The notes under the pieces: model-generated
The model's database searches: none
Told to the model about the DNA's origin: nothing
Seen by the model: the letters and a program-made list of their open reading frames with translations, nothing else
Shown: positions 1 through 64,000 of the stretch, piece by piece
How the letters are laid out: each line of letters opens with the position of its first letter
Numbering within the stretch: position 1 is the first letter of the stretch
Source of the DNA: Thermosphaera aggregans
GTDB lineage: Archaea > Thermoproteota > Thermoprotei_A > Sulfolobales > Desulfurococcaceae
NCBI RefSeq assembly: GCF_014962245.1
Contig: NZ_CP063144.1
Location: 1,230,582 to 1,294,581 of the forward strand
Reading direction: 5' to 3'
Length of the DNA: 64,000 bases
Position numbers and translations under genes: made by a program

Positions 1-112
1 GACCACCAGAGGAAAGGGTCGAGATCGTTTTAAACTTCTTTATAGATCTTCATAATAACCCAGTGATTAGCAGTATCAACAAGTAGTGAATGCTTGTTGA
101 GAGGGTTTGCTT

Positions 113-1399
113 ATGGATATGGGATTCCATCAAGCAATAGGTGCTCTACTAGTATTACTGATTATCCTACCCTTAGTCGCTAGGACAAGGCTTCTCAGAA
201 TCCCTATTTGGAGCTTCATGGCTTTCGCATCATTTATTAGTGTTTTAACAGAGCTTGTCTCATTGGATGAGCTCGGGGTTATAATCGACTTAAATGTCAT
301 TCTCTTCCTGATCGGAATGTTTAGCATAGTCGGACTTGCAGAATCCTCGGGGCTTTTAGAGTATATTTCCTACGCGTTCATCTCGAGGTTTAGAAGCCGA
401 TACGGCTTAATCCTCGGCTCCTCAATTCTCTACGGACTACTCGCCGCGTTCACCGTGAACGATACCGTGGCCTTGATGGGGCCTCCTATCGCGTACACGG
501 TGGCAAGAGTCGCTCAAACACCGCTATCCTTCTCATTTATACTGCTCGCCTTCTCCTTAACGATAGGCTCAGTAATGACGCCTATAGGGAACCCTCAGAA
601 CATGTTGATAAGCATTAACAGCGGCCTTCAAGCCCCTTTCCCAGTCTTCATGTACTATTTAACAATCCCCACGCTTGTAAACCTTATCGTAACCCCGCTA
701 CTCTTGATAAAAATCTATGGTATTAGAAATGAGAGAATTGAGATAGCCTCAATACCATCAGAGTACTTGAGATCTAGGAGGGATGCTGTGCTAGCCCTTG
801 TCGGACTGGTTACAGCGATCATCGCACTTGTAGTCAACGATTTCCTAGCCTTGTACGGGATGCCTCATATCAGCGAGAAGGGTTTCATCCCATTCGTTAT
901 CGCGGCAGGAATTTACATATTCACGACAAGCCCTCGGGAATCGCTTTTAAGGGTTGACTGGGGCACTGTAATGTTTTTCATAACCATGTTCATCACTACA
1001 GAAGGAATTTGGAGGAGCGGGATTATTCAGCCTGTTTTAAACCTTCTGTCCCTCGGGGGCTGCGGCTCCACTTTATCAATAGCCTCGATAACTCTCTCAT
1101 CACTACTGATAAGCCAGGTTCTCAGCAACGTGCCTTTTGTCAACCTGTATATTGGTTATTTGAAAAACATTGGGTGTACAGGAAGCAGTATTCCTGAATG
1201 GCTAGCTCTTGCCTCTATGTCTACCATAGCTGGAAACCTTATGCCGCTTGGCGCTGCATCTAACATAATCATTATGGAGTACCTTGAGTCGAGATACAAG
1301 ACTACCTTGTCCTTCAAGGAGTTTGTCAGGGCCGGGGTACTGGTGACGGTGGTGAACACCCTGATATACTATCTTTTCCTATTACCTCTCACCATTTGA
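113..1399 (+). CDS. ArsB/CitM-superfamily ion transporter
   Basis: Integral membrane protein of about 428 residues with roughly ten to twelve hydrophobic segments. The two halves each carry the asparagine-containing re-entrant loops typical of the ion-transporter superfamily that includes ArsB, NhaD and SLC13: FTVNDTVALMGPP and GSVMTPIGNPQN in the first half, SNVPFVNLY and LGAASNIIIMEY in the second. The family exports arsenite or moves Na+, citrate or other anions; the substrate cannot be read from the sequence. A TTG at 107 is in frame, but the GAGGG at 101-105 sits seven bases before ATG 113, so I chose ATG 113. It stands alone before the replication block. Confidence 0.8.
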   Translation: MDMGFHQAIGALLVLLIILPLVARTRLLRIPIWSFMAFASFISVLTELVSLDELGVIIDLNVILFLIGMFSIVGLAESSGLLEYISYAFISRFRSRYGLILGSSILYGLLAAFTVNDTVALMGPPIAYTVARVAQTPLSFSFILLAFSLTIGSVMTPIGNPQNMLISINSGLQAPFPVFMYYLTIPTLVNLIVTPLLLIKIYGIRNERIEIASIPSEYLRSRRDAVLALVGLVTAIIALVVNDFLALYGMPHISEKGFIPFVIAAGIYIFTTSPRESLLRVDWGTVMFFITMFITTEGIWRSGIIQPVLNLLSLGGCGSTLSIASITLSSLLISQVLSNVPFVNLYIGYLKNIGCTGSSIPEWLALASMSTIAGNLMPLGAASNIIIMEYLESRYKTTLSFKEFVRAGVLVTVVNTLIYYLFLLPLTI

Positions 1400-1574
1400 G
1401 CGTAGCACACGGTTGTTTAAGGCTTGAAGGACGCTAAAGCTGTAGGATCGGTCACGTGTGAGGAATTTGTTTCAAGGTTAAGTATTTCCATGCGGTAATA
1501 TAGTGTAATAGAGATGGTTTAACGGGAAACCAGCCAGGTCGGAGGGAGGATCGCGCACGGAAAACCCTGTTTTA
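1400..1574. other. Intergenic region upstream of the cdc6 block; weak origin candidate
   Basis: This 175-bp gap holds several GGAAA(C)-containing stretches: GGGAAACC near 1525, a reversed TTTCCATG near 1490, and CGGAAAAC near 1558. A purine-rich run GGAGGGAGG lies near 1541. These loosely recall origin recognition boxes, whose crenarchaeal core is CCAGTGGAAAC followed by a G-string, but no copy matches that core exactly. It precedes the THUMP/cdc6 pair. An origin here is possible, not shown. Confidence 0.2.
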
Positions 1575-2057
1575 TTGGTTACATGTAGGCAGGGATGCGA
1601 TGAGTGGTGTGAGGAAGAGGTAGGTAATATTGTCTTCAGGAAAGACCCTGAGCTGAGGATTGAGAAAACCCCGTATCCAGGAGTACTACTAGTGTATAGT
1701 AGGGTTTTGACACCAGATAGGGCTTACAGAGCAGTGGTTTTCAGGGAGTACGGGTTTGTAGAAAACATTATACCTGTGCAGTGCACTGGTTTGATTGAAG
1801 ACTTCGACCGCTTCCTCCAGTGCGTGGACGGCCTGCTCCAGGGTCTCCGAATGGTTAAGTTGAAACTACGGGTGAGAGGGGTGAGAGGTTACAGCGAAGC
1901 CTTATGGAGCAGGCTTAAAAACTTTCTGAAGGAGAGAGGTGTCGAGCACTCGCCTGAATCCCCGACCTGCCTCTTCATTGAAACCGTTGGTCTCAACCTC
2001 TACGGTGGATTAGGGTATTGTGAACCGGTTTTTAAATATCGTGTGGAATATAGATAA
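1575..2057 (+). CDS. Conserved archaeal protein, probable THUMP-type RNA-binding domain
   Basis: A 160-residue protein with an N-terminal cysteine cluster (C4, C8, C12 in TCRQGCDEWCEEE), then FREYGFVENIIPVQC and KLKLRVRGVRGYSEALW, and a C-terminal LFIETVGLNLYGGLGY strand-rich part. The pattern of RVRG(V)RG followed by the helix around the ALWSRLKNFL segment and an ET/EVxxxxLYxG ending resembles archaeal THUMP-domain proteins that bind tRNA. That assignment is from memory of the family, not a search. The start is TTG 1575; no ATG lies in frame nearby. It ends 14 bp before cdc6 and may be co-transcribed with it. Confidence 0.55.
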   Translation: MVTCRQGCDEWCEEEVGNIVFRKDPELRIEKTPYPGVLLVYSRVLTPDRAYRAVVFREYGFVENIIPVQCTGLIEDFDRFLQCVDGLLQGLRMVKLKLRVRGVRGYSEALWSRLKNFLKERGVEHSPESPTCLFIETVGLNLYGGLGYCEPVFKYRVEYR

Positions 2058-2071
2058 GTGAAAGTTTCGGC

Positions 2072-3319
2072 GTGGTTTCCTTGGAGAACAAGGATACGTG
2101 GAAGATCATTGAGGAGGAGCTTGAAAAACCGAGCATTTTCAAAAGCCGTGAAAGCCTATCTCCCGAGTACATACCAGGCCAGCTTCCGCACAGGGATAAG
2201 GAGCTGAAAGCTCTTGCAAGCTACTTCAAGCACTTGGTCACAACCCCGGGTTCCATCTCTCAGAGAGTATTGATAACCGGGAGAATTGGAACGGGTAAAA
2301 CCGCTTTAGCCAAGGTTTTCGGCAGGGATTTCACCCGGCTTGCCGCTGAGAAAGGGTATAAGGTGAGATACGCGCACGTTAACTGTCACAGGAATAGAAG
2401 CCTTTACAACGTTATAGCCGATATTGGAAGACAACTAGATGTTCCGGTACCGCCTAGGGGGCTCTCAAGCAAGGAGATGTACGATCTCATCCTAAACCAC
2501 CTGGACGAGAGGGATGAGTACGCTGTCATAACTCTAGATGAATTCCACTACTTCGCCAACATATCCGGGCCAGACGCGGTTTACTTCATAGTGAGAACGT
2601 ACGACGCGGAGGAATTGTTTAGGAGGCTAAACTTCATCTTCATAGCCATAGACCCTGTGAAACTAGGCTTCCTCGACCCCACAACGGAGGGGTATCTGCT
2701 GAGACACTTGGTGAAGCTGAATCCTTACACTTCTCAACAATTATTCGACATTCTAAAGTACAGGGCGGGTGAATCAATGTATGAGGGAAGCTACGATGAT
2801 GAAGTATTAAAATTCATCGCGGACTTCGAAGGCTGGGATAAGGGTGGGGGAGGAAACGCCAGGCATGCATTAGAAATACTTCACGTAGCCGGCAGCTCTG
2901 CTGAAGCTGAGGGGAGGAGCCGGATAACCATCGAGGATGTTAGGAAGGCTATAATGAGTACTTCGAGAGAAATACTAACCGTGAGCGAAGCCATAAGGGA
3001 CAGCCCGATTCACGAACTACTCATACTTCTCAGCATTGTAAAGCTTCTCAGGAAAACCGGTCGAAGCGAGCTGAAAATGGGGGAGGTTGAGGACGAGTAC
3101 AATGCTGTGTGTGAATTCTATGGCGAGGTGCCGAGGAAGCATACCCAGGTTTACGAGTACGTTATGAACCTGAGCCGGGCGGGCATTATACAAGCACGTT
3201 CAAGCGGGAAGGGCCAGAGAGGAAGGTCAACCTTAATAACCCTGCCCTACGGCCCTCTCGACGTTTTGGAAAGATACCTTGACGAGTTGATTAGAAAGAA
3301 GATTCAGCTAGGGCTTTAA
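2072..3319 (+). CDS. cdc6: Orc1/Cdc6 family replication initiator
   Basis: A 415-residue AAA+ ATPase of the archaeal Orc1/Cdc6 family, which binds origin boxes and loads MCM. The Walker A motif GRIGTGKTA is near residue 70, Walker B is ITLDEFHYF near residue 153, and sensor 2 is GNARHALEIL near residue 267. A C-terminal winged helix follows (about 310-415). Length is normal for the family. The start is GTG 2072; TTG 2081 is an alternative. Its 3' end overlaps that of the convergent rfcL gene by four bases. The company of clamp loader, GINS and MCM genes supports a genuine replication role over a generic AAA protein. Confidence 0.88.
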   Translation: MVSLENKDTWKIIEEELEKPSIFKSRESLSPEYIPGQLPHRDKELKALASYFKHLVTTPGSISQRVLITGRIGTGKTALAKVFGRDFTRLAAEKGYKVRYAHVNCHRNRSLYNVIADIGRQLDVPVPPRGLSSKEMYDLILNHLDERDEYAVITLDEFHYFANISGPDAVYFIVRTYDAEELFRRLNFIFIAIDPVKLGFLDPTTEGYLLRHLVKLNPYTSQQLFDILKYRAGESMYEGSYDDEVLKFIADFEGWDKGGGGNARHALEILHVAGSSAEAEGRSRITIEDVRKAIMSTSREILTVSEAIRDSPIHELLILLSIVKLLRKTGRSELKMGEVEDEYNAVCEFYGEVPRKHTQVYEYVMNLSRAGIIQARSSGKGQRGRSTLITLPYGPLDVLERYLDELIRKKIQLGL

Positions 3320-4608
3320 CCCTCCCTTCTTCTCTCACGCGCCTTCTCGCCCCTCTTCATATAGCCGATTACCTCGGATGCCTTGGACCCTGCTAGCCAA
3401 TTGATGTGTTCCTCGCTCAAGCTGTAGCCTCTCGCAATCCTGGCTGCATACCTTAGATTGTACTTGAAAATCACTTGCAGGTACGGGATCACCTCGGCTT
3501 TAACGGTTGCCTTGCTTGCTAGAAGCCTTGAGGCAAGATGCTCCGCAAGGGCCTCTCTCACCTCTCTCGACCTCCTTGTCTCGCTCAGCTGCCTCTTCCT
3601 GACTGGGGCTCTGAAGGGTTTGAACCTATACTTGTAAACCTTCCTGGCAAAGGCTACGCCAGGCCCCATCATATCATACATGTATGATAAGAGATCCCAT
3701 TGTCCCCTTCTAATTATTCTTCCATAGTAAACATCAGCCCTGCTTAAGGCTTCATAAGCTCTCACCACTTCCTCCGGGTCCTCGTAGTATGTGGGAATGT
3801 GCTCGTTCAGCCAAAGGAATAATTCATCGTAGTCGAGATCGGTTGAAGTGAGAGCGTCTCTCGCCTGGAACAAGTATTTAGCGTTGAACAGCTTCTGCAA
3901 TGCCTCATACGGGGCGTACTGCCTATCCCTGTAGACTACAAAGGATTTAACAAGCTCAAGGGTTATCCTCCCATAGGTTTCCGCGATGGCTTGGAGGTCG
4001 TTGATAGCGCTTCTTAAATCTCCCTCACTCCTCTTCGCGATCTCCCTCAATGCTTCATCGTTGCACTCGATCTTCTCGGCACTACATATCTTCTTCAAAG
4101 CCGCTACGACATTGGTCTCAGTCAATCTCTTCATAGGTATTTCCAGCACGTTTTGGCGGAGCGGTAGAAGATTCTTAGAGTACGGGTTGTTAGCGGTCAT
4201 TACCACCGGGTTCCTGGAAACATTGATCAACTCTATGATTGCTTCAATACCTCCTTCATCAGCCTTCGTGTTAATCCCGTCAACCTCGTCGAGAAGGATT
4301 ATCTTCCTCTTGCTTGCCAAACCCGAGGTCTGTGCAGCAATTCTTGCAATTCCCTCGATATCGCTTTTACGCCGGAAATCGCTCGCGTTCATCTCAAACA
4401 ATTGGTATCCTCTACTACGGGCAACCGCCTCCACCAGGCTGGTTTTCCCGCACCCAGCCGGCCCGTGCAGGAGGGCTGCCTTCTTCTGGCCTGGCTTACC
4501 CCAGTTGTCCAACCAGTTTAGAAAAGCCTGCTTCGCTTCCTCCTGGTTTACAACATCATCTATCGTCTTCGGCCTATACTTAATAATCCATGGGAGTGCT
4601 ATGCTCAA
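3316..4608 (-). CDS. rfcL: Replication factor C large subunit
   Basis: The large subunit of the clamp loader that opens PCNA. It has 430 residues, begins PWIIKYRPKTIDDVVNQE, and shows Walker A HGPAGCGKTSL (about 48-58), Walker B ILLDEVDG (about 104), sensor 1 VMTANNPY (about 135) and sensor 2 GDLRSAIND (about 195). The C-terminal collar follows. The last residues are MKRGEKARERRREG, basic and without an obvious PCNA-interacting QxxhxxFF box, which many archaeal RfcL proteins carry at this end. It lies four bases downstream of rfcS, so the two clamp-loader genes form one transcript. The gene converges on cdc6. Confidence 0.93.
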   Translation of the reverse strand: MSIALPWIIKYRPKTIDDVVNQEEAKQAFLNWLDNWGKPGQKKAALLHGPAGCGKTSLVEAVARSRGYQLFEMNASDFRRKSDIEGIARIAAQTSGLASKRKIILLDEVDGINTKADEGGIEAIIELINVSRNPVVMTANNPYSKNLLPLRQNVLEIPMKRLTETNVVAALKKICSAEKIECNDEALREIAKRSEGDLRSAINDLQAIAETYGRITLELVKSFVVYRDRQYAPYEALQKLFNAKYLFQARDALTSTDLDYDELFLWLNEHIPTYYEDPEEVVRAYEALSRADVYYGRIIRRGQWDLLSYMYDMMGPGVAFARKVYKYRFKPFRAPVRKRQLSETRRSREVREALAEHLASRLLASKATVKAEVIPYLQVIFKYNLRYAARIARGYSLSEEHINWLAGSKASEVIGYMKRGEKARERRREG

Positions 4609-4612
4609 GGCT

Positions 4613-5599
4613 TCACCCTGGCTTAAACTTCTTGCCTATCAAGGCTAGCCTCGCTAAGAGAGTGTTCAACTGTATCTCGTCGTCAGCGCCTTCTACAAGC
4701 CTGAACTGGATCTCGCCTACGAGGTCGGCTATCACGATCTTTATCTCATCAGGAATCTTTATGTCACTGCTGAATATCTCCTTGTGTATTTGCTTGACAA
4801 CGTCTGCCCCGCTTAAACCATAGGTGATCATAAGGGTTCTAAGCTTGTTTCTAGCCTCGGCGAAGTTGCCTGAGAGAGCTAGCTGAATCATCTCGCGAAC
4901 CTCACGGGGGTGTGCGAGCCCGACAACCTTGTAGACGTTCTCAACGGTTGCCTCGCCCAGCGCTGCTGATGCTTGAAGAATGTTTATAGCTCTCCTCATG
5001 TCTCCTTCTGAAAGCTCAAAGATAGTGTTTAACGCGTCTTCATGGCACTTAACCTTTTCATTACTGCATATGTACTTTAATCTTTCAACAACATCCTCCC
5101 TTTTCAACGGGGTAAACCTGAAAACCGCTGTCCTGCTCTGGATGGGCTCTATGATCTTGCTCGGGTAGTTAGCTATCAATATGAATCTCGTTGACGCTGT
5201 GTAAAGCTCCATGAGCCTCCTCAACGCTTGCTGAGCGTCAGCAGTCATGTTATCGGCTTCGTCAAGCAGGATTATTTTGAAAGGCACCTCTCCCATAACA
5301 CGGGTCCTAGCGAACTCTTTAACCTTGCTCCTAATAACCTCTATACCTCTCTCATCCGAAGCATTAAGCTCTAGGATGAACTGCCTGTAATTGTCCCCGT
5401 AGAGATCGTGAGCGAGGCAGTGAGCCATCGTAGTCTTCCCAGTACCCGGGGGGCCGGCGAAAAGCATATGGGGCATGTTCCTGTCTGAAACAAACTTCTT
5501 AAGCCTAGCAACAATCTCCGACTGGTTCACAACCTCGTCCAAAGTCCTCGGCCTATATTTTTCGGTCCAGAGAAGCTCTATCTCGCTCAAACACTCCAC
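4613..5599 (-). CDS. rfcS: Replication factor C small subunit
   Basis: The 328-residue small subunit, four copies of which pair with RfcL in the archaeal clamp loader. It starts with the RFC box LWTEKYRPRTLDEVVNQ. Walker A is GPPGTGKTTMA (about 49-59), Walker B is ILLDEADNM (about 112), and the Ser-Arg-Cys-type arginine finger lies in IQSRTAVFRF (about 153, here SRT). Sensor 2 GDMRRAINIL is near 198. The gene is divergent from gins23, with only 44 bp between the start codons, which must hold both promoters; TATAATAA at 5629-5636 can serve gins23. Confidence 0.95.
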   Translation of the reverse strand: MECLSEIELLWTEKYRPRTLDEVVNQSEIVARLKKFVSDRNMPHMLFAGPPGTGKTTMAHCLAHDLYGDNYRQFILELNASDERGIEVIRSKVKEFARTRVMGEVPFKIILLDEADNMTADAQQALRRLMELYTASTRFILIANYPSKIIEPIQSRTAVFRFTPLKREDVVERLKYICSNEKVKCHEDALNTIFELSEGDMRRAINILQASAALGEATVENVYKVVGLAHPREVREMIQLALSGNFAEARNKLRTLMITYGLSGADVVKQIHKEIFSSDIKIPDEIKIVIADLVGEIQFRLVEGADDEIQLNTLLARLALIGKKFKPG

Positions 5600-5643
5600 C
5601 TCTGGCTCAACGGTTTAAATCCAATCCTATAATAATGGATTGA

Positions 5644-6294
5644 TTGGTAAATAAAGAGATTTCCACAAATCACTGTTTAAGGGCTGTTAAATTGACCGGT
5701 CTACTCGAACTGGTTGAAGAACTGGTTTTCAAGTTCATGAGCAGGGATTTTCAGGAGGAAAGCGTGAAGATTGAAGTCGTATCTGATGGTTTGAAGATTT
5801 TTCTCGAAGAGAGCTACGTGGAGCTGATGAAGGGCTCAGAGTACACTGTGCCCAGGTGGATGGCTTCAAGGCTTGAATCGATGAACGTGTGCAGGGTTAA
5901 GGAGCCGGATGTTACCGTGGAGAAGTTGTCACAGATAGTCTACCTCGAGGAAACCCAGTCGAAGAAGCCGCAACTAACCAAGCTGAACGGGTACTTCTAC
6001 AACAGGTTGAAACAGGTGATCAGCAAGCTCGAGGAAAGCTTGAGAACCAGCCCGGACTGGAGAGCCCAGGCTGAAACACTTAAATCATACAGCGAGTTCT
6101 ACGATGCGTTAACTAGGGAAAGAATTACGAAGATCATTAACCTTCTCAACCTGATGGATATTCCGCAGGATATTAGCGAAAAAATGAGCGAGGAGGAGAA
6201 ACAACTATACCTTGATTTGAAAACCATTCTCAACCTACATCTCAAAAATCTCCGCATGAGGGGTAAGCATGGAGGTTCAATCCTCAAAGGATAA
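5644..6294 (+). CDS. gins23: GINS complex subunit, Gins23 type
   Basis: A 216-residue GINS subunit, part of the CMG-like replicative helicase with MCM and the Cdc45/GAN homologue. The small beta-rich B domain comes first, with YVELMKGSEYTVPRWMASRL at about 58-77. The helical A domain follows (about 115-200) with SEFYDALTRERITKIINLL, the GINS hallmark helix. The B-then-A order marks Gins23 rather than Gins51/15. The start is TTG 5644. Its end overlaps mcm by 26 bp. Linkage of gins23 and mcm is known in Sulfolobus and fits direct Gins23-MCM contact. Confidence 0.85.
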   Translation: MVNKEISTNHCLRAVKLTGLLELVEELVFKFMSRDFQEESVKIEVVSDGLKIFLEESYVELMKGSEYTVPRWMASRLESMNVCRVKEPDVTVEKLSQIVYLEETQSKKPQLTKLNGYFYNRLKQVISKLEESLRTSPDWRAQAETLKSYSEFYDALTRERITKIINLLNLMDIPQDISEKMSEEEKQLYLDLKTILNLHLKNLRMRGKHGGSILKG

Positions 6295-8371
6295 AGAGTT
6301 CGACTCTTTAATAGAGTTTCGCAAATTCCTTGAAAGATTTCAAACCAGGGATGGTGTTGCGAAGTATCAGGAGAGAATAAGACACATGGTCTACATGAAT
6401 CAGAAAAGCCTTGTCATCGACTTCGACGATATCATCCTTTTCAACAGGGAGCTCGCCAGGTTCATCTCCGAGAATCCTGACAAGGGTTTAGAAATCGCGA
6501 GTCAAGCTATTATGGAGATAATGAGGAAGAGCTACCCTGAGTATGCTGAAACTGTTGAGAAATTCTACCCTAGATTCCGCAACCCTCCAAGGATTTTCAA
6601 AATAAGAGAGCTGAACAGCGAGCACATCGGCAAGCTCGTCGCTCTCGAAGGAATCGTTACAAGAGTCTCAAGAGTGGAGGCTAGGATTGTTAAAGCATAC
6701 TATAGGCATGTGGACCCGGATACTGGGGAGTTGCATGAATTCCTCTATCCTGAGAAAGGAGAGATGGGGGAGAGGCTTGAAAGACCTCCCTACTGCTTAC
6801 ATTGTCACCGCCCAGTTAGATTGGAGCTTGTGCCGGAGAAAAGCAAATTCATAGATTGGCAGAAAATAGTGGTTCAGGAGAAGCCTGAGGAGATACCGCC
6901 CGGCCAGATGCCCAGGAGCGTTGAAGTCATTCTAACCGGGGACTTAATCGATGTCGCAAGGCCGGGGGACAGGGTGATCGTTACCGGGGTGCTAAGGGTA
7001 GCCCCTATAGCCTCCCTCCAGAAACCGATCGGGCTTAAACCATTATTCTCCTTCTACGTGGACGCTAACCATGTTGATGTTCAGCAGAAGATTCTCGAGG
7101 AGATAGAGATTACAAGGGAGGATGAGGAGAAGATTAAGGAGCTTGCCAGAGACCCGTGGATCAGGGAGAAGATCATTGCGAGCATTGCCCCAGGAATATA
7201 TGGGCACTGGGATGTGAAGGAAGCCATAGCCCTCCTCCTATTCGGCGGTGTTCCCAAGATCATGGAGGACGGGACTAGGATAAGGGGAGATATACACGTC
7301 CTACTCGTAGGCGACCCCGGCACTGCTAAATCCCAGCTCCTACAGTATACTTCAAGAATTGCTCCCCGAGGATTATACACCAGCGGTAAGGGATCCACTG
7401 CCGCCGGCTTAACCGCGACAGTGTTAAGGGAGAAGACCACAGGCGAGTACTATCTTGAAGCAGGTGCGCTTGTGATAGCGGATGGGGGAGTAGCATGCAT
7501 CGATGAAATAGATAAGATGAGGGAGGAGGATAGGAGCGCTATTCACGAAGCCCTTGAACAGCAGACCGTCAGCATAGCCAAGGCTGGGATAGTGGCAAGG
7601 CTTAACGCAAGGGCCTCTGTCTTGGCCGCCGGCAACCCTAAGTTTGGAAGATATGATTTAACCCAGCCTGTCAGCAAGAACATTGATCTCCCTCCAACAA
7701 TCCTCTCAAGGTTTGACCTGATATTCGTCATCCAGGATATTCCGAACAAGGAAAGGGATAGGTTGCTGGCGAAGCACATACTAGAGGTTCACAGCGATAT
7801 TGAGAAGGCGAGGCCTCAGATCGATCCTCAACTTCTGAAAAAATATGTTAGCTACGCGAGAAGATATATAAGACCCCAGCTGACGCCTGAGGCTAAGAAG
7901 CTGCTTGAAGACTTCTACGTCAGCATGAGAATGGCATCGGTGCCAGCGGAGGCTGGGAAGCCGACCGCGATCGCGATAACCCCGAGGCAGCTTGAAGCAT
8001 TGATAAGGCTTACCGAAGCCCATGCTAAAATGGCTTTGAAGCAGAAGGCAACCGAGGAGGATGCTCAGGAAGCAATCAGGCTTACGCTTAACACCCTTGT
8101 CAAAGTAGGATACGATATTGAATCCAAAACTCTGGACATAGATATTTTGGAGACAGGCATTTCGGCTGCGAGAAGAGAGAAGATAAAGGCTTTGAAAGCA
8201 TTCATGGATCAGCTGCTGGATGAGGTAGGCGAGATAGAGAGAAGTGAGCTCGTTAAGAAGGCTGTGGAGAAAGGCTTTGACAGGGAGCTCGTGCTCGAAC
8301 AGATTCAGAAGCTGATTCAAAGCGGAGAATACTACATGCCGAGGCCGGGGAAGCTGTCCAGGGTGAAGTAA
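6269..8371 (+). CDS. mcm: MCM replicative helicase
   Basis: A 700-residue minichromosome maintenance helicase, which unwinds DNA 3'-5' as a hexamer. The N-terminal domain spans about 1-270, with a zinc region around 147-179. The ATPase has Walker A GDPGTAKS (348-355), Walker B IDEIDK (411-416), sensor 1 AAGNPKFG, and the arginine finger LSRFDLIF. A C-terminal winged helix spans about 630-700. The zinc site keeps C176 and C179 and has H147. The cysteine found between the H and C pairs in Sulfolobus MCM is missing; H156 lies nearby. The ATG at 6269 is preceded by GGGG and lies inside gins23. Confidence 0.96.
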   Translation: MEVQSSKDKEFDSLIEFRKFLERFQTRDGVAKYQERIRHMVYMNQKSLVIDFDDIILFNRELARFISENPDKGLEIASQAIMEIMRKSYPEYAETVEKFYPRFRNPPRIFKIRELNSEHIGKLVALEGIVTRVSRVEARIVKAYYRHVDPDTGELHEFLYPEKGEMGERLERPPYCLHCHRPVRLELVPEKSKFIDWQKIVVQEKPEEIPPGQMPRSVEVILTGDLIDVARPGDRVIVTGVLRVAPIASLQKPIGLKPLFSFYVDANHVDVQQKILEEIEITREDEEKIKELARDPWIREKIIASIAPGIYGHWDVKEAIALLLFGGVPKIMEDGTRIRGDIHVLLVGDPGTAKSQLLQYTSRIAPRGLYTSGKGSTAAGLTATVLREKTTGEYYLEAGALVIADGGVACIDEIDKMREEDRSAIHEALEQQTVSIAKAGIVARLNARASVLAAGNPKFGRYDLTQPVSKNIDLPPTILSRFDLIFVIQDIPNKERDRLLAKHILEVHSDIEKARPQIDPQLLKKYVSYARRYIRPQLTPEAKKLLEDFYVSMRMASVPAEAGKPTAIAITPRQLEALIRLTEAHAKMALKQKATEEDAQEAIRLTLNTLVKVGYDIESKTLDIDILETGISAARREKIKALKAFMDQLLDEVGEIERSELVKKAVEKGFDRELVLEQIQKLIQSGEYYMPRPGKLSRVK

Positions 8372-8549
8372 GGGATTTAGATTAAGCGAGAAAGAGTTCA
8401 GCACCAGGCCTCACGGTTTTCCATACTCATCAACCAATGTTTCAGCTAGACCTGTTGAGGTAATCCACGTGAATGGTTTCCTGCTTGCTTAACTATAACT
8501 ATGCATTTGGATAATTGAAAAGTGCCAAGCATTATTCCTGGAGACGCTA

Positions 8550-8837
8550 TCACCCTCCGTGTAGAGGGGGCAGAATATCTACAACATCACCATCATTCAC
8601 CACTGCAGTGTCCCCGCCTAGGAACATTACATGCCTTCCATTTACGAGTATGGTTAAGCCCTTAACTTCTATTCTTTCATCACGGATAGTGATGAACTCG
8701 TTGAGGGGTGGATGTATTCTCAAAATCTCCTTGATTAAGTCAATAAGAATCAAGGAATGGTTTTTAGGCTCGAGCGCTAATACCTCTCTTCCTGCAACAT
8801 CTTTAAGAGCACCGTAGAGACGTACTATGATTGTCAT
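8550..8837 (-). CDS. MoaD/ThiS-like sulfur carrier, paired with AOR 1
   Basis: A 95-residue beta-grasp protein. It begins with the strand MTIIVRLYGALKDVAG and ends in a free diglycine, DVVDILPPLHGG, the site that MoeB/E1-like enzymes adenylate and load with sulfur. MoaD makes the dithiolene of molybdopterin/tungstopterin, so a role in the cofactor of the neighbouring AOR is likely. It lies 38 bp downstream of the AOR gene on the same strand, hence probably one operon. A general MoaD function for the whole cell, or a ThiS/TtuB-like role, cannot be excluded. Confidence 0.8.
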   Translation of the reverse strand: MTIIVRLYGALKDVAGREVLALEPKNHSLILIDLIKEILRIHPPLNEFITIRDERIEVKGLTILVNGRHVMFLGGDTAVVNDGDVVDILPPLHGG

Positions 8838-8875
8838 TAAACCAGCCCGAGCCCGATCTATTAGGGTGTGAAAAA

Positions 8876-10663
8876 TTAAACAATAGAGGTTAAACCAAGC
8901 TTATCCAGCGTCTCCTTTAACGGGACCCCGTTGGAATCCCATCCCCTTCTAACATAGTATGCGTCCAGCATTTTCTCGAAATCCTCCCTTGTCACCACCC
9001 AACCAGTATCTTCCCTGCGCTGGTGGAATCTCGGAGGTAGCGAGTCATCCTTCCTGCTGACACCCTCTCTGACATTGAATAGTCTTGAAAGATTGTATAT
9101 TCTCTCACCTGTTTTCAGGAACTCTTCCATATCATAGTTGAATCCTATCGTGTTTAACATTTTAATATAGGTTCTGATCATTTCATCAGGCGGCTTAACA
9201 GAGTTACCGGGTATGTTGTCACATGCAACCAGAGTCCATAATGCAGCGTTCCTATCTTGGAGATACTTTGTCAGGTTAACTAGTTCCTCCATGGTAAGCT
9301 TTGATGAGACTTCAGCAGCCACCGTCCAGGCTCTCAAATGGTCTCCTCCCCTATCAGCAGTTGCGTACGCTAGCGCCATCCCTACAACACCCCTTGGATC
9401 GTAAGCCGGGATTTCAAGCCCCTTAACGTGCAGAGCGTATTCTTCAGCCTTCAGGGTTTTAGAAGCACTCGCCAAACCCTCAGCGAGAATCTCGCCTATC
9501 CCTCTCCTGTACGCTACATCGTAGACTAGTTTAACATAGCCTTCCACATCCCCCCATTGCAACTTGTATTCGCGCAAGCCGCCTTTTTCACTCAACTCCA
9601 TTAAAACCGCCGCAATGTTCCCCATGGTTATCGAGTCCATGCCCAACGCGTTGAGAACCGTGTTGATCTTGATTAAAGCCTTCCTGTCGAATATTAGTAA
9701 GTTGGAACCGTTCATGGCAACGGTCTCATATTCTATTCTCTCGGTGGTGGAGCTGTTTTCCACCACGGTTGTTCCACATTTAAGGGGGCATGTTGGGCAG
9801 GCTATTCTCTTAACAGTGATCCTCCCCCATGCATCATCAGCTAGCTCCGGCCATTTCTCATGAGATCCTAGCTGGAAGTTTTTAACAGGCAGGATTTTCG
9901 ACTCTGCCGTTACTCTTAGAACAGGGAGGTTTCCGCCCACACCTATTCCTGGGGCGACGTCCTCCATAAGCATCTTCAAGTACTTGTTGGTCAGCTCCTT
10001 CTGCAACTCCTTGTCAACGCCTCCGGCAAGGTCGTCAGCTCTAAGCCACCCTTTCACTACCACCGCCTTCAAATTCTTAGAGCCCATTACCGCTCCCAGG
10101 CCTCCGCGGCCAGCAACTCCGGGACGGGTCTTCGGGCTTTCCCTTAAGTCTATCTGTATGTTAGCAAACCTTACCAAGTTCTCGCCAGCTGGACCAATCG
10201 TTAACACTGAGTAATCCCTGAAGTACTCTCCAACCTCGTAAGTCGTCTTCCCTCTGAGATGCTCACAATCCATTAGCCTGCCTCCCTCCCTCGTAATCTC
10301 CAAGCACTTCATACCATCACTCTTCCCCTCGACAGCTATCCCTATGTAGCCAGCCCTCCTCAACTCTATTGCGAAGGAGCCTCCCGCGTTACTGTCGCAG
10401 TAAAGTCCCGTGAGCGGCGACTTAGAGGCAACGACCGTTCTAGTGAACGTCGGATAGATGAATGCTAGCGGCCCTGAAAAGATGAATAGTTTGTTCTCCG
10501 GGGACAACGAGTTAATCCCCGGCTTCACCTCCTTATACAGGTAGTAAGTAGCTAATCCCTTACCACCGATAAACTTCTCCACTATGCTGTCAGGTAATTC
10601 CTCTTCCTCAATCTTGCCTGAAGACATGTCGACACGGAGTAGGGTCTGAGCAGGATAAATCAA
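8876..10663 (-). CDS. aor: Aldehyde:ferredoxin oxidoreductase family protein (AOR 1)
   Basis: A 595-residue tungstopterin enzyme of the AOR family, which oxidises aldehydes to acids with ferredoxin as acceptor in the cytoplasm. The N-terminal domain holds the pterin-binding stretch VAGRGGLGAVMGSKNLKAV (about 183-201). The [4Fe-4S] ligands are C289, C292, C296 (ACPTCPLKC) and probably C481 (VACDNIPGN). A second pterin stretch is DPRGVVGMALAY, about 422-433. Around residue 245 the segment GGNLPVLRVTAESKILPVKN differs from the usual AOR wording, so substrate range may differ. It is transcribed with the downstream moaD-like gene and is divergent from the symporter genes. Confidence 0.92.
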   Translation of the reverse strand: MIYPAQTLLRVDMSSGKIEEEELPDSIVEKFIGGKGLATYYLYKEVKPGINSLSPENKLFIFSGPLAFIYPTFTRTVVASKSPLTGLYCDSNAGGSFAIELRRAGYIGIAVEGKSDGMKCLEITREGGRLMDCEHLRGKTTYEVGEYFRDYSVLTIGPAGENLVRFANIQIDLRESPKTRPGVAGRGGLGAVMGSKNLKAVVVKGWLRADDLAGGVDKELQKELTNKYLKMLMEDVAPGIGVGGNLPVLRVTAESKILPVKNFQLGSHEKWPELADDAWGRITVKRIACPTCPLKCGTTVVENSSTTERIEYETVAMNGSNLLIFDRKALIKINTVLNALGMDSITMGNIAAVLMELSEKGGLREYKLQWGDVEGYVKLVYDVAYRRGIGEILAEGLASASKTLKAEEYALHVKGLEIPAYDPRGVVGMALAYATADRGGDHLRAWTVAAEVSSKLTMEELVNLTKYLQDRNAALWTLVACDNIPGNSVKPPDEMIRTYIKMLNTIGFNYDMEEFLKTGERIYNLSRLFNVREGVSRKDDSLPPRFHQRREDTGWVVTREDFEKMLDAYYVRRGWDSNGVPLKETLDKLGLTSIV

Positions 10664-10696
10664 GACGAACCCACCACAATATTAGTTAGAGGATTA

Positions 10697-10707
10697 AGCA
10701 ATATTTA
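10697..10707 (-). promoter_or_regulatory. Core promoter (TATA-like) of AOR 1
   Basis: Read on the minus strand the sequence is TTAAATATTGCTTAAT, with TAAATATTGCT lying 34-44 bp before the AOR 1 start. The same 11-mer occurs in mirror orientation at 10792-10802 before the divergent symporter genes. Position and composition fit an archaeal TATA box; a regulator site is the alternative. Confidence 0.5.
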
Positions 10708-10746
10708 ACAAGGTAACAAGTACTCCATGGAGATGTTTTAACTATA

Positions 10747-10767
10747 ATTGAATAATGATTGTTCAAT
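10747..10767. promoter_or_regulatory. Palindromic operator candidate between AOR 1 and the symporter genes
   Basis: A 21-bp imperfect palindrome with exact outer arms ATTGAA and TTCAAT and inner AAT/ATT matches around a central G. It lies midway between two outward-facing identical promoters, so one bound protein could control both directions. The outer ATTG/CAAT recurs at 12698-12714 and 19941-19964. Confidence 0.4.
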
Positions 10768-10791
10768 GTCCAAAAATCACCATGTTTCAAC

Positions 10792-10802
10792 TAAATATTG
10801 CT
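10792..10802 (+). promoter_or_regulatory. Core promoter (TATA-like) of the symporter operon
   Basis: TAAATATTGCTCAAT on the plus strand, 30-40 bp before ATG 10832. It is an exact 11-bp mirror copy of the AOR 1 promoter element at 10697-10707. A start of transcription near 10822 would leave a short leader with GGTTGAT just before the ATG. Confidence 0.5.
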
Positions 10803-10831
10803 CAATAGAAATGTCAAGACTGGGTTGATAT

Positions 10832-11122
10832 ATGAGTGTGCAGGAAGATAGAAACATTCCTAACGATGTCGATGTAATACCTCCAACTCCTATGAAGTGG
10901 GAGTATCTGTGGATAGTCTACCTGGTCTTCGTAACGGGCTTAGTCTGGTATGTGTCTGAAAACCTCCTTGTGTGGGAACCAAGTAGTAGTATACTCGACC
11001 TGCCGAAGCCGGTGGTAGGAGCGTTAATGATTGCCTCGACCTGGCTCGTAGTGAACTTCCTGGTTTTCACAGTCTACTACAGTGTACTCAGAAAGCGTTT
11101 AAGAAGCCTGAGGGAGGCGTGA
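10832..11122 (+). CDS. Small membrane partner of SSS-family symporter
   Basis: A 96-residue protein with a hydrophilic N-terminus and two membrane helices (about 26-47 and 60-83), ending in a basic tail, SVLRKRLRSLREA. It ends four bases before a sodium:solute symporter gene. Small two-helix proteins in this position (as YhdT before PanF, and DUF3311-type proteins) are known partners of SSS transporters, so I infer an accessory subunit. I do not recognise the exact family. Confidence 0.65.
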   Translation: MSVQEDRNIPNDVDVIPPTPMKWEYLWIVYLVFVTGLVWYVSENLLVWEPSSSILDLPKPVVGALMIASTWLVVNFLVFTVYYSVLRKRLRSLREA

Positions 11123-11126
11123 AGTC

Positions 11127-12632
11127 ATGAACCTATCCCAGTGGTCGTGGATTGTACTCTCCACGTTAATAGGCTTCTACATTACCATGTTGATTGCGGG
11201 ATACGTAGCCTCTAGGAGGCTTAAAACAGGGCTCCGCGAATTCTACGTGGCCGGAGGGACATTGTCAGCGCTGACAATAGTATTTCACTATATGGCGACT
11301 TACATGGAGGCATGGGAGTTCGTTGGAATGCCCGCGGTCATAGTGAGCGAGGGTTTTGAATGGTGGGTTATGGAGATGATCTTCTATCTAAGCTTTGTAG
11401 CGCTCTTCCCGCTTGTATCGCTGAGGATATACAGGGCGGCTAAACTGCACAATTACGTGACCCCGACAGACCTTATAGTGCACAGGGTAGGTGGGTTCGA
11501 GAAACCGCTCAGAATACTCATATCGTTAATGATATTCTATGCCACTATTATCTATATAGGCATGATCTACATCCCCGCGGCTGGAGTCCTGTCCGCCTCA
11601 ACAGGAGGTGAGATCCCTTATCAAGCATTCCTGGCAATCTACGTGATCTTCATGATCATTTACTTGTTAATGGGAGGCTTCAGGGCTGCAGCATACGCTA
11701 ACATCATCTCAGGGGTCGCGTTCATAGTGGCCTTCATAGCAATGATCTACGCTACACTAACCTACTGGGGAGGCTTCAGCAACCTAGCCTGGAGTGCATA
11801 CACCTCGGAAATCGCTCCACAAGTCTTTCAGAAAACCCAGCCAACCCAATACTTTTTAACAATGCTGCTTGTTTACGGATTGTCGTGGCTGTTTATACCT
11901 CACTTGGTGACAGCTTTCTATGCTTCAAAAGATAGCAAGGCAGTGTTGGTCGGGGGCTTGGGCTCCAATGCCGGTTTCTTCCTTGGAGCTTTTGTATCCC
12001 CCTTGTTGCTGGGACTGGGTATTCTAGCATTGTTCGGTTCAAGCCTGCCTGAGGTCGAAGTTGTGGAAGGCTATGTGCCACTACTCTTCATTCAGCTTTT
12101 CGGGTATGGGCCGATACTCATATTGATAATAATTGGGCTCATCGCTATAACAAGGTCGACGATCGATACAATGCTACTTCTAGCATCCTCAATAGTGGAT
12201 GTTGACATAATAGAGAAAGCCTTAGGGTTGAAAATATCCGAGCGCTCGAGGAAGATGGTTACCAACCTCGTGGTGATTGCCGTTGCCTTAATAAGCATCC
12301 TGCCAGCATTAAACCCTGAAGCGCCAATGGTTATTATCGGATACGAGTTGGCCTGGCCAGCATACGCCGTGATAGCATGGCCTACCATGATAATGCTGCT
12401 CTGGCCGAGAGCGAACAAGTACGGAGGTTTCGCCTGCTACCTGGCAGGTTTCGCTTCGCTCCTCTTATTCACCTACGTTATCTGGCCTGAAGCACCGCAC
12501 AACCCGTTCGGTCTCTGGGAGGGGACGTTGCCTTCTCTAATCGCCGTAGCCACGCTAATCACAGTCTCCTTGCTAACGCCTCCACCGTCGAAACAGTTCG
12601 TAGAGAGCTATTACAGGTTGAATAAGCAATAA
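11127..12632 (+). CDS. Sodium:solute symporter (SSS family)
   Basis: A 501-residue membrane protein with about 13 hydrophobic helices and the LeuT-like SSS fold. It shows an early YVAGGTLSALTIVFHYMATY, the SSS-like GGFRAAAYANIISGVAFI near 180-200, and IAITRSTIDTMLLLASSIVDVDI near 340, a region that lines the Na+ site in this family. It should import a solute with Na+. Neighbouring aminotransferases and AOR suggest an amino acid, amine or organic acid, but the substrate is not readable. It follows its small partner gene by four bases. A T-rich stretch after the stop may end the transcript. Confidence 0.88.
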   Translation: MNLSQWSWIVLSTLIGFYITMLIAGYVASRRLKTGLREFYVAGGTLSALTIVFHYMATYMEAWEFVGMPAVIVSEGFEWWVMEMIFYLSFVALFPLVSLRIYRAAKLHNYVTPTDLIVHRVGGFEKPLRILISLMIFYATIIYIGMIYIPAAGVLSASTGGEIPYQAFLAIYVIFMIIYLLMGGFRAAAYANIISGVAFIVAFIAMIYATLTYWGGFSNLAWSAYTSEIAPQVFQKTQPTQYFLTMLLVYGLSWLFIPHLVTAFYASKDSKAVLVGGLGSNAGFFLGAFVSPLLLGLGILALFGSSLPEVEVVEGYVPLLFIQLFGYGPILILIIIGLIAITRSTIDTMLLLASSIVDVDIIEKALGLKISERSRKMVTNLVVIAVALISILPALNPEAPMVIIGYELAWPAYAVIAWPTMIMLLWPRANKYGGFACYLAGFASLLLFTYVIWPEAPHNPFGLWEGTLPSLIAVATLITVSLLTPPPSKQFVESYYRLNKQ

Positions 12633-12633
12633 C

Positions 12634-12647
12634 CTCTTCTTTTTTCT
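12634..12647 (+). terminator. T-rich terminator after the symporter gene
   Basis: CTCTTCTTTTTTCT directly follows the stop codon. Poly-T runs without a hairpin are the usual intrinsic termination signal in archaea. Confidence 0.45.
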
Positions 12648-12697
12648 CAACCATTGCACCTAGCTTTCTTAAAACCTTGGCAAAATAGCGAGGGGAA

Positions 12698-12714
12698 ATT
12701 GGAATATTTCCAAT
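12698..12714. promoter_or_regulatory. Palindrome upstream of aminotransferase 1
   Basis: ATTGGAATATTTCCAAT, a perfect 7-bp inverted repeat around TAT. It lies about 15-30 bp upstream of a TATA-like AGTTTATTTTC (12727-12737) and 44-60 bp before the start codon. The position suits an activator or regulator site, for example for the linked Lrp protein. Confidence 0.45.
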
Positions 12715-12757
12715 AAGATTATGAATTAGTTTATTTTCTGACCATTGAAAACATATA

Positions 12758-14158
12758 TTGGTGGAACATTTGTCTGAAAAAACCCTTACCGAGGAATATG
12801 TCAGCAAATTCTCTGAGAAAACTCCTAAGTCGAGAGAAATATGGTTGAAACTACGGAAGCTAACCCCGTACGGAGTTCATAGTAATTGGAGAGTGTTCGA
12901 GCCCCACCCCTTGATGCTGCAGAAAGCCAAGGGTTCAAGAGTCTGGGATGTCGACGGCAATGAGTACATAGACTACACCATGGCTTTCGGCGCTCTCGTA
13001 GTGGGCCACGCAAATCCCGTGCTTCTCGAGAAAGTGAAGCAGAAAATGGATGAGGGGACAATATATGGTTATGAGACAGAGTTAAGCTGTAAGTTAAGCG
13101 AGGTTGTGACCCGCAGGTACGGGTTCGACATGGTTAGATTTTCCAACACAGGTTCTGAGGGAACCCTTCTAGCCATAAGGCTTGCCCGAGTAGCAACTGG
13201 GAGAAGCAAGATACTCAAGTTCGAAGGACACTATCACGGCTCACACGAGCTGTTAATGGTAGGGGTTAAACCCGATTTAAAGCATGCTGGACACCCTAAG
13301 AAGCCCAGGTCGGTCCCAACAGGCTTTCCCTACCATGTAGTTCCGAAAGAGTTGGCTGAAAACGTGGTGGTTGCGCCCTGGAATGATGCTGAAGCGATTG
13401 AAGAGATAATGAAAGTACATGGAAACGATATTGCCGCGATCATCATGGAACCTGTTGCCATGAACATGGGGGTTGTCCCCGCTAAGAAAGACTTCATGGT
13501 CTTCCTCAGGAAAATCGCTAACGAATACAACAGCTTACTGATATTTGACGAGGTTAAAACATCAGGTATGTGGTATAGGGGTGCCCAGGAGTATTTCGGG
13601 GTTAAACCAGATATAATGGTAGCGGCGAAAGCAATAGGCGGCGGCTTCCCCTTTGCTGCTGTACTAGCTAGCAAGGAACTGCTCGAGCTGGTTGGGCCTC
13701 GCAAAGTCCCCCATGGAGGTACGTTCAACGCTAATCCATTATCAGTTTACGCCGCATACGTAACGCTGACAGAACTGCTCACGGAGTCAAATCTAGCGTA
13801 CACGCACAAGCTAAGTGAGGAGCTGGCGAAAGGCTACAGGGATATTATAGAGGACAAGGGGTTTGAAGCCCATGTTGTCCAAGTAGCCAACAAGGGCACC
13901 ATCTACTTCTCAAGGGAGGAAATCAATACTTGGAGAGACTTCGTGTTGAAAGTCAAGTGGGGACCTTGGTACGTTTGGACTCTCGGCATGGTGATAAGGG
14001 GGATAATACCTCAGGCAATGGCTTACGACGAGCAGTGGACGATTTCAATAATGCACACGAGAGATGATATTCAGAAAACACTGGAGGTAGCAAACATCGT
14101 GGCAGCGGAGATGAAAGGTAGGGCAACGGAAGCGATCGCGATAGAAGAATCTATATAG
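12758..14158 (+). CDS. Class III aminotransferase (glutamate-1-semialdehyde aminomutase-like)
   Basis: A 466-residue PLP enzyme of fold type I. Near the N-terminus it has VWDVDGNEYIDYTMAFGALVVGHANP. The phosphate-binding part is RFSNTGSEGTLLAIRLARV (about 127-146), then FEGHYHGSHE, the PLP-contact LLIFDEVKTSG, and the Schiff-base lysine in VAAKAIGGGFPFA (about 290). It resembles glutamate-1-semialdehyde aminomutase, but the linkage to catabolic genes argues for an omega- or beta-amino-acid transaminase. TTG 12758 and GTG 12761 are possible starts. A TATA-like element 26-30 bp upstream and the lack of a ribosome site suggest a leaderless message. Confidence 0.85.
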   Translation: MVEHLSEKTLTEEYVSKFSEKTPKSREIWLKLRKLTPYGVHSNWRVFEPHPLMLQKAKGSRVWDVDGNEYIDYTMAFGALVVGHANPVLLEKVKQKMDEGTIYGYETELSCKLSEVVTRRYGFDMVRFSNTGSEGTLLAIRLARVATGRSKILKFEGHYHGSHELLMVGVKPDLKHAGHPKKPRSVPTGFPYHVVPKELAENVVVAPWNDAEAIEEIMKVHGNDIAAIIMEPVAMNMGVVPAKKDFMVFLRKIANEYNSLLIFDEVKTSGMWYRGAQEYFGVKPDIMVAAKAIGGGFPFAAVLASKELLELVGPRKVPHGGTFNANPLSVYAAYVTLTELLTESNLAYTHKLSEELAKGYRDIIEDKGFEAHVVQVANKGTIYFSREEINTWRDFVLKVKWGPWYVWTLGMVIRGIIPQAMAYDEQWTISIMHTRDDIQKTLEVANIVAAEMKGRATEAIAIEESI

Positions 14159-14159
14159 G

Positions 14160-14167
14160 TATTTTTT
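14160..14167 (+). terminator. Poly-T after aminotransferase 1
   Basis: TATTTTTT starts at the stop codon and is followed by a second pyrimidine-rich run. It separates the convergent aminotransferase and Lrp genes. Confidence 0.4.
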
Positions 14168-14272
14168 CAAACCTTTTCTCCAATTCCCTGAAGAACCTGT
14201 TAAGCTAAAGCCCAAATTCACCAAGCAGTAGAAAACCAAAAATACGTGAAGCACGGCTACAGTAAGCTAGCT

Positions 14273-14794
14273 CTAACCTGCTTCCCGGAGGGTGTTTTGA
14301 GTAGTTGGCTGCTCCGGTATCTCTATGTGCAAATAAGTTTCCTCTTTAACCACTTTCGCCACTACCATGGTTGACGATCTCTCGATCATGGGGGAGTTTA
14401 TCAGTTCCTCTAAAAACTCCATGTACTTAGGTTTCGACGGGAACTTTGCAATTACTATGAAATCCACGTCCCCCAGCACATAGTACACTGATTGAACATA
14501 TGGGTTTTTAGCCAGGAACCTGCCTACTTCTTCATGATACTTCGGACCATACTTAGCCCTAACATGCATGACTATAAAATACTCGTATCCTAGTTTATCG
14601 CTGTCCAGGATAACCCCGTACTTTTTAATTATCCTGCTCATCTCTAACTGTCTCAGCCTGTGGTATATGGTAGACTTAGGTATTTTCAAAACCTTCGCCA
14701 ACTCTCTAACGCGAAGCTTAGGGTTTTCCTGTAGGTGTTTCAAAATAGCCAGATCTATTTCATCAAGCTCTTTCCTTCTCCTCATTTTGAACAC
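14273..14794 (-). CDS. Lrp/AsnC family transcriptional regulator
   Basis: A 173-residue protein with an N-terminal winged helix-turn-helix (LRVRELAKVLKIPKSTIYHRLRQL, about 27-50) and a C-terminal RAM domain (about 70-150) that senses amino acids and makes dimers and octamers. It lies among aminotransferase, dehydrogenase and AOR genes and is divergent from aminotransferase 2, so it probably controls this island in response to an amino acid. The start is GTG 14794 or ATG 14785. The C-terminus is about 20 residues longer than in minimal Lrp proteins. Confidence 0.9.
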   Translation of the reverse strand: MFKMRRRKELDEIDLAILKHLQENPKLRVRELAKVLKIPKSTIYHRLRQLEMSRIIKKYGVILDSDKLGYEYFIVMHVRAKYGPKYHEEVGRFLAKNPYVQSVYYVLGDVDFIVIAKFPSKPKYMEFLEELINSPMIERSSTMVVAKVVKEETYLHIEIPEQPTTQNTLREAG

Positions 14795-14836
14795 ATTACT
14801 AATTTAATAGCGAATAATTTTAAACTTTTTCTAAAA

Positions 14837-14847
14837 TTCAAGTTGAA
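14837..14847. promoter_or_regulatory. Small palindrome between lrp-like gene and aminotransferase 2
   Basis: TTCAAGTTGAA, a perfect 5-bp inverted repeat around G, in the 96-bp divergent gap. An ACAG/CTGT repeat follows at about 14849-14863. Either could bind the adjacent Lrp-type regulator; short palindromes in AT-rich DNA also arise by chance. Confidence 0.25.
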
Positions 14848-14893
14848 ACAGTTTATTTCTGTCTAATAAAGAACATTAACCGGTGGATACTTG

Positions 14894-16204
14894 GTGAAAT
14901 TAGATCCTTACTTAGAAAAGCGTGAAAAATACATTATGAAAGGTGTTTCACTAGCCCATCCTATCACGATTGTGAAAGGCCGGAACGCTCTTCTCTACGA
15001 TATTAACGGGAAGGAATACGTGGATTTCACCAGTGGAATAGGGGTTACCAGCTTAGGGCATGCTAACCCTGAGTTGGTAAAAACCGTCACGGAACAGTTA
15101 GAGAAGCTATGGCACACCTGCTTCATGGTCACTAACTATCCCTCGTGCGCTGAGTTAGCGGAGAAGCTGGCTAAAATAGCTCCGGGCGTTTCCGAGAAAC
15201 AAGTACTGTTTCAAAACAGCGGGTCTGAAGCCGTTGACAACGCTATCAAGATAGCGAGACAGGTCACGGGTAGATACTATATCGTTTCATATGAGAATAG
15301 TTTCCACGGGAGGGGCGCGTACGGGTTCGCGCTATCTGCAACGGGTAAATGGAAACCCTACAAGGTAGGGTTCGACCCCCTACCACCAGGGGTTGAGCTA
15401 ATACCATACCCTTACTGCTATAGATGCCCGTTTAAACAGGAATACCCTGGTTGCGGATTAGCCTGCTTAGATTACGTTAAGAAATGGTTTATCAATACAA
15501 GAGTCCCCCTTGAGAGAACGGCTGGATTCCTCATTGAAGTCGTGCAAGGAGAAGGAGGATACGTGGTAGCCCCGTTGGATTATGTAAGAGAGCTTAAAAA
15601 ATTCCTTGAGGAAAACAATGTGCTCCTCATAGATGACGAAGTACAGGCAGGCTGGGGTAGAACCGGGAAGCTCTGGGCCATAGAAAACTTCGGGGTTGAG
15701 CCGGACATAATGACTACGGCTAAGGCGATCGCTAATGGGCTTCCCCTATCCGCAGTCGTAGGAAGGAAGGAGTTGATGGAGAAAACCCACCCAGGAAGCT
15801 TCGGAGGCACCTACGGAGGCAACCCCGTCTCATGCGCGGCGGCTTTGAAAGTAATCGAGGTAATGCAGAGGGATAGGTTACCGGAAAGAGCTGTGGAACT
15901 GGGTGAGATGGTTAGGAAAAGGCTGAATGAACTCTACGAGAAGTATGAGATAGTGGGTGATGTTAGAGGGCTCGGCGTCATGCAGGCAATAGAGCTGGTG
16001 AAGGATCGTAAAACAAAAGAACCCGCATCCAGTGAGACCTCGAAAGTGATCGATAAAGCGAGAGACAAGGGCTTACTGCTACTGAAAGCTGGCCTATACC
16101 ACAACGTTATCAGGCTACATCCCCCGTTAACCATTGAGAAGGAGATATTGGAGAAAGGCCTTGACTTGCTGGAGGAGTCGCTGAAAGAGGTTTTAAAGGT
16201 GTGA
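14894..16204 (+). CDS. Class III aminotransferase (4-aminobutyrate/beta-alanine type)
   Basis: A fold-type-I PLP transaminase of about 436 residues. It has VDFTSGIGVTSLGHANPEL near 45-63, FQNSGSEAVDNAIKIAR near 110-126, SFHGRGAYGFALSATGK near 138-154, DDEVQAGWGRTGK near 249-261 and the PLP lysine in TTAKAIANGLPLSA near 276-289. A CYRCPFKQEYPGCGLAC insertion is rich in cysteines. The family moves the amino group of GABA, beta-alanine, ornithine or similar. TTG 14891 is in frame, but GTG 14894 is better spaced from GGTGGA at 14882. It overlaps the next dehydrogenase gene by four bases, so the two act in one pathway. Confidence 0.87.
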   Translation: MKLDPYLEKREKYIMKGVSLAHPITIVKGRNALLYDINGKEYVDFTSGIGVTSLGHANPELVKTVTEQLEKLWHTCFMVTNYPSCAELAEKLAKIAPGVSEKQVLFQNSGSEAVDNAIKIARQVTGRYYIVSYENSFHGRGAYGFALSATGKWKPYKVGFDPLPPGVELIPYPYCYRCPFKQEYPGCGLACLDYVKKWFINTRVPLERTAGFLIEVVQGEGGYVVAPLDYVRELKKFLEENNVLLIDDEVQAGWGRTGKLWAIENFGVEPDIMTTAKAIANGLPLSAVVGRKELMEKTHPGSFGGTYGGNPVSCAAALKVIEVMQRDRLPERAVELGEMVRKRLNELYEKYEIVGDVRGLGVMQAIELVKDRKTKEPASSETSKVIDKARDKGLLLLKAGLYHNVIRLHPPLTIEKEILEKGLDLLEESLKEVLKV

Positions 16205-17694
16205 AGCCTGTGGGGTCAATGCTACAGCCGCCGAAATCCGAGTATGGAGTGCTGAAAATCTACGTAAACGGTAAATGGATCGAATCTGGCACCAACACTT
16301 ACCTAGACTTTTATGATCCAGGTTTAGGGAAAGCTATAGGGAAAGTACCATTAGTGACCAAGGAGGAAGTGGACGAGGCTGTCGAGTCAGCGTACGAAGC
16401 CTTCAAGTCCTGGAGCACCTTGCCGATGCCTGAGCGAGCCCAGTATTTATTCAAAATTAAACACATTCTCGAGGAGAACAAGGAGTTGCTGGCCCGGGTG
16501 AACACGCAGAATCATGGAAAACTCCTACGGGAGTCTCGTGGCGATGTGAAAAGGGCGATAGAAAACGTGGAGGCCGCTATCTCAGTAGCCTACTCACTAG
16601 CGAAAGGAGAATACCAGCACGAGATAGCTAAGGGAATTGATGAAACTCTAATTAGAGAGCCGTTAGGTGTTTTCACTGTTGTAAGCCCTTACAACTTTCC
16701 AATAATGATACCTTTCTGGTTCATACCCTACGCCCTCGTCCTAGGCGACACTCTGGTTGTTAAAGCAAGTAGCACAACCCCACTGCCAATAGCTGTCACG
16801 CTTGAGCTTCTCACCAACATGTTACCCCCAGGGGTTGTAAACCTGGTGTATACTGATCACAGGAACGGAGAGTACTTGGTAACCCATCCGTTAATAGAGG
16901 GAACAGCCTTCGTGGGCACAAGCGACGCAGCTCTGAGACTCTATGAGCTCTCAGCTAAGCATGGAAAAAGATTTCTAGCAGGCGGAGGCGCTTCAAACTA
17001 CGCGGTCGTCATGCCTGATGCCGACATGGATAAAACCATAAACGCGCTGCGAGACGCTAAATTCGGCAACACGGGGCAGAGATGCCTGGGGATACAGAAC
17101 ATTGTAGTAGTAGGGGGTTCAGACTTTTACGAGGAATTTAGGAACGCGTTTGTAGACTCAGCTAAGAAGATTAGAATAGGCCACGGTCTCGACGAAGAAT
17201 CTGAAATGGGTCCGATGGCAAGTGTGAAGTACAGGGAAAACGTGATCAGGATGATCGAGACCGGTCTCGGCGAGGGCGCCAAGGCAGTCCTTGATGGGAG
17301 AAATTACGTGAACCCTGAATTCCCGAAAGGGTTCTATCTCGGACCCACAGTCCTCGAGGATGTGAACCCTAATATGAAGGTTGCCCGCGAAGAGATCTTC
17401 GGCCCCGTGGCTAATTTGATGAGGGCGGAGACCCTTGAAGAGGCTGTTGAGTACGTGAATAAGAACAAATATCATCATACTGCAGTAATATTCACGAGAA
17501 ACGGTAAGTGGGCTAGGGAATTCGTGCACAACGTCTACGTGGGGAATGTAGGAGTAAACATTGGTATAGCAGCCCCGGTGGGCTGGTTTCCTTTCGGAGG
17601 TAGACGATTAGCAGGATTAGGAAGCCATCATCCGCAAATCGATGTTGTCGATTTCTTCACTGATAGGAAGGTCGTGGTGGAGAGATGGTGGTAG
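16201..17694 (+). CDS. CoA-acylating aldehyde dehydrogenase, methylmalonate-semialdehyde dehydrogenase type
   Basis: A 497-residue member of the aldehyde dehydrogenase superfamily. The catalytic cysteine is C295 in NTGQRCLG. The NAD-site segment VSPYNFPIMIPFWF (161-174) and LAGGGASNYAVVMPDAD (259-275) match the wording of MmsA/IolA enzymes. The general-base glutamate of ordinary aldehyde dehydrogenases (LELGGK) is replaced by alanine, as expected for enzymes that release the acyl group to CoA. The likely reaction is (methyl)malonate semialdehyde + CoA + NAD+ to acetyl- or propionyl-CoA, CO2 and NADH. The GTG at 16201 overlaps the aminotransferase stop; ATG 16219 is an alternative. Confidence 0.85.
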   Translation: MKPVGSMLQPPKSEYGVLKIYVNGKWIESGTNTYLDFYDPGLGKAIGKVPLVTKEEVDEAVESAYEAFKSWSTLPMPERAQYLFKIKHILEENKELLARVNTQNHGKLLRESRGDVKRAIENVEAAISVAYSLAKGEYQHEIAKGIDETLIREPLGVFTVVSPYNFPIMIPFWFIPYALVLGDTLVVKASSTTPLPIAVTLELLTNMLPPGVVNLVYTDHRNGEYLVTHPLIEGTAFVGTSDAALRLYELSAKHGKRFLAGGGASNYAVVMPDADMDKTINALRDAKFGNTGQRCLGIQNIVVVGGSDFYEEFRNAFVDSAKKIRIGHGLDEESEMGPMASVKYRENVIRMIETGLGEGAKAVLDGRNYVNPEFPKGFYLGPTVLEDVNPNMKVAREEIFGPVANLMRAETLEEAVEYVNKNKYHHTAVIFTRNGKWAREFVHNVYVGNVGVNIGIAAPVGWFPFGGRRLAGLGSHHPQIDVVDFFTDRKVVVERWW

Positions 17695-17726
17695 GAGAAC
17701 AATGTTTTTTACACTTAAAACCAGCA

Positions 17727-18023
17727 TCATCCTCCGTCAAAGGGTATTGTCAACACAACCTCATCCTTGTCGCTCAAATCCTTGTCAAGATCGTGAACTA
17801 TTGAACCATTAACTATGATGAGGGTTCCCTGGTTCAGTCTTCCATCCTCGCTGAAAAACCATTTACCGAGTTCTTCACCGTGTGCACGAGCCAGCTCCTT
17901 TAGTAAATCCCTCAGCTTGGCTCCTTTTTCCAGCGTTAATTCCTCGCTTTCCAACCCGGTTAGTGATTGGAAAAGAGGGGCTAAGTATTTCACTTTAACC
18001 CTTATACAGTTCTGCAACAACAT
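17727..18023 (-). CDS. MoaD/ThiS-like sulfur carrier, paired with AOR 2
   Basis: A 98-residue beta-grasp protein that begins with IRVKVKYLAPLFQSLTGLES, has TLIIVNGSIVHDLDKDLSDKDEVVLTIPF and ends in diglycine (FDGG), the modified terminus of MoaD/ThiS proteins. It overlaps the end of AOR 2 by 29 bp, so the two are translationally coupled. It differs strongly from the other MoaD-like protein at 8550-8837, so this is not a recent tandem copy. Confidence 0.8.
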   Translation of the reverse strand: MLLQNCIRVKVKYLAPLFQSLTGLESEELTLEKGAKLRDLLKELARAHGEELGKWFFSEDGRLNQGTLIIVNGSIVHDLDKDLSDKDEVVLTIPFDGG

Positions 18024-19902
18024 AGTCTAATCCCAGCTCGTAAAGCTTTCCTGGCGTCGGCCTCCCCTCCTCATCCCAGCCGGCTATCTCGTAGAATAGT
18101 TTAACAGCCTTGTCAAACTCCTCCTTCTTAATCCTCTGTCCCTTCCTAGAGCCGGACTCTAACTCCTCGAAAAACCTTGGCGGCAACACGTCTTCTTCGC
18201 GCTTAAAACCTTCTCGAACATTGAAGGCTCTTGCAAGGTTGAAAGCTCTCTCGCTCGCCTTCATCAAGCTCCAGAGGCTCATCCCCCAGCCCGTGGCAGC
18301 GTTAACTATCTCGACCATGTGATTGGGTGTTAAAACCCCGGCTGAGTGAGGCGTGAAGACAAACTTGCACACCCCCATGCAGTCCTCAAGACCCCACCAT
18401 AACATCCCATAGTAGACGGCTTTCACCTTCTCGTGATCAAGCATCAGCCTGTTAACGGGTCTGGTTAACCCGAGCGCGGTAAGGTGTTGAGTGATTCTCT
18501 CATAGGTTGCGTCATGCGGGGCTTGCATGTGATCAGCCCCTATAGGTGAGAGAGCGTACTGCAAGCCGACGCCTACTTTACCCCGGGGTTCATGCATAGG
18601 TATCTCCCTGGATTTAACATGCATCGCGTACTTCTCAGCTCCTCGCCCAATCTTCTCAGCAGCCCTCCTCACCCCTTCAGCCAGCACATCCCCGAAGCCT
18701 TCACGCTTGACAATCATTTCCAGCAGTCTCAGCGCTCCATTTCCATCGCCAAACCTTACCTCTAACCCCCCGGTGTCCTCCGGGGTTAGCACACCCTTAT
18801 CGAAAAGCTCCATGGCGAAGGCTACGGCTACACCCGCGCTGATAGTGTCAACGCCGTATGCGTTGCAGATCTGGTTTGCCTTCGCAATAACGTTGAGATC
18901 GCTGACACCGCACAAGGGTCCGAACGATACGATGGTTTCATACTCGGGACCGCCGTAAGAGGGATCCGTCTCATACGGCTCACTAGTTTTAACATCTCTC
19001 TTACAGCGGATTGGGCATGCGAAGCACCCGGATTTAGATACCAGTATTGTCTTGTTCAAAACCTCGCCGCTTACTTTGAACGCCTCCTTAAACGACCCTC
19101 CCCTGAAGTTTAAAGTGGGAAGTATTCCATCCTTGTCAAAAGGAGTGATCAGCTCTGCCGTACCGTACTCGCTCCTCGAGACAGCGCCTGGCTGCTTCTT
19201 CCAGTTATCGTTAAACCACTTAACAATCTCCACGAGCTTCTTCTCATCATAGAACTTCACTGTTTTCCCGGTTGCTCTCACTGCAATAGCCTTAAGGTTT
19301 TTAGAACCCATAACGGCTCCAAGTCCTCCCCGTCCCGCTGCATACCTGTTTTCAAACATGATATTGGCAAACCTCACCAGCTTCTCGCCTGCAGGCCCGA
19401 TGCATCCAATCCTAGCCAAGGGCTCTCCAAGCTCCTTTTTAATCTCCTCAACTGTTTCCTTCGTCGTCAACCCCCATAAACGGGTAGCATCCCTGAGTTC
19501 CGCACGCCCGTCTTTAATCCAAAGGTAGACGGGTTTCTCGGACGCCCCCTCCACGATGACCACGTCGAAACCCGAGTTCTTAAGCTCCGGTGCAAAGAAG
19601 CCGCCAGCCTCTGACTCGCCGTAAGTCCCTGTCAGAGGGGATTTCGCGGCAACAACAATCCTGTTGACACCTGGAACAGGGGTCCCCGTGATCACGCTTG
19701 TAGCGAAAACCAGCTTGTTCCCCGGGCTTAAAGGGTCGGTTCCAGGTTTAAGCTCCTTGAAGAGAACATATGCGGCAATCCCTCTTCCACCCAGATACTC
19801 TCTGTACAGCTCCTCGGGAACCTCCTCAATCCTTAGACTCCCAGTGGATAAGTTTACCCGGAGCCATTTACCATTAAACCCGTAGGGCAATGTAAACACC
19901 AT
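17995..19902 (-). CDS. aor: Aldehyde:ferredoxin oxidoreductase family protein (AOR 2)
   Basis: A 635-residue AOR-family tungstoenzyme. The pterin motif is AAGRGGLGAVMGSKNLKAI (about 188-206). The [4Fe-4S] ligands are C293, C296, C300 (GCFACPIRC) with C508 or C512 in EDCMGVCKF as the fourth. The second pterin region is EPRGKVGVGLQYALSPIGADHM, about 438-459. It is longer than AOR 1 and clearly a different subfamily (compare YGTAELITPFDKDGILPTLN near 246-265). The gene closes the island on the right and carries its own palindrome upstream at 19941-19964. Substrate unknown; aldehydes from amino-acid breakdown are likely. Confidence 0.92.
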   Translation of the reverse strand: MVFTLPYGFNGKWLRVNLSTGSLRIEEVPEELYREYLGGRGIAAYVLFKELKPGTDPLSPGNKLVFATSVITGTPVPGVNRIVVAAKSPLTGTYGESEAGGFFAPELKNSGFDVVIVEGASEKPVYLWIKDGRAELRDATRLWGLTTKETVEEIKKELGEPLARIGCIGPAGEKLVRFANIMFENRYAAGRGGLGAVMGSKNLKAIAVRATGKTVKFYDEKKLVEIVKWFNDNWKKQPGAVSRSEYGTAELITPFDKDGILPTLNFRGGSFKEAFKVSGEVLNKTILVSKSGCFACPIRCKRDVKTSEPYETDPSYGGPEYETIVSFGPLCGVSDLNVIAKANQICNAYGVDTISAGVAVAFAMELFDKGVLTPEDTGGLEVRFGDGNGALRLLEMIVKREGFGDVLAEGVRRAAEKIGRGAEKYAMHVKSREIPMHEPRGKVGVGLQYALSPIGADHMQAPHDATYERITQHLTALGLTRPVNRLMLDHEKVKAVYYGMLWWGLEDCMGVCKFVFTPHSAGVLTPNHMVEIVNAATGWGMSLWSLMKASERAFNLARAFNVREGFKREEDVLPPRFFEELESGSRKGQRIKKEEFDKAVKLFYEIAGWDEEGRPTPGKLYELGLDYVVAELYKG

Positions 19903-19940
19903 TTAAACATTATCCTCGGTCATCTAAAAAATGTGAAAGC

Positions 19941-19964
19941 ATTGTTGATTAAACAATTAACAAT
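19941..19964. promoter_or_regulatory. Palindrome upstream of AOR 2
   Basis: A 24-bp dyad with perfect outer arms ATTGTT and AACAAT and inner ATT/AAT matches around AAAC, 39-62 bp before the AOR 2 start. The ATTG/CAAT ends resemble those at 10747-10767 and 12698-12714, which suggests a shared regulator. Confidence 0.4.
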
Positions 19965-20070
19965 AGTTTAGGTGAAAGACTATGTGAGATCAAAGATGAT
20001 TGTAAAGTTTGCAAACCTGCACGGTGGTCACGCCACATCTTTAAGTCCCGGAAAAATAACTGGTTTAGGT

Positions 20071-20709
20071 TTACTCCTCGAGCCGCGGCTTCCCCCTGGT
20101 TAATTGGATTATGTTGAACACTATTATGAGGAGCATTGCCACTGTTAACCCCCAGATAATAGGGGTTAGCATGTTGGTTAAGGCTTCAACACTTATCCCC
20201 GCCTGCTCTATTGCGAAGATAACGATGACTATGTAGAATAGTAGTCTAAGATACTCCGCCACAGGCGCCAGGAGCTGCATCTCGGTTCTAAGCTCGGAGC
20301 TCTTGTAGACGTAGCTTACGAAAACATCTGTCAGTATGAAGCCCGTGATAATTATTATCAACGCCTTAACAAGCCCAACGACATAAATGTTCAGCAAGTG
20401 TTGTGTCATGCTTGCTATTTCAGCAAGCCCTAGGTATCTTGAACCATAATGGATCCCTAACAAGATAAACACTATGTACAGAATCCACGCTGTAACCATG
20501 CCGAAGAACTCCCCAGCCGACAATCCCGTGCGTTTAATCGCTCTCCCAAAGCTAAACCTTCTAAGCCACTCGTCAAAACCAAGCTTCTCCGATGCTTTCA
20601 CAACAAGTAGCTTGACACCCTTCCCGAGCAGGAAGCCTACAATGCTCAGCATAATAGCAATACCTATCGCGATCGAAACATCCACGATGAAATCCGGGGA
20701 GACCTCCAT
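20071..20709 (-). CDS. Membrane protein resembling the helix repeats of MscS-type channels
   Basis: A protein of about 213 residues with four to five hydrophobic helices. The pattern of an N-terminal helix, an amphipathic LGFDEWLRRFSFGRAIKRTGLSAGE, and repeated helices with conserved Gly and a VAEYLRLLFYIVIVIFAIEQAGI segment recalls the conserved-helix family linked to small mechanosensitive channels. The soluble beta domain of true MscS is absent. A TTG at 20766 is in frame, but a TATA-like TTTATATC lies around 20766-20773 on the minus strand, so transcription begins downstream of it. ATG 20709 has GGGG seven bases upstream and is the better start. Confidence 0.6.
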   Translation of the reverse strand: MEVSPDFIVDVSIAIGIAIMLSIVGFLLGKGVKLLVVKASEKLGFDEWLRRFSFGRAIKRTGLSAGEFFGMVTAWILYIVFILLGIHYGSRYLGLAEIASMTQHLLNIYVVGLVKALIIIITGFILTDVFVSYVYKSSELRTEMQLLAPVAEYLRLLFYIVIVIFAIEQAGISVEALTNMLTPIIWGLTVAMLLIIVFNIIQLTRGKPRLEE

Positions 20710-20818
20710 TATAGCAACCCCTAGTTGAAAACACGTTTCAGTCAATAATAATATGGTTGAAGGCAAGATATAAATCGGATATTTAGGATTTAGAATTTAG
20801 ACGTGCTTGTAGGCTGGT

Positions 20819-21988
20819 TTGAAAATGTACATTAGCTATCCATCAAGGTTTGAAACATACGGAGCTGTTAAGATCTACGAGCTGTCCAAGGTTTACTCTT
20901 TATTCGCTATAAAAGCAGAGTGGAAGCCGGGGCTGTACAACATCCCGAATTTCAATGAGCTTGAAAAAACCGCTGAGAAAACCGTAATAGTAGTCCCCTC
21001 TAGAAACGAAGACCCTATGGTTTTAGAGGGGGTTTTAAAAGCCATCCCCGTTTACTCTCCTATAATACTGGTATCGGCATCAACCCAGGCTCCTCTAAAC
21101 ATGTACAGTGTTGAGACGGACATTGCTAAAACCCTCTACAAAGTAACTGGGAGGCCCACGATAATAGTGCACCAGAGAGACCCCGTTATCGCTGAGGAGC
21201 TGGGGCCGCATATACCGGGCATCTTGGATGAGGATGGATTGGTCAGGTATGGGAAGGGTGAAGGATTACTGATTAGCGTACTACTTGCAGACGGGTTGAA
21301 CGCTGAGAACATCGGGTTCATAGACGCGGATAATTATATCCCTGGCGCGGTTCTCGAGTACACCCTGATATATTATACTATTCTAAACATGAGCGAGTCG
21401 GATTACAGGATGGTGAGGCTCTCATGGGGGTATAAGGCGTGGAGCTCCACAGACCTCTACTTTAGAAGGATGGGGAGGGCCTCAACAATCGTGAACAATG
21501 TTTTAAACAAGATCCTCTCGCTGAGGAGGAGGGCTGAAACAGACATTGTTAAAACAAGCAACAGCGGTGAACACGCCATGAGCGTTAAGCTCGCCAAGGA
21601 AATAAGTTTCGCAGGTGGTTACGCTGTTGAGACACAGGAGCTTGTAAGCCTCCTGGAAGCATGCTACATCGGAGTCGAGGATGGAATGTGCCCAGCGCTG
21701 CCGGGGAATATTGAAATATATCAGGTGGAAACCAGGAACCCTCATATACACTCGGAGAAAGGGGAATCACACGTTATTGAAATGATAATTGAAAGCTTGT
21801 CGACAATATATCACTCTAAACTGGTGGATAGTAAGGGGAAGGCATTGGTCATCGACACGCTAATGGATCTCGCATACGAGGGGGAGCCCCCGCCCCCCTT
21901 GAAATACTCCATACCCAGTTTGAACGGCAAGGACTTCCTGGATAAGGTTTTAGGCGAGAGCAAAACCAGTGTGGCGTATGGAGTGTAA
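20819..21988 (+). CDS. mpgS: Mannosyl-3-phosphoglycerate synthase
   Basis: A 389-residue glycosyltransferase (family GT55) that joins GDP-mannose and 3-phosphoglycerate to mannosyl-3-phosphoglycerate, the first step to mannosylglycerate, a compatible solute of thermophiles. It carries FETYGAVKIYELSKVYSL at the N-terminus, VVPSRNEDP near 61-69, and the metal-binding IDADNY near 168-173. The start is TTG 20819 or ATG 20825. The next gene encodes the matching phosphatase and overlaps it, so the pathway is complete. It points to osmotic or heat stress protection. Confidence 0.93.
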   Translation: MKMYISYPSRFETYGAVKIYELSKVYSLFAIKAEWKPGLYNIPNFNELEKTAEKTVIVVPSRNEDPMVLEGVLKAIPVYSPIILVSASTQAPLNMYSVETDIAKTLYKVTGRPTIIVHQRDPVIAEELGPHIPGILDEDGLVRYGKGEGLLISVLLADGLNAENIGFIDADNYIPGAVLEYTLIYYTILNMSESDYRMVRLSWGYKAWSSTDLYFRRMGRASTIVNNVLNKILSLRRRAETDIVKTSNSGEHAMSVKLAKEISFAGGYAVETQELVSLLEACYIGVEDGMCPALPGNIEIYQVETRNPHIHSEKGESHVIEMIIESLSTIYHSKLVDSKGKALVIDTLMDLAYEGEPPPPLKYSIPSLNGKDFLDKVLGESKTSVAYGV

Positions 21989-22817
21989 AACCTTTAACGG
22001 GTTGTGGCTAACCGATATAGACGATACAATACTGCCAAGCAGTGGTGGATCCCCCCGCATCTACAGCTACGTCTCCTCCTTCCTAAGGGTTCTCGATGAC
22101 CACTGCATCCTAACCGTTCCAGTAACTTTTAAGACTAAGCCGGAGTTAAAGGAGCTTTCCAGGAGGCTCAACTATTCCTTCAAAGCCTACATAGCGGAGG
22201 GAGGTTGCTCTACCATTATCTCTGAAGCCCTGGTACACTCCTTTTCAACGAATGCGGCGAGCGGAGAGTTGGAGATAGTGTTGTGTAGGAGTAGATTGGT
22301 TCTGGATGAGATATTCAATAGTCTTGAAAACTCTTCATGTGCTGATAAATACGTGAGGCTGACAAGCCTCACACCTGTTGAAGCCTCGGAACTCTTAAAC
22401 ACCTCTCTAAAAGAAGCAGAGAACGCTGTCAACAGAGAGTTCACCGAGGTCGTTTACTCCGGTAGTGGTGAATGCATCAAGATAATCGAGAAGAAGGCTG
22501 TCTCCCAGGGTTTCAAAGCTTTCAAAACCCGGAGATTCCTCCACCTCGCGGAAGCCGGGAAAGAAGAAGCTGTTAGACGCCTCCTGGGTCTTATAGGTCA
22601 TAGGTTGAAGGGTTTAACCATATCCAGCGGGGACAGCCCAGCGGATGCCGCATTCCTCAGCACTGCTGAAGTACCTATAATTGTTTCAAACAGCCACGTA
22701 GACTGGTTTAGGAGATACCCCTACCTGAGAATCTCGGACTCTATCCCCTACTCCCTGATAGACACTGTTTCAAGACTTTTACTGTTGAAACAGCCAGCAC
22801 TCAACCAGGCATACTGA
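21978..22817 (+). CDS. mpgP: Mannosyl-3-phosphoglycerate phosphatase
   Basis: A HAD-superfamily phosphatase of about 279 residues that removes the phosphate from mannosyl-3-phosphoglycerate. Motif I is WLTDIDDTILPSS close to the N-terminus, motif IV is SSGDSPADAAFL near 215-226, and a Cof/MPGP-type cap lies between. ATG 21978 was chosen; GTG 21969 and a longer overlap with mpgS are possible. It overlaps mpgS by 11 bases, so both are made together. Confidence 0.9.
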   Translation: MECKTFNGLWLTDIDDTILPSSGGSPRIYSYVSSFLRVLDDHCILTVPVTFKTKPELKELSRRLNYSFKAYIAEGGCSTIISEALVHSFSTNAASGELEIVLCRSRLVLDEIFNSLENSSCADKYVRLTSLTPVEASELLNTSLKEAENAVNREFTEVVYSGSGECIKIIEKKAVSQGFKAFKTRRFLHLAEAGKEEAVRRLLGLIGHRLKGLTISSGDSPADAAFLSTAEVPIIVSNSHVDWFRRYPYLRISDSIPYSLIDTVSRLLLLKQPALNQAY

Positions 22818-22825
22818 AGCATCCA

Positions 22826-22840
22826 TGCAAGGGCCTTGCA
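22826..22840. repeat. Perfect 15-bp palindrome between convergent genes
   Basis: TGCAAGGGCCTTGCA, 7-bp arms around a G, in the 53-bp gap between the ends of mpgP and nfnL. It is not followed by a T-run on either strand, so a bacterial-type terminator is unlikely. Confidence 0.3.
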
Positions 22841-22870
22841 AACCGTTGTGGACAAGTGGTTGAAAACCTG

Positions 22871-25137
<2,267 letters not shown>

Positions 25138-25151
25138 GTTGACACCTCTTG

Positions 25152-25170
25152 TTAGGTTAGGCTAACCTAA
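25152..25170 (-). promoter_or_regulatory. DtxR/IdeR-type metal-dependent operator of nfnSL
   Basis: TTAGGTTAGGCTAACCTAA on the plus strand: perfect 9-bp arms around one base, and an exact fit to the DtxR/IdeR consensus TWAGGTTAGSCTAACCTWA. On the minus strand a TATA-like TATTTTTA (25175-25168) overlaps its upstream edge and the ribosome site begins a few bases after its end, so a bound repressor would block initiation. Iron or manganese control of nfnSL is inferred; no regulator gene is in the window. Confidence 0.75.
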
Positions 25171-25175
25171 AAATA

Positions 25176-25471
25176 CTATTATGTACCTTAACTTAAAAAT
25201 CATCCAGGACCGCTTCGATGAACTTAACGGCTGCCCCTATCACTCCGTCATAGTTAGGTTTGAATTCAGTTCATGAACACGTACTTTAAAACCCTTACCA
25301 CAGCCTTGATTTCACAAACATGCTTTAGCGTGAGAACCCGGTTGTTGCGATGAGAGCCTGGGATTTACGATGTTTTTGAACACATTATCTATTTCGTCAG
25401 GCTTTGAACGTAGTTTTTCGTGCCTTGAAGGGTTTGTTGCAGTGGCTTCTGAAGGTTTGAGTGAAAGGATG
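25176..25471. other. Intergenic stretch without a recognisable gene
   Basis: About 300 bp between the nfnSL promoter and the 3' end of tRNA-Gly. I see no convincing reading frame, tRNA or C/D-box RNA. GCGATGA near 25348 resembles a box C, but no box D sits at the required spacing. Confidence 0.3.
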
Positions 25472-25547
25472 TGCGGCGGCCGGGATTTGAACCCGGGATC
25501 TCCGGCTTGGGGGGCCGGCGTCCTAGTCCAGGCTAGACGACCGCCGC
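25472..25547 (-). tRNA. tRNA-Gly (anticodon CCC)
   Basis: A 76-base cloverleaf on the minus strand. The acceptor stem is GCGGCGG/CCGCCGC with discriminator A, the D arm is GTCT/GGAC, the anticodon stem is CCGGC/GCCGG, and the T arm is CCGGG-TTCAAAT-CCCGG. The seven-base anticodon loop is CCCCCAA, giving anticodon CCC (Gly). Position 33, almost always U, is C here. CCA is not encoded and there is no intron. Confidence 0.9.
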
Positions 25548-25597
25548 TCCTACTGTTTTAGAAATTACGGGTTAGGGTTTAAAATCTTTGAATGGTT

Positions 25598-25891
25598 TCA
25601 AGGATTGCTGACTGCGGGGATGTATATTGGTGTTCTTCTCCCCCCGCTGTAGAGTTTTAGAATCCCTCTTTTCTCAGCTTCTTTAAGTATTTTCTTCGCC
25701 ACGCTTACTTTCACGTTTAACTGGTTGGCAAGCGTGTATGGCGTGTAGTATTTAACCTCCCCCTTCTTAACCTCTCTCTCAAGCCTTTTCAAAATATCCT
25801 CTGTTGGCTGGAAGATTGTGGCTAACTGTACTTTGGATTCGCCAGCCTCCTTAGACGGTTTCTCTGGCTTAGCTTTCTTCTGAGCAGACAC
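25598..25891 (-). CDS. rps25e: Ribosomal protein eS25
   Basis: Small-subunit ribosomal protein S25e, found in archaea and eukaryotes. A lysine-rich N-terminus is followed by a winged helix: KYYTPYTLANQLNVKVSVAK, then KKILKEAEKRGILKLYSGGR and the strand TPIYIP. TTG 25915 is in frame, but GTG 25891 (reading MSAQKKAKPEK) is preceded by GAGGTGG at the right distance and gives the usual short basic N-terminus. Confidence 0.88.
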   Translation of the reverse strand: MSAQKKAKPEKPSKEAGESKVQLATIFQPTEDILKRLEREVKKGEVKYYTPYTLANQLNVKVSVAKKILKEAEKRGILKLYSGGRRTPIYIPAVSNP

Positions 25892-25949
25892 TTCATCCAC
25901 CTCGACACTAATCAACTATTCTATGGATTAAGGTTTAAGGCTTTTTAAT

Positions 25950-26492
25950 CTATCTCCTCTTGAACCCTTCTGTGAAAACGTCAAGGTAGAATGGTGCTAC
26001 TGAAAATATTGAGATGAGCTCGGGGATTGCGGCGCCCGGGGGTGTTTTTATGGTGAAGTGTAATGCCCATGCAGCAACTGATGCGACGATGCCTGCTAGG
26101 GCACCGTTCCTACGCCACCCATCTGTTCTTGATGAGTAGTAGATCAGGAATGACAGAATTGTTATGAAGAACACTATGGATACGATGAAATGCGTCCTAC
26201 CATACACCTCGTCGAAAACACCTACTAGAGCGAGCGAGAAGCCTGCGAAACCCATTATGGCCCTGTAGACAACCTCGACGCGTGAATCAATCAATGCTGT
26301 TGAGTATAGTAAGAAGCCTCCGAGGACGAGCCCGAGGTTGAAAAGTATTGCGACATTGCTCCTTGTAGCATGCCCTAGATCGCTTAAAGCGTTATCCACA
26401 ATGTTGAACCAGCCTGAGAACGCTATAGCTAGGAGTATGAAAACCAGTGGAGTGAGGAAGGCTATAAAGGGTATGAACTGCCTCATATTCAT
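25950..26492 (-). CDS. DUF998-like six-helix membrane protein
   Basis: A 180-residue protein with about six membrane helices. The segment FSGWFNIVDNALSDLGHATRSNVAILFNLGLVLGG, with Asn/Ser/Asp-Leu-Gly between helices 1 and 2, is the hallmark of the DUF998 family, whose function is unknown. It lies 38 bp downstream of the ABC-2 permease genes on the same strand and may be read from the same transcript. Confidence 0.65.
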   Translation of the reverse strand: MNMRQFIPFIAFLTPLVFILLAIAFSGWFNIVDNALSDLGHATRSNVAILFNLGLVLGGFLLYSTALIDSRVEVVYRAIMGFAGFSLALVGVFDEVYGRTHFIVSIVFFITILSFLIYYSSRTDGWRRNGALAGIVASVAAWALHFTIKTPPGAAIPELISIFSVAPFYLDVFTEGFKRR

Positions 26493-26530
26493 GAGCCAGC
26501 CCTCAATTATGATATATAATCTACGGTATA

Positions 26531-27301
26531 TTAATCCCTCAGCAGGTTCCTGATGTAGAGCTTATACGCCAAAGCAACTATTACTAAGCTCCACGCTCCC
26601 AGGCCGGCGAAATTGCCCCACGGGTTTATAGAGGCATCATACCTAAAAGCCCATCTGTAGATGTTAGTGGCCATTGTTAACGGGGAATAATCAACCACTG
26701 GGGCTAGGGGCCCCAGCCTAGCCGCGATCACCTTCTGAGGATAGAAGATGTTCGATACAAAGAACAGTATGTAGTATGTGAGAGATCTCACCGTGGCCTG
26801 CAGGTTGAAATCTCTTGTAACAGTGGAAAGAGAGATTGAAACACTCGACATTGTGAGAGCCAGGGTGGAGGAGGTTGCTAAAACATACAACCATCCCTCC
26901 AGCGACGGAGGTGTTAGAATGATTGAGGCGAAAACCAGGAAGCCAAACTGGTAGACCAGCCCTCTGGCAGCGCCTCCGAGAAGCCTGCCAATAATCAAGC
27001 CTTCCCTGCGAACAGGGAGAGTTAGCAAGTACTGGGTAACCTCCCTCCTCAGCTCCACGCCAACCTCCCTTCCAATGCTGAACGAGGATATGAAGATTGA
27101 CAAGCAGAGTATGCCGGGAGTTACAAACCTCACGTAATCAGGGATTAAATCCTTGTTGACGACGCCGTTGAATATTAACCCGAAGATCAGAATGTCTGCA
27201 AGGTTCATTGCAACCTGACCGGCTAGCCAATACTTGTAGCGCCAGAACCTGGCGATATCCCTGTAAGCAATATTCACAATGCTTCTTAACTCACTGCTCA
27301 C
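26531..27301 (-). CDS. ABC-2 type transporter permease (second)
   Basis: A 256-residue permease with six membrane helices and the ABC-2 layout: a cytoplasmic start, DIARFWRYKYWLAG, a polar RREVTQYLLTLPVRREGLIIGRLLGG segment (about 80-106), and a C-terminal helix pair. The last gene of a three-gene exporter set, it overlaps the preceding permease by four bases. The exported substrate is unknown. Confidence 0.85.
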   Translation of the reverse strand: MSSELRSIVNIAYRDIARFWRYKYWLAGQVAMNLADILIFGLIFNGVVNKDLIPDYVRFVTPGILCLSIFISSFSIGREVGVELRREVTQYLLTLPVRREGLIIGRLLGGAARGLVYQFGFLVFASIILTPPSLEGWLYVLATSSTLALTMSSVSISLSTVTRDFNLQATVRSLTYYILFFVSNIFYPQKVIAARLGPLAPVVDYSPLTMATNIYRWAFRYDASINPWGNFAGLGAWSLVIVALAYKLYIRNLLRD

Positions 27302-28095
27302 TTAACCCCACCAGCTTCAAGCTTTCTCTCAAAGAGTTCAATAGCAACCACGAGCAACCCAATGCCGAGACCAAGTATGTAGAACATGGATTGAGCCGGG
27401 GATAGTTCAAGGAGAAAGTATTCTGGGAGGACCAGGGCTCTTAGAAAGTCTGCGAAGTGGGTCAGGGGGTTGAAAAGAGCTGAGTAGTAGTAAGCCGGAA
27501 TATTCAGGGCTTTGATAATGGGTAGCGGGTAGAACACTGAGCTCAGCCTCACTAGTATAGCATCTATGGTGCCGAAAAAGATGTCCGTGGTATCCGTTGA
27601 CTTAAGCTTCATAACTATGATCACGACGAAGCTGACGACTCCTATTGAGAAGGCGAACGCCGAGGCGATTGAAATGAGAAAGCTCACCGGTTCCAGCCCG
27701 TTGGTCAAGAAGAGTATGAAAACCATCATAGGGGCTGTGAATATTAGAGTGGAAACCGCCCCTCCCAGCACCCTGCCAGCGGCGAGAACGCTTCTCTTCA
27801 ACGGGAGTGAGAGATGGTAGTCTATGATCCCGTCATCAAACTCGTCTGCGATAATGTAGGCCCGGGCAATACTGGCTGAGTAGAGCAGTGCCGTGTATAG
27901 TCCGAGAAGGTAGAATTTATAGTAATCCACGCCTAAGTCGGGGCGCGCAATCCTTGAGATCGCGTATCCGAAAACAAGTGATTGAATAATAAACCATGCC
28001 GTACGCATGGCTATGAAGGCTTTCTGCCTTTTAAGCTTCATCAAGTCCCATTCAACAACCCTGAGAACAGCTTTAAACCCGTGCGGGATTGGCAC
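27298..28095 (-). CDS. ABC-2 type transporter permease (first)
   Basis: A 265-residue permease with about six membrane helices, including the coupling segment DDGIIDYHLSLPLKRSVLAAGRVLGG (about 86-111), which aligns in style with the second permease. The two probably form a heterodimer on the ATPase encoded two bases upstream. Substrate unknown. Confidence 0.85.
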   Translation of the reverse strand: MPIPHGFKAVLRVVEWDLMKLKRQKAFIAMRTAWFIIQSLVFGYAISRIARPDLGVDYYKFYLLGLYTALLYSASIARAYIIADEFDDGIIDYHLSLPLKRSVLAAGRVLGGAVSTLIFTAPMMVFILFLTNGLEPVSFLISIASAFAFSIGVVSFVVIIVMKLKSTDTTDIFFGTIDAILVRLSSVFYPLPIIKALNIPAYYYSALFNPLTHFADFLRALVLPEYFLLELSPAQSMFYILGLGIGLLVVAIELFERKLEAGGVK

Positions 28096-28096
28096 G

Positions 28097-29035
28097 CTAC
28101 TCCCTCAGCTTAGCCCCTGTAACGTACATGAAGACATCGTCAAGGGTTGGCTCCTTGATCATGATTCTCTTAACGCCGATGTTGCGCTTTCTAAAGTATT
28201 CAAGTATCTCCAGCGACTTCTCCTCCCCCTTGTTCATGTAAATCCTTAAAACATCCCCCCTTACCTCAACCCTGCCGTACACGGATAGCTCCTCCACCAC
28301 AGCCTCAGCTAGTCCATGCTCCTCGACACTGATCTCAAGTATGTCTCCCCCCGGTATGGCATCCTTCAACTCCTCAATGCTTCCAACCTTCCGCAACCTC
28401 CCCCTGTAGATTATTCCAATCCTCTCGCAGACTTTTTCAGCCTCAAACATGTCGTTGGTTGCAACAATCATCGTGGTTCCCTGCTTCCTCATCTTCTTGA
28501 TGATATCCCAGAGAACGTGCTTGGTTATCACGTCAACCTGTGCCGTCGGCTCATCGAGAATCGCTAGCCTCGGCCTCTGGATCAATACTTTCGCGAGCTC
28601 AACCTTCTTCCTTGTCCCGCCGCTTAATTGGTAGAAATACTTGTTCCTGTGCTCCCACAGCCCAAGCTCCTCCATAACCTCTCTAACCACTCTCCTCGCG
28701 TCGCTACTACTGTACCCGGATATTTTCGCATGCCAGGTTAATAGATCCCATGGCTTATCAACCCACATAGCCTTGGGCTCTTGGAAAGCTATCCCTATAA
28801 GCTTCCTCACAACGTAGTCCTCCCTAACCACGCTGTGCCCGTACACCAGGATGTCCCCGCTGGTCGGCTTGTAAACAGTTGCAATAGTTAGCAAGGTGGT
28901 GGTCTTACCGGAGCCGTTGGGCCCCAGCAGCCCAAAGATCTCTCCATCGTAAATATCCATGGTTAAATTATCCACAGCAACTGTTTCCCCAAACCGCTTA
29001 GTGAAACCTTTTATTTCAACAGCGAGATCGGGCAT
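28097..29035 (-). CDS. ABC transporter ATP-binding protein
   Basis: A 312-residue ATPase. Walker A is LLGPNGSGKTTT (about 35-46), the signature is QLSGGTRKKVELAKVL (about 137-152), and Walker B is RLAILDEPTAQVD (about 156-168), followed by the switch MIVATND. A C-terminal extension of about 80 residues follows, as in NatA/CcmA-like exporters. It leads the exporter operon and is divergent from the Mrp operon with a 69-bp gap. Confidence 0.92.
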   Translation of the reverse strand: MPDLAVEIKGFTKRFGETVAVDNLTMDIYDGEIFGLLGPNGSGKTTTLLTIATVYKPTSGDILVYGHSVVREDYVVRKLIGIAFQEPKAMWVDKPWDLLTWHAKISGYSSSDARRVVREVMEELGLWEHRNKYFYQLSGGTRKKVELAKVLIQRPRLAILDEPTAQVDVITKHVLWDIIKKMRKQGTTMIVATNDMFEAEKVCERIGIIYRGRLRKVGSIEELKDAIPGGDILEISVEEHGLAEAVVEELSVYGRVEVRGDVLRIYMNKGEEKSLEILEYFRKRNIGVKRIMIKEPTLDDVFMYVTGAKLRE

Positions 29036-29060
29036 TTCACACGCCAGAGCCAGGATTGAT

Positions 29061-29088
29061 TTATTTACCTGTCGGCTTTTTAAAAATA
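29061..29088. promoter_or_regulatory. Divergent promoters of the ABC and Mrp operons
   Basis: TAAATAA on the minus strand (29067-29061) lies about 28 bp before the ABC ATPase start. TTTAAAAATA on the plus strand (about 29079-29088) lies about 20 bp before the mrpF start. Both genes probably have very short or no leaders. Confidence 0.4.
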
Positions 29089-29104
29089 TACGGTGTTTTA
29101 ATTA

Positions 29105-29380
29105 ATGATTGACCTGACCACGGTACTGCTGGTGAGCGTGCCCCTCTATCTCGGTGCAGTAGTGCTCTACACGGTGAGACTTGTCAAAGGACCCTCCATA
29201 CCGGACATGGTTTTAGCAGTGGACTGCATTGCTTACGACCTAGCCGTGTTCCTACTGGTTATAGCCCTGTACTACCGTACCCCGCTTCTCGTAGCCCCCT
29301 CTATAATGCTCGCTCTATGGGCATACCTGCTCGACGTCTTCATCTCCAAGCATCTAGTCTCTAAAGAGGTGGGTGAGTAG
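29105..29380 (+). CDS. mrpF: Mrp antiporter subunit F
   Basis: A 91-residue, three-helix membrane protein with the MrpF/MbhB signature VRLVKGPSIPDMVLAVDCIAYDL. It is the first gene of a seven-gene Mrp/Mbh-type module that exchanges Na+ for H+ across the membrane. Its stop codon shares a base with the mrpG start. Confidence 0.88.
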   Translation: MIDLTTVLLVSVPLYLGAVVLYTVRLVKGPSIPDMVLAVDCIAYDLAVFLLVIALYYRTPLLVAPSIMLALWAYLLDVFISKHLVSKEVGE

Positions 29381-29736
29381 TGCTCGACCAGGTCTTGTTC
29401 TGGGCTGGATCAATCCTACTGATTGCTGGAGGAGTTTTCGACCTCCTAGCCTCGATAGGGCTTTTAAGATTTCCAAACTTCTACGTAAGGCTCCACGCTG
29501 CAACCATCGGCGCAATATACGGGGCATTCATGCCTCTTATAGGAGTATCCCTGCTCGCCCTCTCAATTCAGGACTTCCCTGCTAAATACATGTTCGCGGG
29601 AGGAGCGTTCGTCACCGGCTTGATAATACTGATAGTGGCACCGATAGGCAGCCACGTACTAGCCTACGCTGCTCACAAGTCTAAAAGCGTTAAATGGGAG
29701 CCTGTCGTAGACCACTTGGAGGAGGATTCTAAATGA
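29380..29736 (+). CDS. mrpG: Mrp antiporter subunit G
   Basis: A 118-residue membrane protein with three helices and the family segments LLIAGGVFDLLASIGLLRFPNFYVRLHAAT and PIGSHVLAYAAHKS. It matches MrpG/MbhC. The GTG start (GTGCTCGAC) overlaps the mrpF stop by one base, and its own stop overlaps the next start by four. Confidence 0.88.
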   Translation: MLDQVLFWAGSILLIAGGVFDLLASIGLLRFPNFYVRLHAATIGAIYGAFMPLIGVSLLALSIQDFPAKYMFAGGAFVTGLIILIVAPIGSHVLAYAAHKSKSVKWEPVVDHLEEDSK

Positions 29737-29999
29737 TCACTCTCATACACCTCCTGCTGTCTTTTGCAAGCCTTCTTGCTATAGTCTTCGTATACCTTGC
29801 TATAACTGAGAAAGACTTGATCAAGGCAATAGTTTTCTCGGCGGGGCAAAGCATATCCTACACCATAATACTCCAGCTGTTCGCAGCCCCCGACGTGCTG
29901 TTAGCGTACATTGCGGTATCCGTGGGTATTTACTCAGCCCTCCTCGTGTACGTTGTAAGCAAGACCGAGAGGTTTGACGGGGGTGGGGGAAGTGAGTAA
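29733..29999 (+). CDS. MrpA C-terminal/MbhD-like subunit (DUF4040)
   Basis: An 88-residue, three-helix protein. The segment KDLIKAIVFSAGQSISYTIILQLFAAPDVLLAY matches the DUF4040/MbhD family, which in bacteria is the C-terminal part of MrpA. Here it stands as a separate gene and no large MrpA N-terminal part exists in the operon. Overlaps both neighbours. Confidence 0.8.
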   Translation: MITLIHLLLSFASLLAIVFVYLAITEKDLIKAIVFSAGQSISYTIILQLFAAPDVLLAYIAVSVGIYSALLVYVVSKTERFDGGGGSE

Positions 30000-30753
30000 G
30001 AGGTTTGCAGTTCTCGTTATAATCCTAGCGTTAACAGTTGCGTCCGCCCTAGTATTATCCTACACGGAGTTTGCAAAGCCGGCGAAAGAGTTGAAGCCTA
30101 TTGGATTATTCTATATTGAGAACTCCTACTTCGGAAACCTCACGGCTAAAAGCCCTGAAGCAGTCACAGCAATAGTGTGGGATTACAGAGGCCTTGACAC
30201 CATCTACGAGTCCGCGGTATTCTTCCTAGCAATAGTGGGCGGTTTATCGATTTTCAGGCTCGAGTCACCTCAGCCGGCCGGGAAGGAGGCAAAGGGTTTA
30301 ACAAGGATTTCTAGAACCGGGACTAAAATAATCGCTCTTTTAATAATCAGCGTGTCAGCCTCGATCGCTCTCCACGGGCACCTAACCCCGGGCGGAGGCT
30401 TCCAGGGCGGCTCCACACTAGCTGTGGCACCATTACTGTTAATCCCGGTCTTCTCCGTAACGAGGCTCGTTTCCGCCGGGATCACGTCGAAAAGACTTGT
30501 ATTCGCTAGAAGCGCTGCCATGACGTGTATAGGGTTGACAGCACTCCTCCCAGTCCTGAAAGGGCTGGAGCTCGCGTCAAACCTCTCCTTCTACCCTGCT
30601 GAAATAGGGGGCGAATTGATAAGCGGTAGCTTATTCTTCTACAACATTTTCGAATATCTGGCGGTAGGATCAGGCTTCACAGCAGTCTTCCTCTACCTAT
30701 CTACGTTCGAGGAAACCTATAGGAGGGAGATTGAGAAGGAGGTGGGAGTATGA
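29992..30753 (+). CDS. mrpB: Fused MbhE-like and MrpB/MbhF subunit
   Basis: A membrane protein of about 253 residues. The first part (to about 95) has DYRGLDTIYESAVFFLAIVGG, the MbhE/MrpA-tail wording. The second part (about 105-250) has SASIALHGHLTPGGGFQGGS, the MrpB/MbhF signature. In Pyrococcus Mbh these are two proteins, so this is a fusion by comparison. ATG 29974 is in frame, but GTG 29992, which overlaps the previous stop and follows GGGGTGGGGG, is the likely start. Confidence 0.82.
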   Translation: MSKRFAVLVIILALTVASALVLSYTEFAKPAKELKPIGLFYIENSYFGNLTAKSPEAVTAIVWDYRGLDTIYESAVFFLAIVGGLSIFRLESPQPAGKEAKGLTRISRTGTKIIALLIISVSASIALHGHLTPGGGFQGGSTLAVAPLLLIPVFSVTRLVSAGITSKRLVFARSAAMTCIGLTALLPVLKGLELASNLSFYPAEIGGELISGSLFFYNIFEYLAVGSGFTAVFLYLSTFEETYRREIEKEVGV

Positions 30754-31154
30754 GCGAGGATATTTTCACATGGTCCCTGTTACTAATAATGCTCTTCACC
30801 AACACGTTGCTCTCGATCTACGGTATTGTCTACAGGAGGAGTTTGACGAAGAAGCTGATCGCCCTAACCATTCTCAGCGACACCGCGAACCTTGTATTCA
30901 TCCTTATAGGGTTCAGATTCATCCAGCCCGCTGTGCCGCCGGTTCTCACAGAGCTCAGCCTTGAAAACCTTGAGTATCTGAAACAGCACGCAGTGGATCC
31001 TCTTCCACAGGCGTTAGTACTGACCGGCATAGTGATCAGCATGGCTGTTAACGCTTTGATCGCGTTCGGAATAATCCAAGCATACAGGATCACGGGCTCA
31101 ACCGACGCTAAACTAGTGGTGAAGTACTTCAGCGAGGGGGTGAAAGGAGAGTGA
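30750..31154 (+). CDS. mrpC: Mrp antiporter subunit C (NuoK-like)
   Basis: A 134-residue, three-helix protein of the MrpC/MbhG/NuoK family. It has TLLSIYGIVYRRSLTKKLIALTILSDTANLVFILIG in the first two helices and DPLPQALVLTGIVISMAVNALIAFGI, the family signature, in the third. It overlaps its neighbours by four bases at each end. Confidence 0.88.
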   Translation: MSEDIFTWSLLLIMLFTNTLLSIYGIVYRRSLTKKLIALTILSDTANLVFILIGFRFIQPAVPPVLTELSLENLEYLKQHAVDPLPQALVLTGIVISMAVNALIAFGIIQAYRITGSTDAKLVVKYFSEGVKGE

Positions 31155-31636
31155 TCAAGTACCTAGCCACCGGGCTAGTCGCCTTCCTCATCTACATAAT
31201 CTTCTCCGGAAACATCACTCCGTATGACTTGGCAACAGGGGTTATTGTCTCAGCAATATGCAGCCTACTTCTTACACCGTACATCGTGAGGAATGAGTCT
31301 AAGCTTAAGCAACCGGCGCGTCTAGCCCACCTAGCTTACTACTTCCTCAAATACATCACCATCATAGAGTTTAAGGCACACATGGATGTGGTTAAGAGGA
31401 TTTTCACAATGGATTTGAAACCAGGTATTGTTAGAATCCCGTTGAAGTGTAAGGGAGACATGGCCAGGCTCCTGGTAGCATCCTCGATAACTAATACTCC
31501 TGGAACAGTCGTGGTGGACGAGTCTGACGACTACTTCTACGTCAACTGGATATACGTATTCTCGGTCTCACCAGAGGAGGCGAGGAAGAGTGTTAGCGAG
31601 GAGTTTGAAAAATATGCGACGAAAATCTTCGAGTAG
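31151..31636 (+). CDS. mrpE: Mrp antiporter subunit E
   Basis: A 161-residue protein with N-terminal membrane helices and a soluble C-terminus containing LKCKGDMARLLVASSITNTPGTVVVDE, the MrpE/MbhA hallmark. Between mrpC and mrpD it takes an unusual place; in bacterial Mrp operons it follows D, and in Pyrococcus Mbh it comes first. The start is GTG 31151 (GTGA overlap). Confidence 0.85.
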   Translation: MIKYLATGLVAFLIYIIFSGNITPYDLATGVIVSAICSLLLTPYIVRNESKLKQPARLAHLAYYFLKYITIIEFKAHMDVVKRIFTMDLKPGIVRIPLKCKGDMARLLVASSITNTPGTVVVDESDDYFYVNWIYVFSVSPEEARKSVSEEFEKYATKIFE

Positions 31637-31645
31637 GTGGTGGTA

Positions 31646-33205
31646 ATGGAGCTGGATATCTTACTCACCGGTTTAACACCGTTCATCCCGGTTTTCGGAG
31701 CTTTCACAACCCCGTTGATATCATCAGTATTTAAGAAGCGAACAGCCTCACTCTATTATGGCTTCTTAATAAGCGGGTTAACCCTTCTAGCAACCCTTAG
31801 GCTCCTGGCGCAATCGTCCACCTATGATGTGCCGCTAGTGTTCAAGGCTGGTGGCTGGCCTCCGCCTGTAGGCATAATTTACATTCTAGACAGGGTTAAC
31901 GCTATCTTATCCTTCACCACAGCATTGGTGTTAACGCTGATTTTCGCATACAGCTTGGAGTATATTCGGGATGAGGGAGCAGTATGGTACAGCATCCTGC
32001 TCCTCGGTGCTGAGGCTGGAATACTTGGGATCATCCTAACCGCGGACTTCTTCAACCTGTTCGTAATGCTCGAAGTAGCCAGCGTCTCATCATACTCACT
32101 TGTAATGTACTACAGGAGTAGGGCTTACGCCATTATATCGGGGCTGAAATACGCTTTCGTAGGCGCCATGGGCACCACCCTCTACTTCGTTGGCTGCGCA
32201 CTCCTCTACAACGCCTACGGTACTTTAAACATTATCGACCTATCCCTGAAAATCCGGGGTCAATACGTTAGTTTAACAGGGCCTCCCATTGAAACATACC
32301 TGCTTTCGCTGGGAATAGGGCTCGTCCTCATGAGCTGGGCTTTCACAATAAAAAGCGGCGTCTTCCCCAACCACTTCTGGCTACCGGACGCGCACCCCGC
32401 AGCGCCCACTCCCATATCAGCTTTGCTGAGCGGTCTCGTGGTGAATATTGGAGGAGTATCTCTCTACAAGTTCATGTTCATAGCCCTGGGAGGCAGTATC
32501 TCGCCTGAAACCCAGGCTTTGAAGAGTGCTGTATCGGCAATACTAATGTTCACTGGGACATGCTCCGCTATCGTAGGAGCTCTCCTTATGAATATTCAGA
32601 AGGATTTGAAACGGCTGATAGCGTACTCAACCGTGATGAACACGGGATTCCTCTTTATGGCTGTTTCAACCGGGACACCTCTAGGTCTCTCCGCGTTCAT
32701 CTACCACACCATAATACATTCGATTGCTAAATCCAACCTATTCCTCTCAGCAGGCATCTTCATCAAGGCTACAAGGTCGAGAAGCCTTGAAGACATTAGC
32801 GGACTAGGGTTTAAGCACCCTGTTGCGTCAATAGCGTTCGCAACATCTGTTCTAACCCTGGCTGGGATACCGCCCCTGCCAGGTTTCCTGAGCAAGATGC
32901 TTCTGTACGAGGCCTTGTTCGAATACAACATTGTTACAGCAGTTGTCATGATTCTTGCCAGCACGATCGGCTTAATCTCCTACATGAAAATATTCTACAT
33001 GTTATTCTTTGGAACGCAGGGCAGGGAGGTGGAGAAAGTCTCCGCGAAAATGATGAACGCTGTCCTGCTAGCCCTCAGCGTTGTATTGATCAGCTTCACC
33101 CTTCTCCTGGTAGCGTACCCAGGATTCTACGATGCAGTAATCACTGTCACCGTTAAGCAGATAGGAGAGATTGAAACATACCTTGAGAGCATCTCGCTTA
33201 TATAG
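31646..33205 (+). CDS. mrpD: Mrp antiporter subunit D (NuoL/M/N-like ion-pumping subunit)
   Basis: A protein of about 519 residues with some 14 membrane helices, of the MrpD/MbhH/NuoN family. The helix with FVMLEVASVSSYSLVMYY holds the conserved glutamate, and GLKYAFVGAMGTTL holds the conserved lysine. KSGVFPNHFWLPDAHPAAPTPISALLSG is the broken-helix signature. These residues form the ion path. ATG 31646 lies after GGTGGT; GTG 31637 is in frame. It ends the operon, overlapping the convergent ribK by eight bases. No hydrogenase or oxidoreductase gene follows. Confidence 0.92.
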   Translation: MELDILLTGLTPFIPVFGAFTTPLISSVFKKRTASLYYGFLISGLTLLATLRLLAQSSTYDVPLVFKAGGWPPPVGIIYILDRVNAILSFTTALVLTLIFAYSLEYIRDEGAVWYSILLLGAEAGILGIILTADFFNLFVMLEVASVSSYSLVMYYRSRAYAIISGLKYAFVGAMGTTLYFVGCALLYNAYGTLNIIDLSLKIRGQYVSLTGPPIETYLLSLGIGLVLMSWAFTIKSGVFPNHFWLPDAHPAAPTPISALLSGLVVNIGGVSLYKFMFIALGGSISPETQALKSAVSAILMFTGTCSAIVGALLMNIQKDLKRLIAYSTVMNTGFLFMAVSTGTPLGLSAFIYHTIIHSIAKSNLFLSAGIFIKATRSRSLEDISGLGFKHPVASIAFATSVLTLAGIPPLPGFLSKMLLYEALFEYNIVTAVVMILASTIGLISYMKIFYMLFFGTQGREVEKVSAKMMNAVLLALSVVLISFTLLLVAYPGFYDAVITVTVKQIGEIETYLESISLI

Positions 33206-33629
33206 CTTGATCTTCTCCGCAGAAGATTGTTACCTCTACAATATCCCCGTTTTTCAAACCCAAAACCTTCCTAAGATTGAAGGGGGAAATAGCCTCGATA
33301 ACCCTTGAGGAGTGCTTAGTCATTAATGGCTTAATAACGAAAACCTTTTCACTATTCAAGCATGCCGGGTAGGCAATAACCGGGCCATACCCTGGAGAGG
33401 GTGGCTTAACCTCTACTCCCCTGCATTCATGGAGGGCTGGGTCACCGTTTAAGACTTCGATATTAAGGGTGCCGGGGAATGGTTTAAACCCGAGCGTTTT
33501 CTCAAACTCTTCAACATATTTTTCAACGTAAAAGCCTCCCTCGCCGAGTCCTTGCACAACCCTGCCCTCAATTCTCAAAACCCTCGTACCAGGGTGAGAC
33601 GTATACTTGTGATCAGGGGAACACTCCAT
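33198..33629 (-). CDS. ribK: CTP-dependent riboflavin kinase
   Basis: A 143-residue DUF120-family enzyme, which makes FMN from riboflavin with CTP in archaea. It contains IEGRVVQGLGEGGFYVEKY near 19-37, PFPGTLNIEV near 54-63 and the C-terminal LRKVLGLKNGDIVEVTIF. The DNA-binding N-terminal domain found in some euryarchaeal RibK proteins is absent. It lies 53 bp after AOR 3 on the same strand, perhaps in one transcript. Confidence 0.88.
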   Translation of the reverse strand: MECSPDHKYTSHPGTRVLRIEGRVVQGLGEGGFYVEKYVEEFEKTLGFKPFPGTLNIEVLNGDPALHECRGVEVKPPSPGYGPVIAYPACLNSEKVFVIKPLMTKHSSRVIEAISPFNLRKVLGLKNGDIVEVTIFCGEDQAI

Positions 33630-33682
33630 TAGATTTCCTCCACGCCTACAAGAAACGTTATGAGGTATTAGGTTGTAAAAAA

Positions 33683-35509
33683 CTACTTCAACTCTACAAA
33701 GTTCTCTAACACGGGTATGGTGAAGGAGAGGTTGAGCCTTTCCAGGGTTGATTTAAGTGGGACACCGTTTTCATCCCAACCTCTTAGCTTGTAGTACTGG
33801 CTGAGCATCTCGTCGTATTTAACAGGGTCGAGCTTCGCGCCTGCGAATGGTCCCTTGGTTAAGGGGTGTTTAAACCATCTAGCAGGGGGATAATCCATTG
33901 TTCTATCCCAGCCTGAGTGCTCCCTTATCCAGAAAGCCCTGATCAAGGAGTATATTCTCTGCGCTACTACATGTATGTCGTCGAAAGACCATGAGACCCC
34001 TGTCACAGCGGTGAGGAGTTTCGGATAGTAATCCAGGTTTAATCCAACCTCAACCCACGGTAGCCTGCACGTTGTCAGGCTCTCAAACATCCCGCCCCTG
34101 ATGTTTTGAAGGAACACCAGCCTCTCCACTTTCTCACTCGAGTAGGAGAACCTATCAGTCTTTACCTCGTAGCTTATAATCCATGCATCCTTGTGGTGTG
34201 CTCCAATGGATGAGGTTCCGTAAGCGAGCGCCATGCCTGGGGCTGTGTGACAGTTGTAAGCCGATATCTCGAGTCCCTTAACATGCATTGCGAACTCTGC
34301 TGCCTCCTTACCTAGTCCACGAGACATCCTCATTACTCCTTCAGCAAGGAATGCGCCGAGACCCTTCCTGTAAGAGGTATCAACGACCAGCTCTCTCACA
34401 GCCCTGTAATCCCCCCATTCAATCCTCTCCCGGAGCAAGCCTTTCTCACTTGCCTCCATTGCAAACCCTATGCTGCTCCCAAGGGTTATCGTATCCACAC
34501 CCATCATGTCTGCTAACTTGTTGATCTCGGCAACCTTCTTTAGATCAGGAAGGAGGATGTTGCTTCCAAGCATTGCAACATTCTCGTAGTCAAGCTCGCT
34601 CTTCTCGCCGATCTCGTCGTTTACAACATTGCCGCACTGCATGTTGCAGTAGGGGCATCCTTTCCTGTCAACCTTAAGCTTCTCCATTAAGTCGCCGCTT
34701 ATTGTTTCATAAAGCTCCCACACCCCCTCCCTGAAGTTCATTGTGGGTAGTACACTGTTCTGGTTGCTCCAAACTATTGTTGACATCGTGCCCTGCCTAA
34801 TCCAGAAATCATAGTTGTCGCTCTGGGTAATGCTCTTGTATGCTTCCTCGCTAAGCTTCCTAAGCTCTTCAGGGTTTGCTACAGGAGGCTCCATGGTTCC
34901 CTTGATCACTAACGCCTTCAACTTCTTGCTCCCCATCACAGCGCCCACTCCAGGCCTTCCGCCGCTCCTTCCTTTCTGCGATACAATGGTGGCATACCTA
35001 ACCAGGTTCTCGCCGGCCGGGCCTATTAAAAGGGTGCCCACGTTTCTGCCGTGTTTTTTCACAATAGCATCTTCGGCTTCAAAAGTATCCTTACCCCACA
35101 AGTCTTCAGCTGGAAGAATCTCAACCTTATTGTTTTCAACATAAATGTACACCGGGTTTTTAGAAGCCCCTGTAACCACTACGGCGTCGTACCCGCTTCT
35201 TTTCAAATGATAGGAAGCCATGCTGCCAAGGTTGCCATCTCCATACCCGTTTGTTAACGGGCTTTTACACGCTACCTGTATTTTACCGCTACTTGGTAGC
35301 GGGAGTCCCGACAAGGGCCCGTTAGCGAAGACTAAAGCGTTATACGGGGATAAGGGATCCGCTCCCTGCGGCACTAAATCCCATAGAAGCCTGGCCGCAA
35401 GCCCCCTGCCGCCAATATACTCCATGTACAGCTTCGCGTCAAGGTTAACCTCCCTTACCTTCTTAGAAGTTAAATCAACGTGAAGGATCTTACCCCACCA
35501 GCCCTTCAT
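33683..35509 (-). CDS. aor: Aldehyde:ferredoxin oxidoreductase family protein (AOR 3)
   Basis: A tungstopterin oxidoreductase of about 608 residues. The pterin motif is GGRPGVGAVMGSKKLKAL (about 185-202). The [4Fe-4S] ligands are C287, C290, C294 (GCPYCNMQC), with a likely fourth in TTCRLPW. The segment SAYNCHTAPGMALAYGTSSIGAHH replaces the DPRG wording of AOR 1. No moaD-like gene accompanies it. The start is ATG 35509 (GTG 35515 is in frame), preceded by AGAGGTG. A TATA-like CAAATATTATTTATCC lies in the 62-bp gap to the upstream DUF2139 gene, so it has its own promoter. Confidence 0.92.
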   Translation of the reverse strand: MKGWWGKILHVDLTSKKVREVNLDAKLYMEYIGGRGLAARLLWDLVPQGADPLSPYNALVFANGPLSGLPLPSSGKIQVACKSPLTNGYGDGNLGSMASYHLKRSGYDAVVVTGASKNPVYIYVENNKVEILPAEDLWGKDTFEAEDAIVKKHGRNVGTLLIGPAGENLVRYATIVSQKGRSGGRPGVGAVMGSKKLKALVIKGTMEPPVANPEELRKLSEEAYKSITQSDNYDFWIRQGTMSTIVWSNQNSVLPTMNFREGVWELYETISGDLMEKLKVDRKGCPYCNMQCGNVVNDEIGEKSELDYENVAMLGSNILLPDLKKVAEINKLADMMGVDTITLGSSIGFAMEASEKGLLRERIEWGDYRAVRELVVDTSYRKGLGAFLAEGVMRMSRGLGKEAAEFAMHVKGLEISAYNCHTAPGMALAYGTSSIGAHHKDAWIISYEVKTDRFSYSSEKVERLVFLQNIRGGMFESLTTCRLPWVEVGLNLDYYPKLLTAVTGVSWSFDDIHVVAQRIYSLIRAFWIREHSGWDRTMDYPPARWFKHPLTKGPFAGAKLDPVKYDEMLSQYYKLRGWDENGVPLKSTLERLNLSFTIPVLENFVELK

Positions 35510-35577
35510 ACCCACACCTCTTTAATAATACACTTGGCAAGGATAAATAATATTTGGTTGAGTATAGGAGATCAGTA

Positions 35578-37044
35578 CTACTCCAGGCTGATATAAATCA
35601 ATGCTTTCTCATCAGGGCTCTCCAGCCTGAATGAGACTATATTAGAGTGGTTCGACAAGTCGACCCTGTTCCAGCCTTCCTTCAACACTACCCTGTCCTC
35701 CTCAATCCTCACCGGAGGGAGACCTATATCGTATTCTACTATTCTCAAAGCGTTTGGCTTAGAAGACAGTATTCGCAAAGCCTTAACCTTATACCCGGTT
35801 AACGGGATGCCTCCGAAGGGGTGATCGAGCACGGTGCTACCTAGTACCCTGAAAACCGCCGGCGGGGATGGTGCGTTAATCAAGGCGTCTTCTCTCCACT
35901 CAATAATCTCCCTCCACCCGTTTTCAAGCGGGGTCGCATCTCGGCCCCCTAGGTTAGGAGTGTTGCTCACCCCTATCAAGACCGACTCCCCTTTCTTAGC
36001 CATGCTGGTAACCCTTGCGCCAAGGGTTGCCACAATCCTTGCAACAGGAGGGGTTATGTAGACCAGGGTTGTAGGTCCCACTATCGAGTTGAAAAGCCTC
36101 GCCCTAGCCCTGCCCTCTGGAGCAACATGAATGTATCCATGGCTGTAAGAGTTGAAAACAGCCAGGATCCCTCCTCCCAGAGGGAGCGCGTTGCTCCTGT
36201 GAGGAGCATAAGGCGTGCCAGGGAAGTCGAACATTCTAATGAAGACTAATTCCTCAACCTCCGGCTCCACGGGATTACCCACGAGCAAGCCGCCCCTGAA
36301 GAAATGCCAGTACCTTGCGTAACCTGTTACCGCGTACCCGCTACCCCTCCTCTCAACGGCACACCCGTCAACGCTTATTCTAGACCAGTCTTCGATGAAA
36401 TTCTTCACCAGCTTTCTCTCGACAAGGTCGTAGCATTGAACACCGTCAACGCCTCTCTTCCAATCAGGCTGAAGGTCGAAGCACGCGTACTCCTGGTAGA
36501 GGGCTCCTTTCAACGCTGGCACGTTGCTCACCTCCTCTGCCCTCCCCGTATTCCTGTCAACCCTGTAAACGCCGAGGTTTCTCATCCCATCAGCCCTGGC
36601 TATGAGAAGCGAGTCGGATAAGGGGTCGTAAACTATTTGCGAAACCTCGCCAGCCCACTCGTACTCGTGGTGAACACTATCGCTCCATACAAGCCTAACT
36701 CTTCGCTCAGCGACATCGTATTCATGGATGTGAGAGTACTTGTTCCTGAAATCTATTTCACCTCCACCGTTAACCCGGCCCTTGTAAACAGCTGGCTTGT
36801 GAACCCATCCGCCGAAATATATCTTATCGTCAACATAGTCGACAGCGTTGTAAGTATCACCGCCTGAGGCTGGCCCACTGCCCAGTAGTTCAAACCGGTA
36901 AACAGTCTCCGAGTCTTCGTGGTGGAAGTGGGCCTCTCCCTCCATTGCCAGTGTGTAGTATACGACTCCCTTGTAATATGTTAACCCGAATACTCCCCCA
37001 CTCCCCCATTCCGGCCCATACACGGGTTTGAACAAGTGTTTCAC
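35578..37044 (-). CDS. DUF2139 family protein, probable beta-propeller
   Basis: A 488-residue soluble protein of a crenarchaeal family of unknown function (DUF2139, assigned from memory). It shows repeated strand-turn units such as GVVYYTLAMEGEAHFHH, KIYFGGWVHKPAVYKG, HEYDVAERRVRLVW and SQIVYDPLSDSLLIARAD, about 40-50 residues apart, as in six- or seven-bladed propellers. The conserved His/Glu-rich patches (HFHHED near 40, HHEYEW near 124) could bind metal. There is no signal peptide. The start is GTG 37044. It precedes AOR 3 on the same strand and is divergent from the amidohydrolase-like gene. Confidence 0.6.
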   Translation of the reverse strand: MKHLFKPVYGPEWGSGGVFGLTYYKGVVYYTLAMEGEAHFHHEDSETVYRFELLGSGPASGGDTYNAVDYVDDKIYFGGWVHKPAVYKGRVNGGGEIDFRNKYSHIHEYDVAERRVRLVWSDSVHHEYEWAGEVSQIVYDPLSDSLLIARADGMRNLGVYRVDRNTGRAEEVSNVPALKGALYQEYACFDLQPDWKRGVDGVQCYDLVERKLVKNFIEDWSRISVDGCAVERRGSGYAVTGYARYWHFFRGGLLVGNPVEPEVEELVFIRMFDFPGTPYAPHRSNALPLGGGILAVFNSYSHGYIHVAPEGRARARLFNSIVGPTTLVYITPPVARIVATLGARVTSMAKKGESVLIGVSNTPNLGGRDATPLENGWREIIEWREDALINAPSPPAVFRVLGSTVLDHPFGGIPLTGYKVKALRILSSKPNALRIVEYDIGLPPVRIEEDRVVLKEGWNRVDLSNHSNIVSFRLESPDEKALIYISLE

Positions 37045-37159
37045 ACAGACCCCCGGGTTATTATGAAGAGAGCGGTGGCTTATTTACTGTACCCCATTCC
37101 TTTCCAGGCTCAGCAGGAACCATTATATTAGTGTTCAAGACTATTCTCAAACGGGGAGA

Positions 37160-38032
37160 GTGTTGAACGAGCCTGGAAGAATCCTGCTCAAAAACCTTCA
37201 CTACTATAGCGATGGAATGGTTAGGAAAGGGTTCATATATGTTGAGGATCACTTGGTGAGAGACGTTGGGGAGGAGGCTCCCCCGGAGTATGAGCTAAGC
37301 GATGTCGTATACGATTTCAACAACCATGCTTACGCTGTTCACGGCTTCAGCATGGTTTTAAACGGTGTTGAGCAACCTTTCAGAGAGGTCGCCCACCCAG
37401 ACCTCTCCGTTTACACGGGGGAGGAGCTGGAGAAGATTGCTCTCAACGTTATCACCTTGTACTATTCCCTCGGCGTGACGCTCCCAATTATTGAGACCGA
37501 ATACCCGAGCGTGGTGAATAAGGCGGCCAAGGAGCATGGGCTTCAACTAGTGCTCGTTCACGATAGAGGTGTCGTACCGCATTACAGCAACATGCTTTAC
37601 ATTGAGAGGGATGGCAGGAAGCTCTACTACCAGGATTCGTTCATAGGCTTCGAGGACAGGGTTTTCTGCACGCCGGAGAAATACGGGGAGGATTGCATCG
37701 CGATCGATGCTAGAAGGGTTGACCTGCCACATCCGTCAGTTATCAGTGCTCTAAGTCGGGGCGATTTCGGTCAAATACTTGAAGCCCTTTCAAAGCCGTA
37801 TAAGTCCCTGGGCTTAGACAGTGGATGCCTGGGGAAGGGTTCAAGGTCTGACATACTGGTTTATGATTTAAGGAGCCCGCTTAAACAGCAACCGTTGATT
37901 CCCGAGATATTGTTTAGAACGCCTTTCAAAAACCTCCAGCCAGACCTGGTCCTGGTTAAAGGCGATTTCGCCCTCGAGTACGGTGAAGTCCTCACAGTAT
38001 CTCTTTCCAAAGGAATCTTCAAGGAGATTTAA
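37160..38032 (+). CDS. Amidohydrolase-like protein lacking the metal-binding motif
   Basis: A 290-residue protein. Its start (GRILLKNLHYYSDGMVRKGFIYVEDHLVRDVG, then NNHAYAVHGFSMV) and end (GKGSRSDILVYDLRSP, then LVLVKGDFALEYGEVL) look like the two halves of the beta-sandwich of cyclic amidohydrolases such as imidazolonepropionase. The usual HxH after the first strand set is HGF here. The barrel between (about 65-215) is short and shows none of the expected His/Asp metal ligands. It is intact, so a non-catalytic or changed role is likely. The start is GTG 37160 or TTG 37163, with a TATA-like ATTATATTAG near 37121. Confidence 0.5.
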   Translation: MLNEPGRILLKNLHYYSDGMVRKGFIYVEDHLVRDVGEEAPPEYELSDVVYDFNNHAYAVHGFSMVLNGVEQPFREVAHPDLSVYTGEELEKIALNVITLYYSLGVTLPIIETEYPSVVNKAAKEHGLQLVLVHDRGVVPHYSNMLYIERDGRKLYYQDSFIGFEDRVFCTPEKYGEDCIAIDARRVDLPHPSVISALSRGDFGQILEALSKPYKSLGLDSGCLGKGSRSDILVYDLRSPLKQQPLIPEILFRTPFKNLQPDLVLVKGDFALEYGEVLTVSLSKGIFKEI

Positions 38033-38038
38033 AGGATA

Positions 38039-38112
38039 TGGGCCCGCGGGGATTCGAACCCCGGGCCTCCCGGTTATCAGCCGGGCGCTCCACCAAGCTG
38101 AGCTACGGGCCC
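38039..38112 (-). tRNA. tRNA-Ile (anticodon GAT)
   Basis: A 74-base cloverleaf on the minus strand. The acceptor is GGGCCCG/CGGGCCC with discriminator A, the D arm is GCTC/GAGC, the anticodon stem is CCCGG/CCGGG with loop CTGATAA (U33, anticodon GAT), and the T arm is CGGGG-TTCGAAT-CCCCG. No intron, and CCA is not encoded. It begins six bases after the stop of the plus-strand gene. Confidence 0.95.
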
Positions 38113-38372
38113 ATTCAAAGATTATTGAAACCTTTTCAACAGTATTTAAACCTTAATGAGGTTGCCCTCAATATTTTTCTTCATCACGCGTCTGCTTATC
38201 CGCTGCATTTCATCGGGCACTGTTTAAACAGTAAGTGGTTACGTCTTAATAAAGAGTTCACAGCCGGGTTATTAAGCTACAATGGGTCATCACTTCTCAG
38301 CCCGCCCATCGTATACATCCCCGGCTGTCATTTAATACTGTGTTAGCCGTAAATAAGTTTGAGCGTGGAACC

Positions 38373-39179
38373 ATGTTGATTGTTCTGCAAACAGATTTCG
38401 GCTACAAAGACCCTTACGTCGGGGTGATGAAAGGGGTTATTAAAACCATCAACCCTGATGCCGAGATAGTTGATTTAACCCACGGCGTGACGAGGCATAA
38501 TGTTCTTGAGGCGGCTTTCAACCTCCTCGTATCAGCTGAATACTTCCCCCGCGGCACGATCTTCGTAACAGTAGTAGACCCAGGAGTGGGGACGAGCAGG
38601 AGGGCGGTGCTGGTTAGAACTAGGAACTATGTTTTAATAGGGCCGGATAACGGGGTGTTATCGCTACTTGCCTTGAAAGATGGGGTTTTACAGGTATTCG
38701 ACATATCGAACACGCCCTACAGGCTCCCCAGGGTTTCCAGCACGTTCCATGGGAGAGACATCTTCGCCCCTGTGGCAGCATGGGTTAGCAAGGGCGTCCC
38801 GTTAGAGAGCACTGGTGAGCCGGTGCCCCCTGAAACATTGATCAAGCTTGGGGTTGAGGAGCCGGTGGTGAATCCCGGGCAGGGGTGGTTTGAAGCAGTT
38901 GTTCTAAGCGTGGACGTCTTCGGCAACATCTCCCTATACGCTGGCGAGAACGTGGTTGAATCCCTTGGGATACGTAAAAACGATAAGCTGGTAGTAGAGG
39001 CACCGGGAGGCAGGATAGAGTGCACAATGGTCAACACCTTCGGCGAGGTCAGCATTGGCGAGGGGGCATGCTATATCAACTCGTTCGGATTCTTCGAGAT
39101 TGCTGTAAACCAGGGGGATGCTTCAAGAATCCTTAAAACCATCCCGCTTGAAAAGGTAAGGGTGCATAGAAAAACGTGA
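38373..39179 (+). CDS. S-adenosyl-L-methionine hydroxide adenosyltransferase (DUF62)
   Basis: A protein of about 268 residues in the DUF62/SAM hydroxide adenosyltransferase family, which splits SAM to adenosine and methionine and is related to the fluorinase. It has QTDFGYKDPYVGVMKG at the N-terminus, VVDPGVGTSRR, GPDNGVLSLL, FHGRDIFAPVAAW and SVDVFGNISL, in the usual order. An upstream in-frame GTG at 38340 exists, but ATG 38373 gives the family's normal short N-terminus. The 260 bp between tRNA-Ile and this start contain no gene I can support. Confidence 0.88.
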   Translation: MLIVLQTDFGYKDPYVGVMKGVIKTINPDAEIVDLTHGVTRHNVLEAAFNLLVSAEYFPRGTIFVTVVDPGVGTSRRAVLVRTRNYVLIGPDNGVLSLLALKDGVLQVFDISNTPYRLPRVSSTFHGRDIFAPVAAWVSKGVPLESTGEPVPPETLIKLGVEEPVVNPGQGWFEAVVLSVDVFGNISLYAGENVVESLGIRKNDKLVVEAPGGRIECTMVNTFGEVSIGEGACYINSFGFFEIAVNQGDASRILKTIPLEKVRVHRKT

Positions 39180-39238
39180 TGAAATAATCATGCTTTAAAT
39201 GCTCGGGTTGAGTTAAATATACTAGAGATGTGTTTCCA

Positions 39239-39682
39239 ATGTCCTCGGCTAGAACTGAACCCGTGCTGAGGTTTGGAAGGAGACTAATCAATATTATAAA
39301 CTCCTTGGTAATAGTGTTGACAAGCATTATCCTACTGGTCACTCTCGGATTAATAGCTAAGGATACTTACTACCTAGTATGCAATTTTAACCAACTAGAT
39401 TTCACATATATTCAGAGCATGGCTAACGAGGTAGTGTTCCTCTTTGTCTACATCGAGATTATAAGGAGTGCGATCGTGGCTAAGAGGCATCCTGAAATGT
39501 ATATTGTCGCGCTTGCCGAAGTAGGGTTCATTGTTACAATACGTGACGTGATAAGATCCTCCATAATTGGGAGTGAAGAAGGAATCATCTTAACATCACT
39601 CTCAGTCCTCGTGTTCGCAGCCATACTCCTGCTGATGTACAAGTATATTATGCCGTCTAGAGTGCCTCCAGGGAGCGAATAG
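39239..39682 (+). CDS. PsiE-family membrane protein
   Basis: A protein of about 147 residues with four membrane helices, matching the phosphate-starvation-inducible E (PsiE) family: FVYIEIIRSAIVAKRHPEMYIVALAEVGFIVTIRDVIRS in the middle is typical. Function unknown; in bacteria it responds to phosphate limitation. ATG 39239 follows GAGATGTG; GTG 39230 is in frame. It ends two bases before the next gene's start. Confidence 0.72.
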   Translation: MSSARTEPVLRFGRRLINIINSLVIVLTSIILLVTLGLIAKDTYYLVCNFNQLDFTYIQSMANEVVFLFVYIEIIRSAIVAKRHPEMYIVALAEVGFIVTIRDVIRSSIIGSEEGIILTSLSVLVFAAILLLMYKYIMPSRVPPGSE

Positions 39683-39684
39683 GA

Positions 39685-40581
39685 ATGTCTACAGCCTACA
39701 GGAGTGTTGGTAGAAACGTTTACGTAGTTTCCGGCAGCCCGGTCACCTTAATTATAAAATGCCCCGGCGCGAACTGGATTGTTGACCCCGGTCTACTCGG
39801 GAACAGGGAGAAGTTGTTGAGGAATGTTTTGGAAAGGCTGGGGGTCAAGGAGTACAATGTCCTCCTCTCCCACACCCACTACGATCACATTGAAGCGCTG
39901 GAGGCCTTGAACCCTTCGCGTATTTACGTGACAGTCCTCGAGTACTCCTCACTTCTCAGTAGCATGGTTAGAAACATTCTCACATACGGATTCACGCAAC
40001 TCCCAAGGATCCTAGGTGTTAGAAGTATTGATGTGGAGAAAGAGAAGGTTGAGATCGTTGAAGAAGGCTTTAAGCTAGGGGATTCCTGCGGGGAACTCAT
40101 AAACCTGAGCGGGCATTCCCCCGGCCTCGCCGGAATCGTGTTCGAGGACTTCTTGTTCGTAGGGGACGCTGTATTCGGCGATAGGCTGCTTTCTAGAGTG
40201 GGCATACCTTACCATTTCAACGCAAAAAGAGCATTGTTAACACTTGAGAAGATTAAGGCTTACGCGGAGAAAGGTTACTCCGGAATACTCAGTCACGGCC
40301 CCTTCGCCAACAGCGAGAAGCTGTCAGAATACGTGGACCTTAACGCTGAAAGGCTGAGACTGATCAGAGAGCTAGTTATTGACCACCTCCTCCGGGAGCC
40401 TCTTTCGCTTGAGGAACTGGTTGGGAGAATCCTAGGCAGGCTGGGGTCTGAAGTAAGCGTGGAAAACATTCTCCTAGGATCCGTAACGGTGAACTCGATC
40501 ATCTCGGATTTACAAGGGGAATACGGGTTGAGCACTGAGGTTTCAGGAGGGCTTGTAAGGTATCGTTTAACGAGGAGTTAA
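39685..40581 (+). CDS. Metallo-beta-lactamase fold hydrolase with C-terminal winged helix
   Basis: A 298-residue protein. The metal motif is LLSHTHYDHIEAL (about 59-71), then LSGHSPGLAGI near 139-149, GDAVFGD near 159-165 and SHGPFA near 203-208, giving the two-metal site. About 70 C-terminal residues (LSLEELVGRIL to GLVRYRLT) look like a winged helix, similar in layout to lactamase-B2-type proteins. Substrate unknown. It is probably co-transcribed with the PsiE-like gene. Confidence 0.82.
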   Translation: MSTAYRSVGRNVYVVSGSPVTLIIKCPGANWIVDPGLLGNREKLLRNVLERLGVKEYNVLLSHTHYDHIEALEALNPSRIYVTVLEYSSLLSSMVRNILTYGFTQLPRILGVRSIDVEKEKVEIVEEGFKLGDSCGELINLSGHSPGLAGIVFEDFLFVGDAVFGDRLLSRVGIPYHFNAKRALLTLEKIKAYAEKGYSGILSHGPFANSEKLSEYVDLNAERLRLIRELVIDHLLREPLSLEELVGRILGRLGSEVSVENILLGSVTVNSIISDLQGEYGLSTEVSGGLVRYRLTRS

Positions 40582-40698
40582 TTAATCTAAGTGCTACTCA
40601 GTACTCAAGACCTTCATCACGCTTGACTCAGGTCTCCCGAGGTCATCATGCAATTCTCTATATGTCTGCCCGGGTTATATTTTTGATTCAGTCCATGT

Positions 40699-41328
40699 CT
40701 ACTCGGATTTTTCCACAGCGTATGGGCAGAGTTTCCTGAACATGCAGTAGCTGCACTCCCATTCATACCTGGGGTGGGCAGTATCATCTACGAGTGTTTT
40801 AACGAGTGATTCAAGGCTTATCTTTTCCCTCTTAACCTGGAACTCGTAGATCTTATCCGGCGTGATATATATGAGCGTCCCGTTTTCCAGGTTCAGTATC
40901 TCAAGATATATTTTCAGCTGGTTTAGATGATGCTCCCTCGGTATATCCTGCGCGTAACGTGCTGTTTTAACCTCGACAACCAACCCTTCATCTTTCTTTA
41001 AAGCATCAACCCTGCCTCTGACACTGTATTTCTCACCGTTAACCTCCACCTCTGTGGAAACCTCAACCTCGACCTCGAAACCCTTCTCCCTGAGCAAGGT
41101 CCCAATGCCGGCGTGAACCAAGTTGCCGAGTACTGCGGAAGGCTCGAACTTTATGGTTAGCTCAGGGTATAAGCGCCTCAAGTAGTATTTGTGGCTGCAC
41201 CCAACCAGGTCTGTCACATACACAATCTTCGGATTTTTAAGCTCCTCAAGCCTGTGAAGTTCTTCCTTCACATATTTTTCATACAGGATCTGGGTTATCT
41301 TTTCAAACGGCTTCACATAAATGCTCAA
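40699..41328 (-). CDS. Cas4/Dna2-like PD-(D/E)XK nuclease with iron-sulfur cluster
   Basis: A 209-residue protein of the Cas4/RecB-like family. A first cysteine lies in VGCSHKYYLRRLYP (about 43). The nuclease motifs are GRVDALK (about 105-111) and LVVEVKTA (about 116-123). The remaining cluster cysteines are in ECSYCMFRKLC (about 191-201). Such enzymes are DNA exonucleases; in CRISPR loci they select spacers. No cas gene or CRISPR repeat is near, so this is a solo Cas4, perhaps for repair. The TTG start 41328 follows AGGTG and lies inside the Nudix gene (26-bp overlap). Confidence 0.85.
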   Translation of the reverse strand: MSIYVKPFEKITQILYEKYVKEELHRLEELKNPKIVYVTDLVGCSHKYYLRRLYPELTIKFEPSAVLGNLVHAGIGTLLREKGFEVEVEVSTEVEVNGEKYSVRGRVDALKKDEGLVVEVKTARYAQDIPREHHLNQLKIYLEILNLENGTLIYITPDKIYEFQVKREKISLESLVKTLVDDTAHPRYEWECSYCMFRKLCPYAVEKSE

Positions 41329-41761
41329 TCTGAAACACCTTATACCTGCAACATTTATTTAGAAAAGCGCTCCCCGGATTTAATAATTCACCAACCATTT
41401 CACGCGTAGCAAGCCCTGTGTTTTCAGGAAGCTTGTCAATAGGGAAGAACTGGGCGTCCTCGGCGTCTGATCCAGCTCTCAACAACCCTGAAACCCTCCG
41501 GAGGATGAATTCGATAATAACGTAGTGCTCCTCGCCCGGGCTTTTAGGGATCAACTCGATTACTCCGAAAACCCCGATAGGCTCAACCACAAGCCCTGTT
41601 TCCTCCAACATCTCCCTTACAATGGCTTCAGAAGCTGTTTCACCAGGCTTCTGCCTACCGCCCGGAATACTCCAGAAGCCTTTGCACGGAGGGTTCCTCC
41701 TCTTGACAAGTAGCACCCTGTTCTCCTCGACCAGTATGCCGCCGACAGACGGGGTTAGCAA
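41303..41761 (-). CDS. Nudix hydrolase
   Basis: A 152-residue Nudix protein. The box GRQKPGETASEAIVREMLEETGL (about 35-57) fits GX5EX7REUXEEXGU completely. The family cleaves nucleoside diphosphates linked to another group; this subgroup resembles ADP-ribose or NTP pyrophosphatases. The last residues (FLNKCCRYKVFQIEHLCEAV) are encoded where the Cas4-like gene begins. It starts two bases after the CYTH gene ends. Confidence 0.87.
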   Translation of the reverse strand: MLTPSVGGILVEENRVLLVKRRNPPCKGFWSIPGGRQKPGETASEAIVREMLEETGLVVEPIGVFGVIELIPKSPGEEHYVIIEFILRRVSGLLRAGSDAEDAQFFPIDKLPENTGLATREMVGELLNPGSAFLNKCCRYKVFQIEHLCEAV

Positions 41762-41763
41762 GC

Positions 41764-42321
41764 CTAAACCCTCTCCTTGTTCTCCAAGTGTTTCACGTAC
41801 ATTTCAAGGTAAGTCTCCCCTATTACAGGGAAGGTTTTAGAGTATTTCTCTACGAGTCTCTCGAACTCCATCATTGCATCCTCATCCTTAACCTCTATCT
41901 CAAGGAAAACCCCCAGCGGCTCGAAGTAGTCTATAGAGGCCTCCAAACCTTTCTTAACCATCAATACTCTCTTTTTAAACAACCTCCATTCATCGTTAAA
42001 CCCGAGACTCCGTAGCAGGCTTACAGCTTGAGCATGCTCCTCGGGCTTAACTTCCAGCTCAACCTCCTCGCGAATCTTCACCCCGCCCTCTATGCCTTTC
42101 AACCGCGGCCCTTTGTATGTTAGCCTAACGCTGACCACCCCGTTGCACTTCCTCCTCCTAAGCCTTAACGCCTGGTCGCTTGATGAAAGACGCCTCCCAG
42201 CCGTGTCGAAGTACAGGTCTTCCTCGAGACAGGTTGCGATCCTTGCGAAACCGTCGCGTGAAAGCTCCTCTTCCAAGACCTTGGGGTCCATGATTACCTT
42301 AAACTTTACCTCCTTCTCCAA
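41764..42321 (-). CDS. CYTH domain protein (class IV adenylate cyclase/thiamine triphosphatase-like)
   Basis: A protein of about 185 residues with the CYTH tunnel fold. It starts MEKEVKFKV, the ExExK motif that binds triphosphate and metal. Basic strands RLRRRKCNGVVSVRLTYKGP and KIREEVELEV follow, then SIDYFEPLGVFLEIEV near the end. The family cleaves or cyclises nucleoside or inorganic triphosphates. A longer frame runs to 42375, but TTG 42321 places ExExK at the terminus and follows GGGTGGT, so I chose it. It overlaps the HDAC-like gene by about 23 bases. Confidence 0.82.
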   Translation of the reverse strand: MEKEVKFKVIMDPKVLEEELSRDGFARIATCLEEDLYFDTAGRRLSSSDQALRLRRRKCNGVVSVRLTYKGPRLKGIEGGVKIREEVELEVKPEEHAQAVSLLRSLGFNDEWRLFKKRVLMVKKGLEASIDYFEPLGVFLEIEVKDEDAMMEFERLVEKYSKTFPVIGETYLEMYVKHLENKERV

Positions 42322-43315
42322 CCCAACCACCCTTACACAGTGCTTTCTCCCTGATTTTTGAAATAGTTTTCTCATTAATCCTTACGGCTTCTTCACCCCT
42401 TACTGAGCTCATAGTTCTAGAAGGCTCATAATTAACCTCACGGCCTGTTAAACCGTTGAGAAATGCTTCAACCCCCTTGGTTAACCCAACGGTGTAGCCT
42501 CCTTCAAGAATTACCAGTGCATGAGTGTTGAGATTCCTTATAAGCCTCCCAAGGGCCGCGTACGATGCCTCGGTCAGCCTGAGATCGGCTAACCCGTCGT
42601 TGAGGAACCCGTCAAAACCCGCGGAGACGACAAGGGCCTCGGGGTTGAAATCCGCCAGTAGCTCCTGAACCATGCTTAACACTCTCAAGTACACGTCATC
42701 CCCTGTGAAAGGGTTGAAAACCAGGTTTGCCTTAAACCCGTATCCTTCCCCAGCCCCTATTTCGAAAGGATACCCTGTGTAAGGGTAGAGCGTGTCCGGG
42801 TGTTGATGCAGGTCAACCTGGAGGATCTTCTCCTCGTAGAAAATCTCCATTGTCCCATTCCCGTGGTGGACGTCGAAGTCCATCACCGCGATTCTGCTGA
42901 AACTCCTGTCCTTGAAGCCTAGCACAGCTGCCCCGGCGTTGTTGAGTAGGCAGAAACCTTGCGAAGAAGCCCCCATCGCTTTTCCACCCCTCCCAGCATG
43001 GTGTCCCGGAGGCCTGGAAACATAGAAGACTGGTTCACTAAGGCTTAGCGCTAAATCATAGCTCGTCTGGAAGGTTGCATAAGCCAGCTCCAAGGAGTCC
43101 GCTGTTAAAAAGGTGTCTTCATCAATTATTGAGTAGTTGCTCCTTGAAAGCTTCTCCAAGTATTGAATATAGCCTTTACTGTGAATTCGCAAGGCAATTC
43201 TCCGGGCTTCTTGAACATCAACGCTCCTTGAAACGTACTCCACCGTGAAACCCTGTTTATCCAGACTCTCGGCTAAGACAAGGATGCGGCCGGGGTTTTC
43301 CGGGTGCTTCTCCAA
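42299..43315 (-). CDS. Histone deacetylase/acetylpolyamine amidohydrolase family protein
   Basis: A zinc deacetylase-fold protein of at least 338 residues. It shows RPPGHHAGRGGKAMGA (about 105-120) with the active-site His pair, NNAGAAV, VMDFDVHHGNGT (about 146-157) with Asp/His metal ligands, and SAGFDGFLNDGL with the third Asp. Substrates in this family include acetyl-lysine, acetylpolyamines and acetoin-related compounds. TTG 43315 has no ribosome site and cuts into the family's N-terminal KHPENPGRI region. The frame stays open upstream to an ATT at 43366 that follows GGTGGATC, so the true start may be non-canonical. Confidence 0.83.
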   Translation of the reverse strand: MEKHPENPGRILVLAESLDKQGFTVEYVSRSVDVQEARRIALRIHSKGYIQYLEKLSRSNYSIIDEDTFLTADSLELAYATFQTSYDLALSLSEPVFYVSRPPGHHAGRGGKAMGASSQGFCLLNNAGAAVLGFKDRSFSRIAVMDFDVHHGNGTMEIFYEEKILQVDLHQHPDTLYPYTGYPFEIGAGEGYGFKANLVFNPFTGDDVYLRVLSMVQELLADFNPEALVVSAGFDGFLNDGLADLRLTEASYAALGRLIRNLNTHALVILEGGYTVGLTKGVEAFLNGLTGREVNYEPSRTMSSVRGEEAVRINEKTISKIREKALCKGGWVGEGGKV

Positions 43316-43428
43316 CGGAGCATGCTTAATGGTTGACTGCTTCTCAACAATAATTCTCGCCAGAATGATCCACCCTGTTTATCAAAAAGTATTCGAAGCG
43401 TTTGGTAGACGAATCATGTTTTTCATCG

Positions 43429-44445
43429 CTACGAAGCGTAGTAAACCCCTTTATACAAGTACTGTATCAGCTCATCCTTGTTAATATCTCTGGGAACGCG
43501 GACTATGGCCAGGTTCGGGTGGCCTGCAATATCTAATGCCACGCCTTCCCCGACAAGGAACTTCGCAATCCTGTACGCTCTACCATTCGATGCTTTTAAA
43601 ACCAGTAGTGAGTAATCCCTGTTGGTGTTGGCAAGCAATGCTACAGGAGATTTAAGAATCGATGAAACCCTGGATGCTAGGGCAGTAACACCTCTCTTCT
43701 TCCAAGCATTCCTCGCGTCAATGAACCTTAAATCACCTATTTTAACAGCTGCAACAGCCAGTTCAACAGCCTTATCACTTATCTCCTTATCCCTTTGCTC
43801 AATACTGATCTTGACCTTCTCCCAAAGCTTCTCATCAAGCGGCATTGGCAGGGGCGCCGGGGATGCGAGCCAGTCTATGATTTTAACCCAAAGATTCTCA
43901 TCCCTCTCAACAGTTAGCGCTTTCGAAAACATCTTTGTCAGCTCGAAAAGCTTTATGTAGTTGCTTGGTACTCTTCTACCCGTGTCCATGTACTCGACGA
44001 CTTCCACGAAGCTTTTCAAGCGCTGGTGGATTGATATCCCCTTGTTAACTAACTCCCTGTAAACCAGGGTTGAAGTAGGGCTCCTGTAGTCCACTAGAAC
44101 AGTGTCCGCGATTGCTTCAATCTCCTTAATTCTTTGAACACTAGTAATGTGGTGATCCACGTACATGATTTTCTTCACGCCGAAGTGATCTCTCAGCATC
44201 TTGCAGATGTTCCTAATAGTGTCGTTGAACGGTAGGTCGAGGAAAACCACCAGGTCGTAGTTCCCGGATAGGCTTGATAGGAAGTATTTCACCCTGTCCG
44301 GGTCAACCGGTGTCTTATCCACAACGCCCTGGCACTCTAACGGGTACTTCCCCAGCTTCTCCTGAGCGTATGTTATAAGAGCGGTTGCAACTATCCCGTC
44401 AGCATCCCAATCTCCTGCGGCAAGTATCCTGCAAACCTTGCTCAA
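43429..44445 (-). CDS. DHH-family phosphoesterase
   Basis: A 338-residue protein. The DHH metal motifs are AAGDWDADGIVATALI (about 9-24), VVFLDLPFND (about 65-74) and YVDHHIT (about 95-101). A C-terminal part with VTALASRVSSILKSPVALLANTNRDYSLLVLKAS resembles the DHHA1 substrate domain. The family includes RecJ-like nucleases and oligonucleotide or cyclic-dinucleotide phosphodiesterases; archaeal GAN, a RecJ homologue, partners GINS in the replisome, but this protein is short for that role. The TTG start is divergent from nurA. Confidence 0.83.
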   Translation of the reverse strand: MSKVCRILAAGDWDADGIVATALITYAQEKLGKYPLECQGVVDKTPVDPDRVKYFLSSLSGNYDLVVFLDLPFNDTIRNICKMLRDHFGVKKIMYVDHHITSVQRIKEIEAIADTVLVDYRSPTSTLVYRELVNKGISIHQRLKSFVEVVEYMDTGRRVPSNYIKLFELTKMFSKALTVERDENLWVKIIDWLASPAPLPMPLDEKLWEKVKISIEQRDKEISDKAVELAVAAVKIGDLRFIDARNAWKKRGVTALASRVSSILKSPVALLANTNRDYSLLVLKASNGRAYRIAKFLVGEGVALDIAGHPNLAIVRVPRDINKDELIQYLYKGVYYAS

Positions 44446-44521
44446 TCAAACCACCTGTAAGCACTCCTAGTAATTCTTACACTTAAAACATGATTTTTAT
44501 ATGTGTTCTTCTTGATGAGCC

Positions 44522-45700
44522 TTGGTTAATTTAGAGGAGATAGTCGAGAAAATCAGGAGTTATGCTTCAGCCCAGTGGAAGCCTTTGAACGATGAAGATT
44601 CCAGGAAGCCTGCTGAAACCATTGAAAAAAGCGGTGACGTAGAGCTCCTTGCGGAGCCGAGGAAGGCTTTAAAACACTTTGATAGCTCGCTAGCTAAGGA
44701 GAGCCACTACTTTAACATCTACGCTATTGACAGTAGCTCAAGAGTGGTTGAAACCCCTTACGTGTTCGTAGCGATTACTACGGGAAGCTTGCTGAGCAGG
44801 TTCACCGGGAAGGCTGTTGACTGCCCACCAATAGGCTTCATCACAGGAGCCGTTGAGGATGCGTGCAGGTTTTTAACGATCATCCCTAGTTTCCAAGCCC
44901 CCGTAGACTTCGATGATAGATTGAGAAAATTCCTGTACACGGAGAACCCTGCAGGTATGAGATACGACCATGACTACAACAAGTACGTGATACTTGAAGA
45001 AGCCAGGCTTTTAACCGAGTCATACTTGGTTTCAAAAAGTGTTGAGGAAGGTTTGCTCGAAGACTCCATTCTCCTCGTCGACGGCCCGTTAATCTATCCC
45101 TCCACAATAGAGGTTTCCACGCCCTACTCGGCAAGGTTTGAGGTTTACAGGAGTAGCTTGGAAGCAATTAACAGGGCTAGGCTGGCATTATGGGGGATTC
45201 TACGTGAAAGAAACGCGCTAGCAATAGGTATTGTGAAGAGGCTGTATAAAAGCTATTATCTAAGCTCGTGCGATCCTTTGAGACTAGGTGTTTCAGACAT
45301 CAATGACGAAGCCTATTTGACAGCACTGTCGAGAAGCATTGCTGGGGAGGAAGGCCTCCGGCCCTACATCCTAGGACCCTTAAGGATACGGACAACCATG
45401 TCGAATTCAACAAGGATTGACAGGGTTGCATGGTATGTTGGAATCCCCAGAAGACTGTACACTTCTAAGACGCCCCTAACACATTACACCCACTACAGGG
45501 TTGAAGTCCTCGGGGACATTGCTGATGAGAGTGTTTTGAAGCCTGTGGTTTACGATAGCTTAAACATCGGTTCCCTACTCCCTGTTTCCATCATCATTGC
45601 CGACCGGAGAGCGAGGAAGTTTTCAAGCATTCTCGCACAATACCTTGTCTTCTCAATGGGTCTTGAGAAAGCTGGTTTACATCAATACTTAACTATTTAA
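44522..45700 (+). CDS. nurA: NurA 5'-3' nuclease
   Basis: A 392-residue nuclease of the NurA family, partner of the HerA translocase in end resection. It carries YAIDSSSRVVETP with D70 and LLVDGPLIYP with D187, the family's metal-binding aspartates. C-terminal HYRVEVLG and a final helix pair are also typical. It is longer than the usual ~330-350 residues. TTG 44522 is about 26 bp after TATA-like TTTTTATATG, so the message is probably leaderless. herA follows after 36 bp. Confidence 0.82.
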   Translation: MVNLEEIVEKIRSYASAQWKPLNDEDSRKPAETIEKSGDVELLAEPRKALKHFDSSLAKESHYFNIYAIDSSSRVVETPYVFVAITTGSLLSRFTGKAVDCPPIGFITGAVEDACRFLTIIPSFQAPVDFDDRLRKFLYTENPAGMRYDHDYNKYVILEEARLLTESYLVSKSVEEGLLEDSILLVDGPLIYPSTIEVSTPYSARFEVYRSSLEAINRARLALWGILRERNALAIGIVKRLYKSYYLSSCDPLRLGVSDINDEAYLTALSRSIAGEEGLRPYILGPLRIRTTMSNSTRIDRVAWYVGIPRRLYTSKTPLTHYTHYRVEVLGDIADESVLKPVVYDSLNIGSLLPVSIIIADRRARKFSSILAQYLVFSMGLEKAGLHQYLTI

Positions 45701-45736
45701 CAATCCTGATCATTCAGTAATCATGGTGTCCCGGTT

Positions 45737-47884
45737 TTGAACACGGATTTTGTGAAATCCCTTGAAAACAAGTTAACAACCGCTGTTGAAATCGCTAAAA
45801 AGTATGGGAGGATAATCGGCTTTGTCTCCAGGACAAGCCCCTCCCGGATTGATGAGGAAGGAGGTTTTGTCTACTTTGAAGTAGATCCTTTAATATACTT
45901 TAACGAGTTCATGGATATAGCTTCAGCAGGCGGCTACCTCGCGGTTGTCGATTTGAAAACTCTTCACCTTGTAAGCCTTAAAATAGCCGCTGTGGAGAGG
46001 CGTGATGTTCTCGCGGAACTAGACGTGCCGGAGATGTACGTCGCCGTTCCAACAACGGAGGTTACGGGGTTGCTTACAAAGACAAGGATTAAGGCTAAAC
46101 CACTCCTCTCCTACGATGTTTTCACCGACACAGTTATCTCAGCCGACTACGTGATTGAGCCCCAGAGTCCTGTGATAAAGCTGGAGGATACACGGGCTAT
46201 TCAGAAAATACTTGGTTTGCCGACTAAAGGGGTTTTCCTAGGCTACGTCACGGTTGGAGACAAGGTATTGTTTGAAGGTAATGCTGAGCTTTACCTGCCG
46301 TTGAAGGCTTTCTACCAGCACATTCTCGTGGTCGGCACAACAGGAAGCGGTAAGACCACATTGATTAAAAACATGGTTACATCCCTCTCCTCCAAGTTCA
46401 ACACTCTCGACGATGCTTCAGTAGTCATAATAGACCCTAACCGTGATTACTTAACCCTGAACCTGGAGCCTCCCTGGATTGCTGATGAAAGCCTCATTAC
46501 TGGGGAGAAAAAGTTACTGGAAAGATTAGCCGGTAAAGTCGAGCATCCCCGTGGAATAATAATACTCCTGCCTGTGACAAAGTATGTTGTCAGCAAACAT
46601 GTTGAAGAAGGTTCAACATGGGCTAAAATTCTCAGGAACATAGCTCTAGAATATTTCAGAGATATAGTAGAGCCTATCTCTTATCGATTCGGCTTCCGCT
46701 ACGAGGTAAAAAACATTGACGTTATCGAGCAACCCGGCGACAAGTTCCCTCTAAGATACGTTAAGCTCTCAGCCGTTATCGACTATAAGGGTAGGAGGGA
46801 GGAGGCTGAATACATCATCATCCCTTATGCTTTCAGGTTCACGGATTTCACCCCGAGAGAGTTCATCTCGCTCAATCCCTATTTCACCAGGCAGGCCAAG
46901 GATTCGCTGACAAGGCTCCTGCGGTATATGTATGAAGCCGGGTTGAGGATTGAAACAGTCTACGACATATACGATGCCTTACGGGATGCGCGGGCTAGGC
47001 TGATGGAAAGGGAGAAGGCTCCGAGAGGGATTGTACTCGACCCTAACAAGGAGCACCTGGTGGAACTGGTTAAGGAGATAGCCATACATAAGAGCACGCT
47101 CGAGAACATTCTAAGGCAGGTAGGATCAATAATTGACACAGGGTTTTTCGACATCGCTGTCAGCACGCAGAGCGGGGAAAAATATCTTCAAGAGCCCCCG
47201 CTGGAGCTAATCCTTGATAAACATTTCGAATGGTTTAACGGATACCCTATCGTTGCAGACCTTGAATACCCTCTCCAACACTCCATCGCAGATCCTGAGA
47301 AAGTCCTAAGCATAATAGCCTTCAGAATCCTCAACAAGATTTTCGAGTGGAAGCTACAGCAAACCCGTGGGAGGATGGAGTCTAAGCCCGTGATAATAAT
47401 CATGGATGAAGCCCACCGCTTCTTCCCAAGCAAGTCCGGGGTGGAGGATTATGTTGAGCATGTTTCATCAATGATTGACAGGATAGCCCGGCTTGGAAGA
47501 GCGAGGAAGCTGGGCATAGTTTTCAGCACTCACAGCCCAAGGGATGTTCACGACATTATTCTTCAACTAGCCAACACGAAGATCATTTTGAGAACGGATA
47601 AAAGCCATATAGGTCTCCTAGACCTTCCTCAGGAGTATCGTGAAACAGTGGTGAGAATGAGCGATAGAGTAGCTGTGTTGAAAAGCCACGTGTTAAGGCT
47701 TGGCTATGTTACCTTTAAAACAACTCCCCCGCTAGCCGGTCACTACGATCTCTCAGCCCTTGAGTCCCCTGGACAAGGAGTTTTTAACATGGAGAATTCT
47801 CTGAATCACGGTGAGAACGGAGAGAATGAGCAGAGCGTAAAGGATGATGCTGGCGGCGAGCCTGTCCCACGCGCTAGTGATTAA
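45737..47884 (+). CDS. herA: HerA-type DNA translocase, extended form
   Basis: A 715-residue FtsK-like hexameric ATPase that works with NurA. An N-terminal HAS-barrel (about 20-190) leads to Walker A GTTGSGKTT (200-208), Walker B IIIMDEAH (553-560) and VFSTHSPRD (595-603). The part between the Walker motifs is about 350 residues, which makes the protein much longer than the ~500-570 usual for HerA. The last 44 or so residues (from about 672) are polar and low-complexity. They are encoded where the convergent phosphatidyltransferase gene overlaps by 132 bp. Mre11 and Rad50 genes, often linked, are not in the window. Confidence 0.8.
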   Translation: MNTDFVKSLENKLTTAVEIAKKYGRIIGFVSRTSPSRIDEEGGFVYFEVDPLIYFNEFMDIASAGGYLAVVDLKTLHLVSLKIAAVERRDVLAELDVPEMYVAVPTTEVTGLLTKTRIKAKPLLSYDVFTDTVISADYVIEPQSPVIKLEDTRAIQKILGLPTKGVFLGYVTVGDKVLFEGNAELYLPLKAFYQHILVVGTTGSGKTTLIKNMVTSLSSKFNTLDDASVVIIDPNRDYLTLNLEPPWIADESLITGEKKLLERLAGKVEHPRGIIILLPVTKYVVSKHVEEGSTWAKILRNIALEYFRDIVEPISYRFGFRYEVKNIDVIEQPGDKFPLRYVKLSAVIDYKGRREEAEYIIIPYAFRFTDFTPREFISLNPYFTRQAKDSLTRLLRYMYEAGLRIETVYDIYDALRDARARLMEREKAPRGIVLDPNKEHLVELVKEIAIHKSTLENILRQVGSIIDTGFFDIAVSTQSGEKYLQEPPLELILDKHFEWFNGYPIVADLEYPLQHSIADPEKVLSIIAFRILNKIFEWKLQQTRGRMESKPVIIIMDEAHRFFPSKSGVEDYVEHVSSMIDRIARLGRARKLGIVFSTHSPRDVHDIILQLANTKIILRTDKSHIGLLDLPQEYRETVVRMSDRVAVLKSHVLRLGYVTFKTTPPLAGHYDLSALESPGQGVFNMENSLNHGENGENEQSVKDDAGGEPVPRASD

Positions 47885-48355
47885 AACCAGCGTTACGAGC
47901 AGTATTCTTTCAGCTCTCTCAACAATACCTACTCCCTCCATCTTTAAGCCCAGCGACTCCGCCTTAGCTCTTACATAGCTGGTTAAGAATGCCGCACTCA
48001 TTAATGCAAGAACGATGAACCCGTTGAACCCTACTGTAAGCAGGGAGGCTATAATTATGAAGTCATTAACCCTGTCAATAGTTGAATCCAGGAAGCTTCC
48101 GAGTAGCGAGGTTTTACCACAATTCCTGGCAACTGCACCGTCCAGCGCGTCCAGAGCCCCAGATATGATTATTGCTACGATAAAAAACCAGAGAGGCCTT
48201 CCAGTCGTGAGCAAGAAGAGGCCTGTGGTTAAAACTATTGTTGATGAAAGGGTTATCCAGTTGGGGTGCACACCTAGCTTGCAGAAAGGCTTAGCTACAA
48301 GGCTTGTTAAGCCTTCAATCCTCTTCCTGAGATTAGTCAACAATGCATTTATCAC
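47753..48355 (-). CDS. CDP-alcohol phosphatidyltransferase (archaetidylinositol phosphate synthase-like)
   Basis: A 200-residue membrane enzyme with about six helices. The catalytic motif DG(x)2AR(x)8G(x)3D(x)3D is complete: DALDGAVARNCGKTSLLG, then SFLDSTID. It joins a CDP-activated archaeal lipid to a polar head group, probably inositol phosphate in this lineage. Its last ~44 codons lie antisense to the end of herA. Its start overlaps the end of the endonuclease IV gene by 23 bases, so those two are coupled. Confidence 0.85.
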   Translation of the reverse strand: MINALLTNLRKRIEGLTSLVAKPFCKLGVHPNWITLSSTIVLTTGLFLLTTGRPLWFFIVAIIISGALDALDGAVARNCGKTSLLGSFLDSTIDRVNDFIIIASLLTVGFNGFIVLALMSAAFLTSYVRAKAESLGLKMEGVGIVERAERILLVTLVLITSAWDRLAASIILYALLILSVLTVIQRILHVKNSLSRGLKG

Positions 48356-49199
48356 CGCATACTTCTAAGCACTGCGCCTTCATTTTTAAAGCATCCTGCT
48401 CTAGAACTGGGCTCTCGCTAATGATAACTGCGTCAACCCCGGCCTCGCAAAGACCTTTGCAGACTGTTCTGAAGTCTGGACCATACTTCTCCTCGTCAAG
48501 CGTGTGATGCTCTTTCTCCCCTCCCTTCCCGAACTCTATCTTGGAGAAGTGTATGTGCAGGGGTTTCAACACTTCTGTTCCAAGCGATGATTCTATCTTC
48601 TCAATAACTTTCAAAACATCATCTATTTTAGTGATAAACCTGCCGGAAAGCCTCGCATATAAGTGTGCGAAATCAACCACTGGCCTAACCTTCTCCAAGC
48701 TCTGCGCTATCAGTATTGTTTCATCAAGGTCTCCAACCTGGGATGTCCTCCCAGTTGTCTCGGGGCCGAGCCATACTCCGTGAGCACCTATTTCGCTCCT
48801 ATACTCTACCACTTGCTTGAGGTTTTCAATCACTTTTCTAACAGCCTCCCGGCGGGAGGGAGCGTCCTTGTAGTATCCTGGGTGGAAAACCACTACGTAA
48901 GCCCCCATCCAGTGCGCCGCAGCCACTGATTCCTTCAACCTCTGAATGCTGGCTTCAACAGTTGACTTCTTGCCTGCAAGGTTGAGGAAGTATGGTGCGT
49001 GCAGGCTTAGTAGAACATTCCTGTTCCTGGCTTCCTCGCCGAAAGCCCGGGCTTTCTCCTCCTTGATGTTCACGCCTCTAACAGCCTCGTACTCCATAGC
49101 GCTCAAGCCCATCTCCCTGAGGAAGGCTGGGGCTTTCAACAGGTCCGAGGACTTCATCGTTATAGGCTTGCCCGCGGGACCGTAGCGGTAATGGGGCAA
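48333..49199 (-). CDS. nfo: Endonuclease IV (AP endonuclease family 2)
   Basis: A TIM-barrel nuclease of about 288 residues that cuts DNA 5' of abasic sites. Metal ligands appear in order: LHAPYFLN, VFHPGYY, GPETTGRTSQVG, PVVDFAHLYAR, LHIHFSK, EKEHHTL and ISESP. TTG 49229 is in frame, but TTG 49199 (MPHYRYGPAGK) follows GGTGGGAG and leaves room for a TATA-like TTTATTTA at 49238-49231. The divergent Nudix gene shares this promoter region. Confidence 0.87.
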   Translation of the reverse strand: MPHYRYGPAGKPITMKSSDLLKAPAFLREMGLSAMEYEAVRGVNIKEEKARAFGEEARNRNVLLSLHAPYFLNLAGKKSTVEASIQRLKESVAAAHWMGAYVVVFHPGYYKDAPSRREAVRKVIENLKQVVEYRSEIGAHGVWLGPETTGRTSQVGDLDETILIAQSLEKVRPVVDFAHLYARLSGRFITKIDDVLKVIEKIESSLGTEVLKPLHIHFSKIEFGKGGEKEHHTLDEEKYGPDFRTVCKGLCEAGVDAVIISESPVLEQDALKMKAQCLEVCGDKCIVD

Positions 49200-49212
49200 T
49201 CTCCCACCTTTG

Positions 49213-49220
49213 CTTATATA
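49213..49220 (+). promoter_or_regulatory. TATA box of the Nudix gene at 49.25 kb
   Basis: CTTATATA, centred about 30 bp before the GTG/ATG starts at 49247/49250, with no ribosome site between; a leaderless message is likely. The box lies inside the possible extended N-terminus of the divergent nfo gene. Confidence 0.5.
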
Positions 49221-49246
49221 TTTCTTCAAGCAGTAAATAAACCAGT

Positions 49247-49792
49247 GTGATGGTTTTGAAGCCTGTTAAACTCAGTGAGGAGCTGTTGTTTAAAGGTTTA
49301 AGATTCCAGGTTGTCAGGAGAAGCTACGCGAAAAGCGAGGGCGAGGTTTTCCGTAGAGATGTCGTATTGTTTCCTGAAGCAGTAGTTGTCCTACCCTTTA
49401 TCGATGGTGAGAGAATTATCCTGATAAAGCAGTTTCGGCCGTCAATAGAGGACTATATAGTAGAGGTTCCAGCTGGAGTCATAGATAGTGGTGAAACCCC
49501 TGAGGAGGCTGCCAGGAGGGAGCTTGAGGAGGAGATAGGCTACATACCCGGTGAGCTAACACTGCTCGGGGAGTACTACCCTACCCCTGGATATAGTACT
49601 GAGAAAATGTACTTTTACCTTGCGAGAAATCTCCGATACGTGGGCGCGAAGCCTGAGAAGTACGAGATTATTGAGCCTTTCACAGTAACCCTTAAAGAAG
49701 CCTACTCAATGGTGGAGGAGAACGTGTTAAAGGATATGAAAACAGTGCTAGCCTTGCTTTTATACAGTTTTAAACATAGTATAGAGAGGTAA
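49247..49792 (+). CDS. Nudix hydrolase, ADP-ribose pyrophosphatase type
   Basis: A 181-residue Nudix protein. The box GVIDSGETPEEAARRELEEEIGY (about 78-100) is complete. YYPTPGYSTEKMYFYLARNL after it, with a proline-glycine pair downstream of the box, is the mark of ADP-ribose pyrophosphatases, which give AMP and ribose 5-phosphate. KQFRPSIEDYIVEVPAGV before it is also typical. GTG 49247 and ATG 49250 are adjacent possible starts. Followed by an unknown small gene after seven bases. Confidence 0.88.
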   Translation: MMVLKPVKLSEELLFKGLRFQVVRRSYAKSEGEVFRRDVVLFPEAVVVLPFIDGERIILIKQFRPSIEDYIVEVPAGVIDSGETPEEAARRELEEEIGYIPGELTLLGEYYPTPGYSTEKMYFYLARNLRYVGAKPEKYEIIEPFTVTLKEAYSMVEENVLKDMKTVLALLLYSFKHSIER

Positions 49793-49799
49793 GTCCAGG

Positions 49800-50147
49800 A
49801 TGAGCATTGAACTATCCACTCTTAAGAGGGCGCTGTCGATTAGACTGGTCTTCGAAGGGGTAAGTGGCTGGGCAACGCGTGAGCTTATCGAGGTAATCGA
49901 GGATTATTTAATGGAGAGGTTGCCGCTAATACTCAACAATTCCCTGGAGCCGCACGGATACGAGGCGTCAATCCTAGACGTGGACCCGTGCACTATTCTG
50001 CCGGACGAGTCGATATGCAAGGATAGTATAGCGGTAGCGATCTACGAGCACGGAGGCTCCAAACCCTTATTCTACGCAATATACCTTTGGAGGAAGGGAG
50101 ATAACACGTTTGCCTTCGAGCTTGCCCGCCTAGTTCAGAAAGAGTAA
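49800..50147 (+). CDS. Small protein of unknown function
   Basis: A 115-residue soluble protein I do not recognise. It is predicted mixed helix/strand: an N-terminal helical part (LKRALSIRLVFEGVSGWATRELIEVIEDYLMERL), then SILDVDPCTILPDESICKDSIAVAIYE with two cysteines, and a final FYAIYLWRKGDNTFAFELARLVQ. ATG 49800 lies seven bases after the Nudix stop, so the two are likely co-transcribed. Codon use looks like the neighbours, which supports a real gene. Confidence 0.6.
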   Translation: MSIELSTLKRALSIRLVFEGVSGWATRELIEVIEDYLMERLPLILNNSLEPHGYEASILDVDPCTILPDESICKDSIAVAIYEHGGSKPLFYAIYLWRKGDNTFAFELARLVQKE

Positions 50148-50180
50148 GCATTGGATACAAGGACGCGATTATAACAGTGT

Positions 50181-50188
50181 TTTATATA
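50181..50188 (+). promoter_or_regulatory. TATA box of the CBS-protein gene
   Basis: TTTATATA, centred 28-31 bp before GTG 50216 with no ribosome site between, as for a leaderless archaeal message. Confidence 0.55.
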
Positions 50189-50215
50189 AGGGTTGTTTGT
50201 AAATTCAGTAATTAG

Positions 50216-50650
50216 GTGTCCACGTTGTCGTTCATGCGGAGGAGGAAAGGTCTACCTGTAAGGGCTTCTGACGTCATGTCGACGCCGCCGGTCACTGCTG
50301 AGGAAACCATGCCTATTGAAGAAGTTGCTAAGAAAATGTTTGAGAATGATGTTTCAAGCGTAATGGTGGTCGACAATACTGGAAGGCTTGTCGGGATAGT
50401 GACGGAGAAGGATGTGGTCGGTGCTGTTGCGATAGGTAGGATTGGAAGCAACCTCCCTGTTGCAAGGTTTATGAAGGAAAACCCTATCACTGTTGGCCCG
50501 GATACCCCGCTGGATGAAGTCTTAGAGAAGATGAGGCGTTTCAACATACGCCACCTGCCCGTAGTAGATAAGGATGGGAAGCCTGTTGGCATGGTGTCCC
50601 AGAGAGACCTGCTCGACGTTGTGCTCACATTGTTGAAGATAATCTCCTAA
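50216..50650 (+). CDS. CBS-domain pair protein
   Basis: A 144-residue protein made of two CBS repeats: ASDVMSTPPVTAEETMPIEE to VGIVTEKDVVGAV, and ARFMKENPITVGPDTPLDE to VGMVSQRDLLDVV. Such stand-alone pairs bind adenine nucleotides or SAM and act as energy sensors. The partner is unknown. Its place directly before the ATP synthase genes may be chance or may hint at energy-state control. The start is GTG 50216. Confidence 0.85.
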   Translation: MSTLSFMRRRKGLPVRASDVMSTPPVTAEETMPIEEVAKKMFENDVSSVMVVDNTGRLVGIVTEKDVVGAVAIGRIGSNLPVARFMKENPITVGPDTPLDEVLEKMRRFNIRHLPVVDKDGKPVGMVSQRDLLDVVLTLLKIIS

Positions 50651-50729
50651 GGAAACAGCATTCTCCACAAGCATTAATCACCCAGTCATAATCATTTTTA
50701 ACTCCCGCTAACCCCTATCTAATTACTTA

Positions 50730-51359
50730 GTGGTTGCTTTGTCTCAACTTCAGAGAATAAGGCCAACCAAGATAGAGCTCATCAGGCTCCGTAGACAGTT
50801 AGTTTTGGCTATGAAGGTTCACAAGGTTTTAAGAGAGCGTTTAACCATTCTAGTCAACGAGTTCCTGGCCCAGCTCCGAGAATCAATTGAAAAAAGGAGG
50901 AAGATTAACGAGCTAATTCTCCCAGTTTATAACAGGGGTGCGGGATTGCTCGGTGTTTACGGGGAGAATGTCTATCAACTCTTCCATAGAACCACTCCCA
51001 CTTTAACAAGCGTCCTCACCACTGAGAACATAATGGGCGTTTCAACAAGGAGCATAGTGCTTAGGGCCCCGGGGGAGGATAAAGCGGTTTACGCAGGACT
51101 CAAGGACTTCCAAGCCCAGGCTTACGAGCTGCTTAAAGCTATAATAGAGCTTGGGAAGGCGGAGGAAGCAGTCTTAGCACTGGGCCGGGAGATAAAATCC
51201 ACTAAGAGACGTGTCAACGCGTTAAACTACATAATAATTCCGAGGCTGAGCCAGCAGATTCGGATGTTAAGGATGAAGTTTGACGAAAGAGAGAGGGAGG
51301 AGAAGTCCAGGCTTAAGAGGGTGAAGAATATACTGGAGAAGAGGAAGAAGCTTGAGTGA
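50730..51359 (+). CDS. atpD: A-type ATP synthase subunit D
   Basis: A 209-residue central-stalk subunit with two long coiled-coil helices: LQRIRPTKIELIRLRRQLVLAMKVHKVLRERL at the start and LGREIKSTKRRVNALNYIIIPRLSQQIRMLRMKFDEREREE near the end, which is the family signature. It turns inside the A3B3 head. GTG 50730 or TTG 50739 are possible starts. In most archaeal operons this gene comes last, after B; here it comes first, eight bases overlapping the DUF61 gene. Confidence 0.92.
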   Translation: MVALSQLQRIRPTKIELIRLRRQLVLAMKVHKVLRERLTILVNEFLAQLRESIEKRRKINELILPVYNRGAGLLGVYGENVYQLFHRTTPTLTSVLTTENIMGVSTRSIVLRAPGEDKAVYAGLKDFQAQAYELLKAIIELGKAEEAVLALGREIKSTKRRVNALNYIIIPRLSQQIRMLRMKFDEREREEKSRLKRVKNILEKRKKLE

Positions 51360-51768
51360 GGATCAGGATGCTCTAACAAGGTATCTCGAAGGCGAGCTAA
51401 GACTTGTTAACAAGCATGTGCCATATAAAAGGAAAAAACTATGCGAACTACTCGGGGAGTCAATACCGTACATTGTTTTAAGAGATGGCTCCATCCATGT
51501 TTTCGACCCTGAGGAGTTGAAGAGGTTGAAGCAGGTTCTAGGGGATAAAGCCTGTGATTTAACCCTCCCGATAATAATAGAATACGTGCCCAGCGATCAA
51601 GAAGGATTCTACGTTGTCAACGGCGCCTTAGAGGTTGAAGCCGTCTCCAAGGTTTTAGAGTGTGAGGAAAAAGGAGGGCAGCTGATTCTCTACAGGCCCC
51701 AGATCATTGAGCTACGTAGGAAGCTGAGGACATCAACCACAATCTTAATAAAACCTGGCGGTAGATAG
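51352..51768 (+). CDS. DUF61 family protein
   Basis: A 138-residue protein of the archaeal DUF61 (UPF0216) family: LRLVNKHVPYKRKKLCELLGESIPYIVLRDGSIHVFDPEEL is its conserved start. Function unknown. It sits between ATP synthase subunits D and H and its TTG start overlaps subunit D, so it is translated with the ATPase genes. It may be an assembly or unrelated housekeeping protein. Confidence 0.75.
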   Translation: MSEDQDALTRYLEGELRLVNKHVPYKRKKLCELLGESIPYIVLRDGSIHVFDPEELKRLKQVLGDKACDLTLPIIIEYVPSDQEGFYVVNGALEVEAVSKVLECEEKGGQLILYRPQIIELRRKLRTSTTILIKPGGR

Positions 51769-51790
51769 CTCCATAAGGAGTGGTCTTATC

Positions 51791-52084
51791 TTGAGCCTTG
51801 CTGAAATAGACAGGATGGTAGACGATATTTTGAAAGAAGCAGAGAACAAGAAGCTCACCATTCTAAAGAATGCGTACAAGAGAGCTGAGGCGATAAGGCA
51901 ATCCCCCATCCCTGTAGAAGAGTATGTGAAAAAGGCTCAGGAGGTTCTTCAGGAAGCTGAAGAGCTTGCTAAGCGTATTATCGCTGAAACCGAGGAGAAG
52001 ATCGCGGAGGTCAGGATGATCCCGGAGGATAAGAAGAGGGAAGTATTAGAGTTGATTAGAAAATACGTTACGTGGTCGAAATGA
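51791..52084 (+). CDS. atpH: A-type ATP synthase peripheral-stalk subunit H/G
   Basis: A 97-residue, almost fully helical and charged protein (KAQEVLQEAEELAKRIIAETEEKIAEVR), the pattern of the peripheral stalk subunit H (G in eukaryotes), which pairs with subunit E in a coiled coil. The TTG start follows AAGGAGTGG. Its stop overlaps the start of subunit I (ATGA). The call relies on context and coiled-coil character more than on specific residues. Confidence 0.75.
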   Translation: MSLAEIDRMVDDILKEAENKKLTILKNAYKRAEAIRQSPIPVEEYVKKAQEVLQEAEELAKRIIAETEEKIAEVRMIPEDKKREVLELIRKYVTWSK

Positions 52085-54051
52085 AGGCGTTGCTAAGCAA
52101 GCCCGCGAGAATGGTTAAAGTAAGAGTTGGAGGGTTTAAAGAGAAAAAGGATGATCTATACCGCTTCCTGGAGTCAATAGGTGTTCTCGATCTTAGAGAA
52201 GTGAAAGAAGCCAGGGAAATCGTTGAGAAGTTGGAGAAGGCTAGGAAGCTCCACGACTCCATAGTGAAAATCCTGGGAAAAGGTGATGTTAAATCCATAG
52301 ATGCATCATTAACTGCTTACGAGTACTCAACCCTGAGTTTGGACAAGGTTGAGGAAGATGTTAGAAGAATTGAGGAAGAAGTATTCAGCATAGAGTACAG
52401 GGTGAAGAGTCTCGAGGCATCTCTCTCTTACCTATTGGAGCTTAATAAGCTGGCAGGGCTTCTCCCAGAGGATCTTGAAACCTCCTGGTTAAGCTTTAAA
52501 GGGAAACACTTAACCTCCATAGCAGTAATAGGTAAAGCCCCCTCTGTCAGCGAGTTCCTGAACAAGTACAGCGGGGTTAAAACTATTTATAAAACCTTGG
52601 TAGATGAAGAGGAGGTTGCAATACTGGTTTTCCCAAGCATTGATTACAACGAGTATGTTAAAGAATTATCCAGGATAGGGGTTAGACATATACCGTCAGA
52701 AGTTCTAGACGCTGTTAAAGATTGTAGAACAATAGGCGAGTTGCGGAGAACCCTACCAAGCATTATTGAGCAAAAAACTGCTGAAATAAACTCCTTAAAA
52801 GAGGAGTTGAAAAAGAGTGTTGGAAAATATGTTGAAATCCTTGGAAAGTACCTGCTCTTCTTAGACAACACGGTGTCGAGCTCTCGAGTAATTGTTGCGA
52901 CATCCGAGCTCAAGCACTTCGTGTTCGTTGAGGGATGGGTGCCTGAGAAGTATTTGGACAAGGTTTTAAAAGAAATCAGGGAAAGCTCCCTTACAGCTTT
53001 TTTAGAAGTTGAAAAACCGAGGAAAGGCGTGGATACTCCTCCATCGTTAATGGAGAATCCGAAGCCGTTGAAGCCTTTCGAGATAATAACCAAACTCTAC
53101 GGCACCCCGTCTTACTGGGAGATTGATCCTACACCATTGGTAGCTTATTCCTTCGCATTCTTCTTCGCCCTCATGAACAGTGATGTGGGATACGGGTTAG
53201 CAGGGATCTTCGCCATACTTCTCTTCCTCGACAAGCTTGTGGACGATCCTTCAAGCGAGAACTATAGAAAGTTTAAACAGGTATTGCTGATAAGCAATGG
53301 ACTATCCATCATCGCCGGCGCATTAGCAGGCGCCTTCTTCGGAGACCTGCTACCAGTATTCTTTAAAATCCAAACACCCGTGTTAATGGCATTCTTCACA
53401 TCTCCCATAGAGCTGATCAAGCTGTCGCTGATTATAGGGCTAGTACATGTGAATGTTGCACACGTCTTCGCCATCTCAAAGTTCATCAATGAGAGGAGGA
53501 AGGCGGATTTACTGAACGAGATGGGTCTATTGTTATCCGAATTGTTCGGTATCCCCTACATACTGCTTGTATTCTTCAACTACGAAGTACCGATTCTAGG
53601 GAGTCTCGGAAGCGATACACTCTTGTATTTAACATTGATCAGTATCGCTGTGCTGGTTGCGGCAAACTATTTACTCATGAAAGGGATGGGCCTCTTTATG
53701 TGGATTTTCCAGATAACAGGGATTCTTGGAGACGTGTTAAGCTACGTCAGGCTGGCGGGGGTTGGGCTGGCAACATACTACATGTCCATGACTTTCAACA
53801 CCATGGTTAGCCTGCTGAGCGGGTGGTTCTCCACTATGATTCCGCCGATCGGGTTCTACCTTGGCCTCCTGGTTGCAGTCCCGTTGCTCATTGTTGTCCA
53901 CTTAATGGTTCTGATACTCTCGATTCTAGGCGCCTTCATCCATTCGCTGAGGCTCTGCATTCTAGAATTCTTGTCCAAGTTCTACACGGGAGACGGGAGG
54001 GACTACTCGCCTCTGAGGATAATTGAGTCCCGGAGAATAGTGATCAAGTAG
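52081..54051 (+). CDS. atpI: A-type ATP synthase subunit I (a)
   Basis: The membrane stator subunit, about 656 residues. A soluble N-terminal half (about 1-330) with coiled coils is followed by about eight membrane helices. LMNSDVGYGLAGIF near 370 and ILGDVLSYVRLAGVGLATYYM near 555 are family landmarks; the arginine in SYVRLAG is the one that faces the rotor ring. ATG 52081 in an ATGA overlap is the likely start; GTG 52072 is in frame. Confidence 0.93.
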   Translation: MKALLSKPARMVKVRVGGFKEKKDDLYRFLESIGVLDLREVKEAREIVEKLEKARKLHDSIVKILGKGDVKSIDASLTAYEYSTLSLDKVEEDVRRIEEEVFSIEYRVKSLEASLSYLLELNKLAGLLPEDLETSWLSFKGKHLTSIAVIGKAPSVSEFLNKYSGVKTIYKTLVDEEEVAILVFPSIDYNEYVKELSRIGVRHIPSEVLDAVKDCRTIGELRRTLPSIIEQKTAEINSLKEELKKSVGKYVEILGKYLLFLDNTVSSSRVIVATSELKHFVFVEGWVPEKYLDKVLKEIRESSLTAFLEVEKPRKGVDTPPSLMENPKPLKPFEIITKLYGTPSYWEIDPTPLVAYSFAFFFALMNSDVGYGLAGIFAILLFLDKLVDDPSSENYRKFKQVLLISNGLSIIAGALAGAFFGDLLPVFFKIQTPVLMAFFTSPIELIKLSLIIGLVHVNVAHVFAISKFINERRKADLLNEMGLLLSELFGIPYILLVFFNYEVPILGSLGSDTLLYLTLISIAVLVAANYLLMKGMGLFMWIFQITGILGDVLSYVRLAGVGLATYYMSMTFNTMVSLLSGWFSTMIPPIGFYLGLLVAVPLLIVVHLMVLILSILGAFIHSLRLCILEFLSKFYTGDGRDYSPLRIIESRRIVIK

Positions 54052-54104
54052 GGTTGTAACACTTTTATATTCGATACTGTTTAAACATTGTTGGTGATTT
54101 AAGC

Positions 54105-54575
54105 TTGGATCCGCTAGCAATGGGTATAGGTTACTTCGCCGCTGCTCTCCCTCTGGTTGGAGGCGTTTTAGGATCGAGCAGGGGAATGCAGTACGCGGCC
54201 AGCGTAGGTGCTTCTGTCCTAGCTGAAGAGCCCACCCAGTTTAGAAACGTGTTAACGCTTGCAGCTCTCCCAATGACCCAAACATTCTATGGGCTTATTC
54301 AAATGATATACTTAATCCTGATATATGCTCCAATAAGGGATGGAACCATTGAGCTCTCCAAGGCGCTAGCCCTCCTTGGACTAGGCTTCGTCGGATTCAT
54401 GGCGGAGGCCATATCCGCATGGGCTCAGGGAGTTGTCTGTGCCAGCGGCATAGCTGAGCTACCGAGGACGAAGGGTGCTAACTTCGTGAATACTGTCATC
54501 CTCGCAGCCTATGTGGAATTATGGGGGATTCTTGGAATAGTCTTCATGATACTAGGGACTACCCTGATAGGGTGA
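54105..54575 (+). CDS. atpK: A-type ATP synthase rotor subunit K (c), duplicated hairpin
   Basis: A 156-residue proteolipid with two helical hairpins (four membrane helices). L55, T58, Q59 and Y62 lie in ALPMTQTFYGL, Q108 in AWAQGVV, and E138 in AYVELWG. This is the set L61, T64, Q65, Y68, Q110, E139 that binds Na+ in the Enterococcus hirae NtpK ring. Only the second hairpin has a carboxylate; the first has Q. So each subunit carries one ion, probably Na+. The TTG start is about 25-30 bp after TTTTATATTC, which could be a further promoter. Confidence 0.92.
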   Translation: MDPLAMGIGYFAAALPLVGGVLGSSRGMQYAASVGASVLAEEPTQFRNVLTLAALPMTQTFYGLIQMIYLILIYAPIRDGTIELSKALALLGLGFVGFMAEAISAWAQGVVCASGIAELPRTKGANFVNTVILAAYVELWGILGIVFMILGTTLIG

Positions 54576-55168
54576 AGAAGATTTTGGATTTAAACCAGCA
54601 TTTAACAGAGGCGCGCGAGAGAATTATTGAGGAGGCGAAGAAAAAAGCGGAGTTAATAGTGAGAGAGGCTGAGAAGGAGGCTGAGGTAATCGTTAGGGAA
54701 GCAGAGGAGGAGTGGAGGAGAAGAGCTTTAGAAGAGGAAAATAGGATCCTGGAGGAGGCTAGGAGGGAGGCCGCGCTTAAAATATCCGAGGCTCGGAGGC
54801 TTTCAAGGCTAAAGATCTCTCAAGAAATGTCCCTCATTATTGAAGAATTATTCAAGGAGGCTGAGAAAGAGCTGAACCATCTCGACCCTTCGGAAATTGA
54901 AAAATCCCTTGAGAATCTGCTGACGGAATCGCTGAAGTACGTTGAGAAACCCAGAAAAATCTACGTTTCAGAAAAAGATGTGGAAACCATGCGTCGAATT
55001 CTAAGCAAGCTGGGACTGGGAAACGTTGAAGTAGCCTCTGTTAACATAAAGGGAGGTTTAATCCTTGAGTCGGAAACCGGTATCATAGTAGATAACAGCT
55101 ATGAGTCAAGGCTGAAGCTTGCTAGAAGAGCACTAATACCGCTCATACGTAAAAGCCTTTGGGGTTGA
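54572..55168 (+). CDS. atpE: A-type ATP synthase subunit E
   Basis: A peripheral-stalk subunit of about 198 residues. A long charged coiled coil (about 10-75, KKKAELIVREAEKEAEVIV) leads to a globular end with KIYVSEKDVETMRRIL and IKGGLILESETGIIVDNSYESRL, the family signature. GTG 54572, in a GTGA overlap with subunit K, gives the normal MKKIL start; a longer in-frame extension into K is unlikely. Confidence 0.9.
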   Translation: MKKILDLNQHLTEARERIIEEAKKKAELIVREAEKEAEVIVREAEEEWRRRALEEENRILEEARREAALKISEARRLSRLKISQEMSLIIEELFKEAEKELNHLDPSEIEKSLENLLTESLKYVEKPRKIYVSEKDVETMRRILSKLGLGNVEVASVNIKGGLILESETGIIVDNSYESRLKLARRALIPLIRKSLWG

Positions 55169-55178
55169 GTAGGCGAAA

Positions 55179-56147
55179 ATGAGTAAGGCGAAAACCTCCT
55201 CGCAAGGCTTGGAATACGTTACGCTTGAAGATGCTTTATCAATGCTTCAATACTCAGATCTCGCTAACGCTTTCTCATCCATGGCGGAGAAGCCGTGGGC
55301 CGGCAGGGTTTTGAAAAGAGTAACCACTGCTACCTATACCCTGATCGATGTTCAACGAGACATTGATGACTTCTTCATTGACAAGATAGTAGAGCTACTT
55401 GATGGGACAAAGAGCAGGGAAGCTAGAAGCTATCTCAACTCGATGACGAGCTTGTCGGAACTGGTCAACGTTGTCGTAGTCCTCCACAATGTAAGTATTG
55501 GACGAAAACCAGTAGTCATATTCCCAACACCCCTTGCTAGGAAAATCCCTCTGGTAAAACCCGAGGAGTTCGACATAGATGCGTTCAGGAGAAGTGTTGA
55601 CAAAGTATTCGCGGGACTGGTGGACCGGTTCGTTGAGAGCAAAGAGCTTAGCATGAGGGAGATAGCTCTAACGCTTCACAAATCGGTTGCAAATATTGAT
55701 AAAGTATCAAACTACAGGGTTTGGAGAATAGTCGGGATATATCACGATGCAATTGCTGTTAGGCTTTGCAGGATGTTTCCCGAGCTGTCTAGAGAACCGC
55801 TTTACCCCTTAATCATGGAGGACAATATTTTCAGGGAAGCCTGTAGCGCTGATTTAACCGAGCTCGCGAAAACATCGTCAGGGTACAGAAAGATTGTGCT
55901 GGAATTATTCGATGCTTTAGCGGATTCATCAACCATTCTTAAAGGAGTTGAAGCCTTCGACCTTGCCACAGTTTTAACCACTATGAGTCTTTCGAAAACT
56001 CTCGCAGGAGGCGACGTAGAGGAGAGGGTTAGAAGACTTGTACGTTTAATGGGAAGCAGCGTTATTTTGAAACTAATAGTCCTATCCATTTACACTGATA
56101 CATATAAAGTCGAGCTTCAGAGGTTGTTAAGCAAATGGCTGAAGTAA
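55179..56147 (+). CDS. atpC: A-type ATP synthase subunit C
   Basis: A 322-residue all-helical protein of the V/A-ATPase subunit C (d) family, which couples the central stalk to the membrane ring. Sequence match is modest (YVTLEDALSMLQYSDLANAF at the start, VQRDIDDFFIDKIVELLDG near 55, and repeated helical units), but size, order between E and F and helix pattern agree. Its stop overlaps the start of subunit F by 13 bases. Confidence 0.83.
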   Translation: MSKAKTSSQGLEYVTLEDALSMLQYSDLANAFSSMAEKPWAGRVLKRVTTATYTLIDVQRDIDDFFIDKIVELLDGTKSREARSYLNSMTSLSELVNVVVVLHNVSIGRKPVVIFPTPLARKIPLVKPEEFDIDAFRRSVDKVFAGLVDRFVESKELSMREIALTLHKSVANIDKVSNYRVWRIVGIYHDAIAVRLCRMFPELSREPLYPLIMEDNIFREACSADLTELAKTSSGYRKIVLELFDALADSSTILKGVEAFDLATVLTTMSLSKTLAGGDVEERVRRLVRLMGSSVILKLIVLSIYTDTYKVELQRLLSKWLK

Positions 56148-56482
56148 AACAGCCTGTATTTCCCGAGAAGAAAATACTAGTGGTAGGGGATCCCATCCTC
56201 GGGTTAATCGGGGTTGCCGCAGGCGCTGACGCCATAATTTACAAGGACAACTGTGAAGAACTCGTTAGCGAGTTAAGAAAAGTGGTAGAGAACTATAATG
56301 TTCTAATCTACTTCCGCAGCATCGAGGATGATTGCAAAAGCTTGCGAGACCTCATACCCTTGTTGAAAGAAAAGGTTTTAACCATCCCGCTTGACCATCC
56401 AAAAGAAGCCGGCAGAATCGACGTAGCCGAGTATTATAAGAGCCTTGTCAAAAAGTATCTCGGGATAAGCATTGAGTTTTAA
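56135..56482 (+). CDS. atpF: A-type ATP synthase subunit F
   Basis: A 115-residue Rossmann-like regulatory subunit of the central stalk: KILVVGDPILGLIGVAAGADAIIY at the start and IYFRSIEDDCKSLRDLIPLL in the middle. It binds subunit D and adjusts rotation. It ends 45-70 bp before subunit A, and that gap contains its own TATA-like element. Confidence 0.88.
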   Translation: MAEVKQPVFPEKKILVVGDPILGLIGVAAGADAIIYKDNCEELVSELRKVVENYNVLIYFRSIEDDCKSLRDLIPLLKEKVLTIPLDHPKEAGRIDVAEYYKSLVKKYLGISIEF

Positions 56483-56494
56483 AATATTGAATCG

Positions 56495-56504
56495 CTTTAT
56501 AATT
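56495..56504 (+). promoter_or_regulatory. Internal promoter before atpA
   Basis: CTTTATAATT in the gap after atpF would start transcription near 56525. A TGGGTC/GACCCA inverted repeat (56506-56511 and 56523-56528) lies just downstream, overlapping that start point. A separate AB transcript could raise the amounts of the catalytic subunits, needed in three copies each. Confidence 0.4.
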
Positions 56505-56551
56505 ATGGGTCTAACCTACCTGGACCCATGTGCTTGCTTAAGGTGTTTGGT

Positions 56552-58306
56552 TTGGAGAAGAAGGGAGTGATTTTCCGGGTATCTGGCCCCCTTGTTATAG
56601 CTGAAAACGTCAAAGGCGTGGGAGTTTACGAGGTAGTGGAGGTTGGAGAGGAGAAGCTAATAGGCGAGGTCATAGGGGTTGAACAGGACAGGGCTGTAAT
56701 ACAGGTCTACGAGGATACAACTGGTTTAAAAGTTGGGGAGCCTGTCTACCTCACAGGGCAACCCCTGTCCGCTGAGCTGGGACCGGGGCTGATAACGTCG
56801 ATCTTCGATGGTATTCAAAGACCCCTCCCAGTTATCCAGGAGCTTGCCGGGATCTTCGTTAGAAAAGGAGTTAAAGCAAGCCCTCTTCCCAGGGATAAGA
56901 AATGGGATTTCAAACCATTAGTGAAGCCTGGTGACAAGGTTGGCCCAGGAGACTTCATAGGAGTTGTGAAAGAAACCGAGCTGATTTCTCATTACATCAT
57001 GGTTCCTTTAGAAGCTAGAGGAGTAGTTGAATGGGTGGCTGGGGAAGGCTCATACACTATTGAAGAACCGGTGGCTAAAATCAATGGTTTTGAAGTGAAA
57101 ATGTATCAGAAATGGCCTGTTAGAAAGCCCAGGCCTTTCAAAGAGAAGCTCGACTCGAAGGAGCCCCTTATAACCGGGCTCAGGGTTATCGACTTCTTCT
57201 TCCCGATCGGGAAAGGTGGAAAGGCCGCGATACCAGGGGGTTTCGGCACGGGGAAAACCGTGACCCTTCAGGGGCTGACGAAGCGTAGTGAAGCAGACGT
57301 GACCATCTATATTGGATGCGGGGAGAGAGGAAACGAGATGGCTGATGCACTCCACAGTTTCATCAAGCTGACTGATTTCAGAACCGGGAGGCCCTTAATG
57401 GAGAGAAGCGTGTTCATCGCTAACACTAGTAACATGCCCGTGGCGGCTAGAGAAGCAAGCGTGTTCATGGGTGTTACAATTGGAGAGTATTACAGGGATA
57501 TGGGCTACAATGTCCTACTGGTAGCCGACTCTACAAGTAGATGGGCTGAAGCGATGAGAGAGATTAGTGGAAGACTTGAGGAGCTACCAGGTGAGGAGGG
57601 GTTCCCAGCCTACCTTGGATCCAGGCTCGCATCATTCTACGAGAGAAGCGGGCTGGTGAAAACCATTGGAGAACCGTCTAGAACTGGGAGCTTAACCATT
57701 ATCGGCGCGGTTTCACCCCCTGGCGCTGACTTCAGCGAACCCGTCACCCAAGCCACGCTGAGAGTGGTAAGGGCTCTCTACGCGCTCGACGTCGGCCTGG
57801 CTTACCGTAGACACTACCCATCCATAAACTGGCTGACAAGCTACAGTCTCTATGTGGATCATGTTAAAGAATGGTGGAGTAAGCAGGGAGAGGAGTATGG
57901 ATTGCTAAGGGAGAAGCTGATGAGTATTCTCCAGAAGGAGGCTGAACTGGAGGAGTTGGTTCGATTGGTTGGCACTGAGGCGTTGCCAGCAGAGGATAAG
58001 CTTACATTAGAGGTTGCGCGCATGGTGAGGGAGGATTTTCTCCAGCAGGATGCGTTCAGCCCTGTTGATGCTTTCTCGCCCCCGTCGAAGACTCTATACA
58101 TGGCTAAAGTAATCAGCTTGTTCCACGACTACGCCTTCGACGCTTTGAAGAAGGGGGTTGGGCTGGAAAAAATCCTAACTATGAAAGTCAAGGAGAAAAT
58201 TGCGAGAATGAAGGACATCCCTGTTTTCGACTATGAGAAAGCCTTCCAGGAGATTATGGATGAGATTAAGAAAGAATTCGAGCTACTTCTACAGGAGGTG
58301 GGGTAG
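56552..58306 (+). CDS. atpA: A-type ATP synthase catalytic subunit A
   Basis: The catalytic subunit, about 584 residues. It starts [18 protein letters not shown]. It has the non-homologous region of A/V-type A subunits (about 110-190), Walker [21 protein letters not shown], and [23 protein letters not shown] 56528 is in frame, but TTG 56552 follows AAGGTG at a good distance and gives the usual short N-terminus. It is joined to subunit B without a gap. Length is normal and there is no intein. Confidence 0.94.
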
Positions 58307-59728
58307 TTGAGCCTAAACCTGGTTATTAGGGAGAGCCGCAGGCTCCATAGAGCCCAGGGAAGCCTGCTTTTCGTTGAAACCATCCCCGGGGTCTCCTACG
58401 GCGAGCTGGTTGAGATCTCGCTGCCGAACGGGGAGGTTAAGCTTGGGCAGGTAATAGATGTCGGGAAAACAGCAACGGTCATACAGGTGTTCGGCGGGGT
58501 TTCAGACATTGACCTGCAGAAAACCACTGTGAGATACAGGGGCGAGGTCCTAAGGGTTCCTGTTTCCATAGACATGCTTGGAAGGATTTTGGATGGTTTC
58601 GGCAGACCTATTGACGGCGGAGGGGAAATAGTCCCGGAGGAATACTTTGATATTAACGGCTACCCGCTTAATCCTTCAGCCAGGCTACCGCCGAACGAGT
58701 TTATTGAGACAGGGATCTCTGCTATAGATGGATTGTTCAGCATTGTGAGAGGGCAGAAGCTCCCTATCTTCAGCGGGTCGGGACTTCCCCATAACAGGGT
58801 GGCTGCGCAAATAGTTAGGCAGGCAAGGGTTTTGGGGAAAGAGGAGAGGTTCGCAGTTGTCTTTGCAGCGATCGGCGTCCCGTACGATGACGCCATGTTC
58901 TTCATAGAAAGCTTCAGGAAATCCGGGGCCATGGAGAGAACTGTGGCATTGATAAACACCGCTAACTCCCCCGTCATAGAGAGGATTGCCACACCGCGCT
59001 TCGCACTGTCAATCGCCGAACACCTAGCCTGGAACTACGACATGCACGTGCTCGTGGTGATGACCGATATGACCTTCTACTGTGAAGCCTTGAGAGAGCT
59101 CAGCGCGGCAAGGGAAGAGGTACCCGGAAGAAGAGGGTACCCGGGTTACATGTACACGGACCTAGCCACCATATATGAGAGAGCTGGGAGGGCTTCAAAC
59201 AGAAAGGGCAGTATCACCCAGTTCCCCATTCTAACAATGCCCGACGACGATATAACCCACCCCATACCCGACCTCACCGGCTATATTACAGAGGGGCAGA
59301 TAGTGTTCTCTCGCGGAATGTGGCTTAAGGGAGTGTACCCGCCCATAGATCCGTTGATGAGTCTTTCAAGATTGATGAAGGATGGGATCGGGCCAGGTAA
59401 GACTAGAGAGGATCATCACGAAGTATTCATGCAATTGATCGGCTCATACGCGGAGGCTGTGAGGCTTAGGGAGCTCTCGGTTATCGTGGGCTCAGAGGCG
59501 TTGAGTTCCAGGGATAAAAAGTTCCTCGAGTTTGCTGACAGGTTTGAAAGAAGATTTATCGGGCAGGGAGAGTTCGAGAGGAGGAGTATAGAGCAAACGC
59601 TTGACATAGCGTGGGAATTACTAGCAATCCTTCCAGAAGAGGAGTTGAAGAAGGTTAGGGTAGAGCATATTAAGAAGTATCATCCAAAATACAAGGGGCT
59701 TGAAAAAACAGGCTCCCAGACCGCTTGA
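58307..59728 (+). CDS. atpB: A-type ATP synthase regulatory subunit B
   Basis: A 473-residue subunit that alternates with A in the head. It shows [50 protein letters not shown], where the P-loop is changed to GSGLPHN as expected for B, and [23 protein letters not shown] near the end. TTG 58307 follows the subunit A stop at once, with a strong AGGAGGTG. It ends seven bases before a convergent gene. Confidence 0.94.
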
Positions 59729-59735
59729 ACCTGTT

Positions 59736-60446
59736 TTAAAACTCAATAACAGATCCTGCCCCAGCCTCAACCAGGACATTGCCGTATTTCTCCCTGAGAT
59801 ACTCTAAGGCCCTCCTCCCTGTGCAGTGCAACGGAACCAGCTTAGCAACCCCTAGTTCACTAACAACATAGTCTAGAGTTCTTTTCACAACTTCCTCGGG
59901 GGCGTTGCGGAGGTGGAGCCCACCCATCAGCACTCCAATCCTCCTCCCCAGGGATGATGCCACTTTTTCAAGGGTCTCCACACCAGGGTGTAGGCAACCT
60001 GTTGCAATCAGCAACTCATCCCCCATGTTGAAAACAAGATACTGCTCCACTAGCGGTCCGTAAAAAGGACCAGCAACTAGAATATCCCTTGCTAACTGCG
60101 TGGTCTTAGTAACCTCGACAGGGATCATGTCGTGAGAACGGAGCATCCTGCCCAGCGAATCCATCGTGCCGTATGGGATGTAAACCTTGATGTAAGGGTT
60201 TTCCCAGGAAAGGTGTTTGAAACCCCCGTAGTGGTCAGAATGCGGATGGGATATTACTGCTACATCGATTCTTGAAGCATCTATTCCCAAGACTCTCATA
60301 TTCTCCTTAAGCGACTCCTCATCAGGGCCCATGTCGAATAAAATAGTGAACCCTTCTTTCTCAAACAGCAACGATAAACCGTGCCTGGCCCTGACCACAT
60401 CACTAGTGGATTTGTCATCTATGATAACTGCTACCTTCATCTTCAA
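59736..60446 (-). CDS. Metallo-beta-lactamase fold protein of the COG1237 type
   Basis: A 236-residue metallo-hydrolase. It has VVRARHGLSLLFEKEGFTILFDMGPDEES at the start, VAVISHPHSDHYGGF (about 72-86) with the metal His/Asp set, and LVPLHCTGRRALEYLRE near the C-terminus. LHCTG is typical of the family that includes the RFAP synthase-linked and other archaeal metal-dependent hydrolases. Substrate unknown. It is divergent from the Dph6-like gene. Confidence 0.83.
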   Translation of the reverse strand: MKMKVAVIIDDKSTSDVVRARHGLSLLFEKEGFTILFDMGPDEESLKENMRVLGIDASRIDVAVISHPHSDHYGGFKHLSWENPYIKVYIPYGTMDSLGRMLRSHDMIPVEVTKTTQLARDILVAGPFYGPLVEQYLVFNMGDELLIATGCLHPGVETLEKVASSLGRRIGVLMGGLHLRNAPEEVVKRTLDYVVSELGVAKLVPLHCTGRRALEYLREKYGNVLVEAGAGSVIEF

Positions 60447-60500
60447 CAGCAGTTTTATTTATATCATTGATTTCTCTTTAAATCTCGCTTGGGAGTGTTT

Positions 60501-61184
60501 TTGAACATTGCAGTGTTGTTTACCGGGGGAAAGGATTCTGTTTTCGCGGTGCACAAGCTGAAGGATGAAGGCTTCAACGTGAAGGTGTTGATCAGCATCA
60601 TACCGTCTTACGAGTACTCAATGCTGTACCACAAGCCCCACCCACAGGTGTTAATGTTGCAGGCTTATTCGATGGGAATCCCTCTTGAGACAGCCACTGT
60701 TGTTGACCCGGGGAGGGAAGAGGTTGTTCTAGACGAAGTCTTATCAAGGTGTGTCAGGAGGTACGGGATCTCCGGCCTTGCATCCGGGGCTGTTCTAAGC
60801 AGGTTTCAAAGAGAAAGGTTTGAGAAAATAGCTTTTAAACACGGGCTTGAAGCAATTCACCCGAACTGGGGTGTTGACCAGAAAACCTATCTCCGCACAC
60901 TAATCGGCTACGGGGTAAGGTTCATAATACAGTCTATAACAACCATGGGCCTCCCCCACAGCATGCTGGGGAGGGTCTTATCAGCAGAGGATGTTGAGAA
61001 GATACTGGTTTTATCAGAGAAATACGGTTTCAACCCTTCTTTCGAGGGGGGTGAAGCCGAGACTGTGGTGGTGGATGCGCCACTGTTCAAATACAGGCTC
61101 AGGTGCGAGGGTAGTATTGAGGAGAGATCAGAGTATGAAGCTTTTTTCAATATTAAAAAATGTTGCTTAATCCCTAAGAATTAA
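60501..61184 (+). CDS. dph6: Dph6-type PP-loop ATPase (diphthine-ammonia ligase)
   Basis: A PP-loop protein of about 227 residues. It starts MNIAVLFTGGKDSVFAVHKL with the SGGxDS-type loop (TGGKDS). LISIIPSYEYSMLYHKPHP follows near 35, and GVDQKTYLRTLI plus FNPSFEGGEAETVVVDAPLF close the family pattern. In archaea and eukaryotes it amidates diphthine on elongation factor 2. TTG 60489 and GTG 60495 are in frame, but TTG 60501 sits right after GGAGTG and gives the usual N-terminus. Confidence 0.87.
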   Translation: MNIAVLFTGGKDSVFAVHKLKDEGFNVKVLISIIPSYEYSMLYHKPHPQVLMLQAYSMGIPLETATVVDPGREEVVLDEVLSRCVRRYGISGLASGAVLSRFQRERFEKIAFKHGLEAIHPNWGVDQKTYLRTLIGYGVRFIIQSITTMGLPHSMLGRVLSAEDVEKILVLSEKYGFNPSFEGGEAETVVVDAPLFKYRLRCEGSIEERSEYEAFFNIKKCCLIPKN

Positions 61185-61423
61185 GAGCGCTCAATGTAAA
61201 CCCTTATCGTCTCAGCCAGATGCTCCGGTTTCGTATACCATTTATCGTATTTGAAAGTGTTGTTCTTTATCGTTACCGTGACATAGTCCTTCTCATCCTT
61301 AATCGTTGCGACAACATTACCATCCTTGATCAGCTGGAGCTCGCCGCCGCTTTTATCCTGGAATTTAATACCTGGGATTTTGGAAGCAACCTGGATTTTA
61401 AACTGTTTCATATACTCGCTCAT
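61181..61423 (-). CDS. Small protein of unknown function
   Basis: An 80-residue, lysine-rich protein I do not recognise. It begins with a helix (MSEYMKQFKIQVASKIPGIKF), followed by short strands (GELQLIKDGNVVATIKDEKDYVTVTIKNNTFKYDKW) and a final helix (PEHLAETIRVYIERS). Its stop overlaps that of the convergent dph6 gene by four bases. It lies 74 bp downstream... in the direction away from proS, on the same strand, so it may follow proS in a transcript. Codon use fits a real gene. Confidence 0.6.
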   Translation of the reverse strand: MSEYMKQFKIQVASKIPGIKFQDKSGGELQLIKDGNVVATIKDEKDYVTVTIKNNTFKYDKWYTKPEHLAETIRVYIERS

Positions 61424-61497
61424 TCATATGCACCATGCTAGGCTATTTAAAAAATAATTCCATCCCTTATAAAATCTTACACCAACTTTAACGGGGT

Positions 61498-62940
61498 TTA
61501 GTAGGTAACTCCCAGGAGGGCAAACCTATCCGCTCTTCCACCACGGCATGTAGCGTGTTCTGAGGGATTGCTCAAGGGTATGGGGGATTCAACTATCTCG
61601 CCCAGCAGTTGCTTCCCAGTGTTCTTCTCCAACTCCTCGGCACACTCCCTTGAACCATCCCAAGGGGCTACTATGAGTCCCTTTACGCTTTCGAGCCCTT
61701 CCCCTAGAGGAGGCTTAACCACCATTTTCTCAAGATGTTTCAAGCCTTTCTCCCTGAGGTAGCTATTGATTCCCTCCCACATGGTTTTCAACGCGTTATA
61801 GAGCTCGTCAATCTTTACAATGGTCTTGGGCCCTCCATCTCTCCTGGCAATGGTAGCGGTAAGCGTTGAAGCCTCTCTCCTCCCAACCTCTATCCTTGTT
61901 GGAACCCCGAGCATCTCCCAGTAGTAGTATTTCCAGCCGGGCGTGTGCTCTAAATCCGTGTCAACATGTACTCTTATCCCAAGGTTTTTCAGAAGCTTCT
62001 CCACCCTGCTGGCATAATCCAGTACTTCTTGCTCAACACCCCTCATTATCGGGACTATTACTACCTGGATGGGCGCAATCTCGGGAGGGAAGAACAATCC
62101 TTTCTCATCCCCGTGGATCCCTATTACCGCTCCCAGCGTCCTCTCGCTGACACCGTAGCAGGTTTGGAAAACATATTTCTCGTTGCCATCGGAATCCATG
62201 AACTTTATGTCGAAAGCTTGTGAGAACCTCTGTCCAAGATTTATAACGCTACCAAGCTCCAAGCCCTTGCCATCCGGCATAACGGTTATGAAGTCGTAGT
62301 TGTACTCCGCTCCTGCAAAGGTATCCCATGGCGGGGTTTTAACAATGAAGTACGGGAGTTGTAGAGCGTCGAAGAATTTCTTGTAAATGCTTAATGCCTC
62401 CTTTATCTGAGCCTCAGCCTCCTCCATGGTTGCGTGAGCAGTGTGTGCTTCTATGAAACCCATTATCTCCCTGACCCTTAGAATAGGGTGTGTCATCTTG
62501 GTTTCATAACGGAACACGTTAACTATCTGGTACATTTTCACAGGGAGATCCTTTCTCCCCTTTATCCACATGTTCCACATGTAGTACATGACTGTTTCAC
62601 TAGTGGGTCTCACAAACAATCTCTCTTCGAAGCGCTTAGTCACTGTTCCCTCTACTACAAAAGTCTCGCCTCCGAAGCCTTCAAGAAAATCCTTCTCCCT
62701 GCTGAAAACACTCTCAGGTATCATAGTTGGAAAATATGCTTCTTCATGCCCGGTTTCCTCTAGCAATTGAATCAGGATTCTCTGAGTAAGCCTCAAAGCC
62801 TTGAGCCCGTAGGGCATCCACACGTTCATTCCTTTAACAGGGTATCTTATGTCAACTATCTTAGCCTCCTTCAATACTTTGTGATACCATTCAGGGAAAT
62901 CCGCGTACTTGTCAACTCCTATTGGACCCTGCTTCTCCAA
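61498..62940 (-). CDS. proS: Prolyl-tRNA synthetase, archaeal type
   Basis: A class II synthetase of about 480 residues that charges tRNA-Pro. Motif 2 lies in IVNVFRYETKMTHPILRVREIMGFIEAHTAH, and the TSET loop in VRPTSETVMYY. The anticodon domain begins near PPEIAPIQVVIVPI, and it ends with the archaeal/eukaryotic-type C-terminal domain closing in a tyrosine (LLGVTY). The frame runs to 62964, but TTG 62940 follows AAGGTGG and gives the usual start before KYADFPEWYHKVL. It overlaps the upstream peptidase gene by 29 bases. Confidence 0.94.
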   Translation of the reverse strand: MEKQGPIGVDKYADFPEWYHKVLKEAKIVDIRYPVKGMNVWMPYGLKALRLTQRILIQLLEETGHEEAYFPTMIPESVFSREKDFLEGFGGETFVVEGTVTKRFEERLFVRPTSETVMYYMWNMWIKGRKDLPVKMYQIVNVFRYETKMTHPILRVREIMGFIEAHTAHATMEEAEAQIKEALSIYKKFFDALQLPYFIVKTPPWDTFAGAEYNYDFITVMPDGKGLELGSVINLGQRFSQAFDIKFMDSDGNEKYVFQTCYGVSERTLGAVIGIHGDEKGLFFPPEIAPIQVVIVPIMRGVEQEVLDYASRVEKLLKNLGIRVHVDTDLEHTPGWKYYYWEMLGVPTRIEVGRREASTLTATIARRDGGPKTIVKIDELYNALKTMWEGINSYLREKGLKHLEKMVVKPPLGEGLESVKGLIVAPWDGSRECAEELEKNTGKQLLGEIVESPIPLSNPSEHATCRGGRADRFALLGVTY

Positions 62941-64000
62941 CAGCGCCACCTTGTATCCGATCAAATGTGGTCAATACTTTAAAAGTATGCTTACGGCTGA
63001 ACTCAACGCTTAGCGAACTTACAATGTCGTCAACCACTTTGCTCAGTGTTTCCTTCACGAATTCCTTATTAATTTTAGTGAATGAGAAGCTGTAGAACCT
63101 GCCGCTGCACAGCTGGAGGCTAATGGAAAACTCCTTCCAGCCTATGATCCTTTCAATCTCGCTTCCAGCTTCCTGGATTAATAGTAAAGGGCTTAGCAAC
63201 CCACCATGGAAGACTGCGCGATCATTAATTCTCAGTGAAGCACAGTCGCTGAACGTTTCAGTAGCGATTCTTAAAACACTTTGCGAGCCTATGACGCTTT
63301 CAGCCTGCCTCGCCTTAGCCACGATTGCTTTAAACTCCAAGGGGAACCAGTCGCGTGAGACGTGATCCCACAGACCTCTAGCATCAATTTTTTCAGGACT
63401 ACTCGACAATATTGTTTTAACCAGGAACTCGGCCAGATCCGCGGCTATTAAATCAGAGTTCACGTTGACCCGGTTGTCTAAACTCGAGTAGTGAATCCTC
63501 CACGAGTACTCATTATTCAATGTGGTAATAGCCATTGAAGGTATTCCCTCAAGGAGGTAGCTTAGACTGTCAAGCGAGTAGTGATTACCGCCTGGGACAG
63601 CGCTCCAGCCGGGCTTCAGCGATTCCGCAAAAACCTTGTACAATGAAGGATGGTAGTACACTGTTGGAGTGGCAGCGTGGACTGAATCTATCACTACCGA
63701 GTACAGCGTGTTCTCCAAAAAACCCTTATTCCTCATCACTTGTAAGAAGTACCTAGAGCCCCATGACCAAGGGTATGGAGAAATATAGGGAGACCCTAAT
63801 TCTTTCGCAGTGAAGGAAATCAGGACAACGTGTGCTTTGTTTTCAACTTTTCTCAGCTGTTTCGCCAGGCCTACAAGGGTTTTCAACCCGGCAACGCTGT
63901 CTCCCTCCCCCTCGAACCAGTGGTCATGATGCGTTGCAACATGGATTTCGCCATCTCTGGAGCCGTTAACCCCTGCGACCAACGTGTAGCCTATCGAATC
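62912..64000 (-). CDS. M28-type aminopeptidase-like protein, cut at the window edge
   Basis: The last ~362 codons of a metallopeptidase-like gene; the frame is open to the window's end, so its N-terminus is missing. It contains VATHHDHWFEGEGDSVAGLKTL near the visible start, with the zinc His and Asp of the M28 family, ISFTAKELGSP with the Glu pair region, and SLDSLSYLLEGIPSMAITTLNNEYSWRIHYSSLDNRVNV with a further His ligand. The C-terminal 120 residues form a separate domain. It probably cleaves peptides, which would fit peptide fermentation. Confidence 0.75.
   Translation of the reverse strand, partial: DSIGYTLVAGVNGSRDGEIHVATHHDHWFEGEGDSVAGLKTLVGLAKQLRKVENKAHVVLISFTAKELGSPYISPYPWSWGSRYFLQVMRNKGFLENTLYSVVIDSVHAATPTVYYHPSLYKVFAESLKPGWSAVPGGNHYSLDSLSYLLEGIPSMAITTLNNEYSWRIHYSSLDNRVNVNSDLIAADLAEFLVKTILSSSPEKIDARGLWDHVSRDWFPLEFKAIVAKARQAESVIGSQSVLRIATETFSDCASLRINDRAVFHGGLLSPLLLIQEAGSEIERIIGWKEFSISLQLCSGRFYSFSFTKINKEFVKETLSKVVDDIVSSLSVEFSRKHTFKVLTTFDRIQGGAVGEAGSNRS

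Follow-up and report, generated by a model that had tools for sequence, protein, structure and literature searches.

The locus examined spans positions 8550–19902 of a 64,000-nucleotide stretch of Thermosphaera aggregans DNA (the window), and its features are collected in Table 1. All ten genes described in the initial annotation were recovered as open reading frames at or very near the coordinates first given for them, with Pfam and NCBIfam backing each assignment, and the reported overlap between the aminotransferase and dehydrogenase genes measures 4 bp (16201–16204), while AOR2 and MoaD2 share 29 bp. The curated NCBIfam cut-offs were missed by ALDH, AT2, both MoaDs, and AT1. The locus is a composite of three units: unit A, consisting of MoaD1, AOR1, a small protein, the SSF symporter, and AT1; unit B, consisting of Lrp and the divergent AT2-ALDH pair; and unit C, consisting of AOR2 and MoaD2.

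Table 1. Features of the locus and its neighborhood, in window coordinates
Feature	Coordinates	Strand	Assignment and remarks
Block A+B	8550–17694		Between MCM (ends 8371) and MoaD2 (17727–18023), relative to congener G077
MoaD1	8550–8837	−	Ubiquitin-like sulfur carrier, C-terminal GG; PF02597, 35.3 bits; cognate to AOR1; module A
AOR1	8876–10663	−	AFOR_N+AFOR_C (PF02730+PF01314); tungsten aldehyde:ferredoxin oxidoreductase, unnamed subclade
AOR1/small-SSF divergent promoter region	10664–10831		TTG-N9-CAA dyad at 10759 (TTGTTCAATGTCCAA); weak
Small protein, 96 aa	10832–11122	+	Two-TM-like (TM call by eye), family-less; putative SSF partner
SSF	11127–12632	+	Sodium:solute symporter family transporter; PF00474, 110.5 bits
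Candidate Lrp-type operator	12699–12713		TTGGAATATTTCCAA; upstream of AT1; weak
AT1	12758–14158	+	Class-III aminotransferase; Aminotran_3; GSAM/HemL-like, separate clade
Lrp	14273–14794	−	Lrp/AsnC regulator, BarR-like; divergent from AT2
AT2	14891–16204	+	GABA/beta-alanine-type omega-aminotransferase; Aminotran_3; TIGR00700, 460.4 bits; 1SF2 alignment
ALDH	16201–17694	+	CoA-acylating, (methyl)malonate-semialdehyde DH-like; Aldedh; best family TIGR01722, 424.5 bits
MoaD2	17727–18023	−	Sulfur carrier, ThiS/MoaD; cognate to AOR2; backbone, outside inserted block
AOR2	17995–19902	−	Second tungsten AOR, another unnamed subclade; AFOR_N+AFOR_C; backbone

Comparison with related genomes indicates that block A+B, eight genes in all, looks horizontally acquired, since it is closer to another family, with 73–80% identity where MCM reaches only 53%, than to the congener, where MCM is 89% identical. 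For AOR1 and AT1 the corresponding values are 80% to genomes of family f2 (MCM 52–53%) and 68–72% to the congener. The trees for the block are incongruent, and at the empty site in the congener (L179) only 224 bp separate MCM from MoaD2. No direct repeat was found in a search of the block ends and there is no compositional shift (47.4% GC versus 48–49%), so no insertion mechanism can be named. Conservation of the island across Desulfurococcales, as raised in the initial annotation, is patchy (6–8 of ~195 genomes) and looks horizontal; the linkage of AT1, SSF, and AOR1-MoaD1 is kept in six. The AOR2-MoaD2 pair belongs to the genus backbone: in the congener (G077) the order is MCM-MoaD2-AOR2 with no A+B between, and the AOR2 counterpart there, 86% identical to ours, adjoins MCM. 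The original picture of an island bounded by two AOR-MoaD pairs is thus correct as a description of position and not of a unit of inheritance. The two pairs do not delimit a single unit, as AOR2-MoaD2 stands beside MCM without the other genes in G077, and in G004 and G036 separate contigs carry the AOR1/AT1 and AT2/ALDH parts. A looser link is possible because AOR2-MoaD2 lies near AOR1-MoaD1 in two genomes, as a tandem AOR1-MoaD1-AOR2-MoaD2 in G170 and as pairs 4.6 kb apart in G049. Together with the TTG-N9-CAA dyads upstream of AOR2 (19942 and 20000), this would be consistent with AOR2-MoaD2 functioning within the same system, with two AORs for two aldehydes. We consider this conceivable but unlikely, because the same backbone site in G077 lacks AOR1, AT1, SSF, and ALDH as well as the dyad upstream of AOR2, because AOR2-MoaD2 occurs with no AOR1 nearby in G073, G152, and G137, and because module A occurs with no AOR2 at the locus in G067, G115, G004, and G036.

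The two AORs are divergent and their MoaDs quite different, as first described, with 36% identity between AOR1 and AOR2 and 30% between MoaD1 and MoaD2, both of which end in GG. The MoaDs score 35.3 and 36.2 bits with the beta-grasp profile PF02597, above the cut-off of 22.5, and 46.9 and 47.5 bits with TIGR01687, slightly below the cut-off of 49.5. MoaD1 adjoins AOR1 in all eight genomes with an AOR1 orthologue, and identities within the MoaD1 clade are 36–77%, compared with 15–30% to the MoaD2 clade; every MoaD clade tracks its own AOR clade, in agreement with the earlier proposal that each AOR has its own MoaD. The genome contains six AFOR_C genes, of which three (AOR1, AOR2, and an AOR at 633 kb) adjoin a MoaD gene, so the pairing is common but not universal. 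AOR1 is 36–39% identical to 1AOR, 1B25, and 9mqx and, judged by residue columns, retains the four Fe-S Cys as well as Tyr312, Glu313, and His448. The second-shell Thr243, conserved in the aldehyde-oxidizing clades, is replaced by Asn (Asn245 in AOR1) in 10 of 10 members of the AOR1 clade, so the activity of AOR1 may differ from plain aldehyde oxidation. AOR2 retains the Cys, Thr243, Tyr312, Glu313, and His448 equivalents, and AOR3 (33683–35515) is the true FOR orthologue of the genome (59% identity). The strict tracking of AOR clades by MoaD clades would also suit MoaDs that act as subunits, SAMP-like modifiers, or regulators of the AORs instead of as tungstopterin sulfur carriers, and archaeal MoaD/SAMP proteins are known to conjugate to proteins as well (PMC11323500). 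This alternative is improbable, as the C-terminal GG is retained in all, MoaD-like proteins of Aromatoleum did not co-purify with AOR, and deletion of the AOR-linked UblC (TK1065) of T. kodakarensis reduced AOR activity to ~54% and eliminated that of FOR in pyruvate medium, which fits cofactor synthesis (PMC11323500).

As judged from sequence, module B matches the BarR cluster of Sulfolobales in its anatomy. In a 2,225,959-bp Sulfolobaceae genome, which we take to be that of S. acidocaldarius, the only match to Lrp at E ≤ 1e-25 lies at 1963896–1964348 (46% identity). The published ChIP peaks for Saci_2136/2137 are at 1964012/1964490, which places this single match, on coordinates, at the published map position of BarR. 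Lrp and AT2 diverge across a gap of 96 bp, compared with the published gap of ~170 bp between the Lrp and aminotransferase genes in S. acidocaldarius. The best PDB matches of Lrp are to Grp of S. tokodaii, and in an alignment with Grp (2E7W) the ligand pocket residues V99, G101, D104, and T136 are retained, with Ser in place of T134 and Val at position 103. The divergent Lrp-AT2-ALDH arrangement is found in several families, including a genome matching S. tokodaii (L189); in G071, AT2 is present and the dehydrogenase absent. AT2 is 34–36% identical to the Sulfolobales enzyme and scores 460.4 bits with TIGR00700, under the curated cut-off of 506.65 bits. The 1SF2 alignment shows that it retains the active-site residues of E. 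coli GABA-AT (Ile50, Arg141, Glu211, and Arg398). For ALDH, the best of all families is TIGR01722 (424.5 bits, under the cut-off of 448.5), and the top PDB matches are all MMSDH. The catalytic Cys and the Arg in the GxRC and KRxIENVE motifs are retained in comparison with 5TJR and other MMSDH chains, and the region of the general-base Glu is replaced, as in MMSDH. The genome also has genes of the type that encodes ADP-forming acetyl-CoA synthetase.

There is strong evidence that the genes of module A share one function: AT1 and SSF orthologues occur in an identical set of six of ~195 genomes of the order, and each of the six, which belong to three families and show three gene orders, has AOR1-MoaD1 within ~6 kb of AT1/SSF. 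The small protein adjoins SSF in 6/6 loci and has no Pfam family above the cut-off, nor at E = 10. No published report of this linked set was found in the literature, and a literature search combining AOR, beta-alanine, and aminotransferase gave no match. The assignment of AT1 as a class-III aminotransferase stands at the level of Aminotran_3, but AT1 is not an ordinary omega-transaminase, being GSAM/HemL-like and outside the HemL clade. Its score with TIGR00713 (HemL) is 332 bits, under the curated cut-off of 527.3 bits, and it branches with a Sulfolobaceae group in a clade of their own. AT1 carries the motif DEVKTSG where HemL-type enzymes have DEVMTGFR, and the equivalents of the PLP Lys, Arg32, and Glu406 are retained. 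ALAD/HemB is absent from the genome, leaving AT1 no heme-pathway context, and a HemL role was ruled out by this absence and the separate clade. A wider contig search with AT1 gave only distant HemL-like matches (≤37%), and an AlphaFold model of AT1 from the six orthologues was discarded (mean pLDDT 49).

Candidate operators were also considered, a bacterial promoter/terminator scan having no meaning for archaea. There is no TTG-N9-CAA in the Lrp-AT2 intergenic region (14795–14890), such dyads being found instead in the AOR1/small, AT1, and AOR2 promoters. A de novo k-mer search found ATGTCCA/TGGACAT in 5 of 17 promoter regions (0.27 expected); as a shared signal this stays a hint because shuffles yield k-mers with higher counts.

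We favor, with a probability of about 0.6, a reading in which the acquired block between MCM and MoaD2-AOR2 carries two linked, separable modules for catabolism of non-proteinogenic beta/omega-amino acids. It is built on the observed gene content, synteny, co-occurrence, empty site, and residue conservation, from which we infer every reaction, the direction of AOR1, the role of MoaD, and the substrates. The pathway suggested initially, with uptake, transamination, and two semialdehyde oxidations, is supported at the sequence level by the BarR-like Lrp-AT2-ALDH set and by the genetic tie of AOR1 to AT1 and the symporter. In module B, the BarR-like Lrp would sense the amino acid and control AT2, which would transfer to a 2-oxo acid the amino group of beta-alanine or of a closely similar compound (3-aminoisobutyrate, for instance); ALDH would then convert malonate semialdehyde to acetyl-CoA, CO2, and NADH, with ADP-forming acetyl-CoA synthetase yielding ATP from the acetyl-CoA. 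In module A, SSF and its small partner would import an amino acid, GSAM-like AT1 would convert it to a semialdehyde, and AOR1, matured with sulfur delivered by MoaD1, would oxidize this to the acid with electrons passing to ferredoxin. The substrate of module B is most likely of the beta-alanine class; candidates for module A include 4-aminobutyrate, 5-aminovalerate, and a second beta-amino acid. The product of AT1 might be a beta-keto acid, which AOR1 could not oxidize. At roughly even odds, module A would represent an undescribed amino-acid fermentation unit in which a GSAM-like transaminase is paired obligately with an AOR from a new subclade, served by a MoaD and a symporter of its own, such that beta/omega-amino-acid deamination leads to reduced ferredoxin and not NADH. 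On this reading the unit would be passed among archaeal families as a cassette, accompanied by an acetyl-CoA branch of the BarR type.

The same genes could serve a module that is biosynthetic or an electron sink if AOR1 acted mainly in reverse, reducing an acid to the aldehyde with reduced ferredoxin for amination by AT1. Acid reduction by AORs is known (PMC6365974, PMC9295118) and the Asn replacing the second-shell Thr in AOR1 is unusual; however, published reverse rates are very low, the strict co-inheritance of the symporter with AT1 fits uptake and catabolism, and module A is linked to a BarR-type set for degradation (module B), making this direction quite improbable. Another reading, that general peptide-fermentation genes came together in module A by chance, is given almost no weight here. 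Adjacency at one locus could mislead in a compact genome, but this reading is disfavored because the 6 of ~195 genomes that have AT1 are exactly those that have SSF, with three gene orders in three families.

The proposed catabolic modules can be compared with several known systems. The BarR/beta-alanine aminotransferase/malonate-semialdehyde dehydrogenase cluster of Sulfolobales (PMC4977709, PMC10201364) likewise has a divergent Lrp and class-III aminotransferase with an adjacent semialdehyde dehydrogenase (as in S. tokodaii), and its BarR is matched by the Lrp described here. In contrast, our locus lies in an anaerobic Desulfurococcales-type genome, appears mobile, and is linked to an AOR module, and no equivalent of the 15-bp semipalindromic operators of the shared intergenic region was found in the Lrp-AT2 gap. 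AOR-MoaD adjacency as such is already known, from clusters in which a stand-alone MoaD lies beside an AOR and which are likewise sporadic and probably mobile (Iyer et al. 2006, PMC1779556; PMC2948915; TK1065-TK1066, PMC11323500); here a transaminase and a symporter are linked, moeB and moaE are absent from the block, and two AOR clades each have their own MoaD clade. Ferredoxin-linked tungsten oxidation of an amino-acid-derived semialdehyde has a parallel in P. furiosus FOR, proposed to oxidize glutaric semialdehyde (PMC12096430), but AOR1 is only 36% identical to it, with Thr243 changed to Asn, and the true FOR orthologue here is AOR3. HemL-like class-III enzymes for beta-amino compounds, in a host without porphyrin genes, are represented by Kat of lysine fermentation and the Mesorhizobium beta-transaminase (PMC3149608), from which AT1 differs in its separate clade, shared with a Sulfolobaceae group, and in having an AOR, not a thiolase, as its partner.

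For most clades of the AOR family no physiological substrate has been assigned, and an AOR clade that is co-inherited with one transaminase and one symporter offers a direct, testable path to its substrate. The locus likewise tests whether AOR-linked MoaDs serve single enzymes. It suggests that the beta-alanine switch based on BarR functions beyond Sulfolobales, in an anaerobe, and the block points to a new route for gaining energy from unusual amino acids.

The initial annotation described this island as bounded by two pairs of a tungsten aldehyde:ferredoxin oxidoreductase (AOR) and a ubiquitin-like sulfur carrier (MoaD), and its ten ORFs are real, lie at or very near the positions claimed for them and carry the claimed domains. 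The AORs are divergent (36% identity between AOR1 and AOR2), as are MoaD1 and MoaD2 (30%), and the claimed overlap of the aminotransferase and dehydrogenase genes amounts to 4 bp between AT2 and ALDH, with 29 bp shared by AOR2 and MoaD2. The observation was right; its interpretation as a single amino acid fermentation system was only partly so.

Module A consists of MoaD1, AOR1, a 96-aa protein (small), the SSF symporter and the class-III aminotransferase AT1. Among about 195 sampled genomes of the order, AT1 orthologues (cut-off at least 65%) occur in six, namely the source genome, its congener G071, G004, G036, G067 and G115, and SSF orthologues in the identical six; AOR1 is found in these and additionally in G170 and G049, and G025 carries a remote relative (45%). 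All five genes are confined to about 6 kb in each of the six genomes, arranged as divergent MoaD1-AOR1 / small-SSF-AT1 (window, G067, G115, G071), AT1 / small-SSF-AOR1-MoaD1 (G004) or SSF-small-MoaD1-AOR1 / AT1 (G036). Linkage kept through reordering, in three families, is strong evidence for a joint function, the six genomes not being fully independent owing to relatedness and transfer.

Positions of features (window coordinates unless a locus or genome is named)
Feature	Position	Remark
MCM	ends 8371	left of block
Block, modules A and B	8550-17694
AGCAATATTTA, two copies	~10697-10707, ~10794-10804	opposite orientations, AOR1/small intergenic region, near a dyad
TTG-N9-CAA dyads	10759, 12699, 19942, 20000	island
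small	10832-11122 (+)
ALDH	16201-17694
MoaD2	17727-18023
AOR2	17995-19902
Overlapping GltD/NfnL-like flavoprotein and FNR-like genes	22871-25137	read by eye
AOR3	33683-35515
MscS-like gene, G077	L179 8632-9053	two overlapping pieces
Second AOR, G071	L097 14541-17964	with ClC-type channel (by eye)
MttB-like methyltransferase and corrinoid protein, G049	L090 4872-6916	beside Lrp-AT2-ALDH (by eye)
AOR1 relative	L176 9312-13087	elsewhere in phylum
AOR-family protein, source genome	L075 11458-13245 (+)	~935 kb

The island genes were mapped one by one on the DNA surrounding orthologues in other genomes. The congener G077 has the order MscS-AOR2-MoaD2-MCM with MoaD2 and MCM separated by just 224 bp, whereas in the window these two genes flank MoaD1-AOR1-small-SSF-AT1-Lrp-AT2-ALDH. 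Because G077 shares the flanks and carries the empty site, AOR2-MoaD2 is genus backbone, the island is a composite, and the block either entered the window or disappeared from G077. Sequence identities speak for insertion, since those of AOR1, AT1 and ALDH run counter to those of MCM: AOR1 and AT1 are 79–80% identical to those of G067/G115, from another family, where MCM is only 52–53%, and 68–72% to those of G071, where MCM is 89%; ALDH is 74–78% in the G067/G115 family, with no orthologue in G071 or G077. Neither repeats nor a compositional shift was found at the block ends. The two-piece match of the G077 MscS-like gene suggests a frameshift, and the second AOR of G071, between module A and AT2, is 32–38% identical to the others compared.

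That AOR2-MoaD2 belongs functionally with module A is unlikely, despite a tandem AOR1-MoaD1-AOR2-MoaD2 in G170, proximity of the two pairs in G049 and TTG-N9-CAA dyads upstream of AOR2, given its backbone position in G077, its occurrence alone in other genomes, and module A without it alongside in G067, G115, G004 and G036. The dyad is a simplified form of the 15-bp BarR site, found four times in the island's 908 intergenic bases and once in the window's other 3264 (binomial estimate ~0.01, three sites having been seen by eye before counting); in related promoters spacing 9 alone is enriched (7 vs 1.9). Because of that prior sighting, and because the Lrp-AT2 gap contains none, the dyads are only a hint of candidate Lrp sites.

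Module B (Lrp / AT2-ALDH) resembles a known unit. The sole match of the window Lrp at E<=1e-25 in a 2,225,959-bp genome, which we take to be S. acidocaldarius, lies at 1963896-1964348, coinciding with the location given for BarR, and Lrp-AT2-ALDH occur together in a 2,694,756-bp genome, presumably S. tokodaii. Published peaks for BarR in S. acidocaldarius are at 1964012 and 1964490. BarR is a beta-alanine-specific Lrp protein divergent from a beta-alanine aminotransferase gene, and a gene for a semialdehyde dehydrogenase adjoins the pair in S. tokodaii (PMC4977709, PMC10201364). The closest PDB matches of the window Lrp are Grp, a close paralogue of BarR, and its pocket retains V99, G101, D104 and T136, with T134 replaced by Ser. 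AT2 retains Ile50, Arg141, Glu211 and Arg398 of E. coli GABA-AT, and ALDH is best described as a putative CoA-acylating (methyl)malonate-semialdehyde dehydrogenase. The genome has alpha-type genes of ADP-forming acetyl-CoA synthetase, an enzyme that can use acetyl-CoA, the expected product. Since module B is also found without module A (G160) or on other contigs (G004, G036), it represents a unit of known type that here has become joined to module A.

AT1 scores highest with GSAM-type models, yet under their cut-offs; its fully supported clade lies outside HemL, with a Sulfolobaceae group as sister. The PLP Lys and the equivalents of Arg32 and Glu406 are retained, and DEVKTSG replaces DEVMTGFR. 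A heme role is unlikely because ALAD is absent from the source genome. HemL-like enzymes of organisms without porphyrin genes proved to be beta-transaminases (PMC3149608). The sister genes lie near agmatinase and hydantoinase/carbamoylase-type amidase genes, with urease in one genome, a weak hint of omega-amino or ureide-derived substrates. This sister clade (L083, L100-L102, L192) is multi-copy and also neighbors allantoate/hydantoinase-type amidase, amino acid permease and saccharopine-dehydrogenase-like genes, with a urease operon in L192, possibly a ureide or omega-amino pathway.

AOR1 forms a separate subclade (37% to AOR, 1AOR; 36% to FOR, 1B25; 39% to 9mqx) retaining the four Cys, Tyr312, Glu313 and His448. 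The second-shell Thr243, otherwise conserved, is Asn in 10/10 clade members, including 48–51% relatives with MoaD elsewhere in the phylum (L176, L177); the L176 relative lies, as read by eye, beside Fe-S genes and one for an FAD-linked oxidase, with no AT1 or SSF there. A terminal GG is common to all MoaD members, whose two clades, MoaD1 and MoaD2, track AOR1 and AOR2 without mixing. The proposal of a dedicated MoaD for each AOR is reasonable, as removing single carriers in T. kodakarensis reduces certain tungsten enzymes or eliminates them (PMC11323500), and not new, the adjacency having been interpreted in 2006 as dedicated tungsten-cofactor supply (PMC1779556).

The source genome, one contig of 1,305,106 bp, has six AFOR_C genes and seven ThiS/MoaD matches. 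Its AOR sensu stricto (77% to 1AOR) maps to 633 kb, and AOR3, 59% identical to P. furiosus FOR (1B25) and without an adjoining MoaD, is probably its formaldehyde/glutarate-semialdehyde oxidoreductase. The L075 protein has the first cluster Cys changed to Asp, as described for the taurine-oxidizing WOR5/ASOR; on the opposite strand, ~5 kb from it, is a very divergent AOR paralogue (24%, with a gap in the His448 column). The overlapping GltD/NfnL-like and FNR-like genes close to the island may provide an NAD(P)H-ferredoxin link.

Observed directly are the gene content, the synteny, the co-occurrence, the empty site and the conserved residues. In the proposed scheme SSF would import an amino acid, and AT2 and ALDH would convert a beta-alanine-type substrate to acetyl-CoA, CO2 and NADH. 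AT1 would yield a semialdehyde that AOR1 would oxidize to an acid with reduced ferredoxin, MoaD1 delivering dithiolene sulfur to the AOR1 cofactor. The parts of the island are of known kinds; what is new, as a variant, is their combination in module A and its transfer, as favoured here, together with a BarR-type module.
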